Assembly (NCBI RefSeq): GCF_000484695.1
Contig: NZ_AXVR01000014.1
Location: 1 to 64,000, forward strand
Reading direction: 5' to 3'
Length of the DNA: 64,000 bases
Origin: Salinispora cortesiana
GTDB taxonomy: Bacteria; Actinomycetota; Actinomycetes; Mycobacteriales; Micromonosporaceae
Shown: positions 1 to 64,000 of the stretch, in pieces
How positions within the stretch are numbered: position 1 is the stretch's first letter
Layout: each line of letters opens with the position of its first letter
Notes under the pieces: generated by a model
Seen by the model: the letters and a program-made list of their open reading frames with translations, nothing else
What the model was told of the DNA's origin: nothing
Databases searched by the model: none
Position numbers and translations under genes: made by a program

Positions 1-587
1 CCCACAGGGGGTCAGGCGGCAAAAGGGGTGCAAGCACCGTCCGGCGCTCAAAAGATCACAAGAAAAAGAGGGCGGCGACCGCGGGTCTCACGGGGGACGC
101 GCACGGCGCCGGGTCCAGATGTAACGACCGACCAGCCACCACCATTCCCGGCGACCCGCACCCGGCGTCACCCACCTGAGCGAGGCGCCTGCTCGGCCGT
201 ACACATGGTGTAACACCCCCACGCCCCCCGAGATTCCACCACCACCATGCCCCCGACCACACCACCAAATGGGCATACACCGCCCGATGTTGTGTCCAGT
301 GTCTGGAGCGGATCAATTGGCGCGTCTCGGCTGATTCGCCCGGACGTGACCATGCCTGGTCGGCACGGTCCGGGGAGGGCCGGCGGGCCCGGCGGGTCGA
401 CTGCGTGGTCGCTGTCCGGGTGTGCGTTCGCACTGGTCAGCGCCGGTTGCCGGGTGGGTTTCGCTGCCCCGGCCGGGAGCGGCGCCCTAGATAACGTTTT
501 GAAAACTTCATCCATGGTCTTGACATGGCAGGGGGTTTAGTAAGAACTTTTACCAACAGTAAACCTTCTTTGTGAAAAGAGTCTCGG
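1..587. other. Intergenic region upstream of the rpiR-type gene
   Basis: I see no convincing gene here. The open frames on both strands have no ribosome binding site, and their translations are low-complexity and unlike any family I know. The last 90 bases are clearly AT-richer than the rest. They contain a TTGACA hexamer at 520-525 and an imperfect palindrome, GTAAGAACTTTTAC, at 540-553, followed by GTAAAC and GTGAAAAG. This is a likely promoter/operator for the regulator that starts at 588, but I cannot place a -10 box with confidence. Confidence 0.5.
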
Positions 588-1550
588 ATGGTTGATCACG
601 AGGTGGGCACTACCGCGGAGACCGCGGTGGCCGACGCCGACGGGTTCGACCGCCGTGGCGTCCGTGCTGATGCGGCCGACGGTGTGCTGGCCCGGGTCCG
701 GGCCGGGGTGGGCGACCTGACCGGGGCCCTGCGCCGGGTCGCCGAACACGTGCTCAGCGACCCGGAGGCCGTCACCCGCGCCACCATCGTCGAGCTGGCC
801 GAGGGCAGTGGCACCTCACCGGCCACCATCACCCGCTTCTGCCGGGCGATGGGCTTCGAGGGGTATGCGGACCTTCGGCTTGGCATCGCCGCCGAGAGCG
901 GTCGGGCCCGCATGGCCGGCTGGACCGCCGACATCGGCCGCGAGATCCAGCCCGGCGATCCGCTGCGCCGGGTGCTCGAACAGATCATCGCCGCCGACAC
1001 CCGGGCGATGCACGACACCGCCGCCCTGCTTGACCTCGCCGAGGTGGAGCGGGCCGCTGCGGCGATCGCCGCAGCGGGCCGGGTGAACATCTTCGGTGCC
1101 AGCGGTAGCGCCCTGGTCGGCGAGGAGATGCAGATCATGCTCCACCGCATCGGAGTCGCCGCCTGGGCCTGGAACGACGTGCACGAGGGGCTGGCCTCGG
1201 CGGCCCTGTTGGGGGCCGGCGACATCGCCCTCGGCGTCTCGTACGGCGGCCGGACCCGGGAAACCATCGAGATGTTGGCGGAGGCCGGCAGCCGGGGCGC
1301 GACCACCGTCGCAGTGACCGGCTTCGCCCGCTCGCCGCTTGCCGAGCTGGCGGACATCGTGCTGCTCACCGCCAGCGGTGCCACCACCTTCCGCCCCGAC
1401 GCGCTGTCCGCCCGGCACCCCCAACTGGTCGTGCTCGACCTGCTCTACATCGCGGTTGCCCAGCGCACCCATGACCGAGCCCACGCGGCCCTGCGGCGTA
1501 CCGCCCAGGCTGTTGAGGGGCACAAGGCGGCGAAGGAGGCCAGCTCATGA
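588..1550 (+). CDS. MurR/RpiR family transcriptional regulator
   Basis: This 320-residue protein has the two-domain plan of the MurR/RpiR family. An N-terminal helix-turn-helix spans about residues 35-110, with the recognition-helix region around GTSPATITRFCRAMGF. A C-terminal SIS (sugar isomerase) domain spans about residues 150-290 and has the phosphosugar-binding signature GASGSALVGEE. Such proteins sense amino-sugar phosphates and control the genes next to them. Here the neighbours are a 32-aa small ORF (ATGA overlap) and an NgcEFG-type importer, so the ligand is plausibly a GlcNAc- or MurNAc-derived phosphosugar; that is inference. The N-terminal 30 residues are acidic and likely unstructured. 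The ATG at 588 follows a weak AAGAG motif. Confidence 0.9.
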   Translation: MVDHEVGTTAETAVADADGFDRRGVRADAADGVLARVRAGVGDLTGALRRVAEHVLSDPEAVTRATIVELAEGSGTSPATITRFCRAMGFEGYADLRLGIAAESGRARMAGWTADIGREIQPGDPLRRVLEQIIAADTRAMHDTAALLDLAEVERAAAAIAAAGRVNIFGASGSALVGEEMQIMLHRIGVAAWAWNDVHEGLASAALLGAGDIALGVSYGGRTRETIEMLAEAGSRGATTVAVTGFARSPLAELADIVLLTASGATTFRPDALSARHPQLVVLDLLYIAVAQRTHDRAHAALRRTAQAVEGHKAAKEASS

Positions 1551-1645
1551 TCAGCGCACGCCGGTACGCCGAAGCAGTCCCGCTGACCGCCGAGGCCGTA
1601 CGACGGATTCATCAGTCCGCAGTGGTACCCCCGATCGACCGCTAA
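1547..1645 (+). CDS. 32-aa small ORF coupled to the rpiR-type gene
   Basis: An ATG overlaps the stop of the upstream regulator (ATGA at 1547-1550) and is preceded by a very strong GAAGGAGG at about 1532-1539. The frame runs 32 codons to a TAA at 1643-1645, and that TAA lies against the AAGGAG ribosome binding site of the next gene. This is what a translationally coupled small gene looks like. The product begins MISARRYAEAVPL and ends in PPIDR, with no signal peptide or membrane segment. I do not recognise a family. It could be a truncated remnant of a lost enzyme gene, or a leader that simply couples translation of the regulator to the transporter. Confidence 0.5.
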   Translation: MISARRYAEAVPLTAEAVRRIHQSAVVPPIDR

Positions 1646-1655
1646 GGAGAGTCGC

Positions 1656-3059
1656 ATGTCCGCTACCCCCGATCTCAATCGCCGGACCTTGCTGCGTCGT
1701 GCCGCCGCCGCGGGTCTGCTGACCGTCCCGGCTGCCGGCCTGCTCAGTGCCTGCGCCGGCAGCGAGCCGGCCCAGGAGCAGAGCTCCGGCGCCGAGAAGA
1801 GCAAGGACAACCCGTTCGGCGTCCAGGACGGCAGCTCCGTCAAGGTGGTCATCTTCAACGGTGGTCTGGGCGACCAGTGGGCCAAGGAGGACGAGGCTGT
1901 CTTCAAGGCCAAGCGCCCGAACGTCACGGTCAACATGTCTTCGACCCAGAAGATCAAGACCGAAGAGCAGCCGAAGATGGCGACCCAGCCCAGCGACGTC
2001 GTCATGAACTCCGGCGCCGACTTGATGGACATCAGCACCCTGGTCAACGAGGGCGCGATCGAGCCGCTGGAGGACCTGCTCGCCGCCCCGGCGTGGGACA
2101 GCGAGGGCACGGTGGCGGACACCCTGCTGCCGGGGACCGTCAACGACGGCACCTTCCAGGGCAAGTTCTACGTGGTGAACATCGCGTACACGGTCTGGGG
2201 GAACTGGTACAACGCCGCCCTCTTCGAGAAGGAGGGTTGGCAGCCGCCGAAGACCTTCGACGAGTTCTTCGCCCTCGCGCCGAAGATCAAGGCGAAGGGC
2301 ATGGCCCCGTACGTCTACGACGCGGTGCACGGCTACTACCCGCGCTGGGCGCTGATGGCAACGATCTGGAAGTCCGCCGGCAAGCAGGCCGTGATCGACA
2401 TCGACAACCTCAAGGAGAACGCCTGGAAGGCCGACGGGGTGCTGCCGGCCCTGGAGGCGTGGGAGAAGCTGGTCAAGGACAAGCTGCTGCTCCCCGGCCA
2501 GCTCGACCACACCCAGTCGCAGCAGGCGTGGCTCGACGGCAAGGCCGCCTTCATCCAGCTTGGCACCTGGCTCAAGAACGAGATGGCGGAGACCATTCCC
2601 CCGGGCTTCGAAATGAGGCTGTCGGACTACTGGAGCCTGGGGGCGGGCGACAAGGCGCCGAACGACGTCTACGCCGGTGCGGGCGAGGGCATCGTCGTGC
2701 CGTCGAAGGCGCCGAACAAGGCCGCCGCCAAGGAGTTCCTGCGGGCGGTGCTCTCCAAGGAGGGATCGGCGAAGTTCGCCGAGCTGACCAAATCGCTCGC
2801 CTCCACCAAGGGCTCCGGGGACAACGTCCAGGACTCGGCGTTGGCCAGCGCCAACGAGCTGATGAGCAACGCTCCGCAGGATCTCGTCTCGTTCAAGTTC
2901 TGGAACTTCTACGCCGACCTGGACAAGGAGAGCCAGAACCTCTCCGCGGAGCTGATGGCGGGCCGGCTGACCGCCCAGCAGTTCGTTGACGGGATGCAGG
3001 GCGCCGCCGACAAGGTCGCCAGTGACTCGTCGATCAAGAAGCAGACCCGCTCCGCCTGA
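1656..3059 (+). CDS. ngcE: NgcE-like N-acetylglucosamine/diacetylchitobiose-binding lipoprotein
   Basis: This 467-residue extracytoplasmic solute-binding protein belongs to an ABC sugar importer. The N-terminus carries twin arginines (NRRTLLRR) and a lipobox LSAC with Cys33, so it is a Tat-type signal ending in a lipid-anchored cysteine. The mature part is a family 1 binding protein, and segments such as DNPFGV, VVIFNGGLGD and YTVWGNWYN match what I know of NgcE, the GlcNAc/chitobiose-binding protein of Streptomyces. It is followed at once by two permease genes and preceded by an RpiR-type regulator. No ATPase gene is present, as expected for systems that share the MsiK ATPase encoded elsewhere. 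The AAGGAG at 1643-1648 sets the ATG at 1656. Substrate is by family resemblance. Confidence 0.85.
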   Translation: MSATPDLNRRTLLRRAAAAGLLTVPAAGLLSACAGSEPAQEQSSGAEKSKDNPFGVQDGSSVKVVIFNGGLGDQWAKEDEAVFKAKRPNVTVNMSSTQKIKTEEQPKMATQPSDVVMNSGADLMDISTLVNEGAIEPLEDLLAAPAWDSEGTVADTLLPGTVNDGTFQGKFYVVNIAYTVWGNWYNAALFEKEGWQPPKTFDEFFALAPKIKAKGMAPYVYDAVHGYYPRWALMATIWKSAGKQAVIDIDNLKENAWKADGVLPALEAWEKLVKDKLLLPGQLDHTQSQQAWLDGKAAFIQLGTWLKNEMAETIPPGFEMRLSDYWSLGAGDKAPNDVYAGAGEGIVVPSKAPNKAAAKEFLRAVLSKEGSAKFAELTKSLASTKGSGDNVQDSALASANELMSNAPQDLVSFKFWNFYADLDKESQNLSAELMAGRLTAQQFVDGMQGAADKVASDSSIKKQTRSA

Positions 3060-3082
3060 GCTGAACGGAAAGAGTGAGTCCC

Positions 3083-4024
3083 ATGCGGCATGGTGTCGCG
3101 CGCTTTGTCATGGGCTTCCTGGCCCTGCCGGTCGCGCTCTACCTCTTCTATGTGGTCTGGCCGTTCGCTCAGGCGGCCGGCTATTCGTTGACCGACTGGG
3201 GTGGATACTCCGACCGGCAGCAGTTCGTCGGGCTGGAGAACTACGTCCGGCTCTTCTCCGACGAGCTGATCAGAAAGGCCTTCTGGCACAACGTCTTCTT
3301 CCTGATCACCGTGCCGCTGTTCACGATCGCGCTGGCCCTGTTCCTCGCGTTCCTGCTCAACGTGGGCGGGCGCGAGGACAGGGCCGGCATCCGGGGTGTC
3401 TTCGGCTCCGGCCTTTACAAGGTCATTTTCTTCTTCCCGCAGGTGCTGTCCCTGGTCGTCGTCGCCGTCATGTGGCAGCAGATCTACCGGGCCGACGGGC
3501 AGGGTTTGATCAACGGTGTGTTGATGAAGATCGGGCTGGTTGACCCGGAGGACCCGATCCTGTTCATGTTCGACCCGGAGCCCTTCCTCGGCGTCCCCGC
3601 GGTGCTCTGGTGGCTGCTGCTGATCGCGGTCTGGAGCGGCGCCGGGTTCTACATGGTGCTCTTCTCGGCGGCGATGCAGTCGATTCCGAAGGACGTCTTC
3701 GAGGCGGCCATCCTGGACGGCGCCGGGCGGTTCCACACCTTCTTCCGGATCACGCTGCCGCTGCTGCGGGACACCGTCTCGGTGGCCTGGATCTATCTGG
3801 GCTTCATCGCCCTGGACATGTACGCCTTGGTCTTCGTGATGACACCCAGCCAGGGCGGCCCGAACCACGCCAGCGAGATTTTCGCGTCGGTGCTCAACTT
3901 CACCGCCTTCCAGAAGGGTCAGTTCGGCTACGCCTGCGCGATGGGTGTGGCTTTGGCGATCTTCACGATCCTCCTGGCCGCGGCGCAGCTGAAGATCACC
4001 CGCCGCGAGCGGATTGAGTACTGA
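3083..4024 (+). CDS. ngcF: NgcF-like sugar ABC transporter permease
   Basis: This is an inner-membrane permease of the MalF type with six or so hydrophobic segments. It has the EAA loop that contacts the ATPase (EAAILDGAGRFHTFFRITLPLL). I prefer the ATG at 3083, nine bases after GGAAAGA at 3067-3073. A GTG at 3074 in the same frame would sit almost on the ribosome binding site. The gene lies between the binding-protein gene and a second permease with gaps of 12-25 bases, so the three form one operon. It should pair with the following permease to import GlcNAc or chitobiose. Confidence 0.85.
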   Translation: MRHGVARFVMGFLALPVALYLFYVVWPFAQAAGYSLTDWGGYSDRQQFVGLENYVRLFSDELIRKAFWHNVFFLITVPLFTIALALFLAFLLNVGGREDRAGIRGVFGSGLYKVIFFFPQVLSLVVVAVMWQQIYRADGQGLINGVLMKIGLVDPEDPILFMFDPEPFLGVPAVLWWLLLIAVWSGAGFYMVLFSAAMQSIPKDVFEAAILDGAGRFHTFFRITLPLLRDTVSVAWIYLGFIALDMYALVFVMTPSQGGPNHASEIFASVLNFTAFQKGQFGYACAMGVALAIFTILLAAAQLKITRRERIEY

Positions 4025-4036
4025 GGAGAGTCGACG

Positions 4037-4996
4037 ATGAGTACGGTGACCCACGACCCCGGTCCCGTCGGGCCGGATCTCGCACCGCCGGCCGGCACCA
4101 CGTCGGCCCGCCGCTTCGGGTCCGGCGGCCGACGGCCCGGCGCGCAGATCTTCAACGGCTTCTCCCACCTGTTCCTGCTGGTCTGGGCGATCATGGTCGT
4201 CTACCCGCTGATCTGGGTGTTCATGTCGGCCCTGAAGAGCGACGCGGAGGTTATCCGGCAGCCGCTGTCGTTGATCCCGGAGACGCTGCGTTGGGAGAAC
4301 TTCGGCCGAGCCTGGACCGAGGGGCAACTCGGCGACTTCTTCCTCAACACCGTGCTCGTGCTGGCCGGCAGCGTCACGCTGACCATGCTGCTCGGCTCGA
4401 TGGCCGCGTACGTGTTGGCGCGCTACGACTTTCCCGGTAACCGACTGATCTACTACATGTTCCTCTCCGGCCTCACGCTGCCGATCTACCTCGCCGCCGT
4501 ACCGCTGTTCAAGGGCGTCTACAACACCGGGGTGCTCTTCCCGCCGCTCGGGCCGAACAAGCACCTGATGCTGATCCTGGTGTACGCGGCGTGGTCACTG
4601 GCGTTCACGGTCTTCTTCATGCACTCCTTCTTCCGGACCCTGCCGAACGCGATCGCCGAGGCGGGCCTGGTTGACGGGGCCTCACACACCCGGCTGTTCT
4701 TCAGCGTGATGCTGCCGATGGCGAAGCCTGGCCTGATCAGCATCGGTATCTTCAATGTGCTCGGTCAGTGGAACCAGTGGTATCTGCCGACGCTGCTGAT
4801 GCAGTCCGCGGATGGTGGGCCGAAGAATCAGGTCATCGCCCAGGGCCTGATCGAGCTGTCGGTCAATCAGGGGTACAAGTCCGACTGGTCCGGTCTCTTC
4901 GCCGGGGTCACCATGGCGATGTTGCCGGTGTTGATCGTGTACATCGTCTTCCAGCGCCAGGTGCAGTCGGGTTTGACCGCGGGCATCAGCAAGTAG
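4037..4996 (+). CDS. ngcG: NgcG-like sugar ABC transporter permease
   Basis: This 319-residue MalG-type permease has a hydrophilic N-terminus of about 35 residues followed by about six membrane segments. Its EAA loop reads AEAGLVDGASHTRLFFSVMLPM. GAGGAGAG-like purines sit just before the ATG at 4037, 12 bases after the stop of the partner permease. It completes the importer of this operon. No ATPase gene follows, and the next gene is an unrelated polymerase-like protein after about 130 bases. Confidence 0.85.
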   Translation: MSTVTHDPGPVGPDLAPPAGTTSARRFGSGGRRPGAQIFNGFSHLFLLVWAIMVVYPLIWVFMSALKSDAEVIRQPLSLIPETLRWENFGRAWTEGQLGDFFLNTVLVLAGSVTLTMLLGSMAAYVLARYDFPGNRLIYYMFLSGLTLPIYLAAVPLFKGVYNTGVLFPPLGPNKHLMLILVYAAWSLAFTVFFMHSFFRTLPNAIAEAGLVDGASHTRLFFSVMLPMAKPGLISIGIFNVLGQWNQWYLPTLLMQSADGGPKNQVIAQGLIELSVNQGYKSDWSGLFAGVTMAMLPVLIVYIVFQRQVQSGLTAGISK

Positions 4997-5124
4997 CCCA
5001 CCGCCACCCACCGCCAGCCGCACGCCCCGGCAGCCAGCCCGGCGGATCGGCCGCCGGCCAGCCAGGCGACTGATTGTTGCCGGGCTGCCGGGCTCTGTCG
5101 TACCGGGCGGGCAGAATCGCGATC

Positions 5125-6864
5125 ATGGCGGCGGTGGTGGCGGGTGCGGACCATCGACTCCCCGCTGCTGCGGGGGCGGGCGCCGGGGTCGGCGGGGGAG
5201 TTCTGCAACCGCTCGACGCTGCCGGAGTGCCGATCGGGCCGCCGGAGCAGGTCGCCGACCTGGCGCTCGCGGTGGCCGATCGCGAGCGAAGGGAGCGCCC
5301 CCGCTGGGTCTGGGCGTCCGGCGCGGCGCTCTACCCCGGGTTGCTGCGAGCTGGCGTCCGGGTTGACCGTTGCCACGACATCGAGCTCACCGAGGCGTTG
5401 CTTCTCGGTCACGCGGGCCGGTGGGGTGAACCACGTTCCTTCGCCGCCGCCTGGGCCCGCCTGACCGGCGAGTCGGTGCCGCCCGATCCGCCGCCGCGGT
5501 TGGCCGAGCCCCCGGGCCACGGCCAGGGTGCGCTCTTCGAGTCACCGCCGGCTCCGCCGGGTCCCGGCATCGCGGCCCTGACCCGGGTCTACGCCGACCA
5601 ACTCGCTCGGATCGCCGCCACCGAGCATCCGGGCCGATTCCGGCTGTTGGTCGCCGCCGAGTCAGCGGGGGCGCTGATCGCCGTCGAGTTGGGGGCGGCG
5701 GGGCTGCCGTGGCGGGTGGACGTGCACGACGCTCTCCTCGGTGAGCTGCTCGGCGGCCCCTCCCCGGTGGGCGGGCCGCCGCGTCGACTGGCGGAGTTGG
5801 CCGCTCGGATCGCGGCCACCTTCAACGTTCCGCGGCTGCACGTCGACTCGCCGCTGGAGCTGGTGCGGGCGTTCGCCCGGGCGGGGGTGGAGGTGCCGAA
5901 TACCCGGTCCTGGGTGCTGCGCGGCGTTGACCACCCGGCGGCGCCGCTGGTCCTGGAGTACAAGGAGCTCTACCGGATCTGGACGGCGCACGGCTGGGCC
6001 TGGCAGGAAGCCTGGGTGCGGGATGGTCGATTCCGCCCGGAGTACGTCCCCGGCGGCGTGGTCTCCGGCCGGTGGGCGACCAGAGGCGGTGGGGCGCTAC
6101 AGATCCCGAAGGTGGTCCGGCGGGCGGTGGTGGCGGACCCGGGTTGGACGTTCGTGGTCGCCGACGCGGGGCAGCTCGAGCCGCGGATCCTGGCGGCGGT
6201 CTCCGGTGACACCCAGCTCGCCGCCGCGGCCCGGGCCGGCGACCTGTACGCCGCCCTGGCCGCCGACGCGTTCGGCGGTGACCGAGCGCGGGCCAAGGTG
6301 GCCCTGCTCGGGGCCATGTACGGGCAGACCGGCGGTTCGGCGGCACCGGCACTGGAGGTGCTGCGGCGTAACTATCCGGCGGCCTTCGGCTACGTGGAGA
6401 CGGCCGCGCGCAGCGGGGAGGCCGGCGAGTTGGTTCGCTCCTGGCTCGGCCGTACCTGCCCACCCGGCTCGGTCGAGCTTGCCGGGGCGGACCCGGTCCC
6501 CGCCGGGGGCGAGGAGGGTCGGTCGGCGCGGGCTCGCGCGCGTGGCCGGTTCACCCGAAACTTCGTCATCCAGGCCACCGCCGCCGAGTGGGCCGCGACG
6601 TTGCTGGCCACGCTCCGGGGGGAGTTGGCCGGTAGCGACGCCAACCGGGCCGGTAGCGACGTGGGGCTGGCCGGCAGCGACGCTGAGCTGGTCTTCTTTC
6701 AACACGATGAGGTGATCGTGCACTGTCGCACGGAGCGGGCCGCAGCGGTGGCCGCGGCGGTGACCCGGTGCGGGGAGCGGGCGAGCGCGTTGCTCTTCGG
6801 TCAGACGCCGGTACGTTTCCCGCTCGATCTCTCCACCGTTGAGTGCTACGCCGACGCATCCTGA
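5125..6864 (+). CDS. Bifunctional 3'-5' exonuclease/DNA polymerase (family A, truncated type)
   Basis: This protein of about 579 residues is related to DNA polymerase I but much shorter than PolA (about 900 residues). It lacks the 5' nuclease. The C-terminal half has recognisable family A motifs: motif A as VADAGQLEPRIL, motif B as KVALLGAMYGQTGG and motif C as FFQHDEVIVH. The N-terminal half is a diverged exonuclease-like region. Proteins of this kind are widespread single-copy genes in actinobacteria, annotated as bifunctional 3'-5' exonuclease/DNA polymerase; their role in replication or repair is not settled. The ATG at 5125 is preferred over an upstream TTG at 5074. An imperfect GSDA/GSDV-type repeat sits at about 6630-6685, near motif C. 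Confidence 0.8.
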   Translation: MAAVVAGADHRLPAAAGAGAGVGGGVLQPLDAAGVPIGPPEQVADLALAVADRERRERPRWVWASGAALYPGLLRAGVRVDRCHDIELTEALLLGHAGRWGEPRSFAAAWARLTGESVPPDPPPRLAEPPGHGQGALFESPPAPPGPGIAALTRVYADQLARIAATEHPGRFRLLVAAESAGALIAVELGAAGLPWRVDVHDALLGELLGGPSPVGGPPRRLAELAARIAATFNVPRLHVDSPLELVRAFARAGVEVPNTRSWVLRGVDHPAAPLVLEYKELYRIWTAHGWAWQEAWVRDGRFRPEYVPGGVVSGRWATRGGGALQIPKVVRRAVVADPGWTFVVADAGQLEPRILAAVSGDTQLAAAARAGDLYAALAADAFGGDRARAKVALLGAMYGQTGGSAAPALEVLRRNYPAAFGYVETAARSGEAGELVRSWLGRTCPPGSVELAGADPVPAGGEEGRSARARARGRFTRNFVIQATAAEWAATLLATLRGELAGSDANRAGSDVGLAGSDAELVFFQHDEVIVHCRTERAAAVAAAVTRCGERASALLFGQTPVRFPLDLSTVECYADAS

Positions 6865-7050
6865 GCTGCTCCTCGTCCCCGCGTCCGGTGGGCCGACGTC
6901 AGTCCAGGCGGTGCGCCGGACTCTAGCCTTTTGTCTCTGATGGTCGGAATATCCGATTCATGCCCGGAACCTGGGCGCTGACTGCTCGTTGGGTCCGTTG
7001 TGCGTTCCGGACCGGGCGGGTGGCCTGCCCGGTCCGCTACCAAGACGGAG

Positions 7051-7671
7051 GTGGCACCGCTGAACCGGACCGCAGGAATGATCATCGCCGCGGGTGGCGG
7101 GCGCCGGATCGGTGGCCCCGAGGCGCTGCTGTGCCAGGGTGAGAAACCACTGGTGAGCACGATGATCGATACGATGACGGCGGCGGGCTGCGAGCAGATC
7201 GTAGTCGTCCTCGGCGCCGCCGCCGACCAGGTGCAGGAGACCGCTGACCTCACCCGAGCCACCGTCGTGGTGAACCGGGCCTGGGGAACCGGAGTGGGCT
7301 CCTCGATCAAGGCCGGCCTCGCGGCCATCGACGACGATGACATCGAGGCGGTGGTCGTCGTTCCGGTGGACATGCCGGGCCTGACCGCCGCGGCGGTCCA
7401 GCGGGTCGCCGCACTGCCGTACCCGGACGTGCTGGTCTGCGCCACCTACGGGGGTCTGCGCGGCTACCCGATGCTGTTCGGCCGCCGGCACTGGTCCGGC
7501 ATCGCCACGCTGGCCAGCGCGGATGTCGGCGCCCGTCCGTACCTGCTGGCGCACAAGGACCAGATCGTCGACATCTCCTGTGACACCGTCGCCGACGGCA
7601 GCCGGGTCGACAGCCCGGAGTTGATGGCCCTGTACGGGCTGACCGTCCCGCCGCAGCGGGTCGGCGCGTAG
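7051..7671 (+). CDS. MobA-like NTP transferase domain protein
   Basis: This is a nucleotidyltransferase of the MobA/MocA type, about 206 residues. The N-terminus MIIAAGGGRRIGG is the nucleotide-binding loop, with a lysine further on (EKPLVST). The motif VVVPVDMPGL supplies the metal-binding aspartate. The family moves a nucleotide onto molybdopterin or onto sugar or other phosphates. The closest relatives are often called molybdenum cofactor cytidylyltransferase-like, but no Mo-cofactor genes are adjacent. The start is uncertain: GTG at 7051 directly after a GGAG, or ATG at 7078 at the very start of the conserved domain. Confidence 0.75.
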   Translation: MAPLNRTAGMIIAAGGGRRIGGPEALLCQGEKPLVSTMIDTMTAAGCEQIVVVLGAAADQVQETADLTRATVVVNRAWGTGVGSSIKAGLAAIDDDDIEAVVVVPVDMPGLTAAAVQRVAALPYPDVLVCATYGGLRGYPMLFGRRHWSGIATLASADVGARPYLLAHKDQIVDISCDTVADGSRVDSPELMALYGLTVPPQRVGA

Positions 7672-8568
7672 TCAGCCCGGCAGATCAAACAGGTCAGCGG
7701 CGTTGGTCCAGCACACCGCCCGCAACCAGGCGTCGCCCAGGTCGAGTCGGGCCAGCGCGGTGAGCTGCGCGGCGTACGCGTAGGGGAGGTTGGGAAAGTC
7801 GCTGCCGTGCAGCACCTTGCCGGCCAGCCCCAGCTCACGTAGCCGGGGCAGTTCCGCGGCGGGGAAGGGCACGGCCCGGTCGAAGAACGGGGTGAAGGCC
7901 ATGGTGGTGTCCAGCCGCACGTTCTCGTACCGGTCGGCGAGGTCGAGGAAGGCCGAATAGTCCGGCGCGCCGAGGTGCGCCACCACCGCGGCGAGCCGCG
8001 GGTGCCGGGCGAGGAGGTCGGCGAAGGGGCCGGGGCCGGTGTGTGCGGTGCCGGCCGGCGCGTGTCCGGCGTGCACCACCACCGGCACCCCGGCGTCGGC
8101 GAGCAGCCCCCACACCGGATCGAGCAGCGGATCGGTCGGTGCGAACCCGCCGACCTGCACGTGCACCTTGAACACCCGGGCGCCGGCGGTGAGCGCCTCG
8201 GTGACGTACCGGGGTGCCGCCGGCTCGGGGAAGAACGTGGCCGAGGGGAGGCAGTCCGGGTTCGCGCGGGCGAAGTCGAGGGTCCAGGAGTTCAGGTCGG
8301 CGGCCATCGCGGGGCGGTGCGCGTACGCCAGGGCACTGAACGCCCGTACGCCCATCCGGCGCAGGTGCGCCAGCCGCTCCGCGTCGCTCCATCGGTAGCG
8401 GATGGGCCAGGTGGTGCCGAGGAGCGGACCCGCCGCGTCGAAGTACGCCCACACCCGACGCAGCAGCCGGGGCGGGAGGAAGTGCACGTGTACGTCGGCG
8501 AGGCCGGGCAGGCCGAGCCCCTGCCAGAACGCCGGGACGCCGGTGTCATCGGCATCGTCGGTGGCCAT
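7672..8568 (-). CDS. Amidohydrolase family protein (TIM-barrel)
   Basis: This 298-residue enzyme has the amidohydrolase-2 fold. Metal ligands visible are HVH at residues 27 and 29, a histidine in VVHAGHA, a histidine in VAHLGAP and the aspartate in HGSDFPNLP. The family hydrolyses or decarboxylates carboxylated or cyclic substrates; the substrate here is unknown. The gene starts 12 bases after the stop of the upstream membrane-protein gene on the same strand, so they are probably cotranscribed. The ATG at 8568 is chosen because earlier sequence in this frame is the shadow of that upstream gene. Confidence 0.8.
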   Translation of the reverse strand: MATDDADDTGVPAFWQGLGLPGLADVHVHFLPPRLLRRVWAYFDAAGPLLGTTWPIRYRWSDAERLAHLRRMGVRAFSALAYAHRPAMAADLNSWTLDFARANPDCLPSATFFPEPAAPRYVTEALTAGARVFKVHVQVGGFAPTDPLLDPVWGLLADAGVPVVVHAGHAPAGTAHTGPGPFADLLARHPRLAAVVAHLGAPDYSAFLDLADRYENVRLDTTMAFTPFFDRAVPFPAAELPRLRELGLAGKVLHGSDFPNLPYAYAAQLTALARLDLGDAWLRAVCWTNAADLFDLPG

Positions 8569-8579
8569 CGGCACGGCCG

Positions 8580-9389
8580 TCAGACCTCGATGTTGAAGCG
8601 ACTGAGCAACTGCGGGGCGACCAGCCCGATGGCGGAGAGCACCGCGACGATGGTGAGCGCGGTCCGGACGAAGACCACTTCGGTCTTGCCGCCCGCGCGG
8701 AGCGCGATCGAGTCCGGCAGGCTGATCATCCGCCACATCCGACGTTTGATCGGGATCGGCCAGAGGATCGGCACCCCGGCCCGAGTGATCATGTCGCCGA
8801 GGATGTGGATGAAGCAGCCGACACCGACGGCCAGCCCGATCATCGGATAGCCGCGGTCTCCCGGCAGGGTGGCGAAGGTGAACCACGCCGCGGCGAGCGA
8901 GGCGAGGGTCACCACGAGCCAGCCGGCGCGTTCGGCCCAGTCGTCGAAGAGGCCGCGTAGGGCGAGACCGAACATGAAGAAGAGGATGCCGATCACCGCC
9001 CACTTGCCGTACGCGGCGCAGAGCGCGGTGGTGCCCCAGCCGACCAGCACGGTGAAGGGGATGGTGTGGGTGAGGGTGCGGTGCCCGTTGGTGCGGCGCG
9101 GGTCGCGACTCAACTTCGTCGCATAGTAGACGCCGAGCGACACCTTCTCGGTCACCTCGGCGACGAAGAGGGAGAAGACGCCGAAGGTGCGGGCGACCGT
9201 GGCACCACCCTGGTTTCGGGTGACCTTGCCGGAGAGGTCGAGGTCGGGAAAGAGCGCACCCCCCGCGCAGACCGCGGTGCCGACGGCGAGTGCGAGCGGC
9301 GACTGCTCGTAGCCGGCGAAGTGGTCCAGCGCCAAGGAGCCGGCCAGCCACACCGCCGCGCCAGACAGCGCGTGCGACGGTCCCATCAT
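8580..9389 (-). CDS. YdjM/DUF457-like membrane-bound metal-dependent hydrolase
   Basis: This 269-residue membrane protein has about six hydrophobic segments. It has the motifs of the LexA-regulated YdjM family: GPSHALSGAAV near the N-terminus, GALFPDLDLSG, HRTLTHTIPF and CFIHILGDMIT. The histidines and aspartates are thought to bind metal at the membrane surface. Biochemical activity is not established for this family. It heads a two-gene unit with the amidohydrolase. Confidence 0.8.
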   Translation of the reverse strand: MMGPSHALSGAAVWLAGSLALDHFAGYEQSPLALAVGTAVCAGGALFPDLDLSGKVTRNQGGATVARTFGVFSLFVAEVTEKVSLGVYYATKLSRDPRRTNGHRTLTHTIPFTVLVGWGTTALCAAYGKWAVIGILFFMFGLALRGLFDDWAERAGWLVVTLASLAAAWFTFATLPGDRGYPMIGLAVGVGCFIHILGDMITRAGVPILWPIPIKRRMWRMISLPDSIALRAGGKTEVVFVRTALTIVAVLSAIGLVAPQLLSRFNIEV

Positions 9390-9446
9390 GCCCGCTCACC
9401 CTCCCCGGATCCCGGACGCCCAGAAGCTACGTCACTGTAGTGCAGT

Positions 9447-9458
9447 GGCGGTACCGCC
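9447..9458. repeat. 12-bp perfect palindrome between divergent genes
   Basis: GGCGGTACCGCC lies in the 216-base gap between the divergent YdjM-like gene and the HAD phosphatase gene. It may be an operator for either gene. There is no other support, and GC-rich palindromes arise often by chance in such DNA. Confidence 0.3.
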
Positions 9459-9605
9459 CGGGAGCACACCCGTCCTCCGAAAGGGACGGTGTCGCCCAGA
9501 GCTGCCCGGACCCTGCCGCTGCTCTCCCGGCGGCGGGTGAGAAACCAGGTGACCGGGTCGGTGTGGGCTCGTTACGGTGGCGCCGACTGTTGACGGGAGG
9601 GCGAC

Positions 9606-10307
9606 ATGGCAGGTGTACGCCGACACGGGCAGGTGTTGATCTTCGATGCCGACGACACGCTCTGGGAGAACAACATCGTCTTCGAGCGGGTCATCGAGGA
9701 CTTTCTGACCTGGGTGGCGCACCCGACCCTGGAGCGCACCGAGATCCGTACGATACTCGACGACATCGAGCGGGCCAACGCGGTCGTGCACGGCTACGGT
9801 GGCAAGGTCTTTCTGCGGAGTCTCGGTGAGTGTTTCGAGCGGCTGCGGGAGCGGCCGGCCACGGCCGCCGAGCGGCGGGGAATCGAGGAGTTGGCCGTCG
9901 CTCTGGTCGAGCACCGGGTGGAGCTGATGCCGGGGGTGGCTGCGGCGTTGGACGAGTTGGCCGGCCGGCACGAGCTGTTCCTGCTCACCAAGGGCGACCG
10001 GGAGGAGCAGCAGCGGAAGCTGGACGCCTCGGACCTGCTGCACCATTTCCGGGCCGTGCACATTGTGCCGGAGAAGGACGTGACCACCTACCGGTGGCTG
10101 GCCAACAAGCACGACTTCGTACCGTCTCGTGCCTGGATGATCGGGAACTCGCCGAAGTCAGACATTCTGCCGGCCCGGGCGGCCGGGATGAACGCCGTCT
10201 ACGTTCCGAACGAGAACACCTGGGTGTTGGAGCACGACGTGCTGGACCACGACGACACGGCGGTGCTGCACCTCACCGCCTTCCCCGACCTGCTGCACCA
10301 CTTCTGA
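9606..10307 (+). CDS. HAD family hydrolase
   Basis: This 233-residue haloacid-dehalogenase-fold phosphatase has motif I as FDADDT (Asp14 nucleophile, Asp16 acid/base). Motif II is LLTKGD, and motif IV is about residue 180 (MIGNSPKSDILPARAAGMNAVYV). A helical cap lies between motifs I and II. The substrate is not evident. It stands alone, and a strong hairpin follows immediately downstream. Confidence 0.85.
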   Translation: MAGVRRHGQVLIFDADDTLWENNIVFERVIEDFLTWVAHPTLERTEIRTILDDIERANAVVHGYGGKVFLRSLGECFERLRERPATAAERRGIEELAVALVEHRVELMPGVAAALDELAGRHELFLLTKGDREEQQRKLDASDLLHHFRAVHIVPEKDVTTYRWLANKHDFVPSRAWMIGNSPKSDILPARAAGMNAVYVPNENTWVLEHDVLDHDDTAVLHLTAFPDLLHHF

Positions 10308-10310
10308 TGC

Positions 10311-10346
10311 GCTGAGCGCTCCACTCTTGATGGTGGAGCGCTCAGC
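10311..10346. terminator. Bidirectional hairpin terminator
   Basis: A 14-bp perfect stem (10311-10324 with 10333-10346) with an 8-base loop lies between the convergent HAD hydrolase gene and the small gene ending at 10369. There is no U-tract, as is common for actinobacterial intrinsic terminators. Confidence 0.75.
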
Positions 10347-10368
10347 GGCAACTGATGCACAAGAGCGC

Positions 10369-10638
10369 TCACACGTCCGTGCCGCGGACGATCGCCACCG
10401 CCACCCGGCAGAACTCGTCCATGTCGGGCTGGAACCCGGTCGCGATGTCGGGGTGCAGACCGGCGCGGGTCTCGTCCAGCAGCCGCTGGCAGACCTGCTC
10501 GACCGGCTCGCCGGCGTAGCTTTCCCGGACCCGGTCGGTGGCGGCCTGAAGCGCCGAGGTCAGCTGCTCCTCCAACGGGCCGCGTAGCTTCTTCTGCACC
10601 GCGTCCCGGGGCTCCAGCGTGACGTGTGGATCTGACAT
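10369..10638 (-). CDS. Conserved hypothetical protein, 89 aa
   Basis: This small soluble, mostly helical protein begins MSDPHVTLEPRD. I do not recognise a named domain. A purine-rich AAAGGGAGCGCC precedes the ATG. It lies 45 bases downstream of the RusA-like gene on the same strand, so the two may share a transcript. The alternation of charged and Leu/Val positions fits a small helical bundle. Confidence 0.6.
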   Translation of the reverse strand: MSDPHVTLEPRDAVQKKLRGPLEEQLTSALQAATDRVRESYAGEPVEQVCQRLLDETRAGLHPDIATGFQPDMDEFCRVAVAIVRGTDV

Positions 10639-10683
10639 CGGCGCTCCCTTTCCTCGGCGACCGGGTCCCGCCGTCGGCGTCGG

Positions 10684-11115
10684 TTACACCGCGGTCGGCA
10701 CGGCGGCGACCCGCACCTCGTACGAGTAGTCCTCCGCCGGTTCCTCCCGGTACGTCATTGCTCTGATCTGCCGGTCATCGTCGTAGAGTGCGACGTCCAC
10801 CAGGACGCCGAGGTGGGCCAGGCCGATGCTGGCCACCCGCTTCTTGTCCTGGAGCACCGCACACACCCCGCCGAGTAGCGTGCTGGCGTCGGATGTGCGA
10901 TGCCCCGGCGGGCAGCGCAGCACGAGGTCCACTTCGATCGGCCCGGACAACGGGGTCCAGCCGGTGTGCTGAGCCGCCGCGCAGGCTGCTTGAAGTAGGG
11001 CGCGGACCCTCGTCGCCTGCCGATGTCCGGCGGCGAAGATGGACAGCGCCTCGGCTTTGACCGGTGGCAGGCCGCTCACCTTGACGGTCAGGGCGACAGC
11101 GCGGGTGTCCTGCAC
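10684..11115 (-). CDS. RusA-like (resolvase-fold) hypothetical protein
   Basis: This 143-residue protein ends with a stretch resembling RusA crossover-junction endonucleases. A SDAS...LLGGVCAVLQDK segment parallels the RusA DLDN..K..LDAL motif, and ALYDDDRQIRAMTYREE parallels the RusA WDDDxQI motif. The first acidic pair looks degenerate, so nuclease activity is doubtful. There are no phage genes nearby. An alternative is an unrelated conserved actinobacterial protein with chance similarity. A GGAGGTGCCGTT ribosome binding site precedes the ATG. Confidence 0.5.
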   Translation of the reverse strand: MQDTRAVALTVKVSGLPPVKAEALSIFAAGHRQATRVRALLQAACAAAQHTGWTPLSGPIEVDLVLRCPPGHRTSDASTLLGGVCAVLQDKKRVASIGLAHLGVLVDVALYDDDRQIRAMTYREEPAEDYSYEVRVAAVPTAV

Positions 11116-11307
11116 AACGGCACCTCCTTGTTGCGGATGATCCTGCCCAATCAGCGACGCAACGGTGAGGGTTCTCCGGAAAACCGGCCGATCGGGCGGG
11201 CAGGGTTGGCCGAGGCGTGTCGACGTCGCTGGCGAACGCGCAGGTAAGGCTAGTCCACCTGGCGCGCTCTGGGTAACTGTTCGCTCACTCGATGAGATGT
11301 TGTCCGG

Positions 11308-12216
11308 CTAGGATCCGGCCCCGGCGGCGGATCGGACGAACTCCGCGATCACCTTGCCGAGCTGCTCTCCCGCGTCCTCCTGGAGGAAGTGTCCGGCTCC
11401 CTCGATCACCGGGTGGTCGAGCCCGGCCGCACCCGGCACGGTGCGCCGCAGCACCGGCGCCATCCCGCCGGTGATCGGATCCCGGTCGCTGAACGACACC
11501 AGGAACGGACGCTCCCACCGGGAGAGCTCGGTCCAGGCGGCGCGGTTGGCGGTGCTGGCCGGATCGTCTGGTGCGGTCGGCACCAGGGTGGGCATGGCGC
11601 GGACGCCAGCGAGGTAGGACTGGTCCGGGAACGGCGCGTCGTAGGCCGCCAGCTCCGCCGCGGTCAGCTCGCTCTGGCAGCCGGACTGCACCAGGCGGGA
11701 CACCGTCAGCTCGGGGGCCGTCTCGACCATCTGCCGGAACTGCCACCAGAGCTCCGGCATTGGCTGGTCACCGGTGGGCAGCCCGGTGTTGGCGGCCACC
11801 ACCCGGGCGAAGCGGTCCGGGTGCTCGCCGACCAGGCGGAGCCCGATCAGGCCACCCCAGTCCTGCCCGACCAACGTCACCCCGGTCAGGCCCAGCTTGT
11901 CGAAGGCGAAGCTGCGGATCCACTCGACGTGTCGGGCGTAGCTGTGCTCGCTGCGCTCGGCCGGCTTGTCGGACCGGCCGAAGCCGATGAGATCCGGTGC
12001 GATGGCCCGCAGTCCGGCGTCGGCGAGCACCGGGATGACCTTCCGATACAGGAATGACCAGCTGGGTTCCCCGTGCAACAGCAGCACCGGTTCCCCATCC
12101 GCCGGGCCGGCCGTGACGTAGGCCATCCGTAGGCCGTCCAGGTCGACGTAGTGGGGCTCGTAGGGAAAGTCGGGCAGGTTGGTGAACCGGCTGTCCGGAG
12201 TGCGCAGTGTAGACAT
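11308..12216 (-). CDS. Haloalkane dehalogenase-like alpha/beta hydrolase
   Basis: This 302-residue alpha/beta hydrolase has the haloalkane dehalogenase signature. The nucleophile is Asp119 with an adjacent tryptophan (GQDWGG), the oxyanion loop is HGEPSW and the catalytic His276 sits in GAGHFLQED. An aspartate nucleophile followed by Trp separates these from ordinary esterases. The family replaces halogen with hydroxyl on alkyl halides, but the natural substrate of most genomic copies is unknown. The ATG at 12216 is preferred over an upstream TTG at 12225. It is monocistronic and convergent with the gene that ends at 12260. Confidence 0.85.
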   Translation of the reverse strand: MSTLRTPDSRFTNLPDFPYEPHYVDLDGLRMAYVTAGPADGEPVLLLHGEPSWSFLYRKVIPVLADAGLRAIAPDLIGFGRSDKPAERSEHSYARHVEWIRSFAFDKLGLTGVTLVGQDWGGLIGLRLVGEHPDRFARVVAANTGLPTGDQPMPELWWQFRQMVETAPELTVSRLVQSGCQSELTAAELAAYDAPFPDQSYLAGVRAMPTLVPTAPDDPASTANRAAWTELSRWERPFLVSFSDRDPITGGMAPVLRRTVPGAAGLDHPVIEGAGHFLQEDAGEQLGKVIAEFVRSAAGAGS

Positions 12217-12259
12217 GACAGTCAATATTTCACAGTGGGCCGGTGTGCGGTTACCGCGC

Positions 12260-13261
12260 TCAGCAGACCCGGGCCGACTGGGAGACGGCGTCCGCTCCTT
12301 CCCGCTCGATGGTGGTGAGGTTGTTGACCGTGGTGGCGGCGATGTTGCGCATCGCGTCCTCGGTAAAGAAGGCCTGGTGACCGGTGATCAGCACGTTGGG
12401 GAAAGTGTTGAGCCGGGAGAAGTCATCGTCGTCGAGGACCCGGTCGGAGAGGTCCTCGAAGAACAGGTCGGTCTCCTCCTCGTACACGTCGAGACCGAGA
12501 TAGCCGATCTGGCCGTTCTTGAGCCCGTCGATCACCGCTCGGGTGTCCACCAGCGCCCCGCGGCTGGTGTTGATCAGCATTGCGCCCCGGCGCATCTGGG
12601 CGATCCGTTCGGGGTTGATCAGGTGCTCGGTGTCCGGGGTCAGCGGGCAGTGCAGGGTGATCACGTCCGAGTCGCTCAGCAGGCGCTGCAGCGGCACGTA
12701 CTCGACCCCGGCCGCGGCCACCGCGTCGTCCGGGTAGGGGTCACTGGCGATTACCCGGCAGCCGAATCCGGACAGGATGCGGGCCACACAGAACCCGATC
12801 TTCCCGGTGCCGACGATGCCGACGGTCCGACCGTGCAGGTCGAAGCCGAGCAGCCCGGTGAGGGCGAAGTTGTGTTCCCGGACCCGGTTGTAGGCCCGGT
12901 AGACCTTGCGGTTGAGGGCGAGGATCAGGGCGACCGTGTGCTCGGCCACGGCGTACGGGGAGTACTCCGGCACCCGGACCACGGTGAGGCCGAGCCGGCG
13001 GGCGGTGGCCAGGTCCACGTGGTTGAAGCCGGCGGAGCGGAGCGCGATCAGGCGGACGCCGTCCGCGGCCAGCCGCTCCAGCACCTCGGTGCCGAGGTCG
13101 TCGTTGACGAACGCGCAGACCGCCGCCGCGCCGCTGGCGAGCTTGGCGGTCTGCGAGGTCAGTCGGGGCTCGAGGAATTCCAGTTCGTGGCCGTCGGCCG
13201 AGTTGGCCGCCGAAAGGAATTCGCGGTCGTATGGTTTCGTGCTAAACACCGATACGCGCAT
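12260..13261 (-). CDS. 2-hydroxyacid dehydrogenase, D-lactate dehydrogenase type
   Basis: This 333-residue NAD-dependent D-2-hydroxyacid dehydrogenase has the nucleotide-binding motif [10 protein letters not shown]. Active-site positions are in [10 protein letters not shown] (Arg), the PE-containing segment near VRVPEYSP, and ITGHQAFFT (His). The C-terminal pattern with FFED and DRVLDDDDF is that of fermentative D-lactate dehydrogenases (LdhA), which reduce pyruvate to D-lactate. Lactate formation would suit low-oxygen growth, in line with the nitrate reductase elsewhere in the window. GGAGG lies just upstream of the ATG at 13261. It diverges from the first drug-type MFS gene. Confidence 0.85.
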
Positions 13262-13345
13262 TTGGCACCTCCGGTGACCACCGTACGACTTGCCTGGTTG
13301 GCCGCGTACCGCGGGTTGTCGACTGGGGTTTACCGAATGAAGAAG

Positions 13346-13385
13346 TACAAAGAAGACATTTCCATATGAATAGTACGGTCTGGCT
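13346..13385 (+). promoter_or_regulatory. Promoter/operator segment shared with the second MFS gene
   Basis: This AT-rich stretch directly before the GTG at 13386 aligns, with substitutions, to the stretch at about 18916-18956 before the paralogous MFS gene. Shared blocks are ACAA, GAAGA-ATTT and ATGAATAGTACGGT, the last matching ATAAATGGTACGGT. Both lie within 40 bases of the start, so the transcript would be leaderless or nearly so. Conservation outside the coding region suggests a shared promoter or operator. Confidence 0.5.
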
Positions 13386-14774
13386 GTGCCGTTCAGCCCG
13401 CGCTTTCCTCGGCTGCCCGGCCGCGGTGTGGCGTCGGTGGCGGGTGGCGGTCGGCCGCCGCGTGGGCTGACGCTGGGCGCGGCCGCCGCATGCATCTTCA
13501 TCGTGCAGCTGGACTTCTATGCGTTGAGTCTCGCGTTGCCGTCGATGGCGGCGGAGCTCCATTCCTCCACCACCGATCTGCAGTGGGTGATCAGCGGCTA
13601 CATCCTGGCCCAGGCGGCGTTTCTCATCCCTGGTGGCAAGCTCGGCGACATCCTCGGTCGTCGGCGCATCCTGGTCGGGGGTTTGGCGATCTTTGGGATG
13701 GGGTCGCTCGGTGCGGGTCTGGGCTCCGATCCGCCGACCATGATCGCCTTTCGGGTTGTGCAGGGGATGGGTTCGGGCATCGTGTACCCGCTTGCCTTTG
13801 CGGTGATCACTGAGGCGTTCCCGGGGAGGCGGGCGAAGCGGGCGATCGGCAATGCCTACGGCATCGGGGCGGTGGCGCTGGCGTTGGGACCCCTGTTTGG
13901 TGGTGGGCTAACCGAGTTGGTGAGCTGGCGCAGCGTGCTCCTGGCGAATGTGCCACTCTGCCTCGTGGCGATCGTTGCCGCCGTCGTCTGGCTTCCTGAG
14001 TCAAGTGACCCCACGGTGTCGCGCCGGATCGACCTGGTGGGTCTGGTCGTGGTGGTGCTCGGGATTGTGGCGATCACCGTGGCCGCCGACCGGATGAACG
14101 CCTGGCGACCGGTGGTGGCCGCTGCCGTTGCTGTCGGCGGGCTGGTGTTGCTGGCCGCGTTCGTGCTTCGGGAGCGGGTAGCCGAAAGTCCACTGGTCCG
14201 GCTGGATCTCTTCCACGACGCCAAGTTCGTGGCGGTGACCCTGCTGGGGCTGGTCGCCAACATCGCCTTGGTGGTCATGATTTTCGCCACGACAATTCAT
14301 CTGCAGCAGGTCCGGGGCTACTCGCCGTTCGTCGCGGGCCTGGCCGTCTGCATCGCCTCGATCAGCGGCGGCGGCGCCAGTCCGTTCGCGGGTCGGCTCA
14401 GTGAGTGGGTCGCGGTGCGTCGGTTGATCGTCGCCGCCATCCTGGTCGGCGCCCTCGGCCTGCTCGTGGTGGCCTTCGGTGGCGCCATTTGGCCGTACCT
14501 GATCAGTCTGGCAGTCGCGGGGTTCGGCTACCGGATCGGGTTCACCGTGACCACTCTGGGCACGCAGGCGATGGTCCCGGCCGAGCGGGCCGGCGAGGTA
14601 TCTGGGGTGACGTTGTCGATTCTCTTCGCCGGCTCGGGTGTCGCCGTCGCGGCGGCCGGCACGCTGATCGAGCAGGGCGACCTCGCCACCGGCGTCATGC
14701 GGGTTCTCCTGGGGATAGCGGCTGGTAGTGCCGTGGCCGCGGTGCTGCTGGCCCGGCTGCCCCGATCCACCTGA
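13386..14774 (+). CDS. DHA2-type MFS drug exporter (copy 1)
   Basis: This 462-residue membrane protein has about 14 hydrophobic segments. It has the DHA2 (EmrB/QacA) motifs [12 protein letters not shown] (motif A, cytoplasmic loop 2-3) and a proline/glycine-rich motif C around [21 protein letters not shown]. Such proteins export hydrophobic drugs by proton antiport. A near-identical paralogue lies at 18957-20336, and long stretches are identical at the base level. The GTG at 13386 is preferred because the paralogue has an equivalent GTG. Regulation is probably through the conserved segment just upstream. Confidence 0.85.
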
Positions 14775-14895
14775 TCGGGGTGCACCGGAAGTGGCCCGGT
14801 TTATTGCACTCCTTTGGCATTAGCAGCATTGTCGCATTCAGTTTTCGTCGGTAATCTTCCCGGCAGCGGAAACTCCGGAAAGGGGTCGACTAATT

Positions 14896-16224
14896 GTGCG
14901 CGCGCTGCTGGGTAATCGCACCTATCGTTGGCTTTTTGCTGCCCAGATAGTCGCGCTCCTCGGCAGCGGTCTGGCGACGGTGGCGCTCGGGCTGCTCGCC
15001 TACGACCTCGCGGGCGCGCGGGCCGGAGCGGTCCTCGGCACCGCGCTGACGATCAAGATGGTCGCCTACGTGTGCGTGTCGCCCCTGGTCGGGGCGGTGC
15101 TGGACCGGGTGCCACGGGGTGTGGTGATGGTGGGCGCCGACCTGGTCCGGCTCGGCGTCGTCCTGCTGCTGCCGTGGGTCGAGGCGATCTGGCAGGTCTA
15201 TCTGCTCATCGCGGTGCTGCAGGCCGCGTCCGCCACTTTCACGCCCACCTTCCAGTCCGTGCTCCCGGATGTCATCCCGGATGAGGGGGACTACACGAAG
15301 GCGCTCTCCGCGTCGCAGCTTGCGGTCTCCCTGGAGAATATCGTCAGCCCGGTCGTCGCCGCCGCGTTGTTGCTCGTTGTGAAATTCAACGTTTTGTTTG
15401 TGGGGACGGCGGTGGGGTTTCTCGTATCTGCGCTGTTCGTCAGCGTGGCAACGGTGCCCCGGGCGCAACGTAGTAGCCGGGTCCGGTTCTCCGAGCGCCT
15501 TTTGGTCGGGATGCGCATGTTCGCGGGCACGCCACGGTTGCGGGCGGTGCTGGCGCTGAACATGGTGGTCGCCGGCTCCGGCGCCGTCACCCTGGTCAGC
15601 ACCGTCAATGTGGTGCGTGACCTGCTGAACGCCGCCGAAGCGCAGGTTCCACTCCTGCTCACCGTCTCCGGCCTCGGCAGTGTCGCGGCGGCGCTCGGCG
15701 CGCCGCTGCTGCTGCGCCGGCGTAGGGATCGAGGCGTACTGTTCATCGGCGCTGGCACGGCTCTGCTCGCCCTCTTCGGCGCGCTACTGCTGTCGATGGT
15801 GCCGTCCTGGCCGTTGGCGATGGGTGTCTGGCTGCTCATCGGCTTCGCCGGTGGCCTGATTGTCGTCACGGTCAATCGGGTGCTGCGCGCCTCGTCGGCG
15901 GCTGCCGACCGACCAGCGTTGTACGCCGCCCAGTTCTCCCTGTCCCACCTCTGCTGGCTGGTTACCTACCCCCTCGTCGGCTGGGTTGGCGCGGGGGTCG
16001 GCTTGACCACGGCGTGGGCGCTCCTGACGGGCTTGGTGCTCGTGGCGGGACTCTCCGCCCGCCGGCTCTGGCCCGTCGGCCTCCCCGAGGCGTTCCGGCA
16101 CCAGCATGACGTCAACGCCGACCGCGCGCACCTGGTTGACGCCGAGTGGAATGGAGTGGCGTGGGTGCACACCCACCGCGTGTTGATCGACGTCAACCAC
16201 ACTCGATGGCCCCAGCCGGCGTGA
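14896..16224 (+). CDS. MFS transporter
   Basis: This 442-residue protein has about 12 membrane segments and belongs to the MFS_3/enterobactin-exporter-like group (N-terminus ALLGNRTYRWLFAAQIVALLGSGLATVALGLLAYDLAG). The last 40 residues are hydrophilic and rich in His and Asp (FRHQHDVNADRAHL), an unusual tail that could bind metal. A TetR gene follows 72 bases downstream and may control it. GGAAAGGGG precedes the GTG at 14896. The substrate is unknown. Confidence 0.8.
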   Translation: MRALLGNRTYRWLFAAQIVALLGSGLATVALGLLAYDLAGARAGAVLGTALTIKMVAYVCVSPLVGAVLDRVPRGVVMVGADLVRLGVVLLLPWVEAIWQVYLLIAVLQAASATFTPTFQSVLPDVIPDEGDYTKALSASQLAVSLENIVSPVVAAALLLVVKFNVLFVGTAVGFLVSALFVSVATVPRAQRSSRVRFSERLLVGMRMFAGTPRLRAVLALNMVVAGSGAVTLVSTVNVVRDLLNAAEAQVPLLLTVSGLGSVAAALGAPLLLRRRRDRGVLFIGAGTALLALFGALLLSMVPSWPLAMGVWLLIGFAGGLIVVTVNRVLRASSAAADRPALYAAQFSLSHLCWLVTYPLVGWVGAGVGLTTAWALLTGLVLVAGLSARRLWPVGLPEAFRHQHDVNADRAHLVDAEWNGVAWVHTHRVLIDVNHTRWPQPA

Positions 16225-16272
16225 GTAAGTTGGATACGATCATGGCGATCATTGTTATAGCTGGACATTAAT

Positions 16273-16282
16273 CGAACGTTCG
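16273..16282. promoter_or_regulatory. Probable TetR operator (CGAACGTTCG)
   Basis: A perfect 10-bp palindrome, extended by AAT on the left and TTTAG on the right, lies 15 bases upstream of the TetR-type gene. It has the size and AT-flanked form of TetR-family operators and is likely an autoregulatory site. Confidence 0.55.
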
Positions 16283-16296
16283 TTTAGGCTTCGGGT

Positions 16297-16905
16297 GTGT
16301 CCGATGAGTCGCGGCCGAGAGGCGACAAGTCCTCCACAAAGAGTCGCATCCTTGCTGCCGCTATCACCCTCTTCGCCGATCAGGGCGTGGCGGCCACCGG
16401 AGTCCGTGCCATAGCGGCGGCCGCCGACGTCCACCCATCATTGATCATTCATTACTTCGGCACGAAGGACGGGCTACGGGTGGCCTGTGACAAGCATGTC
16501 GCGGCCTTCGTGCGGGAGCACAAGCAGCAGGTGATGAGGTCGGCCGGGAGGTTCGACCCGGCGGCGCTGCGTGACCTGCAGGACGGGCCGCCGCTGCTGC
16601 GATACCTGGCCCGGACGCTGGCCGACGGCTCCCCGCACACGGCCGCGCTGGTGGACGAGATGGTCAATGACGCGGTCGGCTACCTCGCCGAAGGAGTCGC
16701 GTCGGGCCTGGTCCGAGAGACCGACTATCCCTATGAACGGGCGGCGCTCCTCGCGATCTGGTCCCTGGGTGCACTCGCCCTCCACGAACATGTGCAGCGG
16801 CTGCTCGGCGTCGACCTGACCAACCTCGATGGTGTGGCAGCGATGGAGTCAACCTACGGGCGCGCCGCGTCGGAGCTACTCGGTAACGGGATCTATCGCA
16901 CCTGA
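16297..16905 (+). CDS. TetR/AcrR family transcriptional regulator
   Basis: This 202-residue protein has an N-terminal TetR DNA-binding domain (residues about 13-60; ILAAAITLFADQGVAATGVRAIAAAADVHPSL is the classic pattern) and a helical ligand-binding domain. It starts with GTG at 16297. A palindrome lies just upstream. It follows an MFS exporter gene on the same strand and precedes a small membrane-protein gene by 33 bases, so it may control either or both. Confidence 0.9.
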   Translation: MSDESRPRGDKSSTKSRILAAAITLFADQGVAATGVRAIAAAADVHPSLIIHYFGTKDGLRVACDKHVAAFVREHKQQVMRSAGRFDPAALRDLQDGPPLLRYLARTLADGSPHTAALVDEMVNDAVGYLAEGVASGLVRETDYPYERAALLAIWSLGALALHEHVQRLLGVDLTNLDGVAAMESTYGRAASELLGNGIYRT

Positions 16906-16938
16906 TAAATTGCTACTCACACCCCTGAGGCGGCGAAC

Positions 16939-17328
16939 ATGGACCTGACCCAGACGCTCGGAAAAATCCTCTCGCTGTATCTGTTGACCTCCGGAGTCGC
17001 GTTTATCGTGGCCACCCAGTTCTATCTGCGACTCACCCAGCGGGCCGACCGGTCGGATCTGATGGCGGTGAACATCTCCGGCATGGTGCACCTCTTCGTC
17101 GGCTTCGGTGTGCTGGTCACCCACTTCGAGTGGGGTGGCCTGGCGGAGGTGCTGGTGACTCTGCTGGGAGTCTTCTTCACCCTGCGCGGGATCAGCTACT
17201 ACTGGATCCCTCAGCTGGTGCTCCGTCCGGCGGAACAGGGGCGCGGGTCAGCGCGGGGGCTCCGGGTGATGGGTGCCGCCTTCATCGGCTACGGCGCCCT
17301 TATGGGCTACCTCAGCTTCTTCGGCTGA
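16939..17328 (+). CDS. Four-helix membrane protein, 129 aa
   Basis: This small integral membrane protein has four hydrophobic segments (about residues 10-28, 47-65, 67-88 and 108-127) and few charged residues outside the loops. I do not recognise a named family with certainty; it resembles DUF4345-like proteins. It lies 33 bases after the TetR gene and probably shares its transcript. A 15-bp inverted repeat 22 bases past the stop marks the end of the unit. Confidence 0.65.
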   Translation: MDLTQTLGKILSLYLLTSGVAFIVATQFYLRLTQRADRSDLMAVNISGMVHLFVGFGVLVTHFEWGGLAEVLVTLLGVFFTLRGISYYWIPQLVLRPAEQGRGSARGLRVMGAAFIGYGALMGYLSFFG

Positions 17329-17350
17329 GCCAGTACGGGAAGCTCGGCGG

Positions 17351-17382
17351 GTCGGCGTCGCCTGAACTCAGGCGACGCCGAC
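17351..17382. terminator. Bidirectional hairpin terminator
   Basis: A 15-bp inverted repeat (17351-17365 with 17368-17382) with only two bases between the arms lies between the convergent small membrane-protein gene and the chitinase gene. The innermost pairs must open to form the loop. Confidence 0.7.
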
Positions 17383-17391
17383 CGCGTACGG

Positions 17392-18786
17392 TCAGGGCAG
17401 GGTGTCCAGGTGCGGGCCGACCGTCTGCGCGAAGCTGTTGCCGTTGGTCACGTCCCAGTTCACCGACCAGGTCATCGCGCCACGCAGCCCCGGGTAGGTG
17501 CGGGGTGGCTGGAAGCTGCCGCAGCTGGTCCCCCTGGTCAGGCAGTCCAACGCGGCGTTGACCACGCTTGGTGCGACGATCCCCCCACCGGCCGCCCCGG
17601 GGCCGGCCGGCAGGCCAAGCCCGACCTGGTCCGGCCGCAGCCCCGCCTCCAGCTGGATGCAGGCCAGCGCGACGATGAAGTTCACCGTTCCCTGGCTGTA
17701 GGCGAACTGCTGGTCGCAGCCGAGCATCGCACCGGAGTTGTAGAACTGGGTGTTCACCACCGTCAGGATGTCCTGGATGTCGAGCGCCAGCTTGAAGTAG
17801 CTGGTGGTCGGGTTCTGCATGTCGATGGTTTGCGGCGCCATCGCGATGATCAGGCCAGCACCGACCTGGGCCCGCAGGGACCGTAGGGCCTGCGTCATGT
17901 AGGTCGGATTGAGGCCGTTCTCCAGGTCGATGTCCACCCCGTCGAAGCCGTACTGCTGGATCAGCGCGTACACGGAGTCGGCGAAGGCGACCGCGGAGGT
18001 CGCGTCGTTGACGGTAACCCGTCCGGTCTCGCCGCCGACCGAGACGATGACCTTTCTGCCCTGGCCCTTGAGGGTCTGGACGTCGGCCGTGAAGTCCGCG
18101 TCGGTGTAGCCGCCCAGTGCGGCCGCCAGGCCCGGGTCGACGGCGAAGGTCACCTCGCCGGGGGTGGCGGTCGCCTCGGCGAAGGCGACGGCGACCACGT
18201 CGTACTCGGCGGGGACATCCCGCAGGCGCAGCTCGACCGCTGGATTGTCGAAGTTGTGCCAGTAGCCGGTGAGGATGTGCGCGGGCAGATCGTCAGCCGG
18301 GGGAGGGGTGGTGGGGGGTGGGGTCGTGGTCGGTGGGCTGGTGGTGGGCGGCGCGGTGGTGGGCGGTGGTGGCGTGGTGGGCGGCGGTGCGCCGCCGCAC
18401 TCCGCGCCGTTGAGCTGGCAGTTGGTCGGCGAGCCGGGCCCGTTGCTGATGAAGCCGAAGGAGACCGAGGCGCCCGGCGCGATGGTGCCATTCCAGGATT
18501 GGTTGCTGAAGGTGAACCGCTGGCCGGAGGAGTGCAGCAGCGCTTCCCAGTAGGTGCCGACCGTTGTGCCGGCGGGCAGGTCGAAGGCGACGCTCCAGCC
18601 GGTCACGCTGCTGCTGCCCCCGTTGGCGATCGTGTACCTACCCTCCCACCCGGTGCCCCAGTCGGAAATCTTGGCGAAGGTCGCGGTCGGGCCGGCGGCG
18701 TACGCCGGTCTCGCCAGCCAGGCCGCGCCGAGCGTGACGGTCAGGATGGTGACCAGGGGCAGGATCAGGGAGTTGGGACGCTTCAT
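17392..18786 (-). CDS. Secreted chitinase, CBM2 plus GH18
   Basis: This 464-residue secreted enzyme has a signal peptide (about residues 1-31, ending AYA), then a family 2 carbohydrate-binding module (about 33-130). A Pro/Thr linker with PPTT repeats (about 132-165) follows, then a GH18 catalytic domain. The GH18 signature FDGVDIDLE gives the catalytic glutamate. The final substrate-binding tryptophan is in GAMTWSVNWD. It cleaves chitin to soluble oligomers, and the NgcEFG-type importer earlier in the window would take up the products. I choose the ATG at 18786 over a GTG at 18798. It diverges from the second drug-type MFS gene. Confidence 0.9.
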   Translation of the reverse strand: MKRPNSLILPLVTILTVTLGAAWLARPAYAAGPTATFAKISDWGTGWEGRYTIANGGSSSVTGWSVAFDLPAGTTVGTYWEALLHSSGQRFTFSNQSWNGTIAPGASVSFGFISNGPGSPTNCQLNGAECGGAPPPTTPPPPTTAPPTTSPPTTTPPPTTPPPADDLPAHILTGYWHNFDNPAVELRLRDVPAEYDVVAVAFAEATATPGEVTFAVDPGLAAALGGYTDADFTADVQTLKGQGRKVIVSVGGETGRVTVNDATSAVAFADSVYALIQQYGFDGVDIDLENGLNPTYMTQALRSLRAQVGAGLIIAMAPQTIDMQNPTTSYFKLALDIQDILTVVNTQFYNSGAMLGCDQQFAYSQGTVNFIVALACIQLEAGLRPDQVGLGLPAGPGAAGGGIVAPSVVNAALDCLTRGTSCGSFQPPRTYPGLRGAMTWSVNWDVTNGNSFAQTVGPHLDTLP

Positions 18787-18915
18787 GGGACCCTCCACGC
18801 GCGGACAGGCAACGCTCGGCAGCTACGTCAGCACACCGCTCCATTATTAAGACTATTAACTATTTGTGTCCAGGGTGTCCATGTCGTGCTGGCCGCGCGC
18901 GATGTGCGGCGTCGC

Positions 18916-18956
18916 GGAACAAGGAAGATATTTTCGGATAAATGGTACGGTTCGGT
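18916..18956 (+). promoter_or_regulatory. Promoter/operator segment shared with the first MFS gene
   Basis: This is the counterpart of the segment at 13346-13385. It contains GGAAGATATTTT and ATAAATGGTACGGT directly before the GTG at 18957. The same 40 bases may also influence the divergent chitinase gene, whose start is about 130 bases away. Confidence 0.5.
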
Positions 18957-20336
18957 GTGTCATTCCGTCCGCGTCTGCCCCGGCCCCACGGCCAAGGTGA
19001 CGCGTCGGCGGGGGATGCGCACCGGCCGCGCCGCGAGCTGACCATGCTCGCGGCCGCTTCGTGCATCTTCCTCGTGCAGCTTGACTTCTATGCGCTGAAT
19101 CTCGCGTTGCCGACAATGGCGGCGGAGCTGGGGACGACCACCACCGATCTGCACTGGGTGGTCAGTGCCTACATCCTGGCCCAGGCGGCGTTTCTCATCC
19201 CTGGTGGCAAGCTCGGCGACATCCTCGGTCGCCGCCGCATGCTCTTGGTCGGCCTGCTGATCTTTGGGTCGGCTTCGCTCGGTGCCGGTCTGGGCTCCGA
19301 TCCGCCGATCGTGATCGCCTTTCGGGCCGTGCAGGGGATGGGTTCGGGCATCGTGTACCCACTCGCCTTCGCGGTGATCACCGAGGCGTTCCCGGGGAAG
19401 CGGGCGAAGCGGGCGATCGGCAACGCCTACGGCATCGGGGCGGTGGCGCTGGCGTTGGGGCCGCTGCTCGGCGGCGGGGTCACCGAGCTGCTCAGTTGGC
19501 GCAGCGTGCTCCTGGTGAACGTGCCGCTCTGCCTTGTCGCCATCGTCGCCAGTGTCGCCTGGCTGCCGGAGTCGCGGGATCCCACGGTGTCGCGGGCGAT
19601 TGACCTGGCTGGTCTGGTCGTGGTGGTGCTCGGGGTCCTCGCGATCACCGTGGCCGCCGACCGGATGAACGCCTGGCGACCGGTGGTGGTCGCGGCCCTC
19701 GCTGTCGGCGGGCTGGTGCTGCTGGCCGCGTTCGTGTTCCGGGAACGGGCGACCGAAAGTCCACTGGTCCGGCTGGATCTCTTCCACGACGCCAAGTTCG
19801 TGGCGGTGACCCTGATGGGGCTGGTCGCCAACATCGCCTTCGTGGTCACGATCTTCGCCACCACGATCCACCTACAACAGGTCCGGGGCTATTCGCCGTT
19901 CGTCGCGGGCCTGGCGGTCCTCGCCGCCTCGATCAGCGGTGGCATCGCCGGTCCGTTCGCGGGTCGGCTCAGCCAACGGGTCGCGGTGCGTCGGTTGATC
20001 GCCGCCGCCACCCTGATCGGCGCGGTCGGCCTGGTCGTGGTGTCCTTTGGCGGTGAGATCGGGCCGTACCTGCTCGGGTTGGCGGTCGCTGGGTTCGGCT
20101 ACCGGACCGGGCTTACCCTGACCAACCTGGGCACGCAGGCCATGGTCCCGGCTGAGCGGGCCGGCGAGGCATCCGGGACCACGCTCTCGATCCTCTCCGC
20201 CGGCTCGGGTATCGCGATCGCGACGGCCGGCACGCTGATCGAGCAGGGCGACCTCGCCGACGGCATCATGCGGGTTCTCCTGGCAGTCGCGGCCGGTAGC
20301 GTCGTGGCCGCGCTGCTGCTGGTCCGGATTCCCTGA
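18957..20336 (+). CDS. DHA2-type MFS drug exporter (copy 2)
   Basis: This 459-residue paralogue of the gene at 13386 has the same 14-segment plan, the same [12 protein letters not shown] motif A and the same [20 protein letters not shown] segment. Only scattered substitutions distinguish the two. An ATG at 18942 is in frame, but the GTG at 18957 aligns with the start of copy 1 and leaves the conserved upstream segment untranslated. The two copies form direct repeats around a 4.2-kb segment that could be lost by recombination. It probably exports a related hydrophobic compound. Confidence 0.85.
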   Translation: MSFRPRLPRPHGQGDASAGDAHRPRRELTMLAAASCIFLVQLDFYALNLALPTMAAELGTTTTDLHWVVSAYILAQAAFLIPGGKLGDILGRRRMLLVGLLIFGSASLGAGLGSDPPIVIAFRAVQGMGSGIVYPLAFAVITEAFPGKRAKRAIGNAYGIGAVALALGPLLGGGVTELLSWRSVLLVNVPLCLVAIVASVAWLPESRDPTVSRAIDLAGLVVVVLGVLAITVAADRMNAWRPVVVAALAVGGLVLLAAFVFRERATESPLVRLDLFHDAKFVAVTLMGLVANIAFVVTIFATTIHLQQVRGYSPFVAGLAVLAASISGGIAGPFAGRLSQRVAVRRLIAAATLIGAVGLVVVSFGGEIGPYLLGLAVAGFGYRTGLTLTNLGTQAMVPAERAGEASGTTLSILSAGSGIAIATAGTLIEQGDLADGIMRVLLAVAAGSVVAALLLVRIP

Positions 20337-20357
20337 CAGACCTGTCTGGTGCCGCCA

Positions 20358-21362
20358 CTACCGGCGCGGCACCAGGTGCCGCAGCTCCCGCAAAGGTGCC
20401 CGTTCCTGCACCGACACGTCGTTGACGACGATCTCCCGGTCGAGGTTGGGCAGCTCCTCCGAATCGCCGCGGCGGAACTGGGCCAGCAGGGTGGCGGGGC
20501 TGGTGCCCGGGACCGCCCAGCCCTGCTGCTGCAGCCGTACCCAGACGGTGTGCATGATTTGCGCAGACATCCGACCCAACGCCTCGGTGTCCTGGTGGCG
20601 GTGTTTCCGAATACCAAGGTCAACTTGGGACAGTGCGTCCAGGCCGACGAGTTCCAGCAGGTCAACCAGCATCGCCGTCTCCACCCCGTAGCCGGTGACG
20701 AACGGCAGCTGTTCCAGCACCTGACGTCGACCGGCGTACTCGCCGGCCAGGGGCTGCACGAAGCCGGCCAGGTCCGGCCAGAACAGGTTCAGCAGCGGCC
20801 GGACCATCAGCTCCGTCACCCGTCCGCCCTCGTTGTCCTCCTCAGGGCCGGACTGGTCTTCCAGTGGTCGGTGGTAGAAGCCCTTCACGAAGTCGATCGA
20901 CGGGTCGGTAAGCAACGGGCCGAGCAGACCACGTACGAAGTGTGGTCGGAATTCGCGCAGGTCAGCGTCGACGAAGGCGACGAGGTTTCCGTCGGTGGCG
21001 GCCAGACCGGCCCAGAGCGCGTCGCCCTTGCCGGCCAGCCGGGGCAGCTCCTGGGTGATCTCGTCCTGGCTGACCACCTCCGCGCCGGCGGCCCGGGCCA
21101 CCTCCGCGGTGCGGTCGGTGGACCGGGAGTCGACCACGACCAGCTCATCCACGAGGGGGACCTGCTCCATCAGGTGCTCGCGGATCGTCGAGACGATCGG
21201 CCCGGTGGTCGCCTCCTCGTTGTAGGCGGGTAGCACCACGCTGACCCGGTTCTCCCCCTTCGCCTCCATCAGCCGCTCAATGTGCCAATCCTGCGCCGAT
21301 GACGTTCGAGACTTGGTCCATGCGTCGACGACCGGTGAGACGGTCGGTTCTGTGTCCCGCAC
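20358..21362 (-). CDS. gpgS: Glucosyl-3-phosphoglycerate synthase
   Basis: This retaining GT-A glycosyltransferase of about 334 residues makes glucosyl-3-phosphoglycerate, the first step of methylglucose lipopolysaccharide and glucosylglycerate synthesis in actinobacteria. The nucleotide-sugar part is visible as VVLPAYNEE and ELVVVDSRSTDRT, the metal-binding motif as FVDADLREF, and the acceptor part as GYGVETAMLVDLL with GIRKHRHQD. I choose the GTG at 21362 (about six bases after GGGGGTG) because the longer frame upstream is unlike the family. It is downstream of trpEG on the same strand by about 120 bases. Confidence 0.85.
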   Translation of the reverse strand: MRDTEPTVSPVVDAWTKSRTSSAQDWHIERLMEAKGENRVSVVLPAYNEEATTGPIVSTIREHLMEQVPLVDELVVVDSRSTDRTAEVARAAGAEVVSQDEITQELPRLAGKGDALWAGLAATDGNLVAFVDADLREFRPHFVRGLLGPLLTDPSIDFVKGFYHRPLEDQSGPEEDNEGGRVTELMVRPLLNLFWPDLAGFVQPLAGEYAGRRQVLEQLPFVTGYGVETAMLVDLLELVGLDALSQVDLGIRKHRHQDTEALGRMSAQIMHTVWVRLQQQGWAVPGTSPATLLAQFRRGDSEELPNLDREIVVNDVSVQERAPLRELRHLVPRR

Positions 21363-21481
21363 TGGCACCCCCGAATCCTGGCAGAACGCGCGAATAGACT
21401 TCCCTTTCGCGCGTTGGCTAACCCGCGCGGCGCAGGAGGCGCGGCGGCCCGCCGGATTGCGGGTGTCCCCGTCGCCGCCGG

Positions 21482-23383
21482 TCAGGCGCACTGGCAGCTC
21501 CCCGCGAGCAGCAGCTCGTCCAACAGGTCAGCGAGGAGATCCACGCCGTCCGGGCTGAGCACCGACTCGGGGTGGAACTGCACCCCGACCACGCTGGCAC
21601 CGCGCAGCGCGTGTACCGCGCCGTTCGTGTCGTCCCGGGCCACCTCCATCGAGCCGTACGGGGTGTGTAGGCGATTCGTGTCCGCTCGCGCGGTGAACGT
21701 CGAGTAGAAGCCAACTCGTCGCCGGACGCCGAAAACTGGTACCTCCCGCTGCAGCCCCTGGTACGGGGCGTCCCGTCGGTGCAGGGACAGCCCGAGCAGC
21801 CCGCAGAGGAGCTGGTGGCCGAGGCAGACCGCGAGGGTTGGCTGGCCGGTGGTGAGAAGTTCGGCGAGCAGCCGGCGCAGCGCCGCCATCTTCGGCTGGT
21901 CCAGCTCCGACGGGTCGCCGGGCCCCGGGCCGACCACCACCAGGTCGTACCCGTCCCGTGGGCCGGGCGCGTCCCACGGCCGCACGGTAACGGTGAGGCC
22001 GAGCGCGCGTAGCTGGTGGGCGAGCATGCCGGTGAAGGTGTCCTCCCCGTCCACGATCAACGCGCGGCGGCCGGTGAGACCGGGACGGCCCGGGTTGTCC
22101 TCCGGCCGTTGGTCCAGCCAGAACCGGGCCAGCGGCGCGTTGCGGGCGGCCAACGCCGCGCGTACCTCCGGGTCGTCGGCGAGCCGGGGCACCGCCCCCG
22201 TGGCTGCTTCGGGCGCCTGTGGGCCGAGACCCAGTGCGGCGAGCACCGCGGCGGCCTTGGCGTGTGTCTCCGCGACCTCCCCGGCGGCGACCGAGTGCCG
22301 CACCAGGGTCGCCCCGACCGGCACCCGCAGCTCACCGGTGGGGGAGAGCTCGGCGGTACGGATCAGGATCGGGGCGTCGAGGGTCTGCCGGCCAGTCGCG
22401 TCCCGACCGAGCAGCGCCAGCACCCCAGCGTAGTAGCCGCGCCCGGTGCGCTCGTGCCGCGCGATGACCCGGCACGCGTTCTCCATCGGGCTGCCGGTCA
22501 CCGTGGGGGCGAACATCGTCTCCCGCAGTACGTCGCGGACATCCTTCGAGCCCCGCCCCGCCAGCAGGTACTCGGTGTGGGCGAGGTGGGACATCTCCTT
22601 CAGATACGGGCCGACCACCTGGCCTCCACGCTCGGCCACGGCGGCCATCATCTTCAGCTCCTCGTCGAGGACCATGTACAGCTCCTCGACCTCCTTCGGG
22701 TCGGCGAGGAAGCGCAGCAGGTCAGCCCGGTCGGCGGTCGCGCCGGTGTGGCGGAAGGTACCGCTGATCGGGTTCATCAGGACCAGCCCGTCGTCCACGC
22801 TGACGTGCCGCTCCGGGCTCGCCCCCACGAGCGTCCGGGCGCCGGTGTGCACGACGAACGTCCAGTAGGCGCCGCGCTCGCGCAGCAACAGCGAGCGCAG
22901 CGCCGCCAGCGCCGCCCGCAGCGGCGCACCCTGCACGGTGGCGTGCAGGGTGCGGTGGATGACGAAGTTGGCGCCGGCGCCCTGGCCGATCTCGTCGGTG
23001 AGGACCCGGTCAACGGTGGCCGCGTACTCCTCGTCGGAGCTGTCGAAGCCCGCGTTCCGGGTGACCACCGCGGCGTCGGGTAGCGCCGCCAGCGCCGTCG
23101 GGAGGTCAATCACTTCGTGCCGGTCGATCACCAGGCACTCCAGTGGGGCGTCGTCGTCAACGCAGTCGAAGCCCCGTTCGACCACCTGCCGGTAGGGCAC
23201 CAGCGCGAGGGTGGCCGGCCCCGCAGCCCCGGTCGGCAGCGGGATGTCGGCGAGTCGTTCTACCACCCGTACCGACCCGGTGTAGAGGTCGAGGTGGTCA
23301 GCGCCCTCGCGGCGGACGAGCGCGAACGGGCCGGGGTCGGTGCCGGCCGCGACGGCGGCGAGTAGCTGGGGGAGGTGGGTCAT
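21482..23383 (-). CDS. trpEG: Fused anthranilate synthase TrpE-TrpG
   Basis: This 633-residue protein joins the chorismate-binding synthase component (about residues 1-430; RGSKDVRDVLRETMFAPTVTGSP and the final ILIRTAEL segment) to a class I glutamine amidotransferase (about 450-633). The nucleophile cysteine is in LAVCLGHQ and the catalytic histidine and glutamate in QFHPESV. It converts chorismate and glutamine to anthranilate. The fused form is known in Streptomyces as TrpEG and in phenazine clusters as PhzE. The Trp-rich leader upstream and lack of phenazine genes argue for tryptophan synthesis. AGGAG precedes the ATG at 23383. Confidence 0.85.
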   Translation of the reverse strand: MTHLPQLLAAVAAGTDPGPFALVRREGADHLDLYTGSVRVVERLADIPLPTGAAGPATLALVPYRQVVERGFDCVDDDAPLECLVIDRHEVIDLPTALAALPDAAVVTRNAGFDSSDEEYAATVDRVLTDEIGQGAGANFVIHRTLHATVQGAPLRAALAALRSLLLRERGAYWTFVVHTGARTLVGASPERHVSVDDGLVLMNPISGTFRHTGATADRADLLRFLADPKEVEELYMVLDEELKMMAAVAERGGQVVGPYLKEMSHLAHTEYLLAGRGSKDVRDVLRETMFAPTVTGSPMENACRVIARHERTGRGYYAGVLALLGRDATGRQTLDAPILIRTAELSPTGELRVPVGATLVRHSVAAGEVAETHAKAAAVLAALGLGPQAPEAATGAVPRLADDPEVRAALAARNAPLARFWLDQRPEDNPGRPGLTGRRALIVDGEDTFTGMLAHQLRALGLTVTVRPWDAPGPRDGYDLVVVGPGPGDPSELDQPKMAALRRLLAELLTTGQPTLAVCLGHQLLCGLLGLSLHRRDAPYQGLQREVPVFGVRRRVGFYSTFTARADTNRLHTPYGSMEVARDDTNGAVHALRGASVVGVQFHPESVLSPDGVDLLADLLDELLLAGSCQCA

Positions 23384-23441
23384 CGGGTCTCCTCGGTCCG
23401 GTGCCACCCGAGGGGCGGTCCGGTGCCGGTCAGAGACCGAC

Positions 23442-23461
23442 GGCCGCCTCGACGGGCGGCC
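23442..23461 (-). terminator. trp attenuator hairpin
   Basis: A 7-bp perfect GC stem (GGCCGCC with GGCGGCC) with a 6-base loop lies a few bases past the stop of the Trp leader peptide and 58 bases before the trpEG start. In ribosome-mediated attenuation, a hairpin here would form when the leader is translated without stalling. Downstream repeats of CCGGTGCC at about 23411-23440 may offer alternative pairings. Confidence 0.6.
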
Positions 23462-23469
23462 GCGTGAAG

Positions 23470-23529
23470 CTACGCGCGGAGGGTGGCCGCCGGGTCGGCG
23501 GGCCACCAGCGGTGCAGGTGCGCGAGCAT
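23470..23529 (-). CDS. trpL: trp leader peptide (19 aa, tandem Trp)
   Basis: This short frame encodes MLAHLHRWWPADPAATLRA and ends in TAG, on the same strand as trpEG and 86 bases upstream of its start. Two adjacent Trp codons (residues 8-9) in a peptide beginning M-x-A-H are the mark of the trpE leaders known in Streptomyces. When charged tRNA-Trp is scarce, ribosomes stall at the Trp codons and allow trpEG transcription. It is too short to be found by ordinary gene calling. Confidence 0.85.
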   Translation of the reverse strand: MLAHLHRWWPADPAATLRA

Positions 23530-23606
23530 GCGCACCACCCTACGCGGTCGTCCTCGAGGGCGGAAGCGAGAGCTTCACCCCGCCGGGCCGGATAGCGTGA
23601 CCGACG

Positions 23607-25016
23607 ATGACCACACTCGCGCTGGAACTGGGCACCTCCTCGGTACGTGGCCTGGTGCTCGACGAGGCAGTCCGGCTGCTGCCCGGGGCGTTGGCCCGGC
23701 GGCAGGTGAGCCTCGCCGTTGGTGCGGACGGCGCCGGCACGCTGGATGCGCAGGGCTACCTCGCCTGCCTGGGGCAGTGCCTGGATGAGTTGGCCGCCGG
23801 CGGGCACCTGGACGACGTCGAATTGGTGGCGACCTCCGCGCAGTGGCACTCGGTGGTCGCGCTCGACGCCGGCGACACCCCGATCGGCCCGGTGCTCACC
23901 TGGCTGGATACCCGACCGGCGCCGGCGCCCGGGCAGCCCGGCCCGGCCGACCCGGAGGCTTTCCACCAGCGCACCGGCACCTGGTGGCATCGCTGCTACT
24001 GGTCGGTCCGGCTGCCCTGGCTGCGGGCCCGGGTCGGTGGCCACGCCACCCGCTTCGCCGGGCTGGCCGAGTACGCCCTCGGCGTGTTGCTGGACCCGGT
24101 CCCGATGTCGGTGTCGCAGGCCTCCGGCACCGGCCTGCTCGACCTCGGCACGATGGACTGGGACCCGGAGGCGTGTGCGCTGGCCGACACCGGCCCGGGG
24201 GAGTTGCCGGAGTTGGCGCCGGTGGGCTGGCATGGTCGGCTGCGCGCGGAGTACGCGCGCCGCTGGCCGCCGCTGGCCCGGGCACGGTGGACGGCCCCGA
24301 TCGGCGATGGGGCCGCGTCGAACATCGGCTCGGGCTGTGTTGATCCGGGACGGGCGGCGGTGACGGTGGGCACCTCGGCGGCGGTCCGGGTGATGCGGGA
24401 GGTCGGGCCGGGGGAGCCGCTGCCCCGGCTGGCACCGAGCCTCTGGCGGTACCGGGTTGACCAGCGGCACGTCGTCACCGGGAAGGCGTACTCCGCCGGC
24501 GGCAACCTCTTCGCCTGGGCCAACCGGGAGTTGCGGCTCCCCGACGGCGCCGAGCTGAACGCGGCCCTGGCCCGGGTGCCCGTCGTCGGCGGGGGGCCGG
24601 CGGCGAACGTCTGTTTCGGGGGCGACCGGCCACCCGGACTGGCTCCGGCGGGTTCCGGAGCGTTGGCCGGGCTCGGCTTCGGCACCACCGCCGTGGAGAT
24701 CCTGGCCGGCCTGATGCGGGGACTGAGCGAGCTGGTCGCGGTGGACCTGGCCGCCCTGGAGTCGGAGCTGGGCTCGCAGCCGGTCGAGGTGGTCCTGGGC
24801 GGCGGAGCGATGGCGGCGTCCGAGTGGTGGCGTCGGGCCTTCGCCGTGGCCCTCGCTCCCCGGTCGGTCTGGCACCAGCGCAACCCGGAGATCGGCGCGA
24901 CCGGCGCGGCGTTGGTGGCACTCGGTCGGATCGGCGACGCGGCCGTGGTCGCCGACCTGGACCGGACCGGCGAGCTGACCACTCCTTCCCAACTTCCGCG
25001 CCACCGACGCCGGTGA
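23607..25016 (+). CDS. FGGY-family carbohydrate kinase (gluconokinase-like)
   Basis: This 469-residue two-lobed sugar kinase has the phosphate loop LELGTSSVRGLVLD at the N-terminus. The second half carries the ATP-binding segments GDGAASNIGSGC, VGTSAAVR and VVLGGGAMAASEWW. The catalytic aspartate is expected in the WLDTR-to-GDGA part of the FGGY fold. The pattern is closest to gluconate kinases, but sugar specificity is not certain. It diverges from the trp leader and converges on the GH1 gene, so it is probably monocistronic. Confidence 0.8.
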   Translation: MTTLALELGTSSVRGLVLDEAVRLLPGALARRQVSLAVGADGAGTLDAQGYLACLGQCLDELAAGGHLDDVELVATSAQWHSVVALDAGDTPIGPVLTWLDTRPAPAPGQPGPADPEAFHQRTGTWWHRCYWSVRLPWLRARVGGHATRFAGLAEYALGVLLDPVPMSVSQASGTGLLDLGTMDWDPEACALADTGPGELPELAPVGWHGRLRAEYARRWPPLARARWTAPIGDGAASNIGSGCVDPGRAAVTVGTSAAVRVMREVGPGEPLPRLAPSLWRYRVDQRHVVTGKAYSAGGNLFAWANRELRLPDGAELNAALARVPVVGGGPAANVCFGGDRPPGLAPAGSGALAGLGFGTTAVEILAGLMRGLSELVAVDLAALESELGSQPVEVVLGGGAMAASEWWRRAFAVALAPRSVWHQRNPEIGATGAALVALGRIGDAAVVADLDRTGELTTPSQLPRHRRR

Positions 25017-25053
25017 ACCGCTCCCGGAGTGGGGCGTGGGCCGCGCCCCGTGG

Positions 25054-26427
25054 TCAGAACCCGCCCGCCGCGATCACCTCGCGGTACCAGTGCGCGCTGC
25101 GCTTGGGCACTCGACGCTGGGTCGGGTAGTCCACGTAGACCAGCCCCCAGCGTTGGTCGTAGCCTTCGGCCCACTCGAAGTTGTCCAGTAGCGACCAGAC
25201 ATGGAAGCTCTCCAGTGGTACCCCGGCGGCGATGGCGCGGTGCGCGGCGGCCAGGTGGTCGCGGAGGAACTGGATCCGCCCGTCGTCGTCGACCGTCCCG
25301 TCGGCGGCGAGGGTGTCGGGGGTGGGCAGGCCGTTCTCGGTGACGGTCAGCGGGATCAGGCCGTAGTCCCGGGTGATCCGGGTGAGGATGTCGTACATGC
25401 CCTCGGGGTAGATCTGCTGCCAGGATGCCTCGGAGGTGGGCCAGCGTCGCACGGTGGTGCCCGCGGCGGTGACGTAGTACGGGGTGTAGTACTGCACCGC
25501 CAGTAGGTCAACGGGGGCGGAGATGATGCCGAGGTCGCCGTCGTGGATGCCGCGGACCATGCGGTGGTCGGGGCCGAGGTCGTCGAGCACATCCTGGGGG
25601 TAGCGGCCGGTGAGCGTCGAGTCGAGATAGAGCCGGTTCTCGTAGCCGTCGTAGCGCCAGGCGGCCTCGGCCGCGTCGGGGGAGGAGTCGGCCGGGTAGC
25701 ACGGGTGCAGGTTGAACGCCGGGCCGATGCGCCCGGCCCCACCGACGGCCCGGTACGCCCGAACGGCGAGTCCGTGCGCGAGTTGCAGGTGGTGCGCGAC
25801 CAGATACGCGGCCTGTGGGTCCTGGTGGCCGGGGGCGTGGTGGCCGGAGAGGTAGCCGTTCTGCACGACGGTCTTCGGTTCGTTGATGGTCAGCCAGGTC
25901 GGCACCCGGTCTCCGAGGGCCCGGAAGACGTGTTCGGCGTAGTCGGCGAAGCGGTGGGCGACCTCCCGGGACTCCCAGCCACCCCGGTCCTGGAGGGCTT
26001 GGGGGAGGTCCCAGTGGAACAGCGTCGCCACCGGCTGGATGCCGCGGTCGTGTAGTCCGTCGAGCAGCCGCCGGTAGAAGTCCAGTCCGCGCTGGTTGGG
26101 CGCACCGGTGCCGTCGGCCTGGATGCGGGGCCAGGCGATGGAGAACCGGTAGCTGCGCAGGCCCAACTCGGCCATGAGATCGAGGTCCGCGTCGTACCGG
26201 TGGTAGTGGTCCGCGGCGATGTCACCGGTGTCGCCGTTACGGGTCCGTCCGGGGGTGTGGCTGAAGGTGTCCCAGATCGACTCGCCCCGGCCGTCCTCCT
26301 TGGCCGCGCCCTCGATCTGGTAGGCGGAGGTGGCGGCTCCCCAGCCGAAGTTGGGTGGGAAGCGCAGGGTGTCCGCCGGCTGGTGCTCCGAGCTGTCGGG
26401 CTGCGCGGTGTGCGGGGGTGTCGACAT
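25054..26427 (-). CDS. GH1 beta-glucosidase
   Basis: This 457-residue cytoplasmic family 1 glycosidase has the N-terminal signature FGWGAATSAYQIEGA, the acid/base glutamate in TINEPKT and the nucleophile glutamate in TVTENGL. It hydrolyses cellobiose and related beta-glucosides to glucose. There is no signal peptide, so it acts on imported disaccharide. The gene is divergent from a GH48 exocellulase. A CebR-type operator lies 36 bases upstream of the ATG at 26427, which fits release by intracellular cellobiose or cellotriose. No cellobiose transporter gene is adjacent. Confidence 0.9.
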   Translation of the reverse strand: MSTPPHTAQPDSSEHQPADTLRFPPNFGWGAATSAYQIEGAAKEDGRGESIWDTFSHTPGRTRNGDTGDIAADHYHRYDADLDLMAELGLRSYRFSIAWPRIQADGTGAPNQRGLDFYRRLLDGLHDRGIQPVATLFHWDLPQALQDRGGWESREVAHRFADYAEHVFRALGDRVPTWLTINEPKTVVQNGYLSGHHAPGHQDPQAAYLVAHHLQLAHGLAVRAYRAVGGAGRIGPAFNLHPCYPADSSPDAAEAAWRYDGYENRLYLDSTLTGRYPQDVLDDLGPDHRMVRGIHDGDLGIISAPVDLLAVQYYTPYYVTAAGTTVRRWPTSEASWQQIYPEGMYDILTRITRDYGLIPLTVTENGLPTPDTLAADGTVDDDGRIQFLRDHLAAAHRAIAAGVPLESFHVWSLLDNFEWAEGYDQRWGLVYVDYPTQRRVPKRSAHWYREVIAAGGF

Positions 26428-26462
26428 CGGGGGAGTCTCCTCTGCTAGTTCTGAACCGGACC

Positions 26463-26474
26463 GGGAGCGCTCCC
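26463..26474. promoter_or_regulatory. CebR-type operator upstream of the GH1 gene
   Basis: GGGAGCGCTCCC, followed by A, matches the 14-bp TGGGAGCGCTCCCA operator of the LacI-family regulator CebR except for its first base. It lies just upstream of the beta-glucosidase start, in the right place to block transcription. Confidence 0.8.
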
Positions 26475-26732
26475 AAGAACAGAATACGCCTCCGGTCCTC
26501 CCGGCGGGAGTCCGGGAGCGAGGGGATTCTGGGCGGTGCGTGGGGCGGTGCGCCCCCATCGCACTGTTGCCGGGGTGCGAGATGGGGGCGGGGGAGGGCA
26601 GCCCCCGCCCCCATCGGTACTGGACATGCCGGGTCGGACGGGGGCGTCTGGCCCGTGCGTGTCACGTGGGAGCCGGGTCACGCGAGTGGCTTGTGGATGC
26701 ACCTCCTTCCACTCTGGAAGTGGGAGTCGAGG

Positions 26733-26746
26733 TGGAAGCGCTCCCA
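26733..26746. promoter_or_regulatory. CebR-type operator 1 for the GH48 gene
   Basis: TGGAAGCGCTCCCA differs from the CebR consensus at one base. It lies 345 bases upstream of the GH48 start, within the divergent promoter region. Confidence 0.8.
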
Positions 26747-26841
26747 ATTTTCTGGTTGCGACTGTAACGTCTCGTAACTGCTTTGTGAAAGTGGCGTAAC
26801 AAAATTGAAACATGGGACTGGATTGATTCCGTCCTGCCTTG

Positions 26842-26855
26842 TGGGAGCGTTTCCA
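26842..26855. promoter_or_regulatory. CebR-type operator 2 for the GH48 gene
   Basis: TGGGAGCGTTTCCA is a two-mismatch CebR box. With the site at 26733-26746 it brackets about 95 bases of AT-richer DNA where the GH48 promoter probably lies. Paired sites suggest looping or tight repression. Confidence 0.75.
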
Positions 26856-27077
26856 GGCGTGGCAAGCTAATGGTTGAGCCGCCGTCGCGGAAGCGCGGGG
26901 CCGAGGGCAGCCGGGAAGTCCGGTGCGGCACCCGAGGTGGACGGGCGCCCGTCCACGCCACGTCACCGGCCCCGGCCTTGGCCGGGGGTCCTTAACCCGG
27001 GTGCCTCGCCCGCAGGAGGAACGGCCCGGCGCCCCGCCGGAGTTTCGGCTCCGGCCTGGTCCGAGGAGACACCGCGC

Positions 27078-29978
27078 ATGAGACCCATGAACCGACGCCG
27101 CGGCTGGGCGATAGCCACCGCGGCGGTGCTTGCGGTAGCCGGCGGGGCGACCCTACCCGCGCAGGCCGCGTCGGCCGCGCCGGCCTGCGACGTCAGCTAC
27201 ACGACCAACGACTGGGGCAGCGGCTTCACCGCGAACCTCACCCTTACCAATCTCGGCGACCCGATCACGGGCTGGACCCTGCGATTTGCCTTCGCCGGCA
27301 ACCAGACCATCACCCACGGCTGGTCGGCGCAGTGGAGCCAGAGCGGCAACGACGTCACCGCCACCAACGAGTCCTGGAACGGCAGTCTCGGCACCGGCGG
27401 CACCGCACAGATCGGCTTCAACGCCGCGTACAGCGGTACCAATGCCGACCCGACCTCGTTCTCCGTCAACGGCGTCCCCTGCGGTGGTGCGCAGCAGCCG
27501 CCGACGGTCTCGCTGAACGTGCCGGCCGGGCCCTTCGAGGCGCCGGCCGACGTGCCGCTGACGGCCACCGCCAGCGACCCGGACGGGAGCATCAGCAAGG
27601 TCGACTTCTATCGCAACGGTCTGCTGGTCAACACCGACACCACCGCCCCGTACGCGTACACCCTGCCGGGTCTGCCGGCCGGCTCCTACACCGTGCAGGC
27701 GAGGGCGTACGACGACACCGGGCTCAGCGCCATCGCGGAGCAGTCCTTCACCGTCGCACCCGCCGCCGGCCCACAACTGGTCGCCACCCCCGCCACGGTG
27801 GGCGTGCCGGAGGGCGGCGACGCCACCGTGACCCTGACGTTGAGTGCGGCACCGGCCGCGAACGTCCAGGTGGGCCTCGCCCGTACCGGTGACTCCGACC
27901 TCACCGTCGCCCCCACCTCGCTGACGTTGACCACCGGGAACTGGAACACCGGTGTCGACGTGACCGTGTCGGCGGCCGAGGACGCCGACACCGCCGGGGG
28001 CAGCGCGACGATCACCGCCTCCGCCGCCGGCCTCGCCGCGTTGACGATTACCGCGACGGAGATTGACAACGACCTTCCCGGCGGCGACAACGAGTACGTC
28101 GCACGGTTCCTCACCCAGTACGGCAAGATCAAGAACTCTGGGTACTTCAGCCCCGAGGGGGTACCGTACCACTCCATCGAGACCCTGATCGTCGAGGCGC
28201 CGGACCACGGCCACGAGACCACGAGTGAGGCGTTCAGCTTCTGGCTCTGGTTGGAGGCGCAGTACGGCCGGGTGACCGCGGACTGGGCGCCGTTCAACAA
28301 CGCCTGGACGGTGCTGGAGAACTACATCATTCCTTCCTCCGCCGACCAGCCGACCGCGGGCGCCCCCGGCACCGCGCAGTACGCCGCCGAGTACGACCTG
28401 CCCAGCGAGTACCCGGCGCAGCTGCAACCGAGTGTCCCGGTCGGCCAGGACCCGTTGCGGGCCGAACTCCAGTCCACCTACGGCACCGGTGACATCTATG
28501 GCATGCACTGGTTGCTCGACGTGGACAACACCTACGGCTTCGGCCGGTGCGGCGACGGCACCACCCGGCCGGCGTACATCAACACCTTCCAGCGTGGGCA
28601 GCAGGAGTCGGTCTGGGAGACCGTCCCGCAGCCGTCCTGTGAGACCTTCACCCACGGTGGGCAGTACGGCTTCCTGGACATCTCCGTCCAGGAGCAGAAC
28701 GCGCCGGCGAAGCAGTGGAAGTACACCAACGCGCCGGACGCCGACGCCCGGGCGGTGCAGGCCGCCTACTGGGCGCTGACCTGGGCCACGCAGCAGGGCC
28801 GGGCCGGGGAGGTGGCGGCCACCGTGGCCAAGGCCGCCAGGTTGGGTGACTACCTGCGGTACGCGATGTTCGACAAGTACTTCAAGCAGATCGGCAACTG
28901 TGTCGGGGCGTCCACCTGCCCCGCCGGCAGTGGTCGGGAGTCCGCACACTACCTACTGTCCTGGTACTACGCCTGGGGCGGCGCGTACGAGCCGGGTCAG
29001 AACTGGTCGTGGCGGATCGGCTCCAGCCACAACCACTTCGGCTACCAGAACCCCTTCGCCGCCTGGGCCCTGACCACCGTGCCGGAACTTGAGCCGAGGT
29101 CGCCGAGCGCGACCACCGACTGGGCCCAGAGTCTGGAGCGGCAGCTGGAGTTGTATACCTGGCTCCAGTCCGCCGAGGGCGCGATCGCTGGTGGTGCGAC
29201 CAACAGCTGGGGCGGCCGGTACGGTCAGCCACCCGCGGGCACGCCGACCTTCTACGGCATGTTCTACGACGAGAAGCCGGTCTACCACGACCCGCCGTCG
29301 AACCAGTGGTTCGGCATGCAGGCCTGGTCGATGCATCGGATCGCCGAGCTCTACCTCGAGACCGGTGATGCCCGGGCCGAGGCGTTGCTGGACAGGTGGG
29401 TGCCGTGGGCGATCGCCAACACCACTCTGGGCGCCGATTGGTCGATCCCGGCCGAACTCACCTGGACGGGCCAGCCGAACACGTGGAACCCGACCAACCC
29501 GGAGCCGAACACCGACCTGCACGTCGAGGTGACCGAGACCGGCCAGGACGTTGGTGCCGCCGCCGCCTACGCCCGGACCCTGATCGCGTACGCGGCGAGG
29601 TCGGGGGACGTGGCCGCCAAGAACACGGCCAAGGGGTTGTTGGACGCGCTGCACGCCGCCAGTGACGCCCTGGGTGTGTCGACGGTGGAGAAGCGGGGCG
29701 ACTACGAGCGCTTCGACGATGTCTATGACGCGAGCACCGGGCAGGGCCTCTATCTGCCGCCGGGCTGGATGGGCACGATGCCCAACGGCGACGTGATCGA
29801 GGCGGGGAGGAGTTTCGTCGAGATCCGGTCGTTCTACCTCAACGATCCGGACTGGCCAAAGGTCCAGGCCTATCTGGACGGCGGCGCCGAGCCGACATTC
29901 CGCTACCACCGGTTCTGGGCTCAGGCCGACGTCGCGATGGCGTACGCCGACTTTGGGCGGCTCTTTCCGAACAACTGA
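27078..29978 (+). CDS. Secreted GH48 exocellulase with CBM2 and Ig-like modules
   Basis: This 966-residue secreted cellobiohydrolase carries, in order, a signal peptide (about residues 1-36), a CBM2 (about 37-135) and a bacterial Ig-like module (about 138-232; PPTVSLNVP start). A Calx-beta-like module (about 235-330; VPEGGDATVTLTLS) and a GH48 catalytic domain (about 335-966) follow. The GH48 acid glutamate lies in the conserved APDHGHETTSEAF segment. GH48 enzymes work processively from the reducing end of cellulose and release cellobiose. GAGGAG at 27063-27068 sets the ATG at 27078. Two CebR-like sites precede it. Confidence 0.9.
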   Translation: MRPMNRRRGWAIATAAVLAVAGGATLPAQAASAAPACDVSYTTNDWGSGFTANLTLTNLGDPITGWTLRFAFAGNQTITHGWSAQWSQSGNDVTATNESWNGSLGTGGTAQIGFNAAYSGTNADPTSFSVNGVPCGGAQQPPTVSLNVPAGPFEAPADVPLTATASDPDGSISKVDFYRNGLLVNTDTTAPYAYTLPGLPAGSYTVQARAYDDTGLSAIAEQSFTVAPAAGPQLVATPATVGVPEGGDATVTLTLSAAPAANVQVGLARTGDSDLTVAPTSLTLTTGNWNTGVDVTVSAAEDADTAGGSATITASAAGLAALTITATEIDNDLPGGDNEYVARFLTQYGKIKNSGYFSPEGVPYHSIETLIVEAPDHGHETTSEAFSFWLWLEAQYGRVTADWAPFNNAWTVLENYIIPSSADQPTAGAPGTAQYAAEYDLPSEYPAQLQPSVPVGQDPLRAELQSTYGTGDIYGMHWLLDVDNTYGFGRCGDGTTRPAYINTFQRGQQESVWETVPQPSCETFTHGGQYGFLDISVQEQNAPAKQWKYTNAPDADARAVQAAYWALTWATQQGRAGEVAATVAKAARLGDYLRYAMFDKYFKQIGNCVGASTCPAGSGRESAHYLLSWYYAWGGAYEPGQNWSWRIGSSHNHFGYQNPFAAWALTTVPELEPRSPSATTDWAQSLERQLELYTWLQSAEGAIAGGATNSWGGRYGQPPAGTPTFYGMFYDEKPVYHDPPSNQWFGMQAWSMHRIAELYLETGDARAEALLDRWVPWAIANTTLGADWSIPAELTWTGQPNTWNPTNPEPNTDLHVEVTETGQDVGAAAAYARTLIAYAARSGDVAAKNTAKGLLDALHAASDALGVSTVEKRGDYERFDDVYDASTGQGLYLPPGWMGTMPNGDVIEAGRSFVEIRSFYLNDPDWPKVQAYLDGGAEPTFRYHRFWAQADVAMAYADFGRLFPNN

Positions 29979-30177
29979 CTAGCAGATTAGGAATATAACG
30001 GACAATCCCCCCGGGTTGCTGAGTGGACATGAGAGGAGGCGGGGCGGGCTGGGGCTGCCCGACCAGCCTGACCCGGGGATGTCCGATTGGCCGGAGTGCG
30101 CGCAATCTGCAAACTGGCCAAAATAAGTGTGTCCCCGGGAGCGCGGAGCGGATCCCGACGGGGTAATGTACGTCACC

Positions 30178-30209
30178 GGAGAGGCCGCTCCCCCCGTGGC
30201 GGCCTCTCC
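30178..30209. terminator. Bidirectional hairpin terminator
   Basis: An 11-bp perfect stem (30178-30188 with 30199-30209) with a 10-base loop, followed by CTTTCTGTCT, lies between the convergent GH48 gene and the DUF3159 gene. The pyrimidine tail favours the rightward direction. Confidence 0.75.
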
Positions 30210-30217
30210 CTTTCTGT

Positions 30218-30937
30218 CTAGCCCGGGTTGCCCGCCGACTCGCGCTGCGGCGCCTGTTCGGCCTGCGCCGATGCCTCGCCGGGGAGCACCGGATGCCGTA
30301 ACCCCGGATGACCGGCCGGCAGTGAACGGCGCACCACCACCCAGCTCACGCCGAGGACGGCGGCCACCAACGGCCAGCTCAGCGCTACCCGGGCAACGCT
30401 CAACGCGACCACCTGGCCGCCGAGCCACAGCGGCAGGAAGACCGAAACCCGCAGCAGGAAGCTGGCGGTCCAGACCCAACTGCCGCGCCTGTAGGACCGC
30501 AGTAGCGCCGGGTCTCGGCGCCAGCGGGTCCGCTGTCGCAACACGCCGCCGACGACCACTCCCAGCAATGGCCAGCGGATTACGATGCTGAACATCCAGG
30601 CGAGTGCGCTCGCCGCGTTCGCGAGGAGCTGCACCAGGAAGAAGTCCTCGGCTCGTCCGGTCCGAAGTGCGACCAGCGCGCCGACGCAGACGGCGAGCAG
30701 GCCCACCAGCACTGACCGGGGTCGGTGTCCACGGCGCCATCGCCAGCCCGCCACGGCTGCGCCGGTCACCAGCGCCGCGCCGACCCCGATCTGCAGCGAC
30801 TCGCCGCCGAGAAGCCAGCCGGCCGCGAACGCCACCGGCGGCACCGTGGCGTCGATCGCGCCACGTCGGCCGCCGAGTAGGTCGGTGAGGGACTCCGGCT
30901 CCGGCGTCGGCGTCTGGTGCTCCGCAGTGCTGCCCAC
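30218..30937 (-). CDS. DUF3159 family membrane protein
   Basis: This 239-residue protein has about five or six membrane segments and matches the actinobacterial DUF3159 family. It opens LTDLLGGRRGAIDATVPPVAF and has LRTGRAEDFFLVQLLANAASALAWMFS in the middle. In most actinobacteria the family is found near housekeeping genes; function is unknown. The GTG at 30937 follows a GGGAGGGGAGCAA ribosome binding site, so the long upstream extension of the frame is not coding. It stands alone. Confidence 0.8.
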   Translation of the reverse strand: MGSTAEHQTPTPEPESLTDLLGGRRGAIDATVPPVAFAAGWLLGGESLQIGVGAALVTGAAVAGWRWRRGHRPRSVLVGLLAVCVGALVALRTGRAEDFFLVQLLANAASALAWMFSIVIRWPLLGVVVGGVLRQRTRWRRDPALLRSYRRGSWVWTASFLLRVSVFLPLWLGGQVVALSVARVALSWPLVAAVLGVSWVVVRRSLPAGHPGLRHPVLPGEASAQAEQAPQRESAGNPG

Positions 30938-31359
30938 TTGCTCCCCTCCCGTCGTCGCGACCAGCACGGTCGACCGAATTGGCGGGGGGCGAACCGGTAG
31001 ACCGACCTCCAACCTAGTACGGCGACGGCAGTGGGTGATCAGGTGGTGACTTCCTTTTTGTCGCCTATTGTCCGAGCTGCGGCGCGCAGTTCCTATTTCA
31101 GGGGCGCGTGGGCCGCAGATCAGTGCCGGTGCCAACGGTTTGCCATTGTGGTGATTTTGGCCACGCATTTGGTAGCAATCGGATAAAAGGGTGCGTTAGG
31201 TCGGGCAAATCGAAGACCGGCGCGCCTTGCCAAGTAATAGAAACATGTGAATACTTCTCTTCACCCTGGCCGTTTCCCCCGTTCGGCCGGGTTTGATCCA
31301 CCGGCCCCCGCCGCTCTCGGCGTGGGCCCTTCCTCCCACACCCCCAATGGAGGTGTCAC
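30938..31359. other. Intergenic region, divergent promoters
   Basis: These 422 bases separate the divergent DUF3159 and streptogrisin-like genes. I see no gene. The part from 31130 to 31260 is AT-richer than the flanks, contains ATCGGATAAAAGGG near 31177-31190, and probably holds the protease promoter. A clear GGAGGTG at 31349-31355 serves the protease ATG. Confidence 0.5.
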
Positions 31360-32403
31360 ATGCGACCTACGAGGTTTACGTTGCGTCGCGCCGCGGCGGT
31401 GGCCGCGGCCGGAACTCTGGTGGTCGGAGTACTCGTCGGCAGCCCCGCGCAGGCGGCAGCCCCCAACGCGTCTCCGGAAGCCGCCGCTGACCTCGCCGAG
31501 CAGCTCGGCGACCGCGCCGCCGGCGTCTACGCCGAGGCCGACGGCAGTATCGTCGTCACGGTGACCGACGCTGCTGCCGCCCAGCAGGTCAGCACCGCCG
31601 GAGCCACCCCGAAGATCGTCGAGCGTGGTGCCGCCGAGTTGCAGCGCGCCACCGCGGAGCTGGAACGCTCAGCCAAGATCCCCGGCACCGCCTGGTGGAC
31701 GGACCCGGCGACCAACCAGGTCGTCGTCTCCGTCGACAGCACGGTGACCGGTGCCAAGCTGGCGCAGGTCGAGGCCGCCGTGGCCCGCAGCGGCGGTGCG
31801 GTGCGCATCGAGTCGGAGGCGGGTGTGTACAGCACCCGGATCACCGGGGGCGAGGCGATCTACGGCAGCGCCGGTGTGTGCTCGCTCGGCTTCAACGTCC
31901 GCAGCGGCAGCAACTACTACTTCCTCACCGCCGGGCACTGCACCGACGTGATCTCGAACTGGTACGCCAACAGCTCGCTGAGCAACTACCTTGGCCCCAC
32001 CGCCGGGTCCAGCTTCCCCGGCAATGACTACGGCATCGTCAGCCTCAGCGGCGGCTACCAGCCGGGCTACGTCTACCTCTACAACGGCAATCACCAGGAC
32101 ATCACGTCCGCCGGTAACGCCTACGTCGGCCAGTCCGTGCAGCGTTCGGGCCGGACCACCGGTCTGCGCAGCGGCTCGGTCACCGGGCTGAACGCCACCG
32201 TCAACTACGCCGAGGGCACGGTCTACGGCCTGATCCGCACCAACGTCTGCGCGGAGCGGGGCGACAGCGGCGGCTCGTTGTTCAGCGGCTCCACCGCGCT
32301 CGGCCTCACCTCCGGCGGTAGCGGCAACTGCTCCTTCGGTGGCACGACCTTCTTCCAGCCGGTCGTTGAAGCCCTGAACGTCTACGGCGTCAACGTCTAC
32401 TGA
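31360..32403 (+). CDS. Streptogrisin-like secreted serine protease (S1 family)
   Basis: This 347-residue secreted preproprotease has a signal peptide (about 1-33, ending AQA), an alpha-lytic-protease type prodomain (about 35-165) and a trypsin-fold mature domain. The catalytic triad is visible as TAGHC (His), FPGNDYGIV (Asp) and ERGDSGGS (Ser). Disulfide cysteines are in place (TAGHC, NVC, NCSF). It degrades extracellular protein after self-cleavage of the prodomain. A related but frameshifted gene lies at 49416-50977. A strong terminator follows. Confidence 0.9.
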
Positions 32404-32485
32404 TCCAACCGATTGTGGGGCGCGCCGGACGCCATCCGGTGCCGCGCCACAGCCGACGATCAGCGGCGCAGAAAAGGTAGTGCAG

Positions 32486-32523
32486 GAGAAGGCCCGGCTT
32501 CCCACGGGAGGCCGGGCCTTCTC
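32486..32523. terminator. Bidirectional hairpin terminator
   Basis: A 13-bp perfect stem (32486-32498 with 32511-32523) with a 12-base loop lies between the convergent protease and DUF397 genes. Confidence 0.8.
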
Positions 32524-32535
32524 TGTGGCTGCTGG

Positions 32536-32724
32536 TCAGTGCTGTTTGGTGTAGGTGACGAACCGGCGCCATGCCGCCGGGCCGAAGGTGAGGGCGGGCC
32601 CGGTCGGGTCCTTGGAATCCCGGACACCCACGACATCCGGAAGGTTGTCGGCAACCTCCACGCAGTTCCCGTGGCCCGAGCTCCGGCCGGACTTGCGCCA
32701 CATCGCGTCACTGAGCCTAGTCAT
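32536..32724 (-). CDS. DUF397 domain protein
   Basis: This 62-residue protein has the DUF397 pattern WRKSGRSSGHGNCVEVAD...VGVRDSKDPTGPALTFGPAAWRRFV. In actinobacteria these small proteins are almost always paired with an XRE-DUF5753 regulator and are thought to modulate it, as with the WhiJ and BldB-type systems. Here the pair is present with an 8-base overlap. Confidence 0.9.
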   Translation of the reverse strand: MTRLSDAMWRKSGRSSGHGNCVEVADNLPDVVGVRDSKDPTGPALTFGPAAWRRFVTYTKQH

Positions 32725-33583
32725 AGTACTTCTCCTTGATCGTGAGTAGGGCTTTCCGGGAGTCGTCGGCGTCCAGCGCTTGCGCGGTCAGCGCATTCCA
32801 GGCGTCGGCGTACGTTCGAACCTCCGCTATTTGATCGAGGTAGAGGGCGCCGGACAGCCCCTCATTGTAGACCGTGGTCGGCTCGGCGGGGCGAAGCCCG
32901 ATTTTGGGGAAGTCCAGAATGACAAAGCTTCCCGAGGTCACCATCGGGCTGAGCTTGCCGCCGAGGGGCATCACCCGCACGGAGATGTTCGGGGCCGTGC
33001 TGGCGTCGAGCAGTCGATCGATCTGCGCGCGCATCCCGGGCACGTTCTTGTGTAGTAGCGCCTCTTCCAGGACGACATCCAGGGTTGGGGCGGCGGGCCG
33101 CTTTCGGTGCAGCAGGCGCTGCCGCTCGGCGCGTAACTCCACGAGCTTCGCCACCTCCTCCGGAGGGTTACCCGGCTCGGTGCGGATGGCCTGCTCGGCG
33201 TACGTCGGCGTCTGGAGTAGCCCCGGCACGACAGCATGTTCGTAGGTCCGGATCCGGCTGGCCGCTGACTCCAATCCGACATACAGCTCGAACCAGCGGG
33301 GGATCGCCTCGCCGTAGGAGTGGTACCAGCCCTTGCTCTTCGACTCCTTGGCGAGGCTCTTCATGACCTCCGTCATCTCGGCTGACGTTCCATACAGCCG
33401 GCACATTTGATCAACGTCCAACACGCGGATGGGCGCCTGCCCCGATTCGATGCGATACATCTTGGCGCGGGACCATTCAAGATCGGCGGCAGCGGCTTCC
33501 AGCCCTATGCTGGCCTGTTCTCGTGCCTGTCGAAGCAGCCTGCCAAGTTGCCGCCTCGGCACTGTCGATCCGACGTCGGTCAT
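32717..33583 (-). CDS. XRE-family regulator with DUF5753 domain
   Basis: This 288-residue regulator has an N-terminal helix-turn-helix (about residues 10-65; LGRLLRQAREQASIGLEAAAADLEWSRAKMYRIESG). A C-terminal DUF5753 domain follows (about 100-285; YEHAVVPGLLQTPTYAEQAI and VRVMPLGG). It overlaps the DUF397 gene by 8 bases, giving the usual WhiJ-like regulator/DUF397 pair. It is divergent from four tiny coupled genes starting at 33802, which are its likely targets. The regulator's ligand or partner signal is unknown in nearly all members. Confidence 0.9.
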   Translation of the reverse strand: MTDVGSTVPRRQLGRLLRQAREQASIGLEAAAADLEWSRAKMYRIESGQAPIRVLDVDQMCRLYGTSAEMTEVMKSLAKESKSKGWYHSYGEAIPRWFELYVGLESAASRIRTYEHAVVPGLLQTPTYAEQAIRTEPGNPPEEVAKLVELRAERQRLLHRKRPAAPTLDVVLEEALLHKNVPGMRAQIDRLLDASTAPNISVRVMPLGGKLSPMVTSGSFVILDFPKIGLRPAEPTTVYNEGLSGALYLDQIAEVRTYADAWNALTAQALDADDSRKALLTIKEKYYD

Positions 33584-33801
33584 TGGTGGGTCTCTCCCTG
33601 TCTCATCCTGATGCGCTGGCGGGGCATGTCATGAGATGGCGATCGCATCATTCCCTAAAAACGTCGTCCTGCATAGAGGTTCTTAGTCCGAGACATTGCA
33701 TCCGAGATCGATTGCGCTAATCGTGGGTCGTAGGGCAGTGGAAAAGCCACCGCCCGGGGTGGAGCAAGCACCGCAGTGGGGCCCTTCAAACAGGAGCATT
33801 C

Positions 33802-34026
33802 ATGAGGACAGCTACTAAATACCTATCACCCGACCGGCTGCCGCAGCGCGTACGTCGAACCGCGCAGCTTGACTCGACCAGTAGCGATCAGCTCGCGGTC
33901 GTGACCGGAGTCGATTCGGAGCAGCGGCTGCCTTCCGGCCGTGTCGTCGGCTGCGCTGGTGTCGGCTGTGCGCGTCCGAGCGACGACGTGCTCGCGGCCG
34001 TGCTGGCCGGGCTACGGAGGCTGTGA
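33802..34026 (+). CDS. Small hypothetical protein, 74 aa, first of a four-gene micro-operon
   Basis: This basic N-terminal, Cys-containing C-terminal protein (RVVGCAGVGCARPSDDVLAAVLAGLRRL) has two cysteines five residues apart. No signal peptide is present. CAGGAG at about 33792-33797 precedes the ATG at 33802. Its TGA shares one base with the ATG of the next gene (TGATG). It lies 218 bases from the divergent XRE regulator. I do not recognise a family. Confidence 0.6.
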   Translation: MRTATKYLSPDRLPQRVRRTAQLDSTSSDQLAVVTGVDSEQRLPSGRVVGCAGVGCARPSDDVLAAVLAGLRRL

Positions 34027-34223
34027 TGGCCGACGACAACAAGCCGGCCGAGGTGCGGGCCAACCACGATCCGCACGGCGCGCCGCCGTTGGCCGATGGC
34101 GATCGGGTACGGCGAGCCGCCCCGCCGGTGCACACCCCGCCACCGACGACCAGGCAGAAGGCGGTGGCCATCCTGATCGTGGTGATCGTCGTCGCCGCCA
34201 TTGTGATCGGGGCCCTGCGGTGA
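34026..34223 (+). CDS. Small single-pass membrane protein, 65 aa
   Basis: A hydrophilic N-terminal half of about 43 residues leads to one strong hydrophobic helix (about 45-63; VAILIVVIVVAAIVIGAL) and a terminal Arg. This predicts a tail-anchored or C-terminal single-pass protein with the N-terminus inside. GGAGG at 34016-34020 supports the ATG at 34026. Its stop overlaps the GTG of the next gene (GTGA). Confidence 0.65.
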   Translation: MADDNKPAEVRANHDPHGAPPLADGDRVRRAAPPVHTPPPTTRQKAVAILIVVIVVAAIVIGALR

Positions 34224-34360
34224 CCGCCCAGCCGGGAGGTCGTCTGCCATTGGTTGGCCGGGCGGTCGGTGTAGCCCAGGTCGGCTATCCGCCGACGATC
34301 GATGAGCACGCGTTGCGGGTAGTCCTGCTCGCCGCGCTGGCGCGGATCCGAGCCTCCTGA
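34220..34360 (+). CDS. Small hypothetical protein, 46 aa
   Basis: A GTG at 34220 overlaps the previous stop (GTGA), and the frame ends in TGA at 34358-34360, which overlaps the ATG of the next gene. The product starts MTAQPGGRLPLVGRAV and ends in a Leu/Ala-rich helix (EHALRVVLLAALARIRAS). The stop-start overlaps on both sides support real translation by coupling. No family is recognised. Confidence 0.55.
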   Translation: MTAQPGGRLPLVGRAVGVAQVGYPPTIDEHALRVVLLAALARIRAS

Positions 34361-34584
34361 TGGTGAACGAACGGCACCTGCCGATGCGGCCCTTATGGGG
34401 CTGCGACACCTGTCGGGCCGATTGGCCCTGCCCCGCTGCTCGCCGCGCCCTGCTGGCCGAATACCACGACGACCGCATTGCGCTACGCGTCTACCTTGCG
34501 GCGCTGATGGCAGAGGCCGACGTGCAGCTGTCGCAGGTCGGCAGGAACGCGGATCTGTATCGCCGGTTTCTGGCTTGGGCGTAG
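34360..34584 (+). CDS. Small Cys-rich protein, 74 aa
   Basis: The last gene of the micro-operon. The N-terminal part has WGCDTCRADWPCPAARRALL, three cysteines in a C-x2-C-x5-C arrangement that could bind zinc or iron. The rest is helical (EYHDDRIALRVYLAALMAEA). I recall proteins of this form in many Micromonosporaceae next to XRE/DUF397 pairs, sometimes mislabelled flavin reductase. The length is far too short for that, so I give no function. Confidence 0.65.
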   Translation: MVNERHLPMRPLWGCDTCRADWPCPAARRALLAEYHDDRIALRVYLAALMAEADVQLSQVGRNADLYRRFLAWA

Positions 34585-34754
34585 CCGTGCGGAGGCCAGG
34601 TCAAGCCCGGCGAGCTCGGCGGCGAGTTGGGAAGAGGGTTCCGGGCCGTGCAGCGATATCAGCGCCGCACGGCCCGTTTGAACAGGCAGGTCAAAGCCGT
34701 GGTCAAGGAGTTCTCGGGCCGGGCAGGGCGCGTCTGCTGGCAGGGATATGGTTA

Positions 34755-34772
34755 TCATCAAATTATTGATGA
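34755..34772. repeat. AT-rich inverted repeat
   Basis: TCATCAA and TTGATGA form perfect 7-bp arms around ATTA. It lies 29 bases upstream of the orphan gene at 34801, in a segment poorer in GC than the neighbours. It may be an operator or a small hairpin. The remaining bases between 34585 and 34800 hold no gene I can support. Confidence 0.45.
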
Positions 34773-34800
34773 GGCTGTGGGGCTTTAGGGGTCGTGCTGA

Positions 34801-35301
34801 ATGTCAGAAGCCGCCAAGATGATCCGATCGATAGCCGGCCTTTGCCTGTCGGGTATTGGTAGGTCCCTAAATACGGGGGTGTTCTCCTTCGGGGCAGATG
34901 TGGTCTGGGGTCAATCCGACACGGGAGCCTCTCGCGTGGGAAGTGAGTACGCAATTCATGTGCAATGTCCCTTTAGGCTTACGAGGGGAGGTCGAATTTT
35001 GATTGGGTCCGATGACATTTTGCTCTCCCGTGAGGTCCTGACTGATTCCATCAGCTGCCATTACGATGAAGAAGTCACAACTGCCTTCGATGTTGTTGCT
35101 GACCGCATTGTCAAGGGAGCCCGGTCATCCCCGCTTGTTGTCCGTGACGTAGGAATCACAAAGTCGGGCGATTTGCGTGTGGATCTATCGGATCGGGTCG
35201 CGATAGAGGTGTTCCCGGCAAGCGGCAGCCCATTTGAGGCGTGGCGGTTCCTCAGGCGCGGGGGAGAGCATCTGGTGTTTCCCTCGGACTTTGAGCTGTA
35301 G
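34801..35301 (+). CDS. Orphan hypothetical protein, 166 aa, lower GC
   Basis: This soluble protein has a mixed alpha/beta pattern, opens with a helix (MSEAAKMIRSIAGLCLSGIG) and ends in FRRGGEHLVFPSDFEL-like residues. I do not recognise it. The GC content and codon choice (frequent A/T third positions, e.g. GAT, GTT, TTT, CAA) differ clearly from neighbours, suggesting recent transfer. Size, the WRFLRRGGEHLVFP ending and orphan placement resemble immunity proteins of polymorphic toxin systems, but no toxin gene is present, so that is only a suggestion. Confidence 0.6.
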   Translation: MSEAAKMIRSIAGLCLSGIGRSLNTGVFSFGADVVWGQSDTGASRVGSEYAIHVQCPFRLTRGGRILIGSDDILLSREVLTDSISCHYDEEVTTAFDVVADRIVKGARSSPLVVRDVGITKSGDLRVDLSDRVAIEVFPASGSPFEAWRFLRRGGEHLVFPSDFEL

Positions 35302-35523
35302 TTGGTCAATTCGCGGCGATCGAAACTGCGCCTGAGTAATCGGCGTTGGTACTTGATCGGAGTGGCGTGGCTGGTGAAGCCCGTCTCCGATGGAGGTGTT
35401 GCCGAAACCCTGCGCCAGATGGCCGAATGCTAGTCGGGGTCCGCGATCTGCCCCGGACTGCGGTACCGTATCCCCAGCTCAGTGCTGTGAGTCGGCCCTG
35501 GCTCGCGACTTCGGGAGAAGGCT
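35302..35523 (+). other. Gene debris in the lower-GC patch
   Basis: I see no intact gene in these 222 bases. A frame beginning GTG at about 35362 reads VAWLVKPVSDGGVAETLRQM and stops at a TAG near 35430. That is the kind of fragment left when a gene's 5' part is lost. There is no family match I can support. Confidence 0.35.
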
Positions 35524-35688
35524 ATGGCGAGCTTCGATCTAGCTTTCTGGTATCAAAAAGTGGCCCCAACATCAGACGAGGCCGCTCAGATCTACGACCG
35601 GTTGACGGATGGAGTTACCGGTATCGTCGAAGAGAGTTCGGCTGCCGAGGACTTCTGCGCTGGTCGTCTTGGAGTCGGCCATGCGTGA
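35524..35688 (+). pseudogene. Truncated N-terminal fragment of a hypothetical protein
   Basis: This frame of 54 codons starts MASFDLAFWYQKVAPTSDEA and continues AQIYDRLTDGVTGIVEESSA before ending GVGHA-stop. The start is like the N-terminus of a family of longer immunity-like hypothetical proteins (opening with an SFDLAxWY strand and an IYDRL helix) but it stops after about 50 residues. It overlaps the next gene by 8 bases. It may be a truncated relic, or a short coupled reading frame. The resemblance is from memory and not strong. Confidence 0.4.
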
Positions 35689-36055
35689 CATTCGATTTCC
35701 CGAGATGCGGCATGAGATAGTTCTGGCCGTGAAGGCCCTGGCGGACCCGGCGTATCAGTGGTCTGCGTGGATCCGACGCGAACTGCCTCCCGGCAAGTAT
35801 GACGAGTTCACTCATCGTATCCACATCCTGTACGACGATACGCAGGTGCTGGAAGATCCGGACGCCGCGATCGGCACCTACCTGAGATCTCGGGAGGAAG
35901 CCGATGCGATGCGATACTTGGCCCAAGTGATCGATTCATTATTCGACGAATTGGGCACAGATCTTTCCGACGAGGAATATTTACGGGCGCCGGGCTGGGC
36001 GGCGATCGTGGATGCCGCAGGTGCGGCGCTCTCAACCCTGAGGGATGATGGTTAG
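35681..36055 (+). CDS. SCO4402-like conserved hypothetical protein
   Basis: This 124-residue acidic helical protein, MRDIRFPEMRHEIVLAVKAL to the C-terminus, resembles the SCO4402 family of actinobacterial proteins. Members contain W-x-x-W-I-x-R-like segments (YQWSAWIRRELPPG) and DEEYLRAPGW near the end. Function is unknown. The ATG at 35681 overlaps the tail of the preceding fragment, so translation may be coupled. A longer upstream frame is less likely. Confidence 0.65.
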   Translation: MRDIRFPEMRHEIVLAVKALADPAYQWSAWIRRELPPGKYDEFTHRIHILYDDTQVLEDPDAAIGTYLRSREEADAMRYLAQVIDSLFDELGTDLSDEEYLRAPGWAAIVDAAGAALSTLRDDG

Positions 36056-36200
36056 TGCGGTCTATATCGATGCGCTTTTCTGGGTGACATCGATACGACG
36101 CGTGGCCTCCCCGCTGCGAAGTGCGTCGCGGGTGATGAGCAATCGTGGATGTCGCCGCTGGGGAAGTCGACGGGCGCCCCGGCGTGTGGGTGCGGGTGAC

Positions 36201-36935
36201 TCAGTGGGTCTCCTCGGGAGGGGCCTCGATCCTGGTGTGCAGGATCTCGCGTGCCTGTTCGGCGGCGCGGGCGATGCTCTCCGAGACGAAGTCGACGAAG
36301 CGGGCGATGTTTTCCAGCCGGGCGGCGGCCGGGCTTCCCGGGCCCAGGACGCTCGCCCCCTGCCGGGCGATCTGGCCTAGGTGGGCGGTGGCCTTCGCGC
36401 TGGCCATCGTGGACTGGTACATCACGTCGTTGTCGACCACGTAGCGTTCCCGCCGCCGCTCGTCGCGCTCCCGCCGGACCAGCCCCTGGCTCTCCAGAAA
36501 TGCGATCGCCTTGGAGACCGAAGCCGGGCTGACCTGTAGCCGTCCGGCGATCTGCGCGGCGGTGAGACTGCCGGCATCGGTGGTGTAGAGGCAGGCCAGC
36601 GTCCGCGCGGTCATCCTTGGCAGCCCGGACGCCATGAACACGCCGGCGAAGGTTTCCTCGTACTCCCGTACCGCCTCGGCGTTGCGTCCGCGCGCCGCCG
36701 GCGGGTTGCTCGGGCGAATCGGCGAGGTGGTCCGGCGTCGGCGCGCGCGACGCGTGGTGGCGTGGTGGGCGAGGTCGCCCCGATAGGCCGTCGCGCCGCC
36801 GTTACGCATGACCTCCCGGGTGATGGTCGAGGTCGGCCGGTCGAGGCGTCGGGCGATCTCCGCGTAGGTGAGGCCGTCGGCCAGGCCGACGGCGATCTGC
36901 TGGCGGTCCTGCTGCGTGAGCCTGCCCCCCGGCAT
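36201..36935 (-). CDS. IS30-like HTH fused to a MarR/GbsR-type regulator
   Basis: This 244-residue regulator joins two DNA-binding parts. Residues about 1-60 (LTQQDRQQIAVGLADGLTYAEIARRLDRPTSTITREVMRNGG) are the helix-turn-helix found at the N-terminus of IS30-type transposases. Residues about 90-235 are a winged helix of the MarR/GbsR kind (LTAAQIAGRLQVSPASVSKAIAFLESQGLVRRERDERRRERYVV). No transposase catalytic domain is present, so this is a domesticated fusion and not an insertion sequence. It diverges from a DUF4097 gene, and repeated ATTGCAA elements in the 220-base gap are its likely sites. Confidence 0.8.
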   Translation of the reverse strand: MPGGRLTQQDRQQIAVGLADGLTYAEIARRLDRPTSTITREVMRNGGATAYRGDLAHHATTRRARRRRTTSPIRPSNPPAARGRNAEAVREYEETFAGVFMASGLPRMTARTLACLYTTDAGSLTAAQIAGRLQVSPASVSKAIAFLESQGLVRRERDERRRERYVVDNDVMYQSTMASAKATAHLGQIARQGASVLGPGSPAAARLENIARFVDFVSESIARAAEQAREILHTRIEAPPEETH

Positions 36936-36987
36936 CGTGGCCCCCCTTCGTCGTCGATGCCGCCACGATAGCGTTCACTCCTAACTC

Positions 36988-36998
36988 ATTGCAACGAT
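36988..36998. promoter_or_regulatory. ATTGCAA-type operator 1
   Basis: ATTGCAACGAT is the first of three similar elements in the gap between the fusion regulator and the DUF4097 gene. Confidence 0.55.
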
Positions 36999-37030
36999 GA
37001 TCGCTCGGGTGTTGCGTTGCCTCTAGGCCC

Positions 37031-37041
37031 ATTGCAATCAT
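37031..37041. promoter_or_regulatory. ATTGCAA-type operator 2
   Basis: ATTGCAATCAT is the second element, 43 bases after the first (start to start), about four helical turns. A TTGACC hexamer, possibly a -35 box, follows at 37051-37056. Confidence 0.55.
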
Positions 37042-37073
37042 TTTAGGGGCTTGACCTGCTGTAATTGCCAATC

Positions 37074-37084
37074 ATTGCAACGTT
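37074..37084. promoter_or_regulatory. ATTGCAA-type operator 3
   Basis: ATTGCAACGTT is the third element, again 43 bases after the second, where the -10 region of a rightward promoter would be. Equal spacing places all three on one face of the helix. Confidence 0.55.
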
Positions 37085-37153
37085 CTTGTTGCTGCATCTG
37101 TGAAGGCAACGTAGCGTTTCCGGTGTCAGAAACAAGCAGTGAAGGAGCTGGTC

Positions 37154-37825
37154 ATGCCGACGTTCGACACTCCCACCCCCGTTTCCGCGACGTTCGACAT
37201 CCCCGCCGGGCGCATTCAGCTCATCGCCGCGGACCGGGCCGACACCACGGTGGAGGTCCGGCCCACGGACGCCGCCAAGACCCGCGACGTGACGGCGGCC
37301 GAACGGATCCAGGTCAGCTACGCCAACGGCGTGCTGCGCATCGAGGCCACGAAGCCCAGCAACCCGGTCCTCGGTTCGTCCGGCTCGGTGGAGGTGACCG
37401 TCCAACTGCCGGCCGGCTCGAACGTCGCGGGCAAGACGGCCAGCGCCGAGATCCGCGGCGTCGGACGCCTCGGCGACGTCACCTTCGAGGGCGCGGCCGG
37501 CTCGATCAAGGTCGACGAGACCGCGACCGCCCGGCTGACCCTCGCCAGCGGTGACACCACGGTCGGGCGACTGAACGGCTCGGCGCAGATCAGCACCCAC
37601 CAGGGCGACCTTCGGATCGCCGAGGCCGCCAATGGCACCGTCACGCTGCGCACCGACCAGGGCGACATCACCATCGCGGCCGCCCGCGACTCATCCGCCA
37701 CCCTGGACGCCGGCACCAACTCGGGCCGGGTCCACAACGCGCTGCGCAACACCGACGGCGCTGCCGCCAGCCTCAAGATCCACGCCAGCACCGCCCACGG
37801 CGACATCACCGCCACCAGCCGCTGA
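37154..37825 (+). CDS. DUF4097 beta-strand repeat protein
   Basis: This 223-residue protein is made of repeated short beta strands (TVTLRTDQGDITIAAARDSSATLDAGTNSGRVHN and similar), typical of DUF4097, a right-handed beta-helix-like domain. There is no signal peptide or membrane anchor, unlike the membrane-linked members. GAAGGAG at 37141-37147 supports the ATG at 37154. It forms an operon with the beta-lactamase-like gene 12 bases downstream and is divergent from the fusion regulator. Function of cytoplasmic DUF4097 proteins is unknown. Confidence 0.8.
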   Translation: MPTFDTPTPVSATFDIPAGRIQLIAADRADTTVEVRPTDAAKTRDVTAAERIQVSYANGVLRIEATKPSNPVLGSSGSVEVTVQLPAGSNVAGKTASAEIRGVGRLGDVTFEGAAGSIKVDETATARLTLASGDTTVGRLNGSAQISTHQGDLRIAEAANGTVTLRTDQGDITIAAARDSSATLDAGTNSGRVHNALRNTDGAAASLKIHASTAHGDITATSR

Positions 37826-37837
37826 GGAGCATCCGCC

Positions 37838-38929
37838 ATGGCTAATCCGACTACCACCGGGCCGCACCGGCCAGACCTGCAGCACGCGATTGAGGCGTTC
37901 GTCGACACAGGCTTCGCCGGACTACAGCTGCGCCTGCGCGACGAGCACGGCGAATGGGTGGGCAGCGCCGGTGTCGGCAAACTCGGCGCAACCGACCGCC
38001 CACCCACGAACGGCCGATTCTGGGCCGGCAGCGTGGCCAAGACCTTCACCGCCACCGCCGTCCTGCAGCTGGTCGGCGAGGGAAAGGTCGGGCTGGACGC
38101 CCCTGTGGCCGACCACCTCACCAACCTCGGGCTGTCCCCCCGGATCACCCCACGGATGCTGCTGCAACACACCAGCGGCCTGTTCAACTACACCGGCGAG
38201 TATCTGCCCGACGGCACCGTCGTACCGGGCATCCCGGCCACCGGCAAAGAGTGGGTCGACACCCGGCTGACCGCCTACCACCCCCAAGAGCTGGTACGGC
38301 TGGCACTGTCCAAGCCAACCCGCTTCGAACCCGGGACCGACTGGAGCTACTCCAACACCAACTACACCCTCGCCGCCCTGCTCATCGAAGCGGTCACCGG
38401 CCGGTCGTACGGCCAATGGATGCGACAGCGGATCCTCGACCCGCTCGGTCTGCACGACACCGTGCTGGCTGGCGACATCACCGACCTGCCCGAGCCGTAC
38501 GCCCACGGCTACTACCGTTACCAGGACGCCGACACCTGGACGGTGGCCGACGTCTCCCGCCAGAACCTGTCCATGCTGCTCGGTGCCGGCGGCGCCATCT
38601 CGACCACGCGGGATCTGAACGTCTTCTTCGCCGCCCTCAACGCTGGCGCGTTGCTGCCCACCCCGCTGCTGGCCGAGATGCGCAAGCCGGCCGGCCCGAT
38701 CGACTACGGCCTGGGCGTGTTCGTGCAGGACCTGGGTCCGGCGGGCATCATCTACCACCACAACGGCGGCGCGCCCGGCGGATATGGCGCACTCATGTAC
38801 AGCACCCCCGACGGCCGCCGGACCATGACCGCCGGGCTGACCACCGGAGATGCCCCGACCAACCCAGCCGAAGCTCTCCCACCGGCACTGGACACCCTGG
38901 TCAAGACAGTCTTCGGCGAACCCGCTTGA
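37838..38929 (+). CDS. Serine hydrolase of the beta-lactamase/DD-peptidase (class C) family
   Basis: This 363-residue protein has all three motifs of the family: SVAK (SxxK, catalytic serine), YSN (YxN) and HNGG (HxG). It lacks any signal peptide, so it is probably a cytoplasmic esterase or peptidase and not a cell-wall enzyme or antibiotic-destroying secreted lactamase. It is cotranscribed with the DUF4097 gene and probably controlled by the fusion regulator. Regulator, DUF4097 protein and serine hydrolase together recur as a unit in related actinobacteria, to my recollection. Confidence 0.85.
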   Translation: MANPTTTGPHRPDLQHAIEAFVDTGFAGLQLRLRDEHGEWVGSAGVGKLGATDRPPTNGRFWAGSVAKTFTATAVLQLVGEGKVGLDAPVADHLTNLGLSPRITPRMLLQHTSGLFNYTGEYLPDGTVVPGIPATGKEWVDTRLTAYHPQELVRLALSKPTRFEPGTDWSYSNTNYTLAALLIEAVTGRSYGQWMRQRILDPLGLHDTVLAGDITDLPEPYAHGYYRYQDADTWTVADVSRQNLSMLLGAGGAISTTRDLNVFFAALNAGALLPTPLLAEMRKPAGPIDYGLGVFVQDLGPAGIIYHHNGGAPGGYGALMYSTPDGRRTMTAGLTTGDAPTNPAEALPPALDTLVKTVFGEPA

Positions 38930-39014
38930 AGCCGCCCGCATCCGGCCCGTTGCCGCACCAGCAGCCGGCCGCTGCCCGCGGAGGTCACGTGCTGTGGCGC
39001 TATTCCTGTGGAAT

Positions 39015-39575
39015 TTACCGCGATTTGTCCACAAACGAGACGATCTCCGGGAGTGCCGGACGGTAGCCGTCTGTGGTATCGACCTCCAGGAGTGGGGCGT
39101 CCAGCGCGACGCGATTGAAACTCGCATGACGAACCGGGTGGTCAGTGGGGTCCTGCAGGTCGGCGTGGACGCGGCGGAGCGGATTCGACTTCCATCGCTG
39201 TCGAATTCGGGTCCACGCGGTGTTCGCGTCAACGAGGCAGTGCACGACCCGAAGCTCCGCAACCTCCCCCAACGGTTGCAGGCCCGGCCGCCAGAGCCGG
39301 TCCTGGAACGCGGCCTCCGCCACGGTCGTCACCCCGGCACGAAGCAGTAGCTCCAACACGCCGAAGAAGGTCGGTAGGGTCCGTAGCGCCAACTCGTCGG
39401 CCGGTCCAGCGGCTAAAAGGCCGGAGGCGGATGTTGCCGCGTGCACCATTCCTTCCTTGATCTCGTCCCGGCAGATCGCCGGCGCGCCGATCGTTCGGGC
39501 AAGTGCGTGCGCGAGACTGGTCTTCCCCGAGCCGGGAGGTCCGCTCACGACGACCAGGGTGGGGCGGGCAGTCAT
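39015..39575 (-). CDS. P-loop AAA/kinase-like protein
   Basis: This 186-residue P-loop protein has the Walker A motif SGPPGSGKTSLAHAL at the N-terminus. A DEIKEGM segment and a late LVDANTAWTRIRQR segment with arginines act like a kinase lid. The form resembles small-molecule kinases (zeta-toxin- or chloramphenicol phosphotransferase-like), but the substrate is unknown. It is alone and divergent from the gene at 39689. Confidence 0.75.
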   Translation of the reverse strand: MTARPTLVVVSGPPGSGKTSLAHALARTIGAPAICRDEIKEGMVHAATSASGLLAAGPADELALRTLPTFFGVLELLLRAGVTTVAEAAFQDRLWRPGLQPLGEVAELRVVHCLVDANTAWTRIRQRWKSNPLRRVHADLQDPTDHPVRHASFNRVALDAPLLEVDTTDGYRPALPEIVSFVDKSR

Positions 39576-39688
39576 CGTACGGTTATAGCGGTCTCGCCTG
39601 GGGACCGACAGCCGGTGGGCTTCCCACCAGACCGGTTCCGGCTAGACCTTCGTTTCCGGGTGGAAGGCTTTGCCAGGGAAGGGTGATC

Positions 39689-40279
39689 GTGCGACGACTC
39701 AGCTACTGCCCGGAGACCAGCGCCGGTGACTGGCTCACGCGCTCGGGTGCCTCCGCGGGGCAACTGATCACGTTTGGGCCGGCTGGATTTGCGGCCTACG
39801 CCCGGCTTCGCTTCTTCCGGGACCCTGCGGGCCCGGACGAGTCGGAGGCGGATGTTGGTGTTCCGGACGGGCACCCGTTGGAGCTTGAGCAGACCCGTCG
39901 CGCCCTGCAACTCCTCCGGGCGTTCACCTCCACTCCGCAGGAGTGCTACTTCTGTCTGTGGGATGGGTACTCGGACACCCCGTTGCCGCCACCGGCGCGG
40001 CACGGCCCACTGCTTGAGTTGCCCCATCGTGCTTACGCCCTGTTTCGCGGTTCCCTCGACGACATCGATGTCTGGGCAGCCGAGCTTGGGGGTGGGCACA
40101 ACGTCGCACCGCCGGCGTTCGTCTGGCCCGCGGATCACCGCTGGTGTCTGGCCAGCGATGTTGACCCGCACTGGGCGGGAATCGGAGCCGAGCAGGCCGC
40201 TATCGAGGCGTTGGTCGGCGACCAGGGGCTCGATGTCGTCCCGGCTCACCCCACAGATGATCAACCCAGCTATTACTGA
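39689..40279 (+). CDS. Conserved hypothetical protein, 196 aa
   Basis: This soluble protein is rich in aromatic residues (ECYFCLWDGYSDTP, DHRWCLASDVDPHWAGIG). The C-terminal part with HRWCLASDVDPHW recurs in many actinobacterial hypothetical proteins. No fold is evident to me. GGGAAGGG about five bases before the GTG at 39689 supports that start over a GTG at 39683. Nothing nearby suggests a role. Confidence 0.6.
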   Translation: MRRLSYCPETSAGDWLTRSGASAGQLITFGPAGFAAYARLRFFRDPAGPDESEADVGVPDGHPLELEQTRRALQLLRAFTSTPQECYFCLWDGYSDTPLPPPARHGPLLELPHRAYALFRGSLDDIDVWAAELGGGHNVAPPAFVWPADHRWCLASDVDPHWAGIGAEQAAIEALVGDQGLDVVPAHPTDDQPSYY

Positions 40280-40391
40280 GGGTCAATCGGAGGCTATCGG
40301 CTTGCATCGGGTGTGTAGCGTCACACCGGGGCGTGGGGCAGTCGTAGGGTGTCGTCGTTCCCGGCGTGACAATGAGTCCGAGGAGAGTCTC

Positions 40392-40814
40392 ATGGTCGAT
40401 GGTTCCGTCGCTCCGACCGTCGCTCCCTACCTCGCCTACGAGAACCCGGCGAAGGCCATCGAGTGGCTGATCAACACGTTCGGCTTTACCAAGCTGGCTG
40501 TCTTCGACGACGGGCAGGGCAACGTCTACCACGCCGAACTCCAGGTCGGCGACCAGGCTTTGATTATGATTAACGGTGCCAATTCGGCCCTGCGGATCGG
40601 CGATCCGTTGACGCTCGGTGCCGCGTCAGCCGGCACCTTCGTTCGTCGGGAGACCGACCCGGAGGTGAACGAGCTTCATCGTAGGGCGGTGGCCGCCGGT
40701 GCGGAGATCCTGCTCGAACCGGAGGCGAAGCCGCACGATTCCTACGAGTTCACCTGCCGTGACCCGCAGGGGCATGTGTGGACCTTCGCGACTTATCGCA
40801 CCAGCCTCGGCTGA
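40392..40814 (+). CDS. VOC (glyoxalase/bleomycin-resistance) family protein
   Basis: This 140-residue protein has the paired beta-alpha-beta-beta-beta modules of the vicinal oxygen chelate superfamily. The pattern PYLAYENPAKAIEWLINTFGFTKL and the closing CRDPQGHVWTFATY are like PhnB-type members. Metal ligand positions are at His and Glu of each module, including H48 in VYHAEL. GAGGAGAG precedes the ATG at 40392. The substrate is unknown. Confidence 0.85.
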   Translation: MVDGSVAPTVAPYLAYENPAKAIEWLINTFGFTKLAVFDDGQGNVYHAELQVGDQALIMINGANSALRIGDPLTLGAASAGTFVRRETDPEVNELHRRAVAAGAEILLEPEAKPHDSYEFTCRDPQGHVWTFATYRTSLG

Positions 40815-40830
40815 GGTCGTTGCGCGGCGG

Positions 40831-41613
40831 TCAGTTGAATGTTTGTCCGGCTTTGAGATAGGGATCAACGGAAACAATCATCGATCCGCGGAACGGCTCG
40901 TCGATGCCCTCGACCACGAAGAGTAAGAGACTGATCATGGTGGCGACGGCACATACGAGGAAAATGAGAGTGCGTCTGGTCCGGGTTGGGATCAGGCAGG
41001 ACAGCAGAATAACAACCAGTGCGCCGAACAGGAGTGCGAACCACAACGTCGTCGGAAGTGCGGCGGTGGTGTAGGTGTAGCGGAGCTGGCGCGCTTCGCT
41101 CCACTTCTCCAGCTCCGACAGGGCGAGACTGTTGAGCTGCCCGTCCTTCTCTGACTTCGGATTGAACATCAGCAACACGTCGTGAACGTGGTTCTCCGCC
41201 TCGAGCTCGCCATCCGCGCTGGCTCCTTGCTGATAGGCGGGCCAGGCTTCGTCGACCATGAAGTCAACATGGGCGCGTAGCAAGCCCTGAAGTTGAGTTC
41301 GGGCGGGCTCGGGATGCTTGGAGACCGTGCGGTAGAGGGCGCTCAGGTCCGCCGCCTCGGTAGCGACAGCGAGGCCGGCATGGGTGTAGGTCCCGTACGC
41401 GGAGAAGGCGGTCAGGGCGAGCAGGAGTGCGTAGAAGGTGCCGCTGATCATGATGGTGTGCGTGATGAAGTTCAGCCACTTCGGCTCGTCGCCGAATGTC
41501 CGCCTGGCCCGCCCGTGTAGCAGGAACGCGCCCAGCACCGCGATCCCGACGAAGAACGTCAGGAAGGTGAGGAACAGTGCCCAGCCTGGTACCAGGTGGC
41601 TCCAGTCGCGCAC
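40831..41613 (-). CDS. DUF4239-like membrane protein
   Basis: This 260-residue protein has two N-terminal membrane segments (about 8-33 and 50-70), a large soluble middle part with helices (AADLSALYRTVSKHPEPARTQLQGLL), and two C-terminal segments (about 185-210 and 214-235). This matches the bestrophin-like DUF4239 layout. It may form an oligomeric channel, but this is family-based. It is convergent with the VOC gene. Confidence 0.75.
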   Translation of the reverse strand: MRDWSHLVPGWALFLTFLTFFVGIAVLGAFLLHGRARRTFGDEPKWLNFITHTIMISGTFYALLLALTAFSAYGTYTHAGLAVATEAADLSALYRTVSKHPEPARTQLQGLLRAHVDFMVDEAWPAYQQGASADGELEAENHVHDVLLMFNPKSEKDGQLNSLALSELEKWSEARQLRYTYTTAALPTTLWFALLFGALVVILLSCLIPTRTRRTLIFLVCAVATMISLLLFVVEGIDEPFRGSMIVSVDPYLKAGQTFN

Positions 41614-41762
41614 GATGGCTGCTCCTCATCTGAATGGTGTTTCATGCCCAGATGAGAGGAGTGTGTCAAGTTTGTCGACGCTGGTAGCGGGGTTTCGCGA
41701 CTGGGTGACGGCGTTGTCGGGCGGAGGTGGTGGGGCCGGCCGGTGCGAGGTGGTGCTTCGGC

Positions 41763-42143
41763 CTACGGGGCGGTCGTCTCACCTCCGCTGGCGAGTAGCG
41801 CCGCCAGCTGGTTGAGGACGGCCTTCCGGGCTCGGTAGTACACCCAGGTGCCCCGCCGCTCGGCGTCCACGAGCCCCGCTTCGCGCAGCGTCCGGAGGTG
41901 GTGCGAGATCGTCGGTCCGCTCAGGTCGAAGGCGGGGGTCAGGTCGCACACACACGCCTCGCCGTTCTCGGCGGAAGCGATCATCGACATCAGCTGGAGT
42001 CGCACTGGATCACCGAGTGCTTTGAACGCCGGAGCGAGGGCGGTGGCGACTTCCGCGGACACGCGCTGCTGCGCCAGGGGAGGGCAGCAGCGCGTGTCCT
42101 CGCCGAGGACGGTGTGGGGGAGTGGCGTCGCTTGCTTCGGCAT
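41763..42143 (-). CDS. ArsR/SmtB family metal(loid)-sensing repressor
   Basis: This 126-residue winged-helix repressor has the helix-turn-helix LSGPTISHHLRTLREAGLV. It also has a CVC motif in the sensing helix (EACVCDLTP), which binds arsenite or antimonite in ArsR proteins. An additional CC at residues 19-20 near the N-terminus could complete a three-cysteine site. It diverges from an ArsN1-like acetyltransferase gene, which is its likely target, across 150 bases. Confidence 0.85.
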   Translation of the reverse strand: MPKQATPLPHTVLGEDTRCCPPLAQQRVSAEVATALAPAFKALGDPVRLQLMSMIASAENGEACVCDLTPAFDLSGPTISHHLRTLREAGLVDAERRGTWVYYRARKAVLNQLAALLASGGETTAP

Positions 42144-42293
42144 CCGTCTAGGTTGACACCTCTCGAATCAGCGTGCAAGTGAATCATCCCGCAGGCATTG
42201 ACTTGACAGACGTGAGAAAGATGCTCAACGGGGGGATTCATTGCTCGGGGCGCGATCCGGCGTTTCGGGCGGACCGAGCCGAGGAGTGTGCTG

Positions 42294-42791
42294 ATGAATG
42301 ACATCACTGTGCGGCCCATGCGCCGCGATGACGCCGACACCATCCTGGCGATCTACCAGGCGGGTCTCGACTCCGGCGATGCCAGCCTCGAAACCCAGGC
42401 CCCGACCTGGACGGAATTTGATGCCGGTCGGCTACCGGAGCACCGTTACGTCGCCGTTGACGACAGCGGCACGGCTCTTGGCTGGATCGCCGTATCGCAG
42501 GTCTCCACCCGCCGTGTGTATGCCGGAGTGGTGGAACACTCCGTCTACGTCGACCCCACGCAACAGGGGCGCGGCATCGCCCGGCTCCTGCTCACCACGC
42601 TGATCGCCGCCACCGAGGCAGCCGGGATCTGGACCATCCAGTCCGGCGTCTTCCCGGAGAACGTCGCCAGCCTGGCCCTGCATACCCGTGCGGGTTTCCG
42701 GGTCGTCGGCACCCGGGAGCGGGTCGCTCGTCAGCACGGCCGGTGGCGCGACGTGGTGCTGCTGGAGCGCCGCAGCCCGGTTATCATCTGA
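42294..42791 (+). CDS. ArsN1-like GNAT N-acetyltransferase
   Basis: This 165-residue GNAT enzyme belongs to the phosphinothricin/arsinothricin acetyltransferase group. It has the acetyl-CoA-binding signature QQGRGIARLL, the strand VEHSVYVDP before it, and the final FRVVGTRERVARQHGRWRDVVLLER. The family detoxifies organoarsenical or phosphinic amino acids by N-acetylation. Being divergent from an ArsR-type gene supports an arsenic role. GAGGAG at 42281-42286 supports the ATG at 42294. Confidence 0.75.
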   Translation: MNDITVRPMRRDDADTILAIYQAGLDSGDASLETQAPTWTEFDAGRLPEHRYVAVDDSGTALGWIAVSQVSTRRVYAGVVEHSVYVDPTQQGRGIARLLLTTLIAATEAAGIWTIQSGVFPENVASLALHTRAGFRVVGTRERVARQHGRWRDVVLLERRSPVII

Positions 42792-42807
42792 CGAGTCGAG
42801 GGGGGCT

Positions 42808-43374
42808 ATGGCCAGGCACATCGTCCTGTTGCGGGGCATCAATGTCGGTAGGCACAACCGGATCGCGATGGCCGAGTTCACCGCACTGCTCACCGACCTC
42901 GGCTACACGGACGTGCGGACGTTGCTCAACAGCGGGAACGCTGTGGTCACGACGCCGGACGCGGATTCGGCCGCAGTGGCGCGCAGGATCCGGAAGGGGA
43001 TCAGCGACTCGTTTGGTCTGTCGATCGCCGTCATGGTGCGCAGCCGCGCCCTGGTCGAGGCGGTCATCGAGCGCAATCCCATGCCCGAGGAGGCGGAGCG
43101 CGCGCCGAGCTACTTCCACGTGGGTTTCTGTGACCCCGCGCCGCCCCAGGAACGCCTGGACTCGATCGACGCTGCGAAGCTTGGCGCGGATCGGATCATG
43201 GTCCGCGAGGGTACGTGCTATCTGTGGTTCGCCGAAGGGCCCCAGAACTCCCCCCTCGGCAAGGCGATCCGCGCCCACAAGCTCGGCGCGAACATGACCC
43301 TGCGCAGCTGGAACACGGTACGGAAACTGGTGTCCCTCGCTGGCCCGGTTGGCGCCGCTCCCGATCCCGGTTAG
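42808..43374 (+). CDS. DUF1697 domain protein
   Basis: This 188-residue protein matches DUF1697: HIVLLRGINVGRHNRIAMAEF at the start, LLNSGNAVV in the middle and MTLRSWNTVRKL near the end. The function is unknown, though the family is widespread. It lies 16 bases after the acetyltransferase and is likely cotranscribed. Its stop overlaps that of the convergent ATPase gene by 4 bases. Confidence 0.9.
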   Translation: MARHIVLLRGINVGRHNRIAMAEFTALLTDLGYTDVRTLLNSGNAVVTTPDADSAAVARRIRKGISDSFGLSIAVMVRSRALVEAVIERNPMPEEAERAPSYFHVGFCDPAPPQERLDSIDAAKLGADRIMVREGTCYLWFAEGPQNSPLGKAIRAHKLGANMTLRSWNTVRKLVSLAGPVGAAPDPG

Positions 43375-43913
43375 CCGAGCTGCGCGACGGTGCCGAGGAC
43401 CAGGTCGGCTCTGCTGTCCAGCGGGCCGTCGAGCTCCAGCACCGGTGTGTCCGGCCAGGCGTCCAGCGGGTCGGCGTAGGCAAGTTCCAGCAGCGCGTCG
43501 TTCATTCGTGCGCGGAGGCCGGGCCACTCCGTTCCGGGGAGCAGCCGCTCCGTCTCGGGTGTGGGTACCGTGATGACCAGCAGGTCGAGCTGGGTGAAGG
43601 CGGCTCGGAGGGGCGTGTGACCGGCCTCCTCCGACGGGTCCGCGCCGGTCGCGACCAGGTATGCCAGGTAGTCCAACGGGGTGCGGTCAAAGATCGTGGC
43701 GGATGGCGACGGTGGCGAGCAGAGAATTCGGGCCGAGCGCGCCATCATCGCCCGGTAGTCCGCTGGCGACGGTGGAAACTGGAACTCGTACCCCTCCTCT
43801 TCGAGCAGGTGGTACGGCTCGTCCACCGCCACGTGGCCGGGCAGCCGGGCGCGTAGCGCCTCGACCAGTGTCGTCTTTCCGGTCCCGTGCGTCCCGGAGA
43901 CCCCGATCCTCAT
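43371..43913 (-). CDS. P-loop ATP/GTP-binding protein (AAA_28-like)
   Basis: This 180-residue protein has Walker A GTHGTGKTTLVEAL and a DRTPLDYLAYL segment, as in NadR- and thymidylate-kinase-like P-loop proteins. It may be a small nucleoside or metabolite kinase. Its 3' end overlaps the DUF1697 gene on the opposite strand. It starts with ATG at 43913; the wHTH gene lies upstream on the same strand with a 50-base gap. Confidence 0.75.
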   Translation of the reverse strand: MRIGVSGTHGTGKTTLVEALRARLPGHVAVDEPYHLLEEEGYEFQFPPSPADYRAMMARSARILCSPPSPSATIFDRTPLDYLAYLVATGADPSEEAGHTPLRAAFTQLDLLVITVPTPETERLLPGTEWPGLRARMNDALLELAYADPLDAWPDTPVLELDGPLDSRADLVLGTVAQLG

Positions 43914-43965
43914 GCGTACGTGCTCCTCGTGTCCTGCCAGGGTGGTGGGCGAGGGGTGGAACGGG

Positions 43966-44295
43966 TCAGGGGTTCGGTGCGTCGGTGAACAGTTCGATCA
44001 GTTCGCCGATGCGGTGGTCAGCCTCGGCCGGGTGCCGGAATCGGCCGGCCGGGTTGACGGTGTACGCGTTGCGCCGGCCAACCCGCTCTCGGTGCAGGTA
44101 GCCGGCGGCTTCCAGATCGGCGACGATGGCCTGTGCGGCCCGTTCGGTGATGCCGACAGCGGTGGCGACATCGCGCAGTCGCGTTGTCGGTTCCCGGGCG
44201 ATGGCCAGCAGCACATGCGCGTGATTGGTCAGGAAGGTCCACCCCTTCGTCCCGTCCGCCGTCCTGGGCTGGGCCGCCTGAGCCATGATCACCAT
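43966..44295 (-). CDS. MarR-like winged-helix protein
   Basis: This 109-residue regulator is a compact winged helix (HAHVLLAIAREPTTRLRDVATAVGITERAAQAIVADLEAAGYLHRERVGRRNAYTVNP). It has a basic wing and a short helical tail. The start is either ATG 44295 or ATG 44286; the longer frame upstream reads through the TerC promoter and is unlikely. It is divergent from the TerC riboswitch unit. Confidence 0.75.
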   Translation of the reverse strand: MVIMAQAAQPRTADGTKGWTFLTNHAHVLLAIAREPTTRLRDVATAVGITERAAQAIVADLEAAGYLHRERVGRRNAYTVNPAGRFRHPAEADHRIGELIELFTDAPNP

Positions 44296-44376
44296 CCCGT
44301 CGTTGTCCGGTGTGTTGCTCGCCAATATAGGCATCCCAAGACACGAATGCAGCATCGTGACCAGAGCTCTGCCGAG

Positions 44377-44406
44377 TTGACATGGGAACCATATTTCGTG
44401 AATACT
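44377..44406 (+). promoter_or_regulatory. Promoter of the TerC riboswitch transcript
   Basis: TTGACA at 44377-44382 and AATACT at 44401-44406 are 18 bases apart, a near-consensus housekeeping promoter. Transcription would begin near 44413, just before the riboswitch. Confidence 0.65.
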
Positions 44407-44412
44407 AGAGCG

Positions 44413-44535
44413 TAGTTTGAGGGGGAGTACCCGACGCACGACGCGCTGTCGTCAGTACGGATCCGGCCTATCCGGGTCTCGGCGGCGCGGTCGCCGGTTC
44501 CGCGGTGGCCCGGGAAGACCTTCGGCCGAGTAACG
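44413..44535 (+). ncRNA. yybP-ykoY manganese riboswitch
   Basis: The leader of the TerC gene carries the two conserved blocks of the yybP-ykoY class. Near 44421 is GGGGGAGTACCCGACG, followed by CGTCGTCAGTACGG at about 44447-44460. The second conserved loop is GGGAAGACCTTCGGCCGAGT at 44512-44531. These form the L1 and L3 loops that bind Mn2+. The class controls manganese exporters and TerC/Alx-type membrane proteins, which fits the gene that follows. Exact ends and the downstream expression platform are estimates. Confidence 0.85.
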
Positions 44536-44582
44536 CCGGCCCACTGCCGTGGGCTCGGCTGGTCGAGAGGGTCACTCCGTCC

Positions 44583-45551
44583 ATGTCTGTGTCCTGGTGG
44601 GTCTGGGCCGTCCTCATTCTGGCCGTCGCCGTGATGCTGTCAATCGACCTGTTCTTCCACCGCGACAACCATGTCATCGGCTTCCGGGAAGCTGCGCTCT
44701 GGTCCGGTATCTGGATCGCTGCCGGCCTGGCGTTCGGCGGCATCCTCTGGGTGTGGCAGGGCGGTGACGTGGCTGGCACCTACTTCGCCGGCTATCTGAT
44801 CGAGAAGGCGCTCTCGATCGACAACGTGTTCATCTTCGCGCTGATCTTCGGCTACTTCGCCGTGCCGGCCGCGTTTCAGCACAAGGTGCTGTTCTGGGGC
44901 GTGATCGGTGCCCTGGTGTTCCGGATGGTGTTCATCATCGTCGGCGCCGAGCTGCTGGAGAGCTTCTTCTGGACCGCGTACCTGTTCGGCGCGTTTCTGA
45001 TCTTCACGGGCTACCGGATGGCCTTCCGCCACGGCGGAGAGACGCCGCCGGACCGAAACCTGGTCGTCCGGATCGTCCGCCGAATCATTCCCACCGACTC
45101 GACCTACCACGGCAACCGGTTTTTCACCCGGATCAACGGCACGCGGGTGGCCACCCTGCTGTTCGTGGTGTTGATCGCGGTCGAGGCAACCGACCTGATC
45201 TTCGCCCTCGACTCGGTCGCGACGATTCTGGCCATCACCACCAGCACCTTCATCGTCTGGACGGCGAACGCGTTCGCCCTCCTCGGCCTGCGCAGCCTGT
45301 ATTTCTGCCTCGCCGGGTTGCTGCGCCGGTTCGTGCACCTGCACTACGGCCTGGCCGTGCTGCTCGCCTTCGCCGGCGTCAAGCTGATCCTCTCCGAGAC
45401 CCCGGTCGGCAAGCTACCCATCCCGGTCACCCTCGGCGTGATCGTGGCGACCATCGCGGTCTCCATCGGGTGGAGTCTGCACAGCACCCGCGCGAACACC
45501 AGCACGGCCGCCGAAGACCGGCCCGAGGCTGGTGCGTCGGCCGGCACCTGA
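44583..45551 (+). CDS. TerC/Alx family membrane protein
   Basis: This 322-residue protein has about nine membrane segments. It carries the TerC signatures EKALSIDNVFIFALIF and LIAVEATDLIFALDSVATIL, whose acidic residues bind metal. TerC/Alx proteins export manganese or load it onto secreted proteins. Control by a yybP-ykoY riboswitch supports a manganese role. The ATG at 44583 lies after the riboswitch; an upstream GTG at 44505 would be inside it. The hydrophilic tail is short and Ala-rich. Confidence 0.9.
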   Translation: MSVSWWVWAVLILAVAVMLSIDLFFHRDNHVIGFREAALWSGIWIAAGLAFGGILWVWQGGDVAGTYFAGYLIEKALSIDNVFIFALIFGYFAVPAAFQHKVLFWGVIGALVFRMVFIIVGAELLESFFWTAYLFGAFLIFTGYRMAFRHGGETPPDRNLVVRIVRRIIPTDSTYHGNRFFTRINGTRVATLLFVVLIAVEATDLIFALDSVATILAITTSTFIVWTANAFALLGLRSLYFCLAGLLRRFVHLHYGLAVLLAFAGVKLILSETPVGKLPIPVTLGVIVATIAVSIGWSLHSTRANTSTAAEDRPEAGASAGT

Positions 45552-45641
45552 GCCAGGGCACACTCGTGGGGACGGACCATGCCGCGGTTGGGCCATCGGT
45601 GCAGCGGGAAGCGCTGACGGCCCGCCGCTGTTAGGATGCGG

Positions 45642-45728
45642 GGTATCGAATCGGTCCGGTACCCAATGGGCCGGCATCGAGTGGGGTCGGCGTCTGATCG
45701 GGCCGGCATCGAATCGGGCTGACGCGGT
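45642..45728. repeat. Degenerate tandem repeat, period about 16 bp
   Basis: Five adjacent imperfect units of about 16 bases can be aligned on (A/G)TCGGGCCGGCATCGA. Two units, ending at 45680 and 45712, are nearly identical, and the others differ at several positions. It lies 180-270 bases upstream of the ABC-F gene, in a 360-base gap with no other gene. Purpose is unknown; it may bind a regulator repeatedly. Confidence 0.5.
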
Positions 45729-45778
45729 AGTCGTCGGCTCGGACCAGGGAGCGCAGACGTGGTAGGTGACGACGACAT

Positions 45779-45796
45779 CTCCGGGTGATCCCGGAG
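45779..45796. promoter_or_regulatory. Hairpin in the ABC-F leader
   Basis: CTCCGGG and CCCGGAG form a 7-bp perfect stem around TGAT. The second arm contains the CGGAG that could serve as ribosome binding site for the small frame at 45807. Confidence 0.5.
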
Positions 45797-45806
45797 TGTC
45801 CAGCCA

Positions 45807-45860
45807 GTGAGCGGGTGCGCATCAGTGGCACCGCCGCCCTGGCTGTCCCATCGTCGTTAA
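45807..45860 (+). CDS. Possible 17-aa leader peptide of the ABC-F gene
   Basis: A GTG at 45807 opens a 17-codon frame (MSGCASVAPPPWLSHRR) that ends TAA 51 bases before the ABC-F start. CCGGAG 10 bases upstream could start it. The PPPW run is the kind of sequence where ribosomes stall, especially with an antibiotic bound. Many antibiotic-resistance ABC-F genes have such a regulatory uORF. This is inference from position and composition. Confidence 0.4.
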   Translation: MSGCASVAPPPWLSHRR

Positions 45861-45879
45861 ACCTTCCCTGGGTAGCCCT

Positions 45880-45904
45880 GGTGCGCCCACCTCACCCGCG
45901 AGGT
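45880..45904 (+). promoter_or_regulatory. Competing stem-loops over the ABC-F ribosome binding site
   Basis: ACCTC (45889-45893) pairs with GAGGT (45900-45904), which hides the GAGG ribosome binding site of the ABC-F gene. GGTG (45880-45883) can instead pair with CACC (45888-45891). The two stems use the same bases and cannot both form, as in translational attenuators. The stems are short. Confidence 0.4.
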
Positions 45905-45911
45905 CCTGTCG

Positions 45912-47537
45912 ATGTCCGACGCTTCCGTCGTTTGCACCCGTCTCTCCTTCGCCTGGCCCGACGGCACCACCGTCTTCCAGGACCTGTCCTTTTCCGTCGG
46001 CGCCGGGCGTACCGGCCTGGTCGCGCCCAATGGGGCCGGCAAGACCACCCTGCTCCGGCTGATCGCCGGCGAACTCGACCCCACCGCCGGCCACGTCACG
46101 GTCAACGGCACCCTCGGCTATCTGGCGCAGAACCTGCCGCTGGCCGGTGACGTGACCGTCGCGGAGGTGCTCGGCGTCGCCACGACCGTCGCCGCCCTGC
46201 ACGCCATCGAAGCTGGCGATGCTCGCGAGGAACACTTCGCCGCGGTCGGTGACGACTGGGATGTCGAGGAGCGCAGCCGCGCCGAGCTGGACCGGGTCGG
46301 GCTCGGCGAGCTCGCCCTCGACCGCCAGCTGGGCACGCTCAGCGGCGGCCAGATCGTCGCCCTCGGGCTGGCCGCCCAGTTGCTGCGTGGCCCCGACGTA
46401 CTGCTGCTCGATGAGCCCAGCAACAACCTCGACATCGACGCCCGGCACCGCCTGTATGCCGTCCTGCGGGACTGGTCCGGGTCCTTGCTGGTGGTCAGCC
46501 ACGACCGGGCACTGCTGGACCAGATGGAGCGGATTGCCGAGTTGAACACGGGTGAGGTCCGGTTCTTCGGTGGGAACTTCACCGCCTATCAGGAGGCGAC
46601 GCAGGCCGCCCAGGAGGCCGCCCAACGGCATGTCCGCTCCGCTGAACTTGAGGTCAGGCGGGAGAAGCGGGAGATGCAGCAGGCCCGTGAGCGGGCCGAG
46701 CGCCGTTCCAACAACGCCGCGCGCAACGTCAAGAACGCCGGACTGCCCAAAGTCATCGCCGGTGGCCTCAAGCGGCGTGCCCAGGAGTCGGCCGGCAAGG
46801 CCGACGAGACGCACGCCGCTCGGGTCGCCGACGCGCGCGTCCGCCTCGACGAGGCCAGTCGCGCGCTGCGCGACGACGCCAGCATCACCGTCGAACTACC
46901 CGACACGGCGGTGCCCGCCGGGCGTACCCTCGTCGCGGCGAAGGGGCTGCGGGTCCGCGGCCTCTTCGCCGGCGAGGGCGTCGACCTGACCGTCCGGGGC
47001 CCGGAGCGGATCGGGCTCACCGGCCCGAACGGCGTCGGTAAGTCGACCCTGCTGCGTCTGCTGGACGGCTCCCTGCCCCCGGAAGCGGGAACTCTACGGC
47101 GGGCAGACGGTCGGCTGGCCTACCTGTCGCAGCGCCTCGACCTACTCGACCCCGACATGACAGTGGCGGAGAACTTCGGCCGGTACGCGCCGGACCGACC
47201 GCAGTCGGAACGGATGAACCTGTTGGCCCGGTTCCTGTTCCGGGGAGTGCGGGCGCACCTGCCGGTCGGGGTGCTCTCCGGTGGGGAGCGGCTGCGCGCC
47301 ACGCTCGCCTGCGTCCTGTACGCCGAGCCGGCTCCGCACCTGTTGTTGCTCGACGAGCCGACCAACAACCTTGACTTGGTCAGCATTCGGCAGCTGGAGA
47401 CCGCGCTACAGGCATATCGGGGGGCGTTCGTGGTGGTCAGCCACGACGAAGGGTTCCTCACCGAGATCGGGGTACGGCGGTGGTTGCGGATCGACGACGG
47501 GCAGCTACGGGAGTTCGCCGTCCCCGATGGCGGCTGA
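45912..47537 (+). CDS. ABC-F family ATPase (ribosome protection/translation factor type)
   Basis: This 541-residue protein has two ABC ATPase domains and no membrane segments. Domain 1 has Walker A APNGAGKTTL, signature LSGGQ and LLLDEPSNNLD. Domain 2 has GPNGVGKSTL, LSGGER and LLLDEPTNNLD. A charged interdomain linker (about residues 220-310) is rich in Arg/Glu/Ala and is the part that reaches the peptidyl-transferase centre in ribosome-protecting members. It could protect against ribosome-targeting antibiotics or act in translation. The leader upstream suggests inducibility. Confidence 0.85.
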   Translation: MSDASVVCTRLSFAWPDGTTVFQDLSFSVGAGRTGLVAPNGAGKTTLLRLIAGELDPTAGHVTVNGTLGYLAQNLPLAGDVTVAEVLGVATTVAALHAIEAGDAREEHFAAVGDDWDVEERSRAELDRVGLGELALDRQLGTLSGGQIVALGLAAQLLRGPDVLLLDEPSNNLDIDARHRLYAVLRDWSGSLLVVSHDRALLDQMERIAELNTGEVRFFGGNFTAYQEATQAAQEAAQRHVRSAELEVRREKREMQQARERAERRSNNAARNVKNAGLPKVIAGGLKRRAQESAGKADETHAARVADARVRLDEASRALRDDASITVELPDTAVPAGRTLVAAKGLRVRGLFAGEGVDLTVRGPERIGLTGPNGVGKSTLLRLLDGSLPPEAGTLRRADGRLAYLSQRLDLLDPDMTVAENFGRYAPDRPQSERMNLLARFLFRGVRAHLPVGVLSGGERLRATLACVLYAEPAPHLLLLDEPTNNLDLVSIRQLETALQAYRGAFVVVSHDEGFLTEIGVRRWLRIDDGQLREFAVPDGG

Positions 47538-47602
47538 CGCCGGTTGGCCGGGCGGCGCGGGGCAGCGTTCCCGGTGCGCGGTTGTGGGCGGGAGTGACCA
47601 GG

Positions 47603-48184
47603 TCAGGGGCGCAGCCCGGCGATGAGGAGCTCAACCAGGCGGCGCGCGTCGTAGCGGGGGTCCCGACCGGCGCCGATGCACAGGTTGCCCACGCCGCGCA
47701 TGAGTTCGTAGGCCGCCACGTCGGGGCGTACCTCACCCGTGGTGGCCGCGGCGTCGAGTAGCCGGGCGCACACGGGGACGAGGCGGTCGAGGAAGTAGGC
47801 GTGCAGCGCCTCGAAGGCGGCGTCGTCGGACTGGAGCGCTTCGGCGAGGCCGTGCTTGGTGACCAGGAAGTCGACGAAGAGGTCGATCCACTGTGTCAGG
47901 GCGGCGTAGGGGGTGTCGCTCGCTGCTAGCAGGGTCGGGCCGGCCTCGGCGGCGGCTTCGACCTGGTGCCGGTAGACGGCGACGACGAGGTCGGCGCGGG
48001 TCGGGAAGTGGCGGTAGATCGTGCCGACACCCACCCCGGCCCGGGCGGCGATGTCGCGTACCGGCACGTCCACGCCGGCGGCGAGAAAGGCGGTGGCGGC
48101 CGCCTCGAGCAGGCTCTGCTCGTTGCGTCGGGCATCGGCCCGCTTCCGCGCGGACGTCTGCGGCCCACGGTCGGGTGCGCCCAC
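47603..48184 (-). CDS. TetR/AcrR family transcriptional regulator
   Basis: This 193-residue TetR-family repressor has an N-terminal helix-turn-helix (SLLEAAATAFLAAGVDVPVRDIAARAGVGVGTIYRHFPTRADLV). The C-terminal domain is helical, with the GVGNLCIGAG segment near its end. GGAGGTAACAGCATC precedes the GTG at 48184. It diverges from the alpha/beta-hydrolase gene, and two inverted repeats in the gap are likely operators for both genes. Confidence 0.85.
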   Translation of the reverse strand: MGAPDRGPQTSARKRADARRNEQSLLEAAATAFLAAGVDVPVRDIAARAGVGVGTIYRHFPTRADLVVAVYRHQVEAAAEAGPTLLAASDTPYAALTQWIDLFVDFLVTKHGLAEALQSDDAAFEALHAYFLDRLVPVCARLLDAAATTGEVRPDVAAYELMRGVGNLCIGAGRDPRYDARRLVELLIAGLRP

Positions 48185-48218
48185 GATGCTGTTACCTCCA
48201 TCACAATCAATTGGATGT

Positions 48219-48231
48219 GGAACCAGGTTTC
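48219..48231. promoter_or_regulatory. TetR-type operator A
   Basis: GGAAC-CAG-GTTTC is an imperfect inverted repeat (one mismatched pair) between the divergent TetR and hydrolase genes. It resembles the perfect repeat 17 bases further on. Confidence 0.55.
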
Positions 48232-48247
48232 GTATTCTTGGGGCAAT

Positions 48248-48262
48248 CGGAACAAGGTTCCG
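48248..48262. promoter_or_regulatory. TetR-type operator B
   Basis: CGGAAC-AAG-GTTCCG is a perfect 6-bp inverted repeat with a 3-base spacer, 74 bases upstream of the hydrolase ATG. Confidence 0.65.
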
Positions 48263-48335
48263 CTTGCTTGCGCGTCCGGCCGGCCGCTCAGGTCCACGTA
48301 TGCGCATCACCCAGCACTATCAAGGAGCTCTATCC

Positions 48336-49265
48336 ATGTTCAACAGCGACGTAGCGGCAGGAGCGCCCACTCCGATTGTCTCGGTCAGCCCGGTGACCCT
48401 GCCGGCCGGGGACCGTGGCGAGGACCTGCGGTTGCGGATCTCGGCCCCCGTGGTTGGACGCGAACTACCAATCCTCATCTTCTCGCACGGCTTCGGCAAG
48501 TCGATGCGGGCATACGCCCCACTGGTCGACTACTGGGCAGCCCAGGGCTTTGTGGTGGCCCAGCCCACCCACCTCGACTCCCGTACGCTGAACATCGCGC
48601 CCGACGATCCTCGGCACCCGGAGATCTGGCGTTTCCGCGTCGCCGACCTGAAGCGTACGCTCGACGACCTCGACCTGATCGAGGCCGCCGTTCCCAGTCT
48701 CGAAGGACGACTCGACCGCGGCCGGATCGCCGCGGCTGGGCACTCCTGGGGTGGCCAGACGGTCGGCATGCTGCTGGGCGCGCGGGTCCTCGGAGCGGAT
48801 GGCCTTCCCGGCGAGAACATGTCCGACTCCCGGGTCACCGCCGGTGTGCTGCTTTCCACAACTGGCACCGGCGGGGCCGACCTGAGTCCTTTCGCGGCTG
48901 AACACTTCCCCTTCATGAGCCCAAGCTTCGCGGAGATGACGACGCCGGCGCTCGTGGTCGCGGGGGACAAGGACCAGTCGCCGCTCTCCGTGCGCGGGCC
49001 GGACTGGTTCACCGATCCGTATCACCTGAGCCCGGGCCCCAAGAGCCTGCTCACCCTGCACGGGGCGGAGCACTCCCTGGGTGGAATCGCCGGCTACACC
49101 GTCACCGAAACGACCGACGAAAGTCCCGAGCGAGTCGCCCTCGTCCAGCAGCTCACCGCGGCATACCTGCGCAGTGCGCTCTATCCCGGCGACGACACCT
49201 GGGCGACGGTATGGGCCGCGCTGCGGGACGACATCGATCGGTTGGGGCAGATCTCGGTCAAGTGA
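48336..49265 (+). CDS. Alpha/beta hydrolase (chlorophyllase/PAF-hydrolase-like)
   Basis: This 309-residue alpha/beta hydrolase has the nucleophile elbow AAGHSWGGQ (Ser137 region). An acid at about 211 is in VVAGDKDQS, and the catalytic His is in LHGAEHSLGG. The N-terminal segment LPILIFSHGFGKSMRAY gives the oxyanion loop. It resembles small-molecule esterases and hydrolases that act on esters or chlorophyll-like substrates. AAGGAG at 48322-48327 supports the ATG at 48336. It is divergent from a TetR repressor, so it is probably induced by its substrate. Confidence 0.8.
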   Translation: MFNSDVAAGAPTPIVSVSPVTLPAGDRGEDLRLRISAPVVGRELPILIFSHGFGKSMRAYAPLVDYWAAQGFVVAQPTHLDSRTLNIAPDDPRHPEIWRFRVADLKRTLDDLDLIEAAVPSLEGRLDRGRIAAAGHSWGGQTVGMLLGARVLGADGLPGENMSDSRVTAGVLLSTTGTGGADLSPFAAEHFPFMSPSFAEMTTPALVVAGDKDQSPLSVRGPDWFTDPYHLSPGPKSLLTLHGAEHSLGGIAGYTVTETTDESPERVALVQQLTAAYLRSALYPGDDTWATVWAALRDDIDRLGQISVK

Positions 49266-49294
49266 CCGGGTCGTCGCAACGGTGATTCCCCGAT

Positions 49295-49336
49295 GCGGAA
49301 CTGCGGTGGACGCAGACACGTTCACCGCAGTTCCGC
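49295..49336. terminator. Bidirectional hairpin terminator
   Basis: A 14-bp perfect stem (49295-49308 with 49323-49336) with a 14-base loop lies between the convergent hydrolase and protease-lectin genes. Confidence 0.75.
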
Positions 49337-49415
49337 CCTCCTATCGCCTAACTCTCGAAATATCAGCGAAGCGGGGCCGCCTCGTCCTCAACTCCGACGC
49401 AGGGTGCGGACCTCC

Positions 49416-50977
<1,562 letters not shown>

Positions 50978-51014
50978 TCGCGTGACCTCCAGGGGGCGGT
51001 GGCGGTGGGATCAC

Positions 51015-51026
51015 GAGAGCGCTCTC
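51015..51026. promoter_or_regulatory. LacI-type operator upstream of the protease-lectin
   Basis: GAGAGCGCTCTC is a perfect 12-bp palindrome with the central GCGC typical of LacI-family sites that control sugar-polymer genes. It lies 38 bases upstream of the protease start and differs from the CebR boxes at the flanks, so a different regulator is likely. Confidence 0.6.
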
Positions 51027-51031
51027 ACAGT

Positions 51032-51043
51032 TAAGTTAACTTA
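51032..51043. repeat. AT-rich perfect palindrome
   Basis: TAAGTTAACTTA lies five bases beyond the LacI-type site. It is probably part of the promoter of the protease gene or a second operator. Bases from 51044 to 51180 are AT-richer but hold no gene I can support. Confidence 0.45.
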
Positions 51044-51180
51044 TTGTTTACATGCATGTCAATTTTATTTATTCCCCGGAGATTAAGGATCTTAATTGTT
51101 GGCTACTGGATCTGAGCGGCGTCGGGGGCGGTTTAGCCATCTCGGCCAGATCGAATTCTGGGGCTGGCCGGCGCCACCGG

Positions 51181-52590
51181 TCACTCCGTCGTCAGGCGAG
51201 ACTTCTGCACTTTGCCCAGGGCGTTGCGGGGTAGGGCGTCAACCCGCCGTACCTGCCGCGGGCGCTTGTGCGCCGACAACTGCCGGGCCACGAAGTCGAT
51301 CAACTCCGACTCCGTCACGCCGTCGCTCACCACGTACGCCGTCACCTGCTGGCCCAGGTCGGAGTCGGGGAGGCCGACCACGGCAGCCTCCCGGACCCCC
51401 GGGTGGGCCAGCAGCGCGTCCTCCACCTCGCCGGCGCCGATCCGATAGCCGCCACTCTTGATCAGGTCGGTGGCGGCCCGGCCGACGATCTGATGCCAGC
51501 CGTCCGGACCAATCGTGGCCACGTCGCCGGTGCGGAACCACCCGTCGGACGTGTGGCTGGCCGCATCGGCCTCCGGTCGGTGCAGGTATCCGTCGAAGAG
51601 GGTGGGGCCGCGCACCTGCAACTCGCCCATCGTCTCCCCGTGGGCGGGCAGCGGAGCGTCGCCGTCGTCAACCAGGCGGGTACGCACCCCGGGCAGCGGC
51701 AGCCCCACCGCGTCTGGCCGGTGCGGACCGTCAGCGCGGGCGCTGACCGTGATCAACGTCTCGGTCATGCCGTACCGTTGCACGACTCGGCGGCCGGTCA
51801 GCGCGGCGAGACCGGTGCCGACGGCCGTGGGCAGGGCGGCGCTGCCCGAAACCAGCAGCCGGGCCGAGCGCAGGGCCCGGGCGGCCGCCGGCGCGGCGGC
51901 GATTCGGGACCAGATGGTCGGCACCCCGAAGTAGAGCGAGCCGGCCGCGTCCGCGTACCGCTCCGGGGTGGGCCGGCCCACGTGCTGCAGCCGGCTGCCC
52001 AGCCGCAGCGGGCCGAGCACACCGAGGACCAGGCCGTGCACGTGGAACAGGGGCAGCCCGTGCACCAGCAGATCGTCCGGGGTCCAGCCCCAGGCGTCGG
52101 CGAGCCCGTCCAGACAGGCGGCGATGGCCCGGCGGGAGAGCACCACCCCCTTCGGTGCCCCGGTGGTGCCGCTGGTGTAGAGGATCAGCGCGGTCTCGGC
52201 GGGATCGGGCTCCGGGCGGATGCTGTCCGCCCGGCGGGTGAGGTCGACCGGGATGAGAGGCCGGCCAGAGTAGTCGCCCCGACGTTTCCCGTGCGCCGGC
52301 ACGAGTACCGCCTCGGCGGCCGAGTCGCGCAGGATGTGGTCCCGTTCCCGCGGCCCGGCATCCGGCGGCACCGGCACGACCGCCGTGCCCGCCAGCAGCG
52401 CTCCGGCGACACCGACCACCGTCGCCAGATCCGTGCTGGCCTCGACCGCCACCCGGTCCAGGCCGTGCAGGTCGTCGGCGACGGCCGCGGCGAGCCGCCG
52501 CAGCTCTACCCAGGACGCGCCCCGGTCGTTGACCTGGACCGCGTCCGGCCGCTCGTCAACGGACTCGGACAACCAGCTGAGTAGCCGCAC
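51181..52590 (-). CDS. Acyl-CoA synthetase (AMP-forming, malonyl-CoA synthetase-like)
   Basis: This 469-residue member of the adenylate-forming ligase superfamily has the P-loop-like motif LILYTSGTTGAPKGV, A5 RYGMTET, A7 TGDVATIGPDG, A8 GRAATDLIKSGGYRI and the A10 lysine in NALGKVQKS. Length and pattern fit MatB-like enzymes that make malonyl- or methylmalonyl-CoA from free acids, as well as other short-chain acyl-CoA synthetases. AGGTGAG before the GTG at 52590 supports the start. It diverges from the winged-helix regulator at 52784. Confidence 0.8.
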   Translation of the reverse strand: MRLLSWLSESVDERPDAVQVNDRGASWVELRRLAAAVADDLHGLDRVAVEASTDLATVVGVAGALLAGTAVVPVPPDAGPRERDHILRDSAAEAVLVPAHGKRRGDYSGRPLIPVDLTRRADSIRPEPDPAETALILYTSGTTGAPKGVVLSRRAIAACLDGLADAWGWTPDDLLVHGLPLFHVHGLVLGVLGPLRLGSRLQHVGRPTPERYADAAGSLYFGVPTIWSRIAAAPAAARALRSARLLVSGSAALPTAVGTGLAALTGRRVVQRYGMTETLITVSARADGPHRPDAVGLPLPGVRTRLVDDGDAPLPAHGETMGELQVRGPTLFDGYLHRPEADAASHTSDGWFRTGDVATIGPDGWHQIVGRAATDLIKSGGYRIGAGEVEDALLAHPGVREAAVVGLPDSDLGQQVTAYVVSDGVTESELIDFVARQLSAHKRPRQVRRVDALPRNALGKVQKSRLTTE

Positions 52591-52755
52591 CGGCTCACCT
52601 CTCCGCGCGTCGGATCCTCCGACCGTAGTCGCGCCCCTCCGCACCAGCCACCCGGCCCTGGCCGCCCCGCCCCGGCCGCCCCGCCCCGGCCAGGTCGGTG
52701 CAGCGCAGTGGCGGTGTGGCGGTGCGGCGAGGCGGATTCGCCTCCGGGTTTTGAC

Positions 52756-52801
52756 GATGTTTGACGTTGTAACATTGCCAAGCGTGACAACCGTGAACAT
52801 C
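52756..52801. promoter_or_regulatory. Inverted-repeat region at the regulator start
   Basis: GATGTT (52756-52761) and AACATC (52796-52801) are inverted arms around the regulator's GTG at 52784. CGTTGT and ACAACC-like pairs lie between. TTGACG occurs twice, at 52751 and 52761. The arrangement suggests an autoregulatory site and a very short leader. Confidence 0.4.
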
Positions 52802-53491
52802 GGGCCGACCGGGCAGGCCATCGACACCACCCGGCATCGGGCGCTCGGCACCGTCAGCCGGGCGTCAATCCTGGAATTGACCCGCGCTGCCGACGGTGGC
52901 CTCACCATCGCCGAGATCAGTACGCGGACCGGCCTGCACCCCTCCACCGCCCGCAGCCACCTCGACCGGCTCGTCAACGCCGGTCTGCTGGTCAAGGCCC
53001 GCGCCAGCGGGGGCCAGCCGGGACGGCCGGCCTGGCGCTACCGCACGGTGCCCGAGGAGGCCCCCGCCCCGGCGCCGTACCGCGCCCTCACCGCGGCCCT
53101 GCTCGATCACCTGGCCCGGCAGAGTCGGGGTGACGCCCGGGCCGAGGCCGCCCGCGCCGGCCACGACTGGGGGCGGCATCTCGCGGCGGCGACACCCCGA
53201 GGGGCGAAACCGGTCGACACCGCGATAGCGGTCCTGCATGGCCTGGGTTTCGACCCCGACCTGAAGCAGGCGGCGGACGGGCACACCGAGATCCACCTGC
53301 ACACCTGTCCCTTCCTCGAACTGGTGAGTCAGAATCCGGACGCCATCTGCGGGCTGCACGTCGGCGTCGTCCGGGGCGCGCTGGAGCAGGCGGGCGCCCC
53401 AACCAGCGACGCCGTGCTGGAGCCGTTCGGCGCGCCCACCGCCTGTGTGGTGCGGCTCTCTCTCCCGTTCGACGCCACCCAACCGGTATGA
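52784..53491 (+). CDS. Winged-helix regulator with a Cys-containing sensor domain
   Basis: This 235-residue regulator has an ArsR-like helix-turn-helix (about 20-75; GLTIAEISTRTGLHPSTARSHLDRLVNAGLLV). A C-terminal domain has Cys175 (HTCPFLEL), Cys189 (AICGLH) and Cys221 (TACVVRL). Its CPF...C...C pattern resembles SufR-like regulators that bind an iron-sulfur cluster. The gene is coupled by an ATGA overlap to a YwiC-like gene and is close to hmp and narGHJI, so sensing of nitric oxide or redox state is a reasonable guess. Direct evidence is lacking. GTG start with little leader. Confidence 0.7.
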   Translation: MTTVNIGPTGQAIDTTRHRALGTVSRASILELTRAADGGLTIAEISTRTGLHPSTARSHLDRLVNAGLLVKARASGGQPGRPAWRYRTVPEEAPAPAPYRALTAALLDHLARQSRGDARAEAARAGHDWGRHLAAATPRGAKPVDTAIAVLHGLGFDPDLKQAADGHTEIHLHTCPFLELVSQNPDAICGLHVGVVRGALEQAGAPTSDAVLEPFGAPTACVVRLSLPFDATQPV

Positions 53492-54273
53492 GCACCCAGT
53501 CGCCGGCGGCCCCCGGCGCCACCGACCCCGTCACCGCCCAGCGGCCGGTCAGGCGCCAGCGCGTGCTCCGCCGCTATCTGCCCCCGCAGCACGGTGCCTG
53601 GGCGATGCTGCTCCTGCCGTACCTGGTCGGGGTCGCCGTGGTCGGGCCGGGGTGGCCGCAGCTGCCGCTGCTCGGTGCCTGGTTGGCCGGCTACCTGCTG
53701 TCCTACTACGTCTTCCAGGCCGTCAAGAGTCGCCGCCCAGGCCGGTTCCTTGCCCAGCTCCGGCTCTACGCCCTGGTTGCGGCGCCGTTGGCGGTGGCGG
53801 TGGTGGTCGTTCGGCCAGCTGTGCTCTGGTACGCCCCGGCTTTTGCGGCGCTGCTGGCGGTCAACGCCGGGTACGCCTGGCGCCGGCGCGAGCGGGCCCT
53901 GCTCAACGACCTCGCCTCGGTGGTGCAGAGCTGCCTGCTGATCTTTGTCGTGGCCACGGTCGCGGGTGTGTCGCCGGAGCGGGTTGTCCCGGCCTTCGTG
54001 GTGCTGTTGCTCTACCTGACCGGCACCGTCTGCTACGTCAAGACCATGATCCGGGAGCGCGGCAGCGCCTCCTACCGGCGCCTGTCCATCGGCTTCCACC
54101 TGGCGGCGCTGGTCGTGGCGACCCTGCTCGACGTGGGGCTCGCCCCGATCTTCCTGGTGTTGTTGATCCGGGCGTGGCTGCTGCCCGGCCGTGGGCTGCG
54201 CCCCGCCCCGGTTGGCATGATCGAGATCGCCTGCTCGGTCCTGGTGCTCGTCACGCTGGTGCTGGTCTCCTGA
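53488..54273 (+). CDS. YwiC-like membrane protein
   Basis: This 261-residue protein has about seven membrane segments and the YwiC pattern (LPPQHGAWAMLLLPYLVG near the N-terminus, YYVFQAVKSRRPGRFL). In Bacillus, ywiC lies beside nitrate respiration genes (narK, fnr). Here it is near nar genes too, which supports a link. Function is unknown. Its ATG overlaps the upstream stop (ATGA), so translation is coupled. A very strong terminator follows at once. Confidence 0.85.
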   Translation: MSTQSPAAPGATDPVTAQRPVRRQRVLRRYLPPQHGAWAMLLLPYLVGVAVVGPGWPQLPLLGAWLAGYLLSYYVFQAVKSRRPGRFLAQLRLYALVAAPLAVAVVVVRPAVLWYAPAFAALLAVNAGYAWRRRERALLNDLASVVQSCLLIFVVATVAGVSPERVVPAFVVLLLYLTGTVCYVKTMIRERGSASYRRLSIGFHLAALVVATLLDVGLAPIFLVLLIRAWLLPGRGLRPAPVGMIEIACSVLVLVTLVLVS

Positions 54274-54315
54274 CGGAGTGACCCCCACGGCCGCGTAGCC
54301 GTGGGGGTCACTCCG
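54274..54315. terminator. Strong bidirectional terminator
   Basis: An 18-bp perfect stem (54274-54291 with 54298-54315) with a 6-base loop lies between the convergent ywiC-like and hmp genes. It begins one base after the YwiC stop and is the strongest hairpin in the window. Confidence 0.9.
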
Positions 54316-54321
54316 AAGGAC

Positions 54322-55551
54322 TCAGCCGCGCAGCATTCCCGGGCCGAACACGTCGTAGCCGATCCGGTCCTTCGACACGCCTCGGCGGAGGAGCTCGGCG
54401 CGGACCTGGTACATGAACGGCACCGGCCCGCAGAGGTGGATGTTGGCCCCGGCCGGTACCGGGATCTGGCTCGGGTCCACGCGGCCGGCGGTGACCTTCG
54501 CCTTCAGCCGATCCAACTCACCCTCGGCGGCGTCCTCGTACCACAGCTGTGCCGACAAGTTCGGCAGCTGCTCCGCCAGCTCCGGGAGCTCGTGGCGGCG
54601 GGCGTGCGCGGCGGCGCTGCGGTCGGCGTGCACCAGCACCACCTCCCGGTCGGGCTCGGTCGCGGCCAGGTGGTGCAGGGCCGACATCGCCGGGGTGAGG
54701 CCGATCCCGGCGCTGACCAGCAGCAGCGGACCCGCGTCCCCGACCGCGCTGACCTCGCCGAACGGCGGGCTGAGCCGGAGCGTGTCACCGGCGGTCACCC
54801 GCTCGTGCAGGAGGGTCGAGACCACGCCTTCGGGGGCGTCGCCGGTGGCACGAACCCGCTTGACGGTGATCTGCCAGAAGGACTCGCCGGGTCGGCCGGA
54901 GAGGCTGTACTGCCGGATCTGTTGCCCCCCACCGTCCAGGTCGACCGCGACCGAGACGTACTGCCCGGGCGTGAAGGTGGGTAGCGGGCCACCATCGGCC
55001 GGGACCAGGCGGAAGGAGATGACATCCGCTGTCTCCTGAATGCACTCCACGACCTGCCAGTGCCGCCACACCGACCCGTCCTCGCCCACCCCGGCCTGGG
55101 TGTAGAGCCGCGCCTCCCGGGCGATCAGCTCGCAGGCGAGCAGCCAGTACACCTCGTCCCAGGCAGCCGCGACCTCGTCGGTCACTGCCTCACCGAGCAC
55201 CTCGCCGACCGCGGCGAGCAGGTGCCGGCCGACGATCGTGTACTGGGTGGCGGTGATGCCGAGCGAGGCGTGTTTGTGGGCGATCCGGCTCAGGATCAGC
55301 TCCCACGACTTCTCGTCGCCGCCGTCGATGAGGTGCTCGGCGTAGGCGACCACGGAGGCGGCGAGCGCGGCCGGCTGCTCCCCGGTGGCCTGGTGGCCCT
55401 TGTTGAAGATGTTCAGCAGCTCCGGGTGGGCCTTGAACATTCGCTGATAGAACCGGCTGGTGATCGCTTCACCGTGCGCCTGCACAGCGGGCAGGGTCGC
55501 CGTTACCACTGCTGCTGAGGATTGCGAGAGCAAGACCACTCCTTTGGACAT
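54322..55551 (-). CDS. hmp: Flavohemoglobin (nitric oxide dioxygenase)
   Basis: This 409-residue protein has an N-terminal globin domain (about 1-145; proximal His in the IAHKHASLGI region). A ferredoxin-NADP-reductase-type domain follows: FAD-binding RQYSLSG at about 213-219 and NAD-binding GIGLTPAMSAL with CGPVPFM at about 374-380. It oxidises nitric oxide to nitrate with oxygen and NAD(P)H. Being next to narGHJI fits detoxification of NO made during nitrate respiration. The ATG at 55551 has no clear ribosome binding site; a DevR/DosR-like box lies about 100 bases upstream. Confidence 0.9.
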   Translation of the reverse strand: MSKGVVLLSQSSAAVVTATLPAVQAHGEAITSRFYQRMFKAHPELLNIFNKGHQATGEQPAALAASVVAYAEHLIDGGDEKSWELILSRIAHKHASLGITATQYTIVGRHLLAAVGEVLGEAVTDEVAAAWDEVYWLLACELIAREARLYTQAGVGEDGSVWRHWQVVECIQETADVISFRLVPADGGPLPTFTPGQYVSVAVDLDGGGQQIRQYSLSGRPGESFWQITVKRVRATGDAPEGVVSTLLHERVTAGDTLRLSPPFGEVSAVGDAGPLLLVSAGIGLTPAMSALHHLAATEPDREVVLVHADRSAAAHARRHELPELAEQLPNLSAQLWYEDAAEGELDRLKAKVTAGRVDPSQIPVPAGANIHLCGPVPFMYQVRAELLRRGVSKDRIGYDVFGPGMLRG

Positions 55552-55652
55552 CGATCGGCGTAAAAGGTCGTGGCTTCCTTGGCTCGCCTCCCGGACGAGT
55601 ACGCGGAATCGTGACCTGGTTCCATCGAACCGACACCCAATAGCCCAGATCA

Positions 55653-55667
55653 GGGCCGAAGGTCCTG
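55653..55667 (-). promoter_or_regulatory. DevR/DosR-like box upstream of hmp
   Basis: Read on the minus strand the site is AGGACCTTCGGCCCT, close to the DevR/OsdR hypoxia-response box GGGACTTT-N-G-N-CCCT. It lies about 100 bases upstream of the hmp start and inside the narI-hmp gap. A DevR-type regulator is not in the window. Confidence 0.5.
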
Positions 55668-55685
55668 GATTCTGCGCGGAGCTCG

Positions 55686-56444
55686 TCACCCCCGATTTCG
55701 GGACGAGGAGCGGGTTGGCAGCGTCGGCGGCCCTTCCCAGCCTGGCCGAGACGGTCGCGGTCTGGTCCCGTAGCTGCGGTAGACGACGTACGGTCGGGTG
55801 ACGTAGCCGATCGGCGCGCTGAAGGCGTGCACCAGCCGGGTGAACGGCCAGAACGCGAAGAGGGCGAACGCGGCCACGACGTGGAGTTGGAAGCCGATCG
55901 GCACGCTGGTCATGAGCTCGGGATCGGGGCTGAAATAGAACAGCGACCGAAACCAGGGCGAGAGGTCCGCGCGGTAGTCGTAGCCCCCTTCGGTGATGTT
56001 GCCCCGCACCGTGTTCCACAGTCCCAACACGATGACGGCCGCGAGAAACACGTACATCGCTTTGTCGTTGCGGGTGGTGGCGGCGAAGACGGGGCCGGTG
56101 AAGCGGCGGCGGGCGATCAGGATGACCATTCCGGCGAGGGTGCAGAAGCCGGCGATGGTGCCGATGAAGACGGCCATGAAGTGGTAGTTGTGCTCGGTGA
56201 TGCCGACGGCCTCGGTCCAGGACTTGGGGATGAGCAGGCCGACCACATGTCCGATCAACACCATGAGTACGCCGAAGTGGAACAGTGGGCTGCCCCAGCG
56301 CAACAAGGCGGTCTCGTACAGCTGGGTGGAGCGGGTGGTCCAGCCGAACTTGTCGTAGCGATAGCGCCAGATCAGCCCGCCGACCAGGATCGTGATGGCC
56401 AGGTACGGGTAGACCACCCAGAGCAGCACGTGCACCGTGTTCAT
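55686..56444 (-). CDS. narI: Respiratory nitrate reductase gamma subunit NarI
   Basis: This 252-residue integral membrane protein has five membrane segments and the histidines that hold two b-type hemes (e.g. in LIGHVVGLL and QLHVVAAFALF). It takes electrons from quinol and passes them to NarH. It overlaps narJ by 4 bases and ends the operon; the C-terminal tail is basic and rich in Pro/Arg. GGGGG-rich sequence precedes the ATG at 56444. Confidence 0.9.
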   Translation of the reverse strand: MNTVHVLLWVVYPYLAITILVGGLIWRYRYDKFGWTTRSTQLYETALLRWGSPLFHFGVLMVLIGHVVGLLIPKSWTEAVGITEHNYHFMAVFIGTIAGFCTLAGMVILIARRRFTGPVFAATTRNDKAMYVFLAAVIVLGLWNTVRGNITEGGYDYRADLSPWFRSLFYFSPDPELMTSVPIGFQLHVVAAFALFAFWPFTRLVHAFSAPIGYVTRPYVVYRSYGTRPRPSRPGWEGPPTLPTRSSSRNRG

Positions 56445-57067
56445 CTGCGCCCCCCGGTGGTGTCGACGAGTCCGTACGGTTCGAGGCCGACCTCCTCGGC
56501 CGGCGGACCGGTGCGGGCCAGCCGGAGCGCGGCGGCGAGGTCGGCGGGGCGCGGGGCGGGCAGCATGGCTCGGATCGCCTCTACTGCGTGCCGGTACGCG
56601 GACTCCTCCTTGCCCAGCGACTCGGCGAGTAGGTCGAGGCCGACCCGGTTGTCGTGCAGCAGCCGCCATCCGGTGTCGTCTTCGGCGGCCAGATCGAGCA
56701 GTGCCGGCAGGTAGTCGGGCAGCTCGCCGTCGACCACCGTCAGGCCGGCGGCCTTGTACGCGGCGGCGAAGCCGACGAGCGCCTCGCCGCGGCGGCGGGT
56801 GTCGCCGCAGGTGTAGTAGCTAAGGTGCAGGCAGCACCGGCGGCGGAAGTCGAACAGCTGCACGTACCCGGCGCGCAGGTCGCCGGGAGCGGTTGATTCA
56901 CGATGGGTCAGCACCTGCCGTAGCGGCTCCGCCACGGCATCGGGTAGTGCGTCGAGGGCGGCCCGGATGATCGGCAGCGCGGCGAGGACCTCCTCGTCGG
57001 GGTAGCGCAGCAGCAGCGAGGCGGCGCGGGCGGCGACGGGCCGCCAGGTCATCGGTTCGGTGTTCAT
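56441..57067 (-). CDS. narJ: Nitrate reductase chaperone NarJ
   Basis: This 208-residue NarJ-type chaperone is needed to insert the molybdenum cofactor into NarG and is not part of the final enzyme. The family pattern is visible: LLRYPDEEVLAALP, LFDFRRRCCLHLSYYTCGDTRRRG and ELPDYLPALLDLAA. It overlaps narH and narI by 4 bases each, which indicates coupled translation. Confidence 0.9.
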   Translation of the reverse strand: MNTEPMTWRPVAARAASLLLRYPDEEVLAALPIIRAALDALPDAVAEPLRQVLTHRESTAPGDLRAGYVQLFDFRRRCCLHLSYYTCGDTRRRGEALVGFAAAYKAAGLTVVDGELPDYLPALLDLAAEDDTGWRLLHDNRVGLDLLAESLGKEESAYRHAVEAIRAMLPAPRPADLAAALRLARTGPPAEEVGLEPYGLVDTTGGRR

Positions 57068-58791
57068 GGCTGGTCCCGGTTGATGTCGAGGACGCCGGGG
57101 CTGGTCACGTCGCCGCCCTCGCCGGCCGGGTCCTTCTGCGGCCGGGCTCCGGTCCGGTTGCCCGCACCACCGGCGTCGATCAGGTTGGTCCGCTGGGCCG
57201 GGTTGCTGGGTTCGGCCAGGGAGTCGGCCCGCTGCCGGCTGCGCTGTGCGTCGAAGGTCTCCACCTGGATCGGTACGGGCGTGCCGGAGGATTCCCCGAA
57301 GGGGCCCTGTCCGTAGGGTCCGCCGCCGCCCATCCCGGGGCCGCCCTCGTAGTCCAGGGCGCACTCGGTGGCGATCTTCTCCAGGCGGTGGGCGTCCTCG
57401 GCGTGGGCGGCGGGGATGACGTAGCGCTGTTCGTACTTGGCGACCGCCAGGAGGCGGTACATGTCGTCCACCTCGTCGGTGGTCATGCCGACGCTGGCGG
57501 GGATGGCGTCGTCCGGTGTCTCGCCGAGGTTGCTGCGGCGTTGGTAGGCACGCATGGCGGCGAGCCGGCCGAGCGCCGCGCGTACGGGTGCTGGATCGCC
57601 GGCGGTGAAGAGCTCCGCGAGGTAGTCGACGGGGATGCGGAGGGCGTCGATCGCGCCGAAGAGGTTGCCGGCCGCCTCACCGTCGTGGCCGGTGTCGCGC
57701 AGCACGTCCACCACGGGGGACAGGGGTGGGATGTACCAGACCATCGGCATGGTCCGGTACTCCGGGTGCAGCGGCAACGCCACCTCGTACTTCATGATCA
57801 GGTCCCAGATCGGGGACTGCTGGGCGGCCTCGATCCAGTCGTCGGGGATCCCACCGGCCCGCGCGGCGGTCACGACGTCGGGGTCGTGGGGGTCGAGGAA
57901 GACCGAGCGCTGCGCCGCGTAGAGATCCTGTTCGGCTTCGGTGGCGGCGGCCTCGGCCACCCGGTCGCTGTCGTAGAACATGAGGCCGAGGTAGCGCAGC
58001 CGGCCGACGCAGGTCTCGGAGCAGATGGTCGGCTGCCCGATCTCGATGCGGGGAAAGCAGAACGTGCACTTCTCCGCCTTGCCGGTGCGGTGGTTGAAGT
58101 ACACCTTCTTGTACGGGCAGCCGGTGATGCACATTCGCCAGCCGCGGCAGCGGTCCTGATCGACCAGCACGATGCCGTCCTCGCTGCGTTTGTAGATCGC
58201 ACCGGAGGGACAGGACGCGGCGCAGGACGGGTTGAGGCAGTGTTCGCAGATTCGGGGCAGGAAGAACATGAAGGTCTTCTCGTACTCCTGTCGTACCTGC
58301 TCGGACACCTTCGCCAGCACCGGATCACCCGCCGTGACCTCGTTCCCGCCGGCCAGGGAGTCGTCCCAGTTCGCACTCCAGGTGATCTTCATGTCCTCGC
58401 CGGTGAGCAGGGACTTCGGCCGGGCGACCGGGATGTCGTCGCTGGACGGCGCGGTGATCAGGTGCTCGTAGTCGTAGGTCCAGGGCTCGTAGTAGTCCTG
58501 CATGGAGGGCAGCTTCGGGTTGGCGAAGATGGTGAACATCCGCTTCAGGCGTCCGCCCGAGCGGGGCTTGAGCCGCCCGGAGCGGGTACGCACCCAGCCG
58601 CCCTGCCATCGCTGCTGGTTCTCGTAGGTACGCGGGTAGCCCTGGCCGGGGCGGGTCTCCACGTTGTTGAACCAGACGTACTCCACCCCGGATCGGTTGG
58701 TCCACGCCTGCTTGCAGGTCACCGAGCAGGTATGACACCCGATGCACTTGTCCAGGTTCATGACCATCGCCATCTGCGTCATCACCCGCAT
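57064..58791 (-). CDS. narH: Respiratory nitrate reductase beta subunit NarH
   Basis: This 575-residue iron-sulfur subunit has four ferredoxin-type motifs: CIGCHTCSVTCKQAW, CEHCLNPSCAASCP, CRGWRMCITGCPYKK and CTFCF with CSETC. A tryptophan in the CRGW motif replaces a cysteine, giving the expected [3Fe-4S] cluster. It carries electrons from NarI to NarG. The C-terminal 90 residues are Gly/Pro-rich and longer than usual. It overlaps narG by one base (TGATG). Confidence 0.9.
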   Translation of the reverse strand: MRVMTQMAMVMNLDKCIGCHTCSVTCKQAWTNRSGVEYVWFNNVETRPGQGYPRTYENQQRWQGGWVRTRSGRLKPRSGGRLKRMFTIFANPKLPSMQDYYEPWTYDYEHLITAPSSDDIPVARPKSLLTGEDMKITWSANWDDSLAGGNEVTAGDPVLAKVSEQVRQEYEKTFMFFLPRICEHCLNPSCAASCPSGAIYKRSEDGIVLVDQDRCRGWRMCITGCPYKKVYFNHRTGKAEKCTFCFPRIEIGQPTICSETCVGRLRYLGLMFYDSDRVAEAAATEAEQDLYAAQRSVFLDPHDPDVVTAARAGGIPDDWIEAAQQSPIWDLIMKYEVALPLHPEYRTMPMVWYIPPLSPVVDVLRDTGHDGEAAGNLFGAIDALRIPVDYLAELFTAGDPAPVRAALGRLAAMRAYQRRSNLGETPDDAIPASVGMTTDEVDDMYRLLAVAKYEQRYVIPAAHAEDAHRLEKIATECALDYEGGPGMGGGGPYGQGPFGESSGTPVPIQVETFDAQRSRQRADSLAEPSNPAQRTNLIDAGGAGNRTGARPQKDPAGEGGDVTSPGVLDINRDQP

Positions 58792-61700
58792 CAGTACCGC
58801 ACCTCCTGCGAACGGCGTCGGACCACCGTCACCTCGTCGCGCTGGTTGCCGGTCGGCCCGAGATAGTTGAACGCGAAGGCGAGCTGCGCATATCCGCCGA
58901 TCAGGTGGGTGGGCTTGACCAGCAGCCGGGTCAGCGAGTTGTGTATCCCGCCGCGACGGCCGTTGATCTGCGCCTTCGGTACGTCGATCACCCGTTCCTG
59001 CGCGTGATAGACGTAGACGGTGCCCTCGGGCATCTTGTAGCTGACCACCGCCCGGCAGACCAGCACACCGTTGCGGTTGACCGCCTCGATCCACTCGTTG
59101 TCCCGTACCCCGATCTTCGCCGCGTCCGCCTCGCTCATCCACATCGTCGGCCCACCGCGGGACAGCGTCAGCATGAGTAGGTTGTCCTGGTACTCCGAGT
59201 GAATCGCCCACTTCGAGTGCGGGGTCAGATACCGTACGGTGATCTCCAACTCGCCGTTGGCGCCGAGCCGTGGCTCACCGAAGAGCCGGTGGATGTCCAG
59301 TGGCGGCCGGAAGATCGGCAGCGCCTCGCCCGTCTCGTGGATCCAGTCGTGGTCCAGGAAGAAGTGCTGCCGCCCGGTCAATGTGTGCCACGGCTTCAGC
59401 CGCTCCGTGTTGATCGTGAACGCCGAGTACCGGCGACCACCGTGCTCACTGCCCGACCACTCCGGACTTGTGATCACCGGAACCGGACGGGACTGGGTGT
59501 CCGCGAACGTGATCTGCTTCCCCTCCGCCTCGGCGGCGAGGTCCGCCAAGCGCTGACCGGTGCGCCGTTCCAGAAATCGGAAGCCCTCGGTGGCGATGCG
59601 GCCGTTGGTGGTGCCCGACAGCGCCAGGATGGCCTCACACGCCCGGATGTCGGTGTCCAGCCGGGGCCGGCCGTCGGCTGCGCGACCCCGCACCACGCCG
59701 TTGACCCGCCGCAGATAGTCGATCTCTCGGTTCACATCGACGGTGACCGCCTTGTTCGTGGTTCCCAGCCGGTCCAGCAGGGGGCCCAGCGCGGCCATCT
59801 GGTCGGCGACCGCGCCATAGTCTCGCTCCACGACCACGAACTTCGGCATCGTCCGGCCCGGCACCGCGGGAGCGTCGCCGGTGCGCCAGTCGCGCACGAC
59901 CCCGCCCGGAGTAGCCATCGCATCTGGGGTGTCGTGCAGCAGTGACGTCGCCACCAGGTCCTTGCGCACCCCGAGATGCCGGCGGGCCAGGGCGGAGAAG
60001 GCCTTGGCGATCCCGTGGAAGGCGGTGAAGTCGGTGCGGGTCTGCCACGGTGGGTTGATCGCCGGGGTGAAGGCGTTCACGAACGGGTGCATGTCGGTGG
60101 TGCTGAGATCATGCTTCTCGTACCAGGTGGCCGCCGGTAGTACCACGTCGGAGAAGAGCGTGGTCGAGGTCATCCGGAAGTCGAGACTCAGCAGCAGGTC
60201 GAGCTTGCCCTCCGGGGCCTCGTCGCGCCACACGACATCGGCCGGGCGACTGTCGGCCGGAGCCTGCTCCGCCCGCAGGTTCGACTCGGTGCCGAGCAGG
60301 TGACGCAGGAAGTACTCGTTGCCCTTGCCGGAGGAGCCGAGCAGGTTCGCCCGCCAGACCGTCAACACCCGGGGCCAGTTCGCCGGGGCGTCCGGGTCGG
60401 TGCCGGCGAAGCCAAGTCGGCCATCGACCAGTGCGTCGGCGACGTAGCGCGCCGGGTCGTCGGGGTTCGCGGCGAGCGCCTCGTCGGCGAGATCAAGCGG
60501 GTTCCGGTCGAAGGTGGGCATCGAGGGCATCCAGCCCAGCCGGGTCGACTGGGCCAACAGGTCGATGGTGTGCTTGCCGGCGAAGGCGCCGGTGCCGGTG
60601 GGAGCGGCGATGGCGTCGGCGGAGTACGTGTCGTAGCGCCACTGGTCCGTGTGGACGTACCAGAAGGCGGTGCCGATCATCTGCCGGGGCGGACGGACCC
60701 AGTCCAGTGCGAACGCGAGCTGCTGCCAGCCGGTCACCGGCCGGCACTTCTCCTGCCCCACGTAGTGCGCCCACCCGCCGCCGTTGACCCCCTGGCAGCC
60801 GGTCAGCGTAGTCAGCGCCAGCATCGCCCGGTAGGTGGTGTCGGAGTGGAACCAGTGGTTCGTACCGGCCCCCATCACGATCATCGAGCGGCCACCGGAG
60901 CGTTCGGCGTTGTCCGCGAACTCCCGGGCCACCCGGGCCACCTGCGCCGCCGGTACGCCCGTGATCGGCTCCTGCCACGCCGGCGTGTACGGTTCGGCGG
61001 CATCGTCGTACCCGGTCGGCCAGCTACCGGGCAGGCCGGGACGGGCGACGCCGTACTGGGCGAGCATCAGGTCGAACACGGTGGTGACCAGCCGTCCGCC
61101 GACCCGGCTGGTGGGCACGCCGCGACGCAGCACCTCCGGCTGGTCGGTGTCGAACCGGGGCAGCTGCACCTCCACCGCCTCGCCGCCGGCACAGCTCAGC
61201 CGGGGCACGATCTCGCCCAGCTCGAGGTTCCACCGACCGACGCCGGCCTCGCTGTAGCGGTCCCCGAGTGACCCGTTCGGCACCGCTGGCCCGTCCGCGA
61301 CGGAATCCCACAGCACCGGCCGGAAGGCCGCCTCCTTGTCGTCCTTCCCCAGGTCGGCAGCGGTGACGAACTTTCCGGGGCGGTAGCCGCCATCGGCTGC
61401 CGGCTCCAGGCCGACCAGGTACGGCAGATCAGTGAAGCGGCGCGCGTAGTCGAAGAACCGGGGCGTGTTCCAGTCGACGTAGAACTCCCGGAGGATGACG
61501 TGCCCCATCGCCATCGCCAGCGCCCCGTCGGTGCCGGGCTGGGCGGGCATCCACTCGTCGGCGAACTTGACGTTGTCGGCGAAGTCCGGGCTGACCACCA
61601 CGACCTTCTGGCCCCGGTACCGCGCCTCGGCCATCCAGTGCGCGTCCGGGGTGCGGGTCACCGGCACGTTGGAGCCCCACATGATGAAGTAGGAGGCGTC

Positions 61701-62456
61701 CCACCAGTCCCCGGACTCCGGCACGTCGGTCTGGTCGCCGAACATCTGCGGGGAGGCCACGGGCAGGTCCGCGTACCAGTCGTAGAACGACAACATCGAT
61801 CCGCCGATCAGCGACAGGAACCGCGCCCCCACCGCGTGCGACACCATCGACATGGCTGGGATGGGGGAGAAGCCGGCGATCCGATCCGGTCCGTACTCGG
61901 CGATGGTGTGCACGTGCGCCGCGGCGACCAACTCCAGCGCCTCGTCCCAGGAGACCCGGACCAGGCCGCCCTTGCCCCGCGCCTGCTGGTACCGACGTCG
62001 CCGCTGCGGATCGGCCTGAATCTCGGCCCACGCCGCCAGCGGGTCACCCAGCCGCTGCCGGGCCTCGCGGTACATCTCCATCAACACACCCCGGGCGTAC
62101 GGGTAGCGCACCCGCGTCGGCGAGTAGGTGTACCAGGAGAACGCCGCCCCCCGGGGGCAGCCCCGCGGCTCGTACTCCGGCCGATCCGGGCCGACACTCG
62201 GGTAGTCGGTCTGCTGCTGTTCCCAGGTGATGATGCCGTCGCGGATGTACACCTTCCAGGAGCACGAACCGGTGCAGTTCACGCCGTGGGTGGAGCGCAC
62301 CACCTTGTCGTACGACCAACGGTCTCGATAGAAGGCATCCGCCTCCCGCCCGCCGACCTGGTAGAGCGCCCGGCCGTCGGGGGCGACCTCGGCCCGGCGT
62401 ACCAGGCCGCCCACGGCCAGCAGCGCCCGGCTCGCGTGCTCCGTCGTGCCCGTCAT
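58791..62456 (-). CDS. narG: Respiratory nitrate reductase alpha subunit NarG
   Basis: This catalytic subunit of about 1221 residues reduces nitrate to nitrite at a molybdenum bis-MGD centre facing the cytoplasm. The N-terminal [4Fe-4S] site has one His and three Cys (H-x3-C-x3-C in HGVNCTGSC, then GCPRG). The SFYDWYADLPVASP segment contains the aspartate that binds Mo in NarG. I prefer the ATG at 62456; an ATG at 62463-62465 sits on the ribosome binding site. It heads the narGHJI operon. No narK transporter is adjacent. The Crp/Fnr-like palindrome at 62615 lies upstream. Confidence 0.95.
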   Translation of the reverse strand: MTGTTEHASRALLAVGGLVRRAEVAPDGRALYQVGGREADAFYRDRWSYDKVVRSTHGVNCTGSCSWKVYIRDGIITWEQQQTDYPSVGPDRPEYEPRGCPRGAAFSWYTYSPTRVRYPYARGVLMEMYREARQRLGDPLAAWAEIQADPQRRRRYQQARGKGGLVRVSWDEALELVAAAHVHTIAEYGPDRIAGFSPIPAMSMVSHAVGARFLSLIGGSMLSFYDWYADLPVASPQMFGDQTDVPESGDWWDASYFIMWGSNVPVTRTPDAHWMAEARYRGQKVVVVSPDFADNVKFADEWMPAQPGTDGALAMAMGHVILREFYVDWNTPRFFDYARRFTDLPYLVGLEPAADGGYRPGKFVTAADLGKDDKEAAFRPVLWDSVADGPAVPNGSLGDRYSEAGVGRWNLELGEIVPRLSCAGGEAVEVQLPRFDTDQPEVLRRGVPTSRVGGRLVTTVFDLMLAQYGVARPGLPGSWPTGYDDAAEPYTPAWQEPITGVPAAQVARVAREFADNAERSGGRSMIVMGAGTNHWFHSDTTYRAMLALTTLTGCQGVNGGGWAHYVGQEKCRPVTGWQQLAFALDWVRPPRQMIGTAFWYVHTDQWRYDTYSADAIAAPTGTGAFAGKHTIDLLAQSTRLGWMPSMPTFDRNPLDLADEALAANPDDPARYVADALVDGRLGFAGTDPDAPANWPRVLTVWRANLLGSSGKGNEYFLRHLLGTESNLRAEQAPADSRPADVVWRDEAPEGKLDLLLSLDFRMTSTTLFSDVVLPAATWYEKHDLSTTDMHPFVNAFTPAINPPWQTRTDFTAFHGIAKAFSALARRHLGVRKDLVATSLLHDTPDAMATPGGVVRDWRTGDAPAVPGRTMPKFVVVERDYGAVADQMAALGPLLDRLGTTNKAVTVDVNREIDYLRRVNGVVRGRAADGRPRLDTDIRACEAILALSGTTNGRIATEGFRFLERRTGQRLADLAAEAEGKQITFADTQSRPVPVITSPEWSGSEHGGRRYSAFTINTERLKPWHTLTGRQHFFLDHDWIHETGEALPIFRPPLDIHRLFGEPRLGANGELEITVRYLTPHSKWAIHSEYQDNLLMLTLSRGGPTMWMSEADAAKIGVRDNEWIEAVNRNGVLVCRAVVSYKMPEGTVYVYHAQERVIDVPKAQINGRRGGIHNSLTRLLVKPTHLIGGYAQLAFAFNYLGPTGNQRDEVTVVRRRSQEVRY

Positions 62457-62495
62457 ACGCCTCATTCCTCACCGGTGACCGCGAGAACACCCGAT

Positions 62496-62511
62496 GGGAT
62501 GACTCGTCCCC
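62496..62511. promoter_or_regulatory. Imperfect GGGA/TCCC inverted repeat upstream of narG
   Basis: GGGA and TCCC arms surround TGACTCG, 40 bases upstream of the narG start. This is loosely like a DevR/NarL-type half-site pair. Evidence is weak. Confidence 0.3.
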
Positions 62512-62614
62512 CAGCTTGACGCAGATAGCCGGATAAATCAGGCCATATCGACGCGATCGCCTATCTCAGTGGCGCGGGCGGATTCTCCCGTCCGACGGAA
62601 CGGTGCTAATCCAG

Positions 62615-62630
62615 GTGATCCGATAATCAC
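62615..62630. promoter_or_regulatory. Crp/Fnr-type palindrome between narG and the FGE-like gene
   Basis: GTGAT-CCGATA-ATCAC has perfect 5-bp arms with a 6-base spacer, the exact form of Crp/Fnr-family sites. It lies about 160 bases upstream of narG and about 37 bases upstream of the FGE-like gene, so it could serve either or both. Confidence 0.65.
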
Positions 62631-62666
62631 TGAGTTGTAGCGCTTTGTGTAGTTTAGGGTGAGGGT

Positions 62667-63593
62667 GTGGTGCACGAGGCGCTCAGCTCGCCAGCGACGA
62701 CCCGTCCGGCTCCGGAGATGGTCTGGATCCCGGGCGGACGGTTTCGGATGGGGTCAGCTGATTTCTATCCAGAAGAAGGGCCCGTCCGATGGGTCGAGGT
62801 CGACGGGTTTTGGATCGACCAGTACCTGGTGACCGTCCGAGACTTCGATCGATTCGTCCGGGAGACCGGCCATGTGACGATGGCCGAGGTGGCACCGATG
62901 GCGGCGGACTACCCCGACGCCGATCCGGAGCTGCTGGTCCCCGGCTCCCTCGTGTTTCGCAAGGCCTCCGGGCCGGTCAGCCTCGCCGACTACCGCAACT
63001 GGTGGTCGTGGACCCCCGACGCGACCTGGCGTCATCCCGAGGGGCCGGGTAGCACCATCGACGGCAGAGACCTGCACCCGGTCACCCACGTCGCGTACTC
63101 CGACGCGGTGGCCTTCGCGACCTGGGCCGGCAAGGAACTCCCGACCGAGTCCGAGTGGGAACTCGCCGCCCGTGGCGGGCTCGACGGCGCCGCCTTCACC
63201 TGGGGCAACGAGTTCGCCCCCAAGGGCAGGATGATGGCCAACACCTGGCAGGGGGCGTTTCCCTGGCAGAACCTCCTCCTCGATGGGTACGCCGGAACCT
63301 CCCCGGTGGGAGCCTTCCCGCCCAACGGTCACCACCTCTACGACATGGCCGGCAACGTCTGGGAGTGGACCCGGGACGTCTTCACGTACCCCGCTGACCC
63401 GTCGGCGAAGGCGTGCTGTACGACGCCGGTCACCGCCGACGGACCGAGCGCGGTCATTCCTCGCCATGTCATCAAGGGCGGATCCCACCTGTGCGCCCCC
63501 AACTACTGCATGCGGTACCGGCCGGCGGCCCGGCAGGGTGAAGCGATCGACACCTCGACCTGCCACCTCGGCTTCCGGTGCGTCATTCGGTAG
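62667..63593 (+). CDS. Formylglycine-generating-enzyme (SUMF1) family protein
   Basis: This 308-residue protein of the FGE-sulfatase/SUMF1 family keeps both copper-binding active-site cysteines: Cys276 and Cys281 in GGSHLCAPNYCMRYRPAAR, matching the C-x4-C of true formylglycine-generating enzymes. Other family segments are VWIPGGRFRMGS, ELPTESEWELAARGG and GNVWEWTRDVF. It should convert a sulfatase cysteine to formylglycine, but no sulfatase gene is in the window. GTG at 62667 follows GGGTGAGG. Its end overlaps the convergent DUF6328 gene by 11 bases. Confidence 0.85.
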   Translation: MVHEALSSPATTRPAPEMVWIPGGRFRMGSADFYPEEGPVRWVEVDGFWIDQYLVTVRDFDRFVRETGHVTMAEVAPMAADYPDADPELLVPGSLVFRKASGPVSLADYRNWWSWTPDATWRHPEGPGSTIDGRDLHPVTHVAYSDAVAFATWAGKELPTESEWELAARGGLDGAAFTWGNEFAPKGRMMANTWQGAFPWQNLLLDGYAGTSPVGAFPPNGHHLYDMAGNVWEWTRDVFTYPADPSAKACCTTPVTADGPSAVIPRHVIKGGSHLCAPNYCMRYRPAARQGEAIDTSTCHLGFRCVIR

Positions 63594-64000
63594 TACCGGA
63601 GTCACCGTCGGCCCGGCTGCGGCCAATCGGCACGAGTACCCAGAGCAGCAGCAGCCAGAGCAGGGTCAGGCCGGTCAGCGCGAGCGCGATCGGCAGCTCG
63701 AGAACGAAGTCCGTGACGAGGAGCACCGCGACGACCACGGCCAAGACCAGCAGCAACAAGCCGGTGGTGGTCATCCAGTGGGTGAAGCGGGCCAGCTCCG
63801 GATCACGCCCCTGCCGAAACAGCGCTCGGTGGAACGCCACCGGGGCGATGGTCGCCACTGCCGCGGCGGCGGTAGCGAGGAACGAGATGATGTAGAGAGT
63901 CTTCTGGAATGCGCTGGTCTCGCCGAACGCGGAGCTGAACGGGAGGGCGAGCAGGAAGGCGAAGAGGATCTGCACCCCCGTCTGCGCGATCCGTAGCTCC
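63583..64000 (-). CDS. DUF6328 family membrane protein (partial)
   Basis: The C-terminal 138 residues of a membrane protein with about four segments. The start lies beyond the right edge of the window: the frame stays open to base 64000 and reads ELRIAQTGVQILFAFLLALP, which is the family's typical opening region. A GTG at 63975 is internal. It has motifs of DUF6328, a small actinobacterial membrane family of unknown role, and overlaps the FGE-like gene at its 3' end. Confidence 0.75.
   Translation of the reverse strand, partial: ELRIAQTGVQILFAFLLALPFSSAFGETSAFQKTLYIISFLATAAAAVATIAPVAFHRALFRQGRDPELARFTHWMTTTGLLLLVLAVVVAVLLVTDFVLELPIALALTGLTLLWLLLLWVLVPIGRSRADGDSGTTE

Follow-up and report, generated by a model that had tools for sequence, protein, structure and literature searches.

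A probable WhiJ/BldB-type regulatory locus of Salinispora cortesiana and its divergent cassette of coupled microproteins

The window, by which we mean the whole stretch of 64,000 nucleotides from contig 14 of Salinispora cortesiana that was analysed, contains a regulator pair on the minus strand and, divergent from it, four small genes here called P1 to P4. The features of the locus are the following:

32536-32724, minus strand: DUF397 (BldB-like) protein, 62 aa (PF04149, E=7e-22); pN/pS 0.27 in five orthologs
32717-33583, minus strand: XRE/WhiJ-like regulator, 288 aa, with HTH_31 and DUF5753 (PF13560, E=8e-15; PF19054, E=9e-47); pN/pS 0.27
33584-33801, no strand: divergent intergenic region, 218 bases, presumed site of both promoters and of regulator binding
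33802-34026, plus strand: P1, 74 aa (37-row alignment); pN/pS 0.46
34026-34223, plus strand: P2, 65 aa, predicted C-tail-anchored single-pass membrane protein (29-row alignment, hydropathy); pN/pS 0.34
34220-34360, plus strand: P3, 46 aa, GTG start, putative short, diverged duplicate of the C-terminal region of P1 (profile comparisons and shuffles); pN/pS 0.40
34360-34584, plus strand: P4, 74 aa, putative H-x8-C-x2-C-x5-C knuckle followed by helices (53-row alignment, AF2 model); pN/pS 0.25

The four small genes are joined by stop/start overlaps, namely TGATG between P1 and P2 (34024-34028), GTGA between P2 and P3 (34220-34223) and TGATG between P3 and P4 (34358-34362), and an AGGAG precedes the ATG of P1 here as well as in all four intact orthologs. 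On the other strand, DUF397 lies directly downstream of the regulator, and the 3' end of the XRE gene and the DUF397 gene share 8 bases. A preliminary description had already reported genes of 74, 65, 46 and 74 codons with these overlaps and a WhiJ-like XRE/DUF397 pair opposite, and both points are borne out at the coordinates listed, the pair by its HTH_31, DUF5753 and PF04149 matches. The same description held that all four proteins are unknown, and this is supported: none of P1-P4 reached the family cut-off in Pfam or NCBIfam, and searches of PADLOC and PHROGs gave nothing convincing, the best match overall being that of P2 to DUF6480 (E=0.021).

Of 151 genomes of the genus, nine have P1 matches at E<1e-3, i.e., the window's own, four named Salinispora, G181 (which we take to be S. 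tropica CNB-440), G208, G254 and G288, and the search yielded five P1 orthologs beyond the window's own, 80-81% identical. In four of these (L059-L062), belonging to the nearest relatives as judged by P1, Salinispora pacifica, S. fenicalii, S. mooreana and S. oceanensis, the frames of the quartet and all three overlaps are intact, with XRE proteins 92-97% identical, and an insertion of 36 bases (12 codons) in the P3 of L061 keeps the frame. The fifth ortholog (L063/L193, genome G288) is decayed: it has a frameshift in P2, has lost P3 and the greater part of P4 by deletion, and lacks the XRE side. The quartet is thereby intact in five of the six ortholog loci, the window counted, and the pN/pS values listed above refer to these five; in both other frames of P1-P4, used as a control, pN/pS rises to 0.96-1.59 (for P3 this control leaves out L061 because of its length, the in-frame value being 0.45 there). 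Since frames and overlaps are shared by five of six orthologs and the in-frame pN/pS is low, the arrangement is more than chance, and the difference between the frames of P3 indicates that this smallest gene is selected as a coding frame. We conclude from the comparison of orthologs that all four small genes are real, protein-coding and under purifying selection, and that even a 46-codon gene is defensible by comparative evidence. The preliminary description had named a lack of co-occurrence, or of conservation in the smallest frames, as what would speak against it; the orthologs keep the quartet, their pN/pS is low and the pair co-occurs with the small genes in relatives.

P4 is the most widespread part of the cassette. 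Its relatives are found in 136 of 200 Micromonosporaceae genomes, spanning 24 of 44 genera, with 1 to at least 29 copies per genome, and the window's own genome contains 17 at E<=0.01, including a copy on contig 38 with an internal stop codon. The P4 of the window was matched by none of 72,556 plasmid records and none of 50,697 phage records, and among the best 14 candidates of each of 394 class-level genomes, a search of limited sensitivity in which absence is soft, five genomes were positive: the window's own, two of its genus and two with weak partial matches. Residues C15, W22, P23, C24, L42, A53, R69 and W73 are invariant in 53 aligned rows and H6, R10, P11, W13, C18, L31, L57 and F70 nearly so, H6 and C18 occurring in at least 90% of the rows. 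The C-x2-C-x5-C spacing that was first noticed in P4 is present, but the conserved motif is fuller, H-x8-C-x2-C-x5-C. From this motif, P4 would be expected to bind a metal, probably zinc, through the His and the three Cys residues. The AF2 model has three helices (pLDDT 92, pTM 0.77). As for known zinc-finger families, one of the 53 members matched DUF4379, a treble-clef model, in Pfam at E=0.0098, no such family was matched in NCBIfam or among PDB sequences, and comparison of the model with the PDB and a viral fold library gave nothing at E<=0.001. By these searches P4 is an uncatalogued protein family, and the family libraries used miss a family that has at least 29 copies in some genomes. 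Pairs of neighbouring P4-type genes, one of them a divergent form, occur at four loci (L103, L104, L110 and L112); in L103, L104 and L112 this form (WDCxxCGEPWPCP) is ahead of the ordinary one. In L046, L047, L114, L122 and L124, P4 has no DUF5753/DUF397 pair nearby and stands behind a different small gene with an end of the PPLLTxxWRRxFExQARE type.

P2 is predicted to be a tail-anchored single-pass membrane protein. Tail-anchored proteins carry their membrane stretch at the very C-terminus, and residues 46-64 of P2 form a 19-residue segment with a hydropathy of 3.36 that ends one residue short of it, in agreement with the single membrane passage proposed earlier. Outside this segment the motif DPHGxPPLPDGDRV is conserved in the 29-row alignment. 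Strong P2 matches occur in 2 of the 200 family genomes and weak ones in 10. Outside Salinispora, P2-like proteins with PPxPDGDRVPxPP and a membrane tail immediately precede a different type of XRE gene at five loci (L215-L218 and L222), and at two loci of one genome they lie near DUF397 (L219, L227).

P1 is variable at its front and conserved towards the C-terminus, where G50, V54, G70, L71, R72 and L74 are invariant over 37 rows. The AF2 model has a mean pLDDT of 62, rising to about 96 at residues 61-74, with a confident helix at 61-73 and the rest predicted to be mostly disordered. The C-x4-C motif by which P1 had been characterised exists in the window, but it is kept in four of the six orthologs, being lost in L191 and L192, and is absent from the remaining 31 sequences of the alignment, so it defines nothing for P1. 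In the 200 family genomes, P1 is solid in two (the window's and G181), with weak partial matches in six. A candidate homology of P1 with the GRxGWLTPAQxWRANGGRW proteins that precede P4 elsewhere was dropped, the P1 profile match not being significant.

P3 appears to be related to P1. A profile of five P3s matched the P1 of L165 and L174 at 3e-6 and that of L178 at 2e-4, and the sum of the twenty P1-P3 alignment scores, 766, exceeds that of all 500 column shuffles (448 +/- 48); because the two results agree, homology is accepted. Profile-profile comparison gave a probability of 69% over 19 columns, and a plain nine-sequence P1 profile placed four of the five P3s above all 1005 shuffled or reversed decoys, while a profile of the four paralogs alone placed none there and single pairwise scores were equalled by 3 to 35 of 1000 shuffles. 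Matches to P3 obtained by iterating the P1 profile are left out of the count, as they are circular. Judged by these profiles, P3 is a diverged copy of the C-terminal part of P1. As a separate gene it is confined to the five intact orthologs, the other 33 P1 loci having none.

The surroundings of P1 were compared in 42 loci, namely that of the window, those of four paralogs and 37 regions surrounding P1 matches, drawn from nine genomes; the sample leaves out five weak matches (E 0.05-0.09) in those genomes and all weak ones elsewhere. The P1 profile matches 38 of the 42, the initial matches of the other four (L179, L185, L186 and L187) having held a stop codon. In these 38 loci P2 is next in 37, a divergent XRE gene is found in 31, DUF397 in 28 and P4 in 21, counting as present the parts of L172 (P1 split in two and a short P4 piece), of the decayed ortholog L193 and of L039 (a stop codon near the front of P4). 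The XRE match is weak or partial in two of the 31 (L171 and L174) and undetected in seven of the 38, one cut by a contig end and one decayed. Three P4-less loci (L166, L167 and L174) have instead a gene with GRCPVCGTxKRCWPWADA, likewise C-x2-C-x5-C. In L038 and L055, upstream of P1, there is an additional gene for a small membrane protein that has this Cys spacing too, and one of the same kind lies before P4 in L040, L041, L043, L056 and L057, which carry a protein ending VANPQVGRVGWLTPAQQWRANGGRW in place of P1. Downstream of P1-P2 in L166, L167, L170 and L171, and in the direction of the cassette, lies a second DUF397-like gene, an arrangement by which DUF397 can occupy the output side too.

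For P4, 40 of the 136 positive genomes, none of them the window's, were sampled by their best match; these are mostly the strongest matches, and the sample is biased towards close relatives. With an XRE gene counted when upstream, on the divergent strand and at E<1e-20, 30 of the 40 loci have a DUF5753-type XRE gene and DUF397 upstream and divergent; three of the ten others (L106, L121 and L122) show weak HTH matches only. The small gene upstream of P4 has a GRAGWLTPAQTWRANGGRW-type end in 17 loci, of which 14 belong to the 30. In the window's own genome 8 of the 17 P4 copies face an XRE gene, i.e., 8 of the 14 that can be judged, as three of the nine others are at contig edges. In its 5.18 Mb this genome has about 22-23 DUF5753 genes (there are 24 matches, but two belong to a single gene on contig 9 and one is a short fragment), a density from which simple arithmetic predicts well under one such copy, as against the 8 found. 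No DUF5753-type XRE gene is near 6 of these 14 copies and 10 of the 40 sampled ones, hence P4 does not need the local switch. Among the 39 loci that have XRE, DUF397 and P4 together, distances are correlated between XRE and DUF397 (rho 0.35, 0 of 2000 permutations as high) and between XRE and P4 (rho 0.30, 14 of 2000), and barely at all between P4 and DUF397 (rho 0.13, 180 of 2000).

On this comparison of gene order, the recurrent unit is an XRE/DUF397 pair divergent from P1, the predicted tail-anchored P2 and P4, of which the quartet is a local form, and the wider unit is an XRE/DUF397 pair facing P4 with exchangeable small genes upstream of it. The earlier proposal that quartet and pair make up one module stands as far as the pair recurs with P1-P2 and with P4, but the full set of four genes belongs to a single ortholog group (P3 in 5 of 38). 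The developmental switch and the membrane-anchored assembly that it suggested would be possible roles.

Within the intergenic region, the candidate operator element CCTGTCTCATCCTGATGCGC at 33597-33616, just upstream of the XRE start, contains GTCTC; four of the five intact loci share it unchanged and the fifth differs by one change, and two 9-base pieces of it recur at the paralogous locus L055. A search for words shared across loci gave a best of 12-13 against 14, 16 and 16 from three shuffles, direct repeats in 33584-33801 were no more than in shuffles and no sigma-70-type promoter was matched there. As for the flanks, a GH48 cellulase with CBM2 (26874-29978) and an alpha-lytic-type serine protease (31360-32403) lie to the left of DUF397, and by eye a GC-rich hairpin, which the scan used for promoters does not list, is seen at about 32487-32524 between protease and DUF397. 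To the right of P4 are a DUF6188-like gene (34801-35301, below cut-off) and a SCO4402-family gene (35609-36055). The approximately 1.6 kb at 34593-36189, directly after P4, has no counterpart at the S. oceanensis ortholog (L190), in which sequence matching 34592 joins that matching 36190, and it is likewise missing in L193. Beyond it, a gene on the minus strand (36201-36935) joins an HTH_38 domain, common in transposases, to a MarR-type winged helix; L190 and L193 also keep this DNA next to the cassette.

We consider it fairly probable, by analogy with Streptomyces, that this is a WhiJ/BldB-type regulatory locus driving a new divergent and exchangeable cassette of coupled microproteins, which may work together at the membrane or with a conserved host factor. 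Of the features of such loci, it has an XRE protein with DUF5753, DUF397 directly downstream and an output gene adjacent to them, the last by position only.

Three other explanations deserve attention. That the locus is a toxin-antitoxin system, with DUF397 or P2 as toxin and XRE or a neighbouring microprotein as antitoxin, is in our opinion unlikely. The available text of one study reported in 2009 the expansion of XRE/DUF397 to 20 operons in S. tropica and predicted these pairs to be type II systems (PMC2701414), and a tiny P2 with a very hydrophobic tail, together with many paralogs in uneven copy number, would suit such a role. However, as far as the accessible text goes, a set of fourteen DUF397 proteins from S. 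coelicolor gave no clear sign of toxicity (PMC10364602); moreover, P1-P4 match no toxin, antitoxin or defence family in Pfam, NCBIfam, PADLOC or PHROGs, and the conserved P2 motif lies outside the membrane tail, where a simple pore would not need it.

Quite unlikely, too, is a paralog family without host function, maintained by duplication and turnover. The range of P4 copies per genome, the decay of the ortholog in G288 and the swapping of parts between loci are what such a family would produce, but all six genes are under purifying selection, P4 is unmatched in the plasmid and phage records and the cassette includes no recombination or transposition gene. Finally, we regard as very improbable a peptide-product locus, in which P1 (and P3) would give rise to a peptide signal that is modified or exported, helped by P2 and P4: the variable front and conserved C-terminal part of P1, and the co-occurrence of some graspetide clusters with DUF397/DUF5753 genes in the text available of PMC13097080, would fit it, but the cassette lacks a modifying enzyme or transporter, the scanned neighbours are the protease beyond DUF397 and the DUF6188-like and SCO4402-family proteins, no RiPP modifying enzyme is among the nearest neighbours (Pfam on both sides, NCBIfam on the right-hand side) and the conserved part of P1 has no invariant Cys, Ser or Thr.

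The nearest experimental model for such a regulatory locus is the iosA-whiJ9-bldB9 locus of Streptomyces venezuelae, in which, according to the available text, whiJ9-bldB9 adjoins iosA and WhiJ9 binds three direct repeats in between; the huge activation of iosA upon loss of BldB requires WhiJ9, which appears to repress itself, BldB binds BldB9 and does not bind DNA, and overexpression of iosA or abaA6 leads to a sporulation defect (PMC10294661). By analogy with it, the XRE protein would bind near its own start codon within 33584-33801, repressing itself and activating the divergent operon, and DUF397 would restrain it until a signal is met. Upon release, to judge from the anatomy of the genes, stop/start coupling could set the ratios of P1, P2, P3 and P4; P2 would be held in the membrane through its C-terminal tail, P4 would be folded around a metal, probably zinc, by its His and three Cys residues, and P1 and P3 might be binding peptides acting through the C-terminal helix. 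The products might form a small membrane-linked complex, or be partners of a conserved host factor, altering growth or development. More speculatively, and as one possibility that we hold with low confidence, P4-centred cassettes in general could be hidden outputs of the WhiJ/BldB switches of Micromonosporaceae, i.e., combinatorial membrane-tethered metal-knuckle complexes in which P1/P2, the C-x2-C-x5-C membrane protein or the GRxGWLTPAQxWRANGGRW protein are swapped from locus to locus, tuning development or kin behaviour.

What WhiJ/BldB paralogs control has long been asked, and the outputs named in the available text are AbaA paralogs and IosA (PMC10294661). A conserved, multi-copy cassette facing WhiJ/BldB pairs across the family offers concrete targets in Salinispora and Micromonospora. 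The open-licence literature, as far as its texts were available, including PMC10294661, PMC10364602, PMC6262351, PMC2701414, PMC7159879, PMC4255298 and PMC13097080, contains no mention of a divergent microprotein cassette or of the P4 family. Similarly to the whiJ/abaA(orfA)/bldB paralog clusters of Streptomyces, our locus combines the same regulator and DUF397 families, in multiple copies, with a third type of gene; the third gene of those clusters, however, is AbaA, an anti-sigma-like HATPase_c protein, and P1-P4 have no Pfam match to this domain. With iosA-whiJ9-bldB9 it shares the order of XRE/WhiJ followed by DUF397/BldB, with the output across a common intergenic region, whereas the output there, compared by size and description only and in the part of the source available, is one predicted cytoplasmic protein of 15 kDa and here four microproteins of 46-74 aa including a predicted membrane protein (PMC10294661). 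The likeness to known XRE/DUF397 pairs in general lies in the regulator pair itself and the difference in the divergent microprotein cassette, which their available descriptions do not mention. The pairs, in short, are already known, and what is new here is the proposed type of WhiJ/BldB output, a cassette of microproteins.
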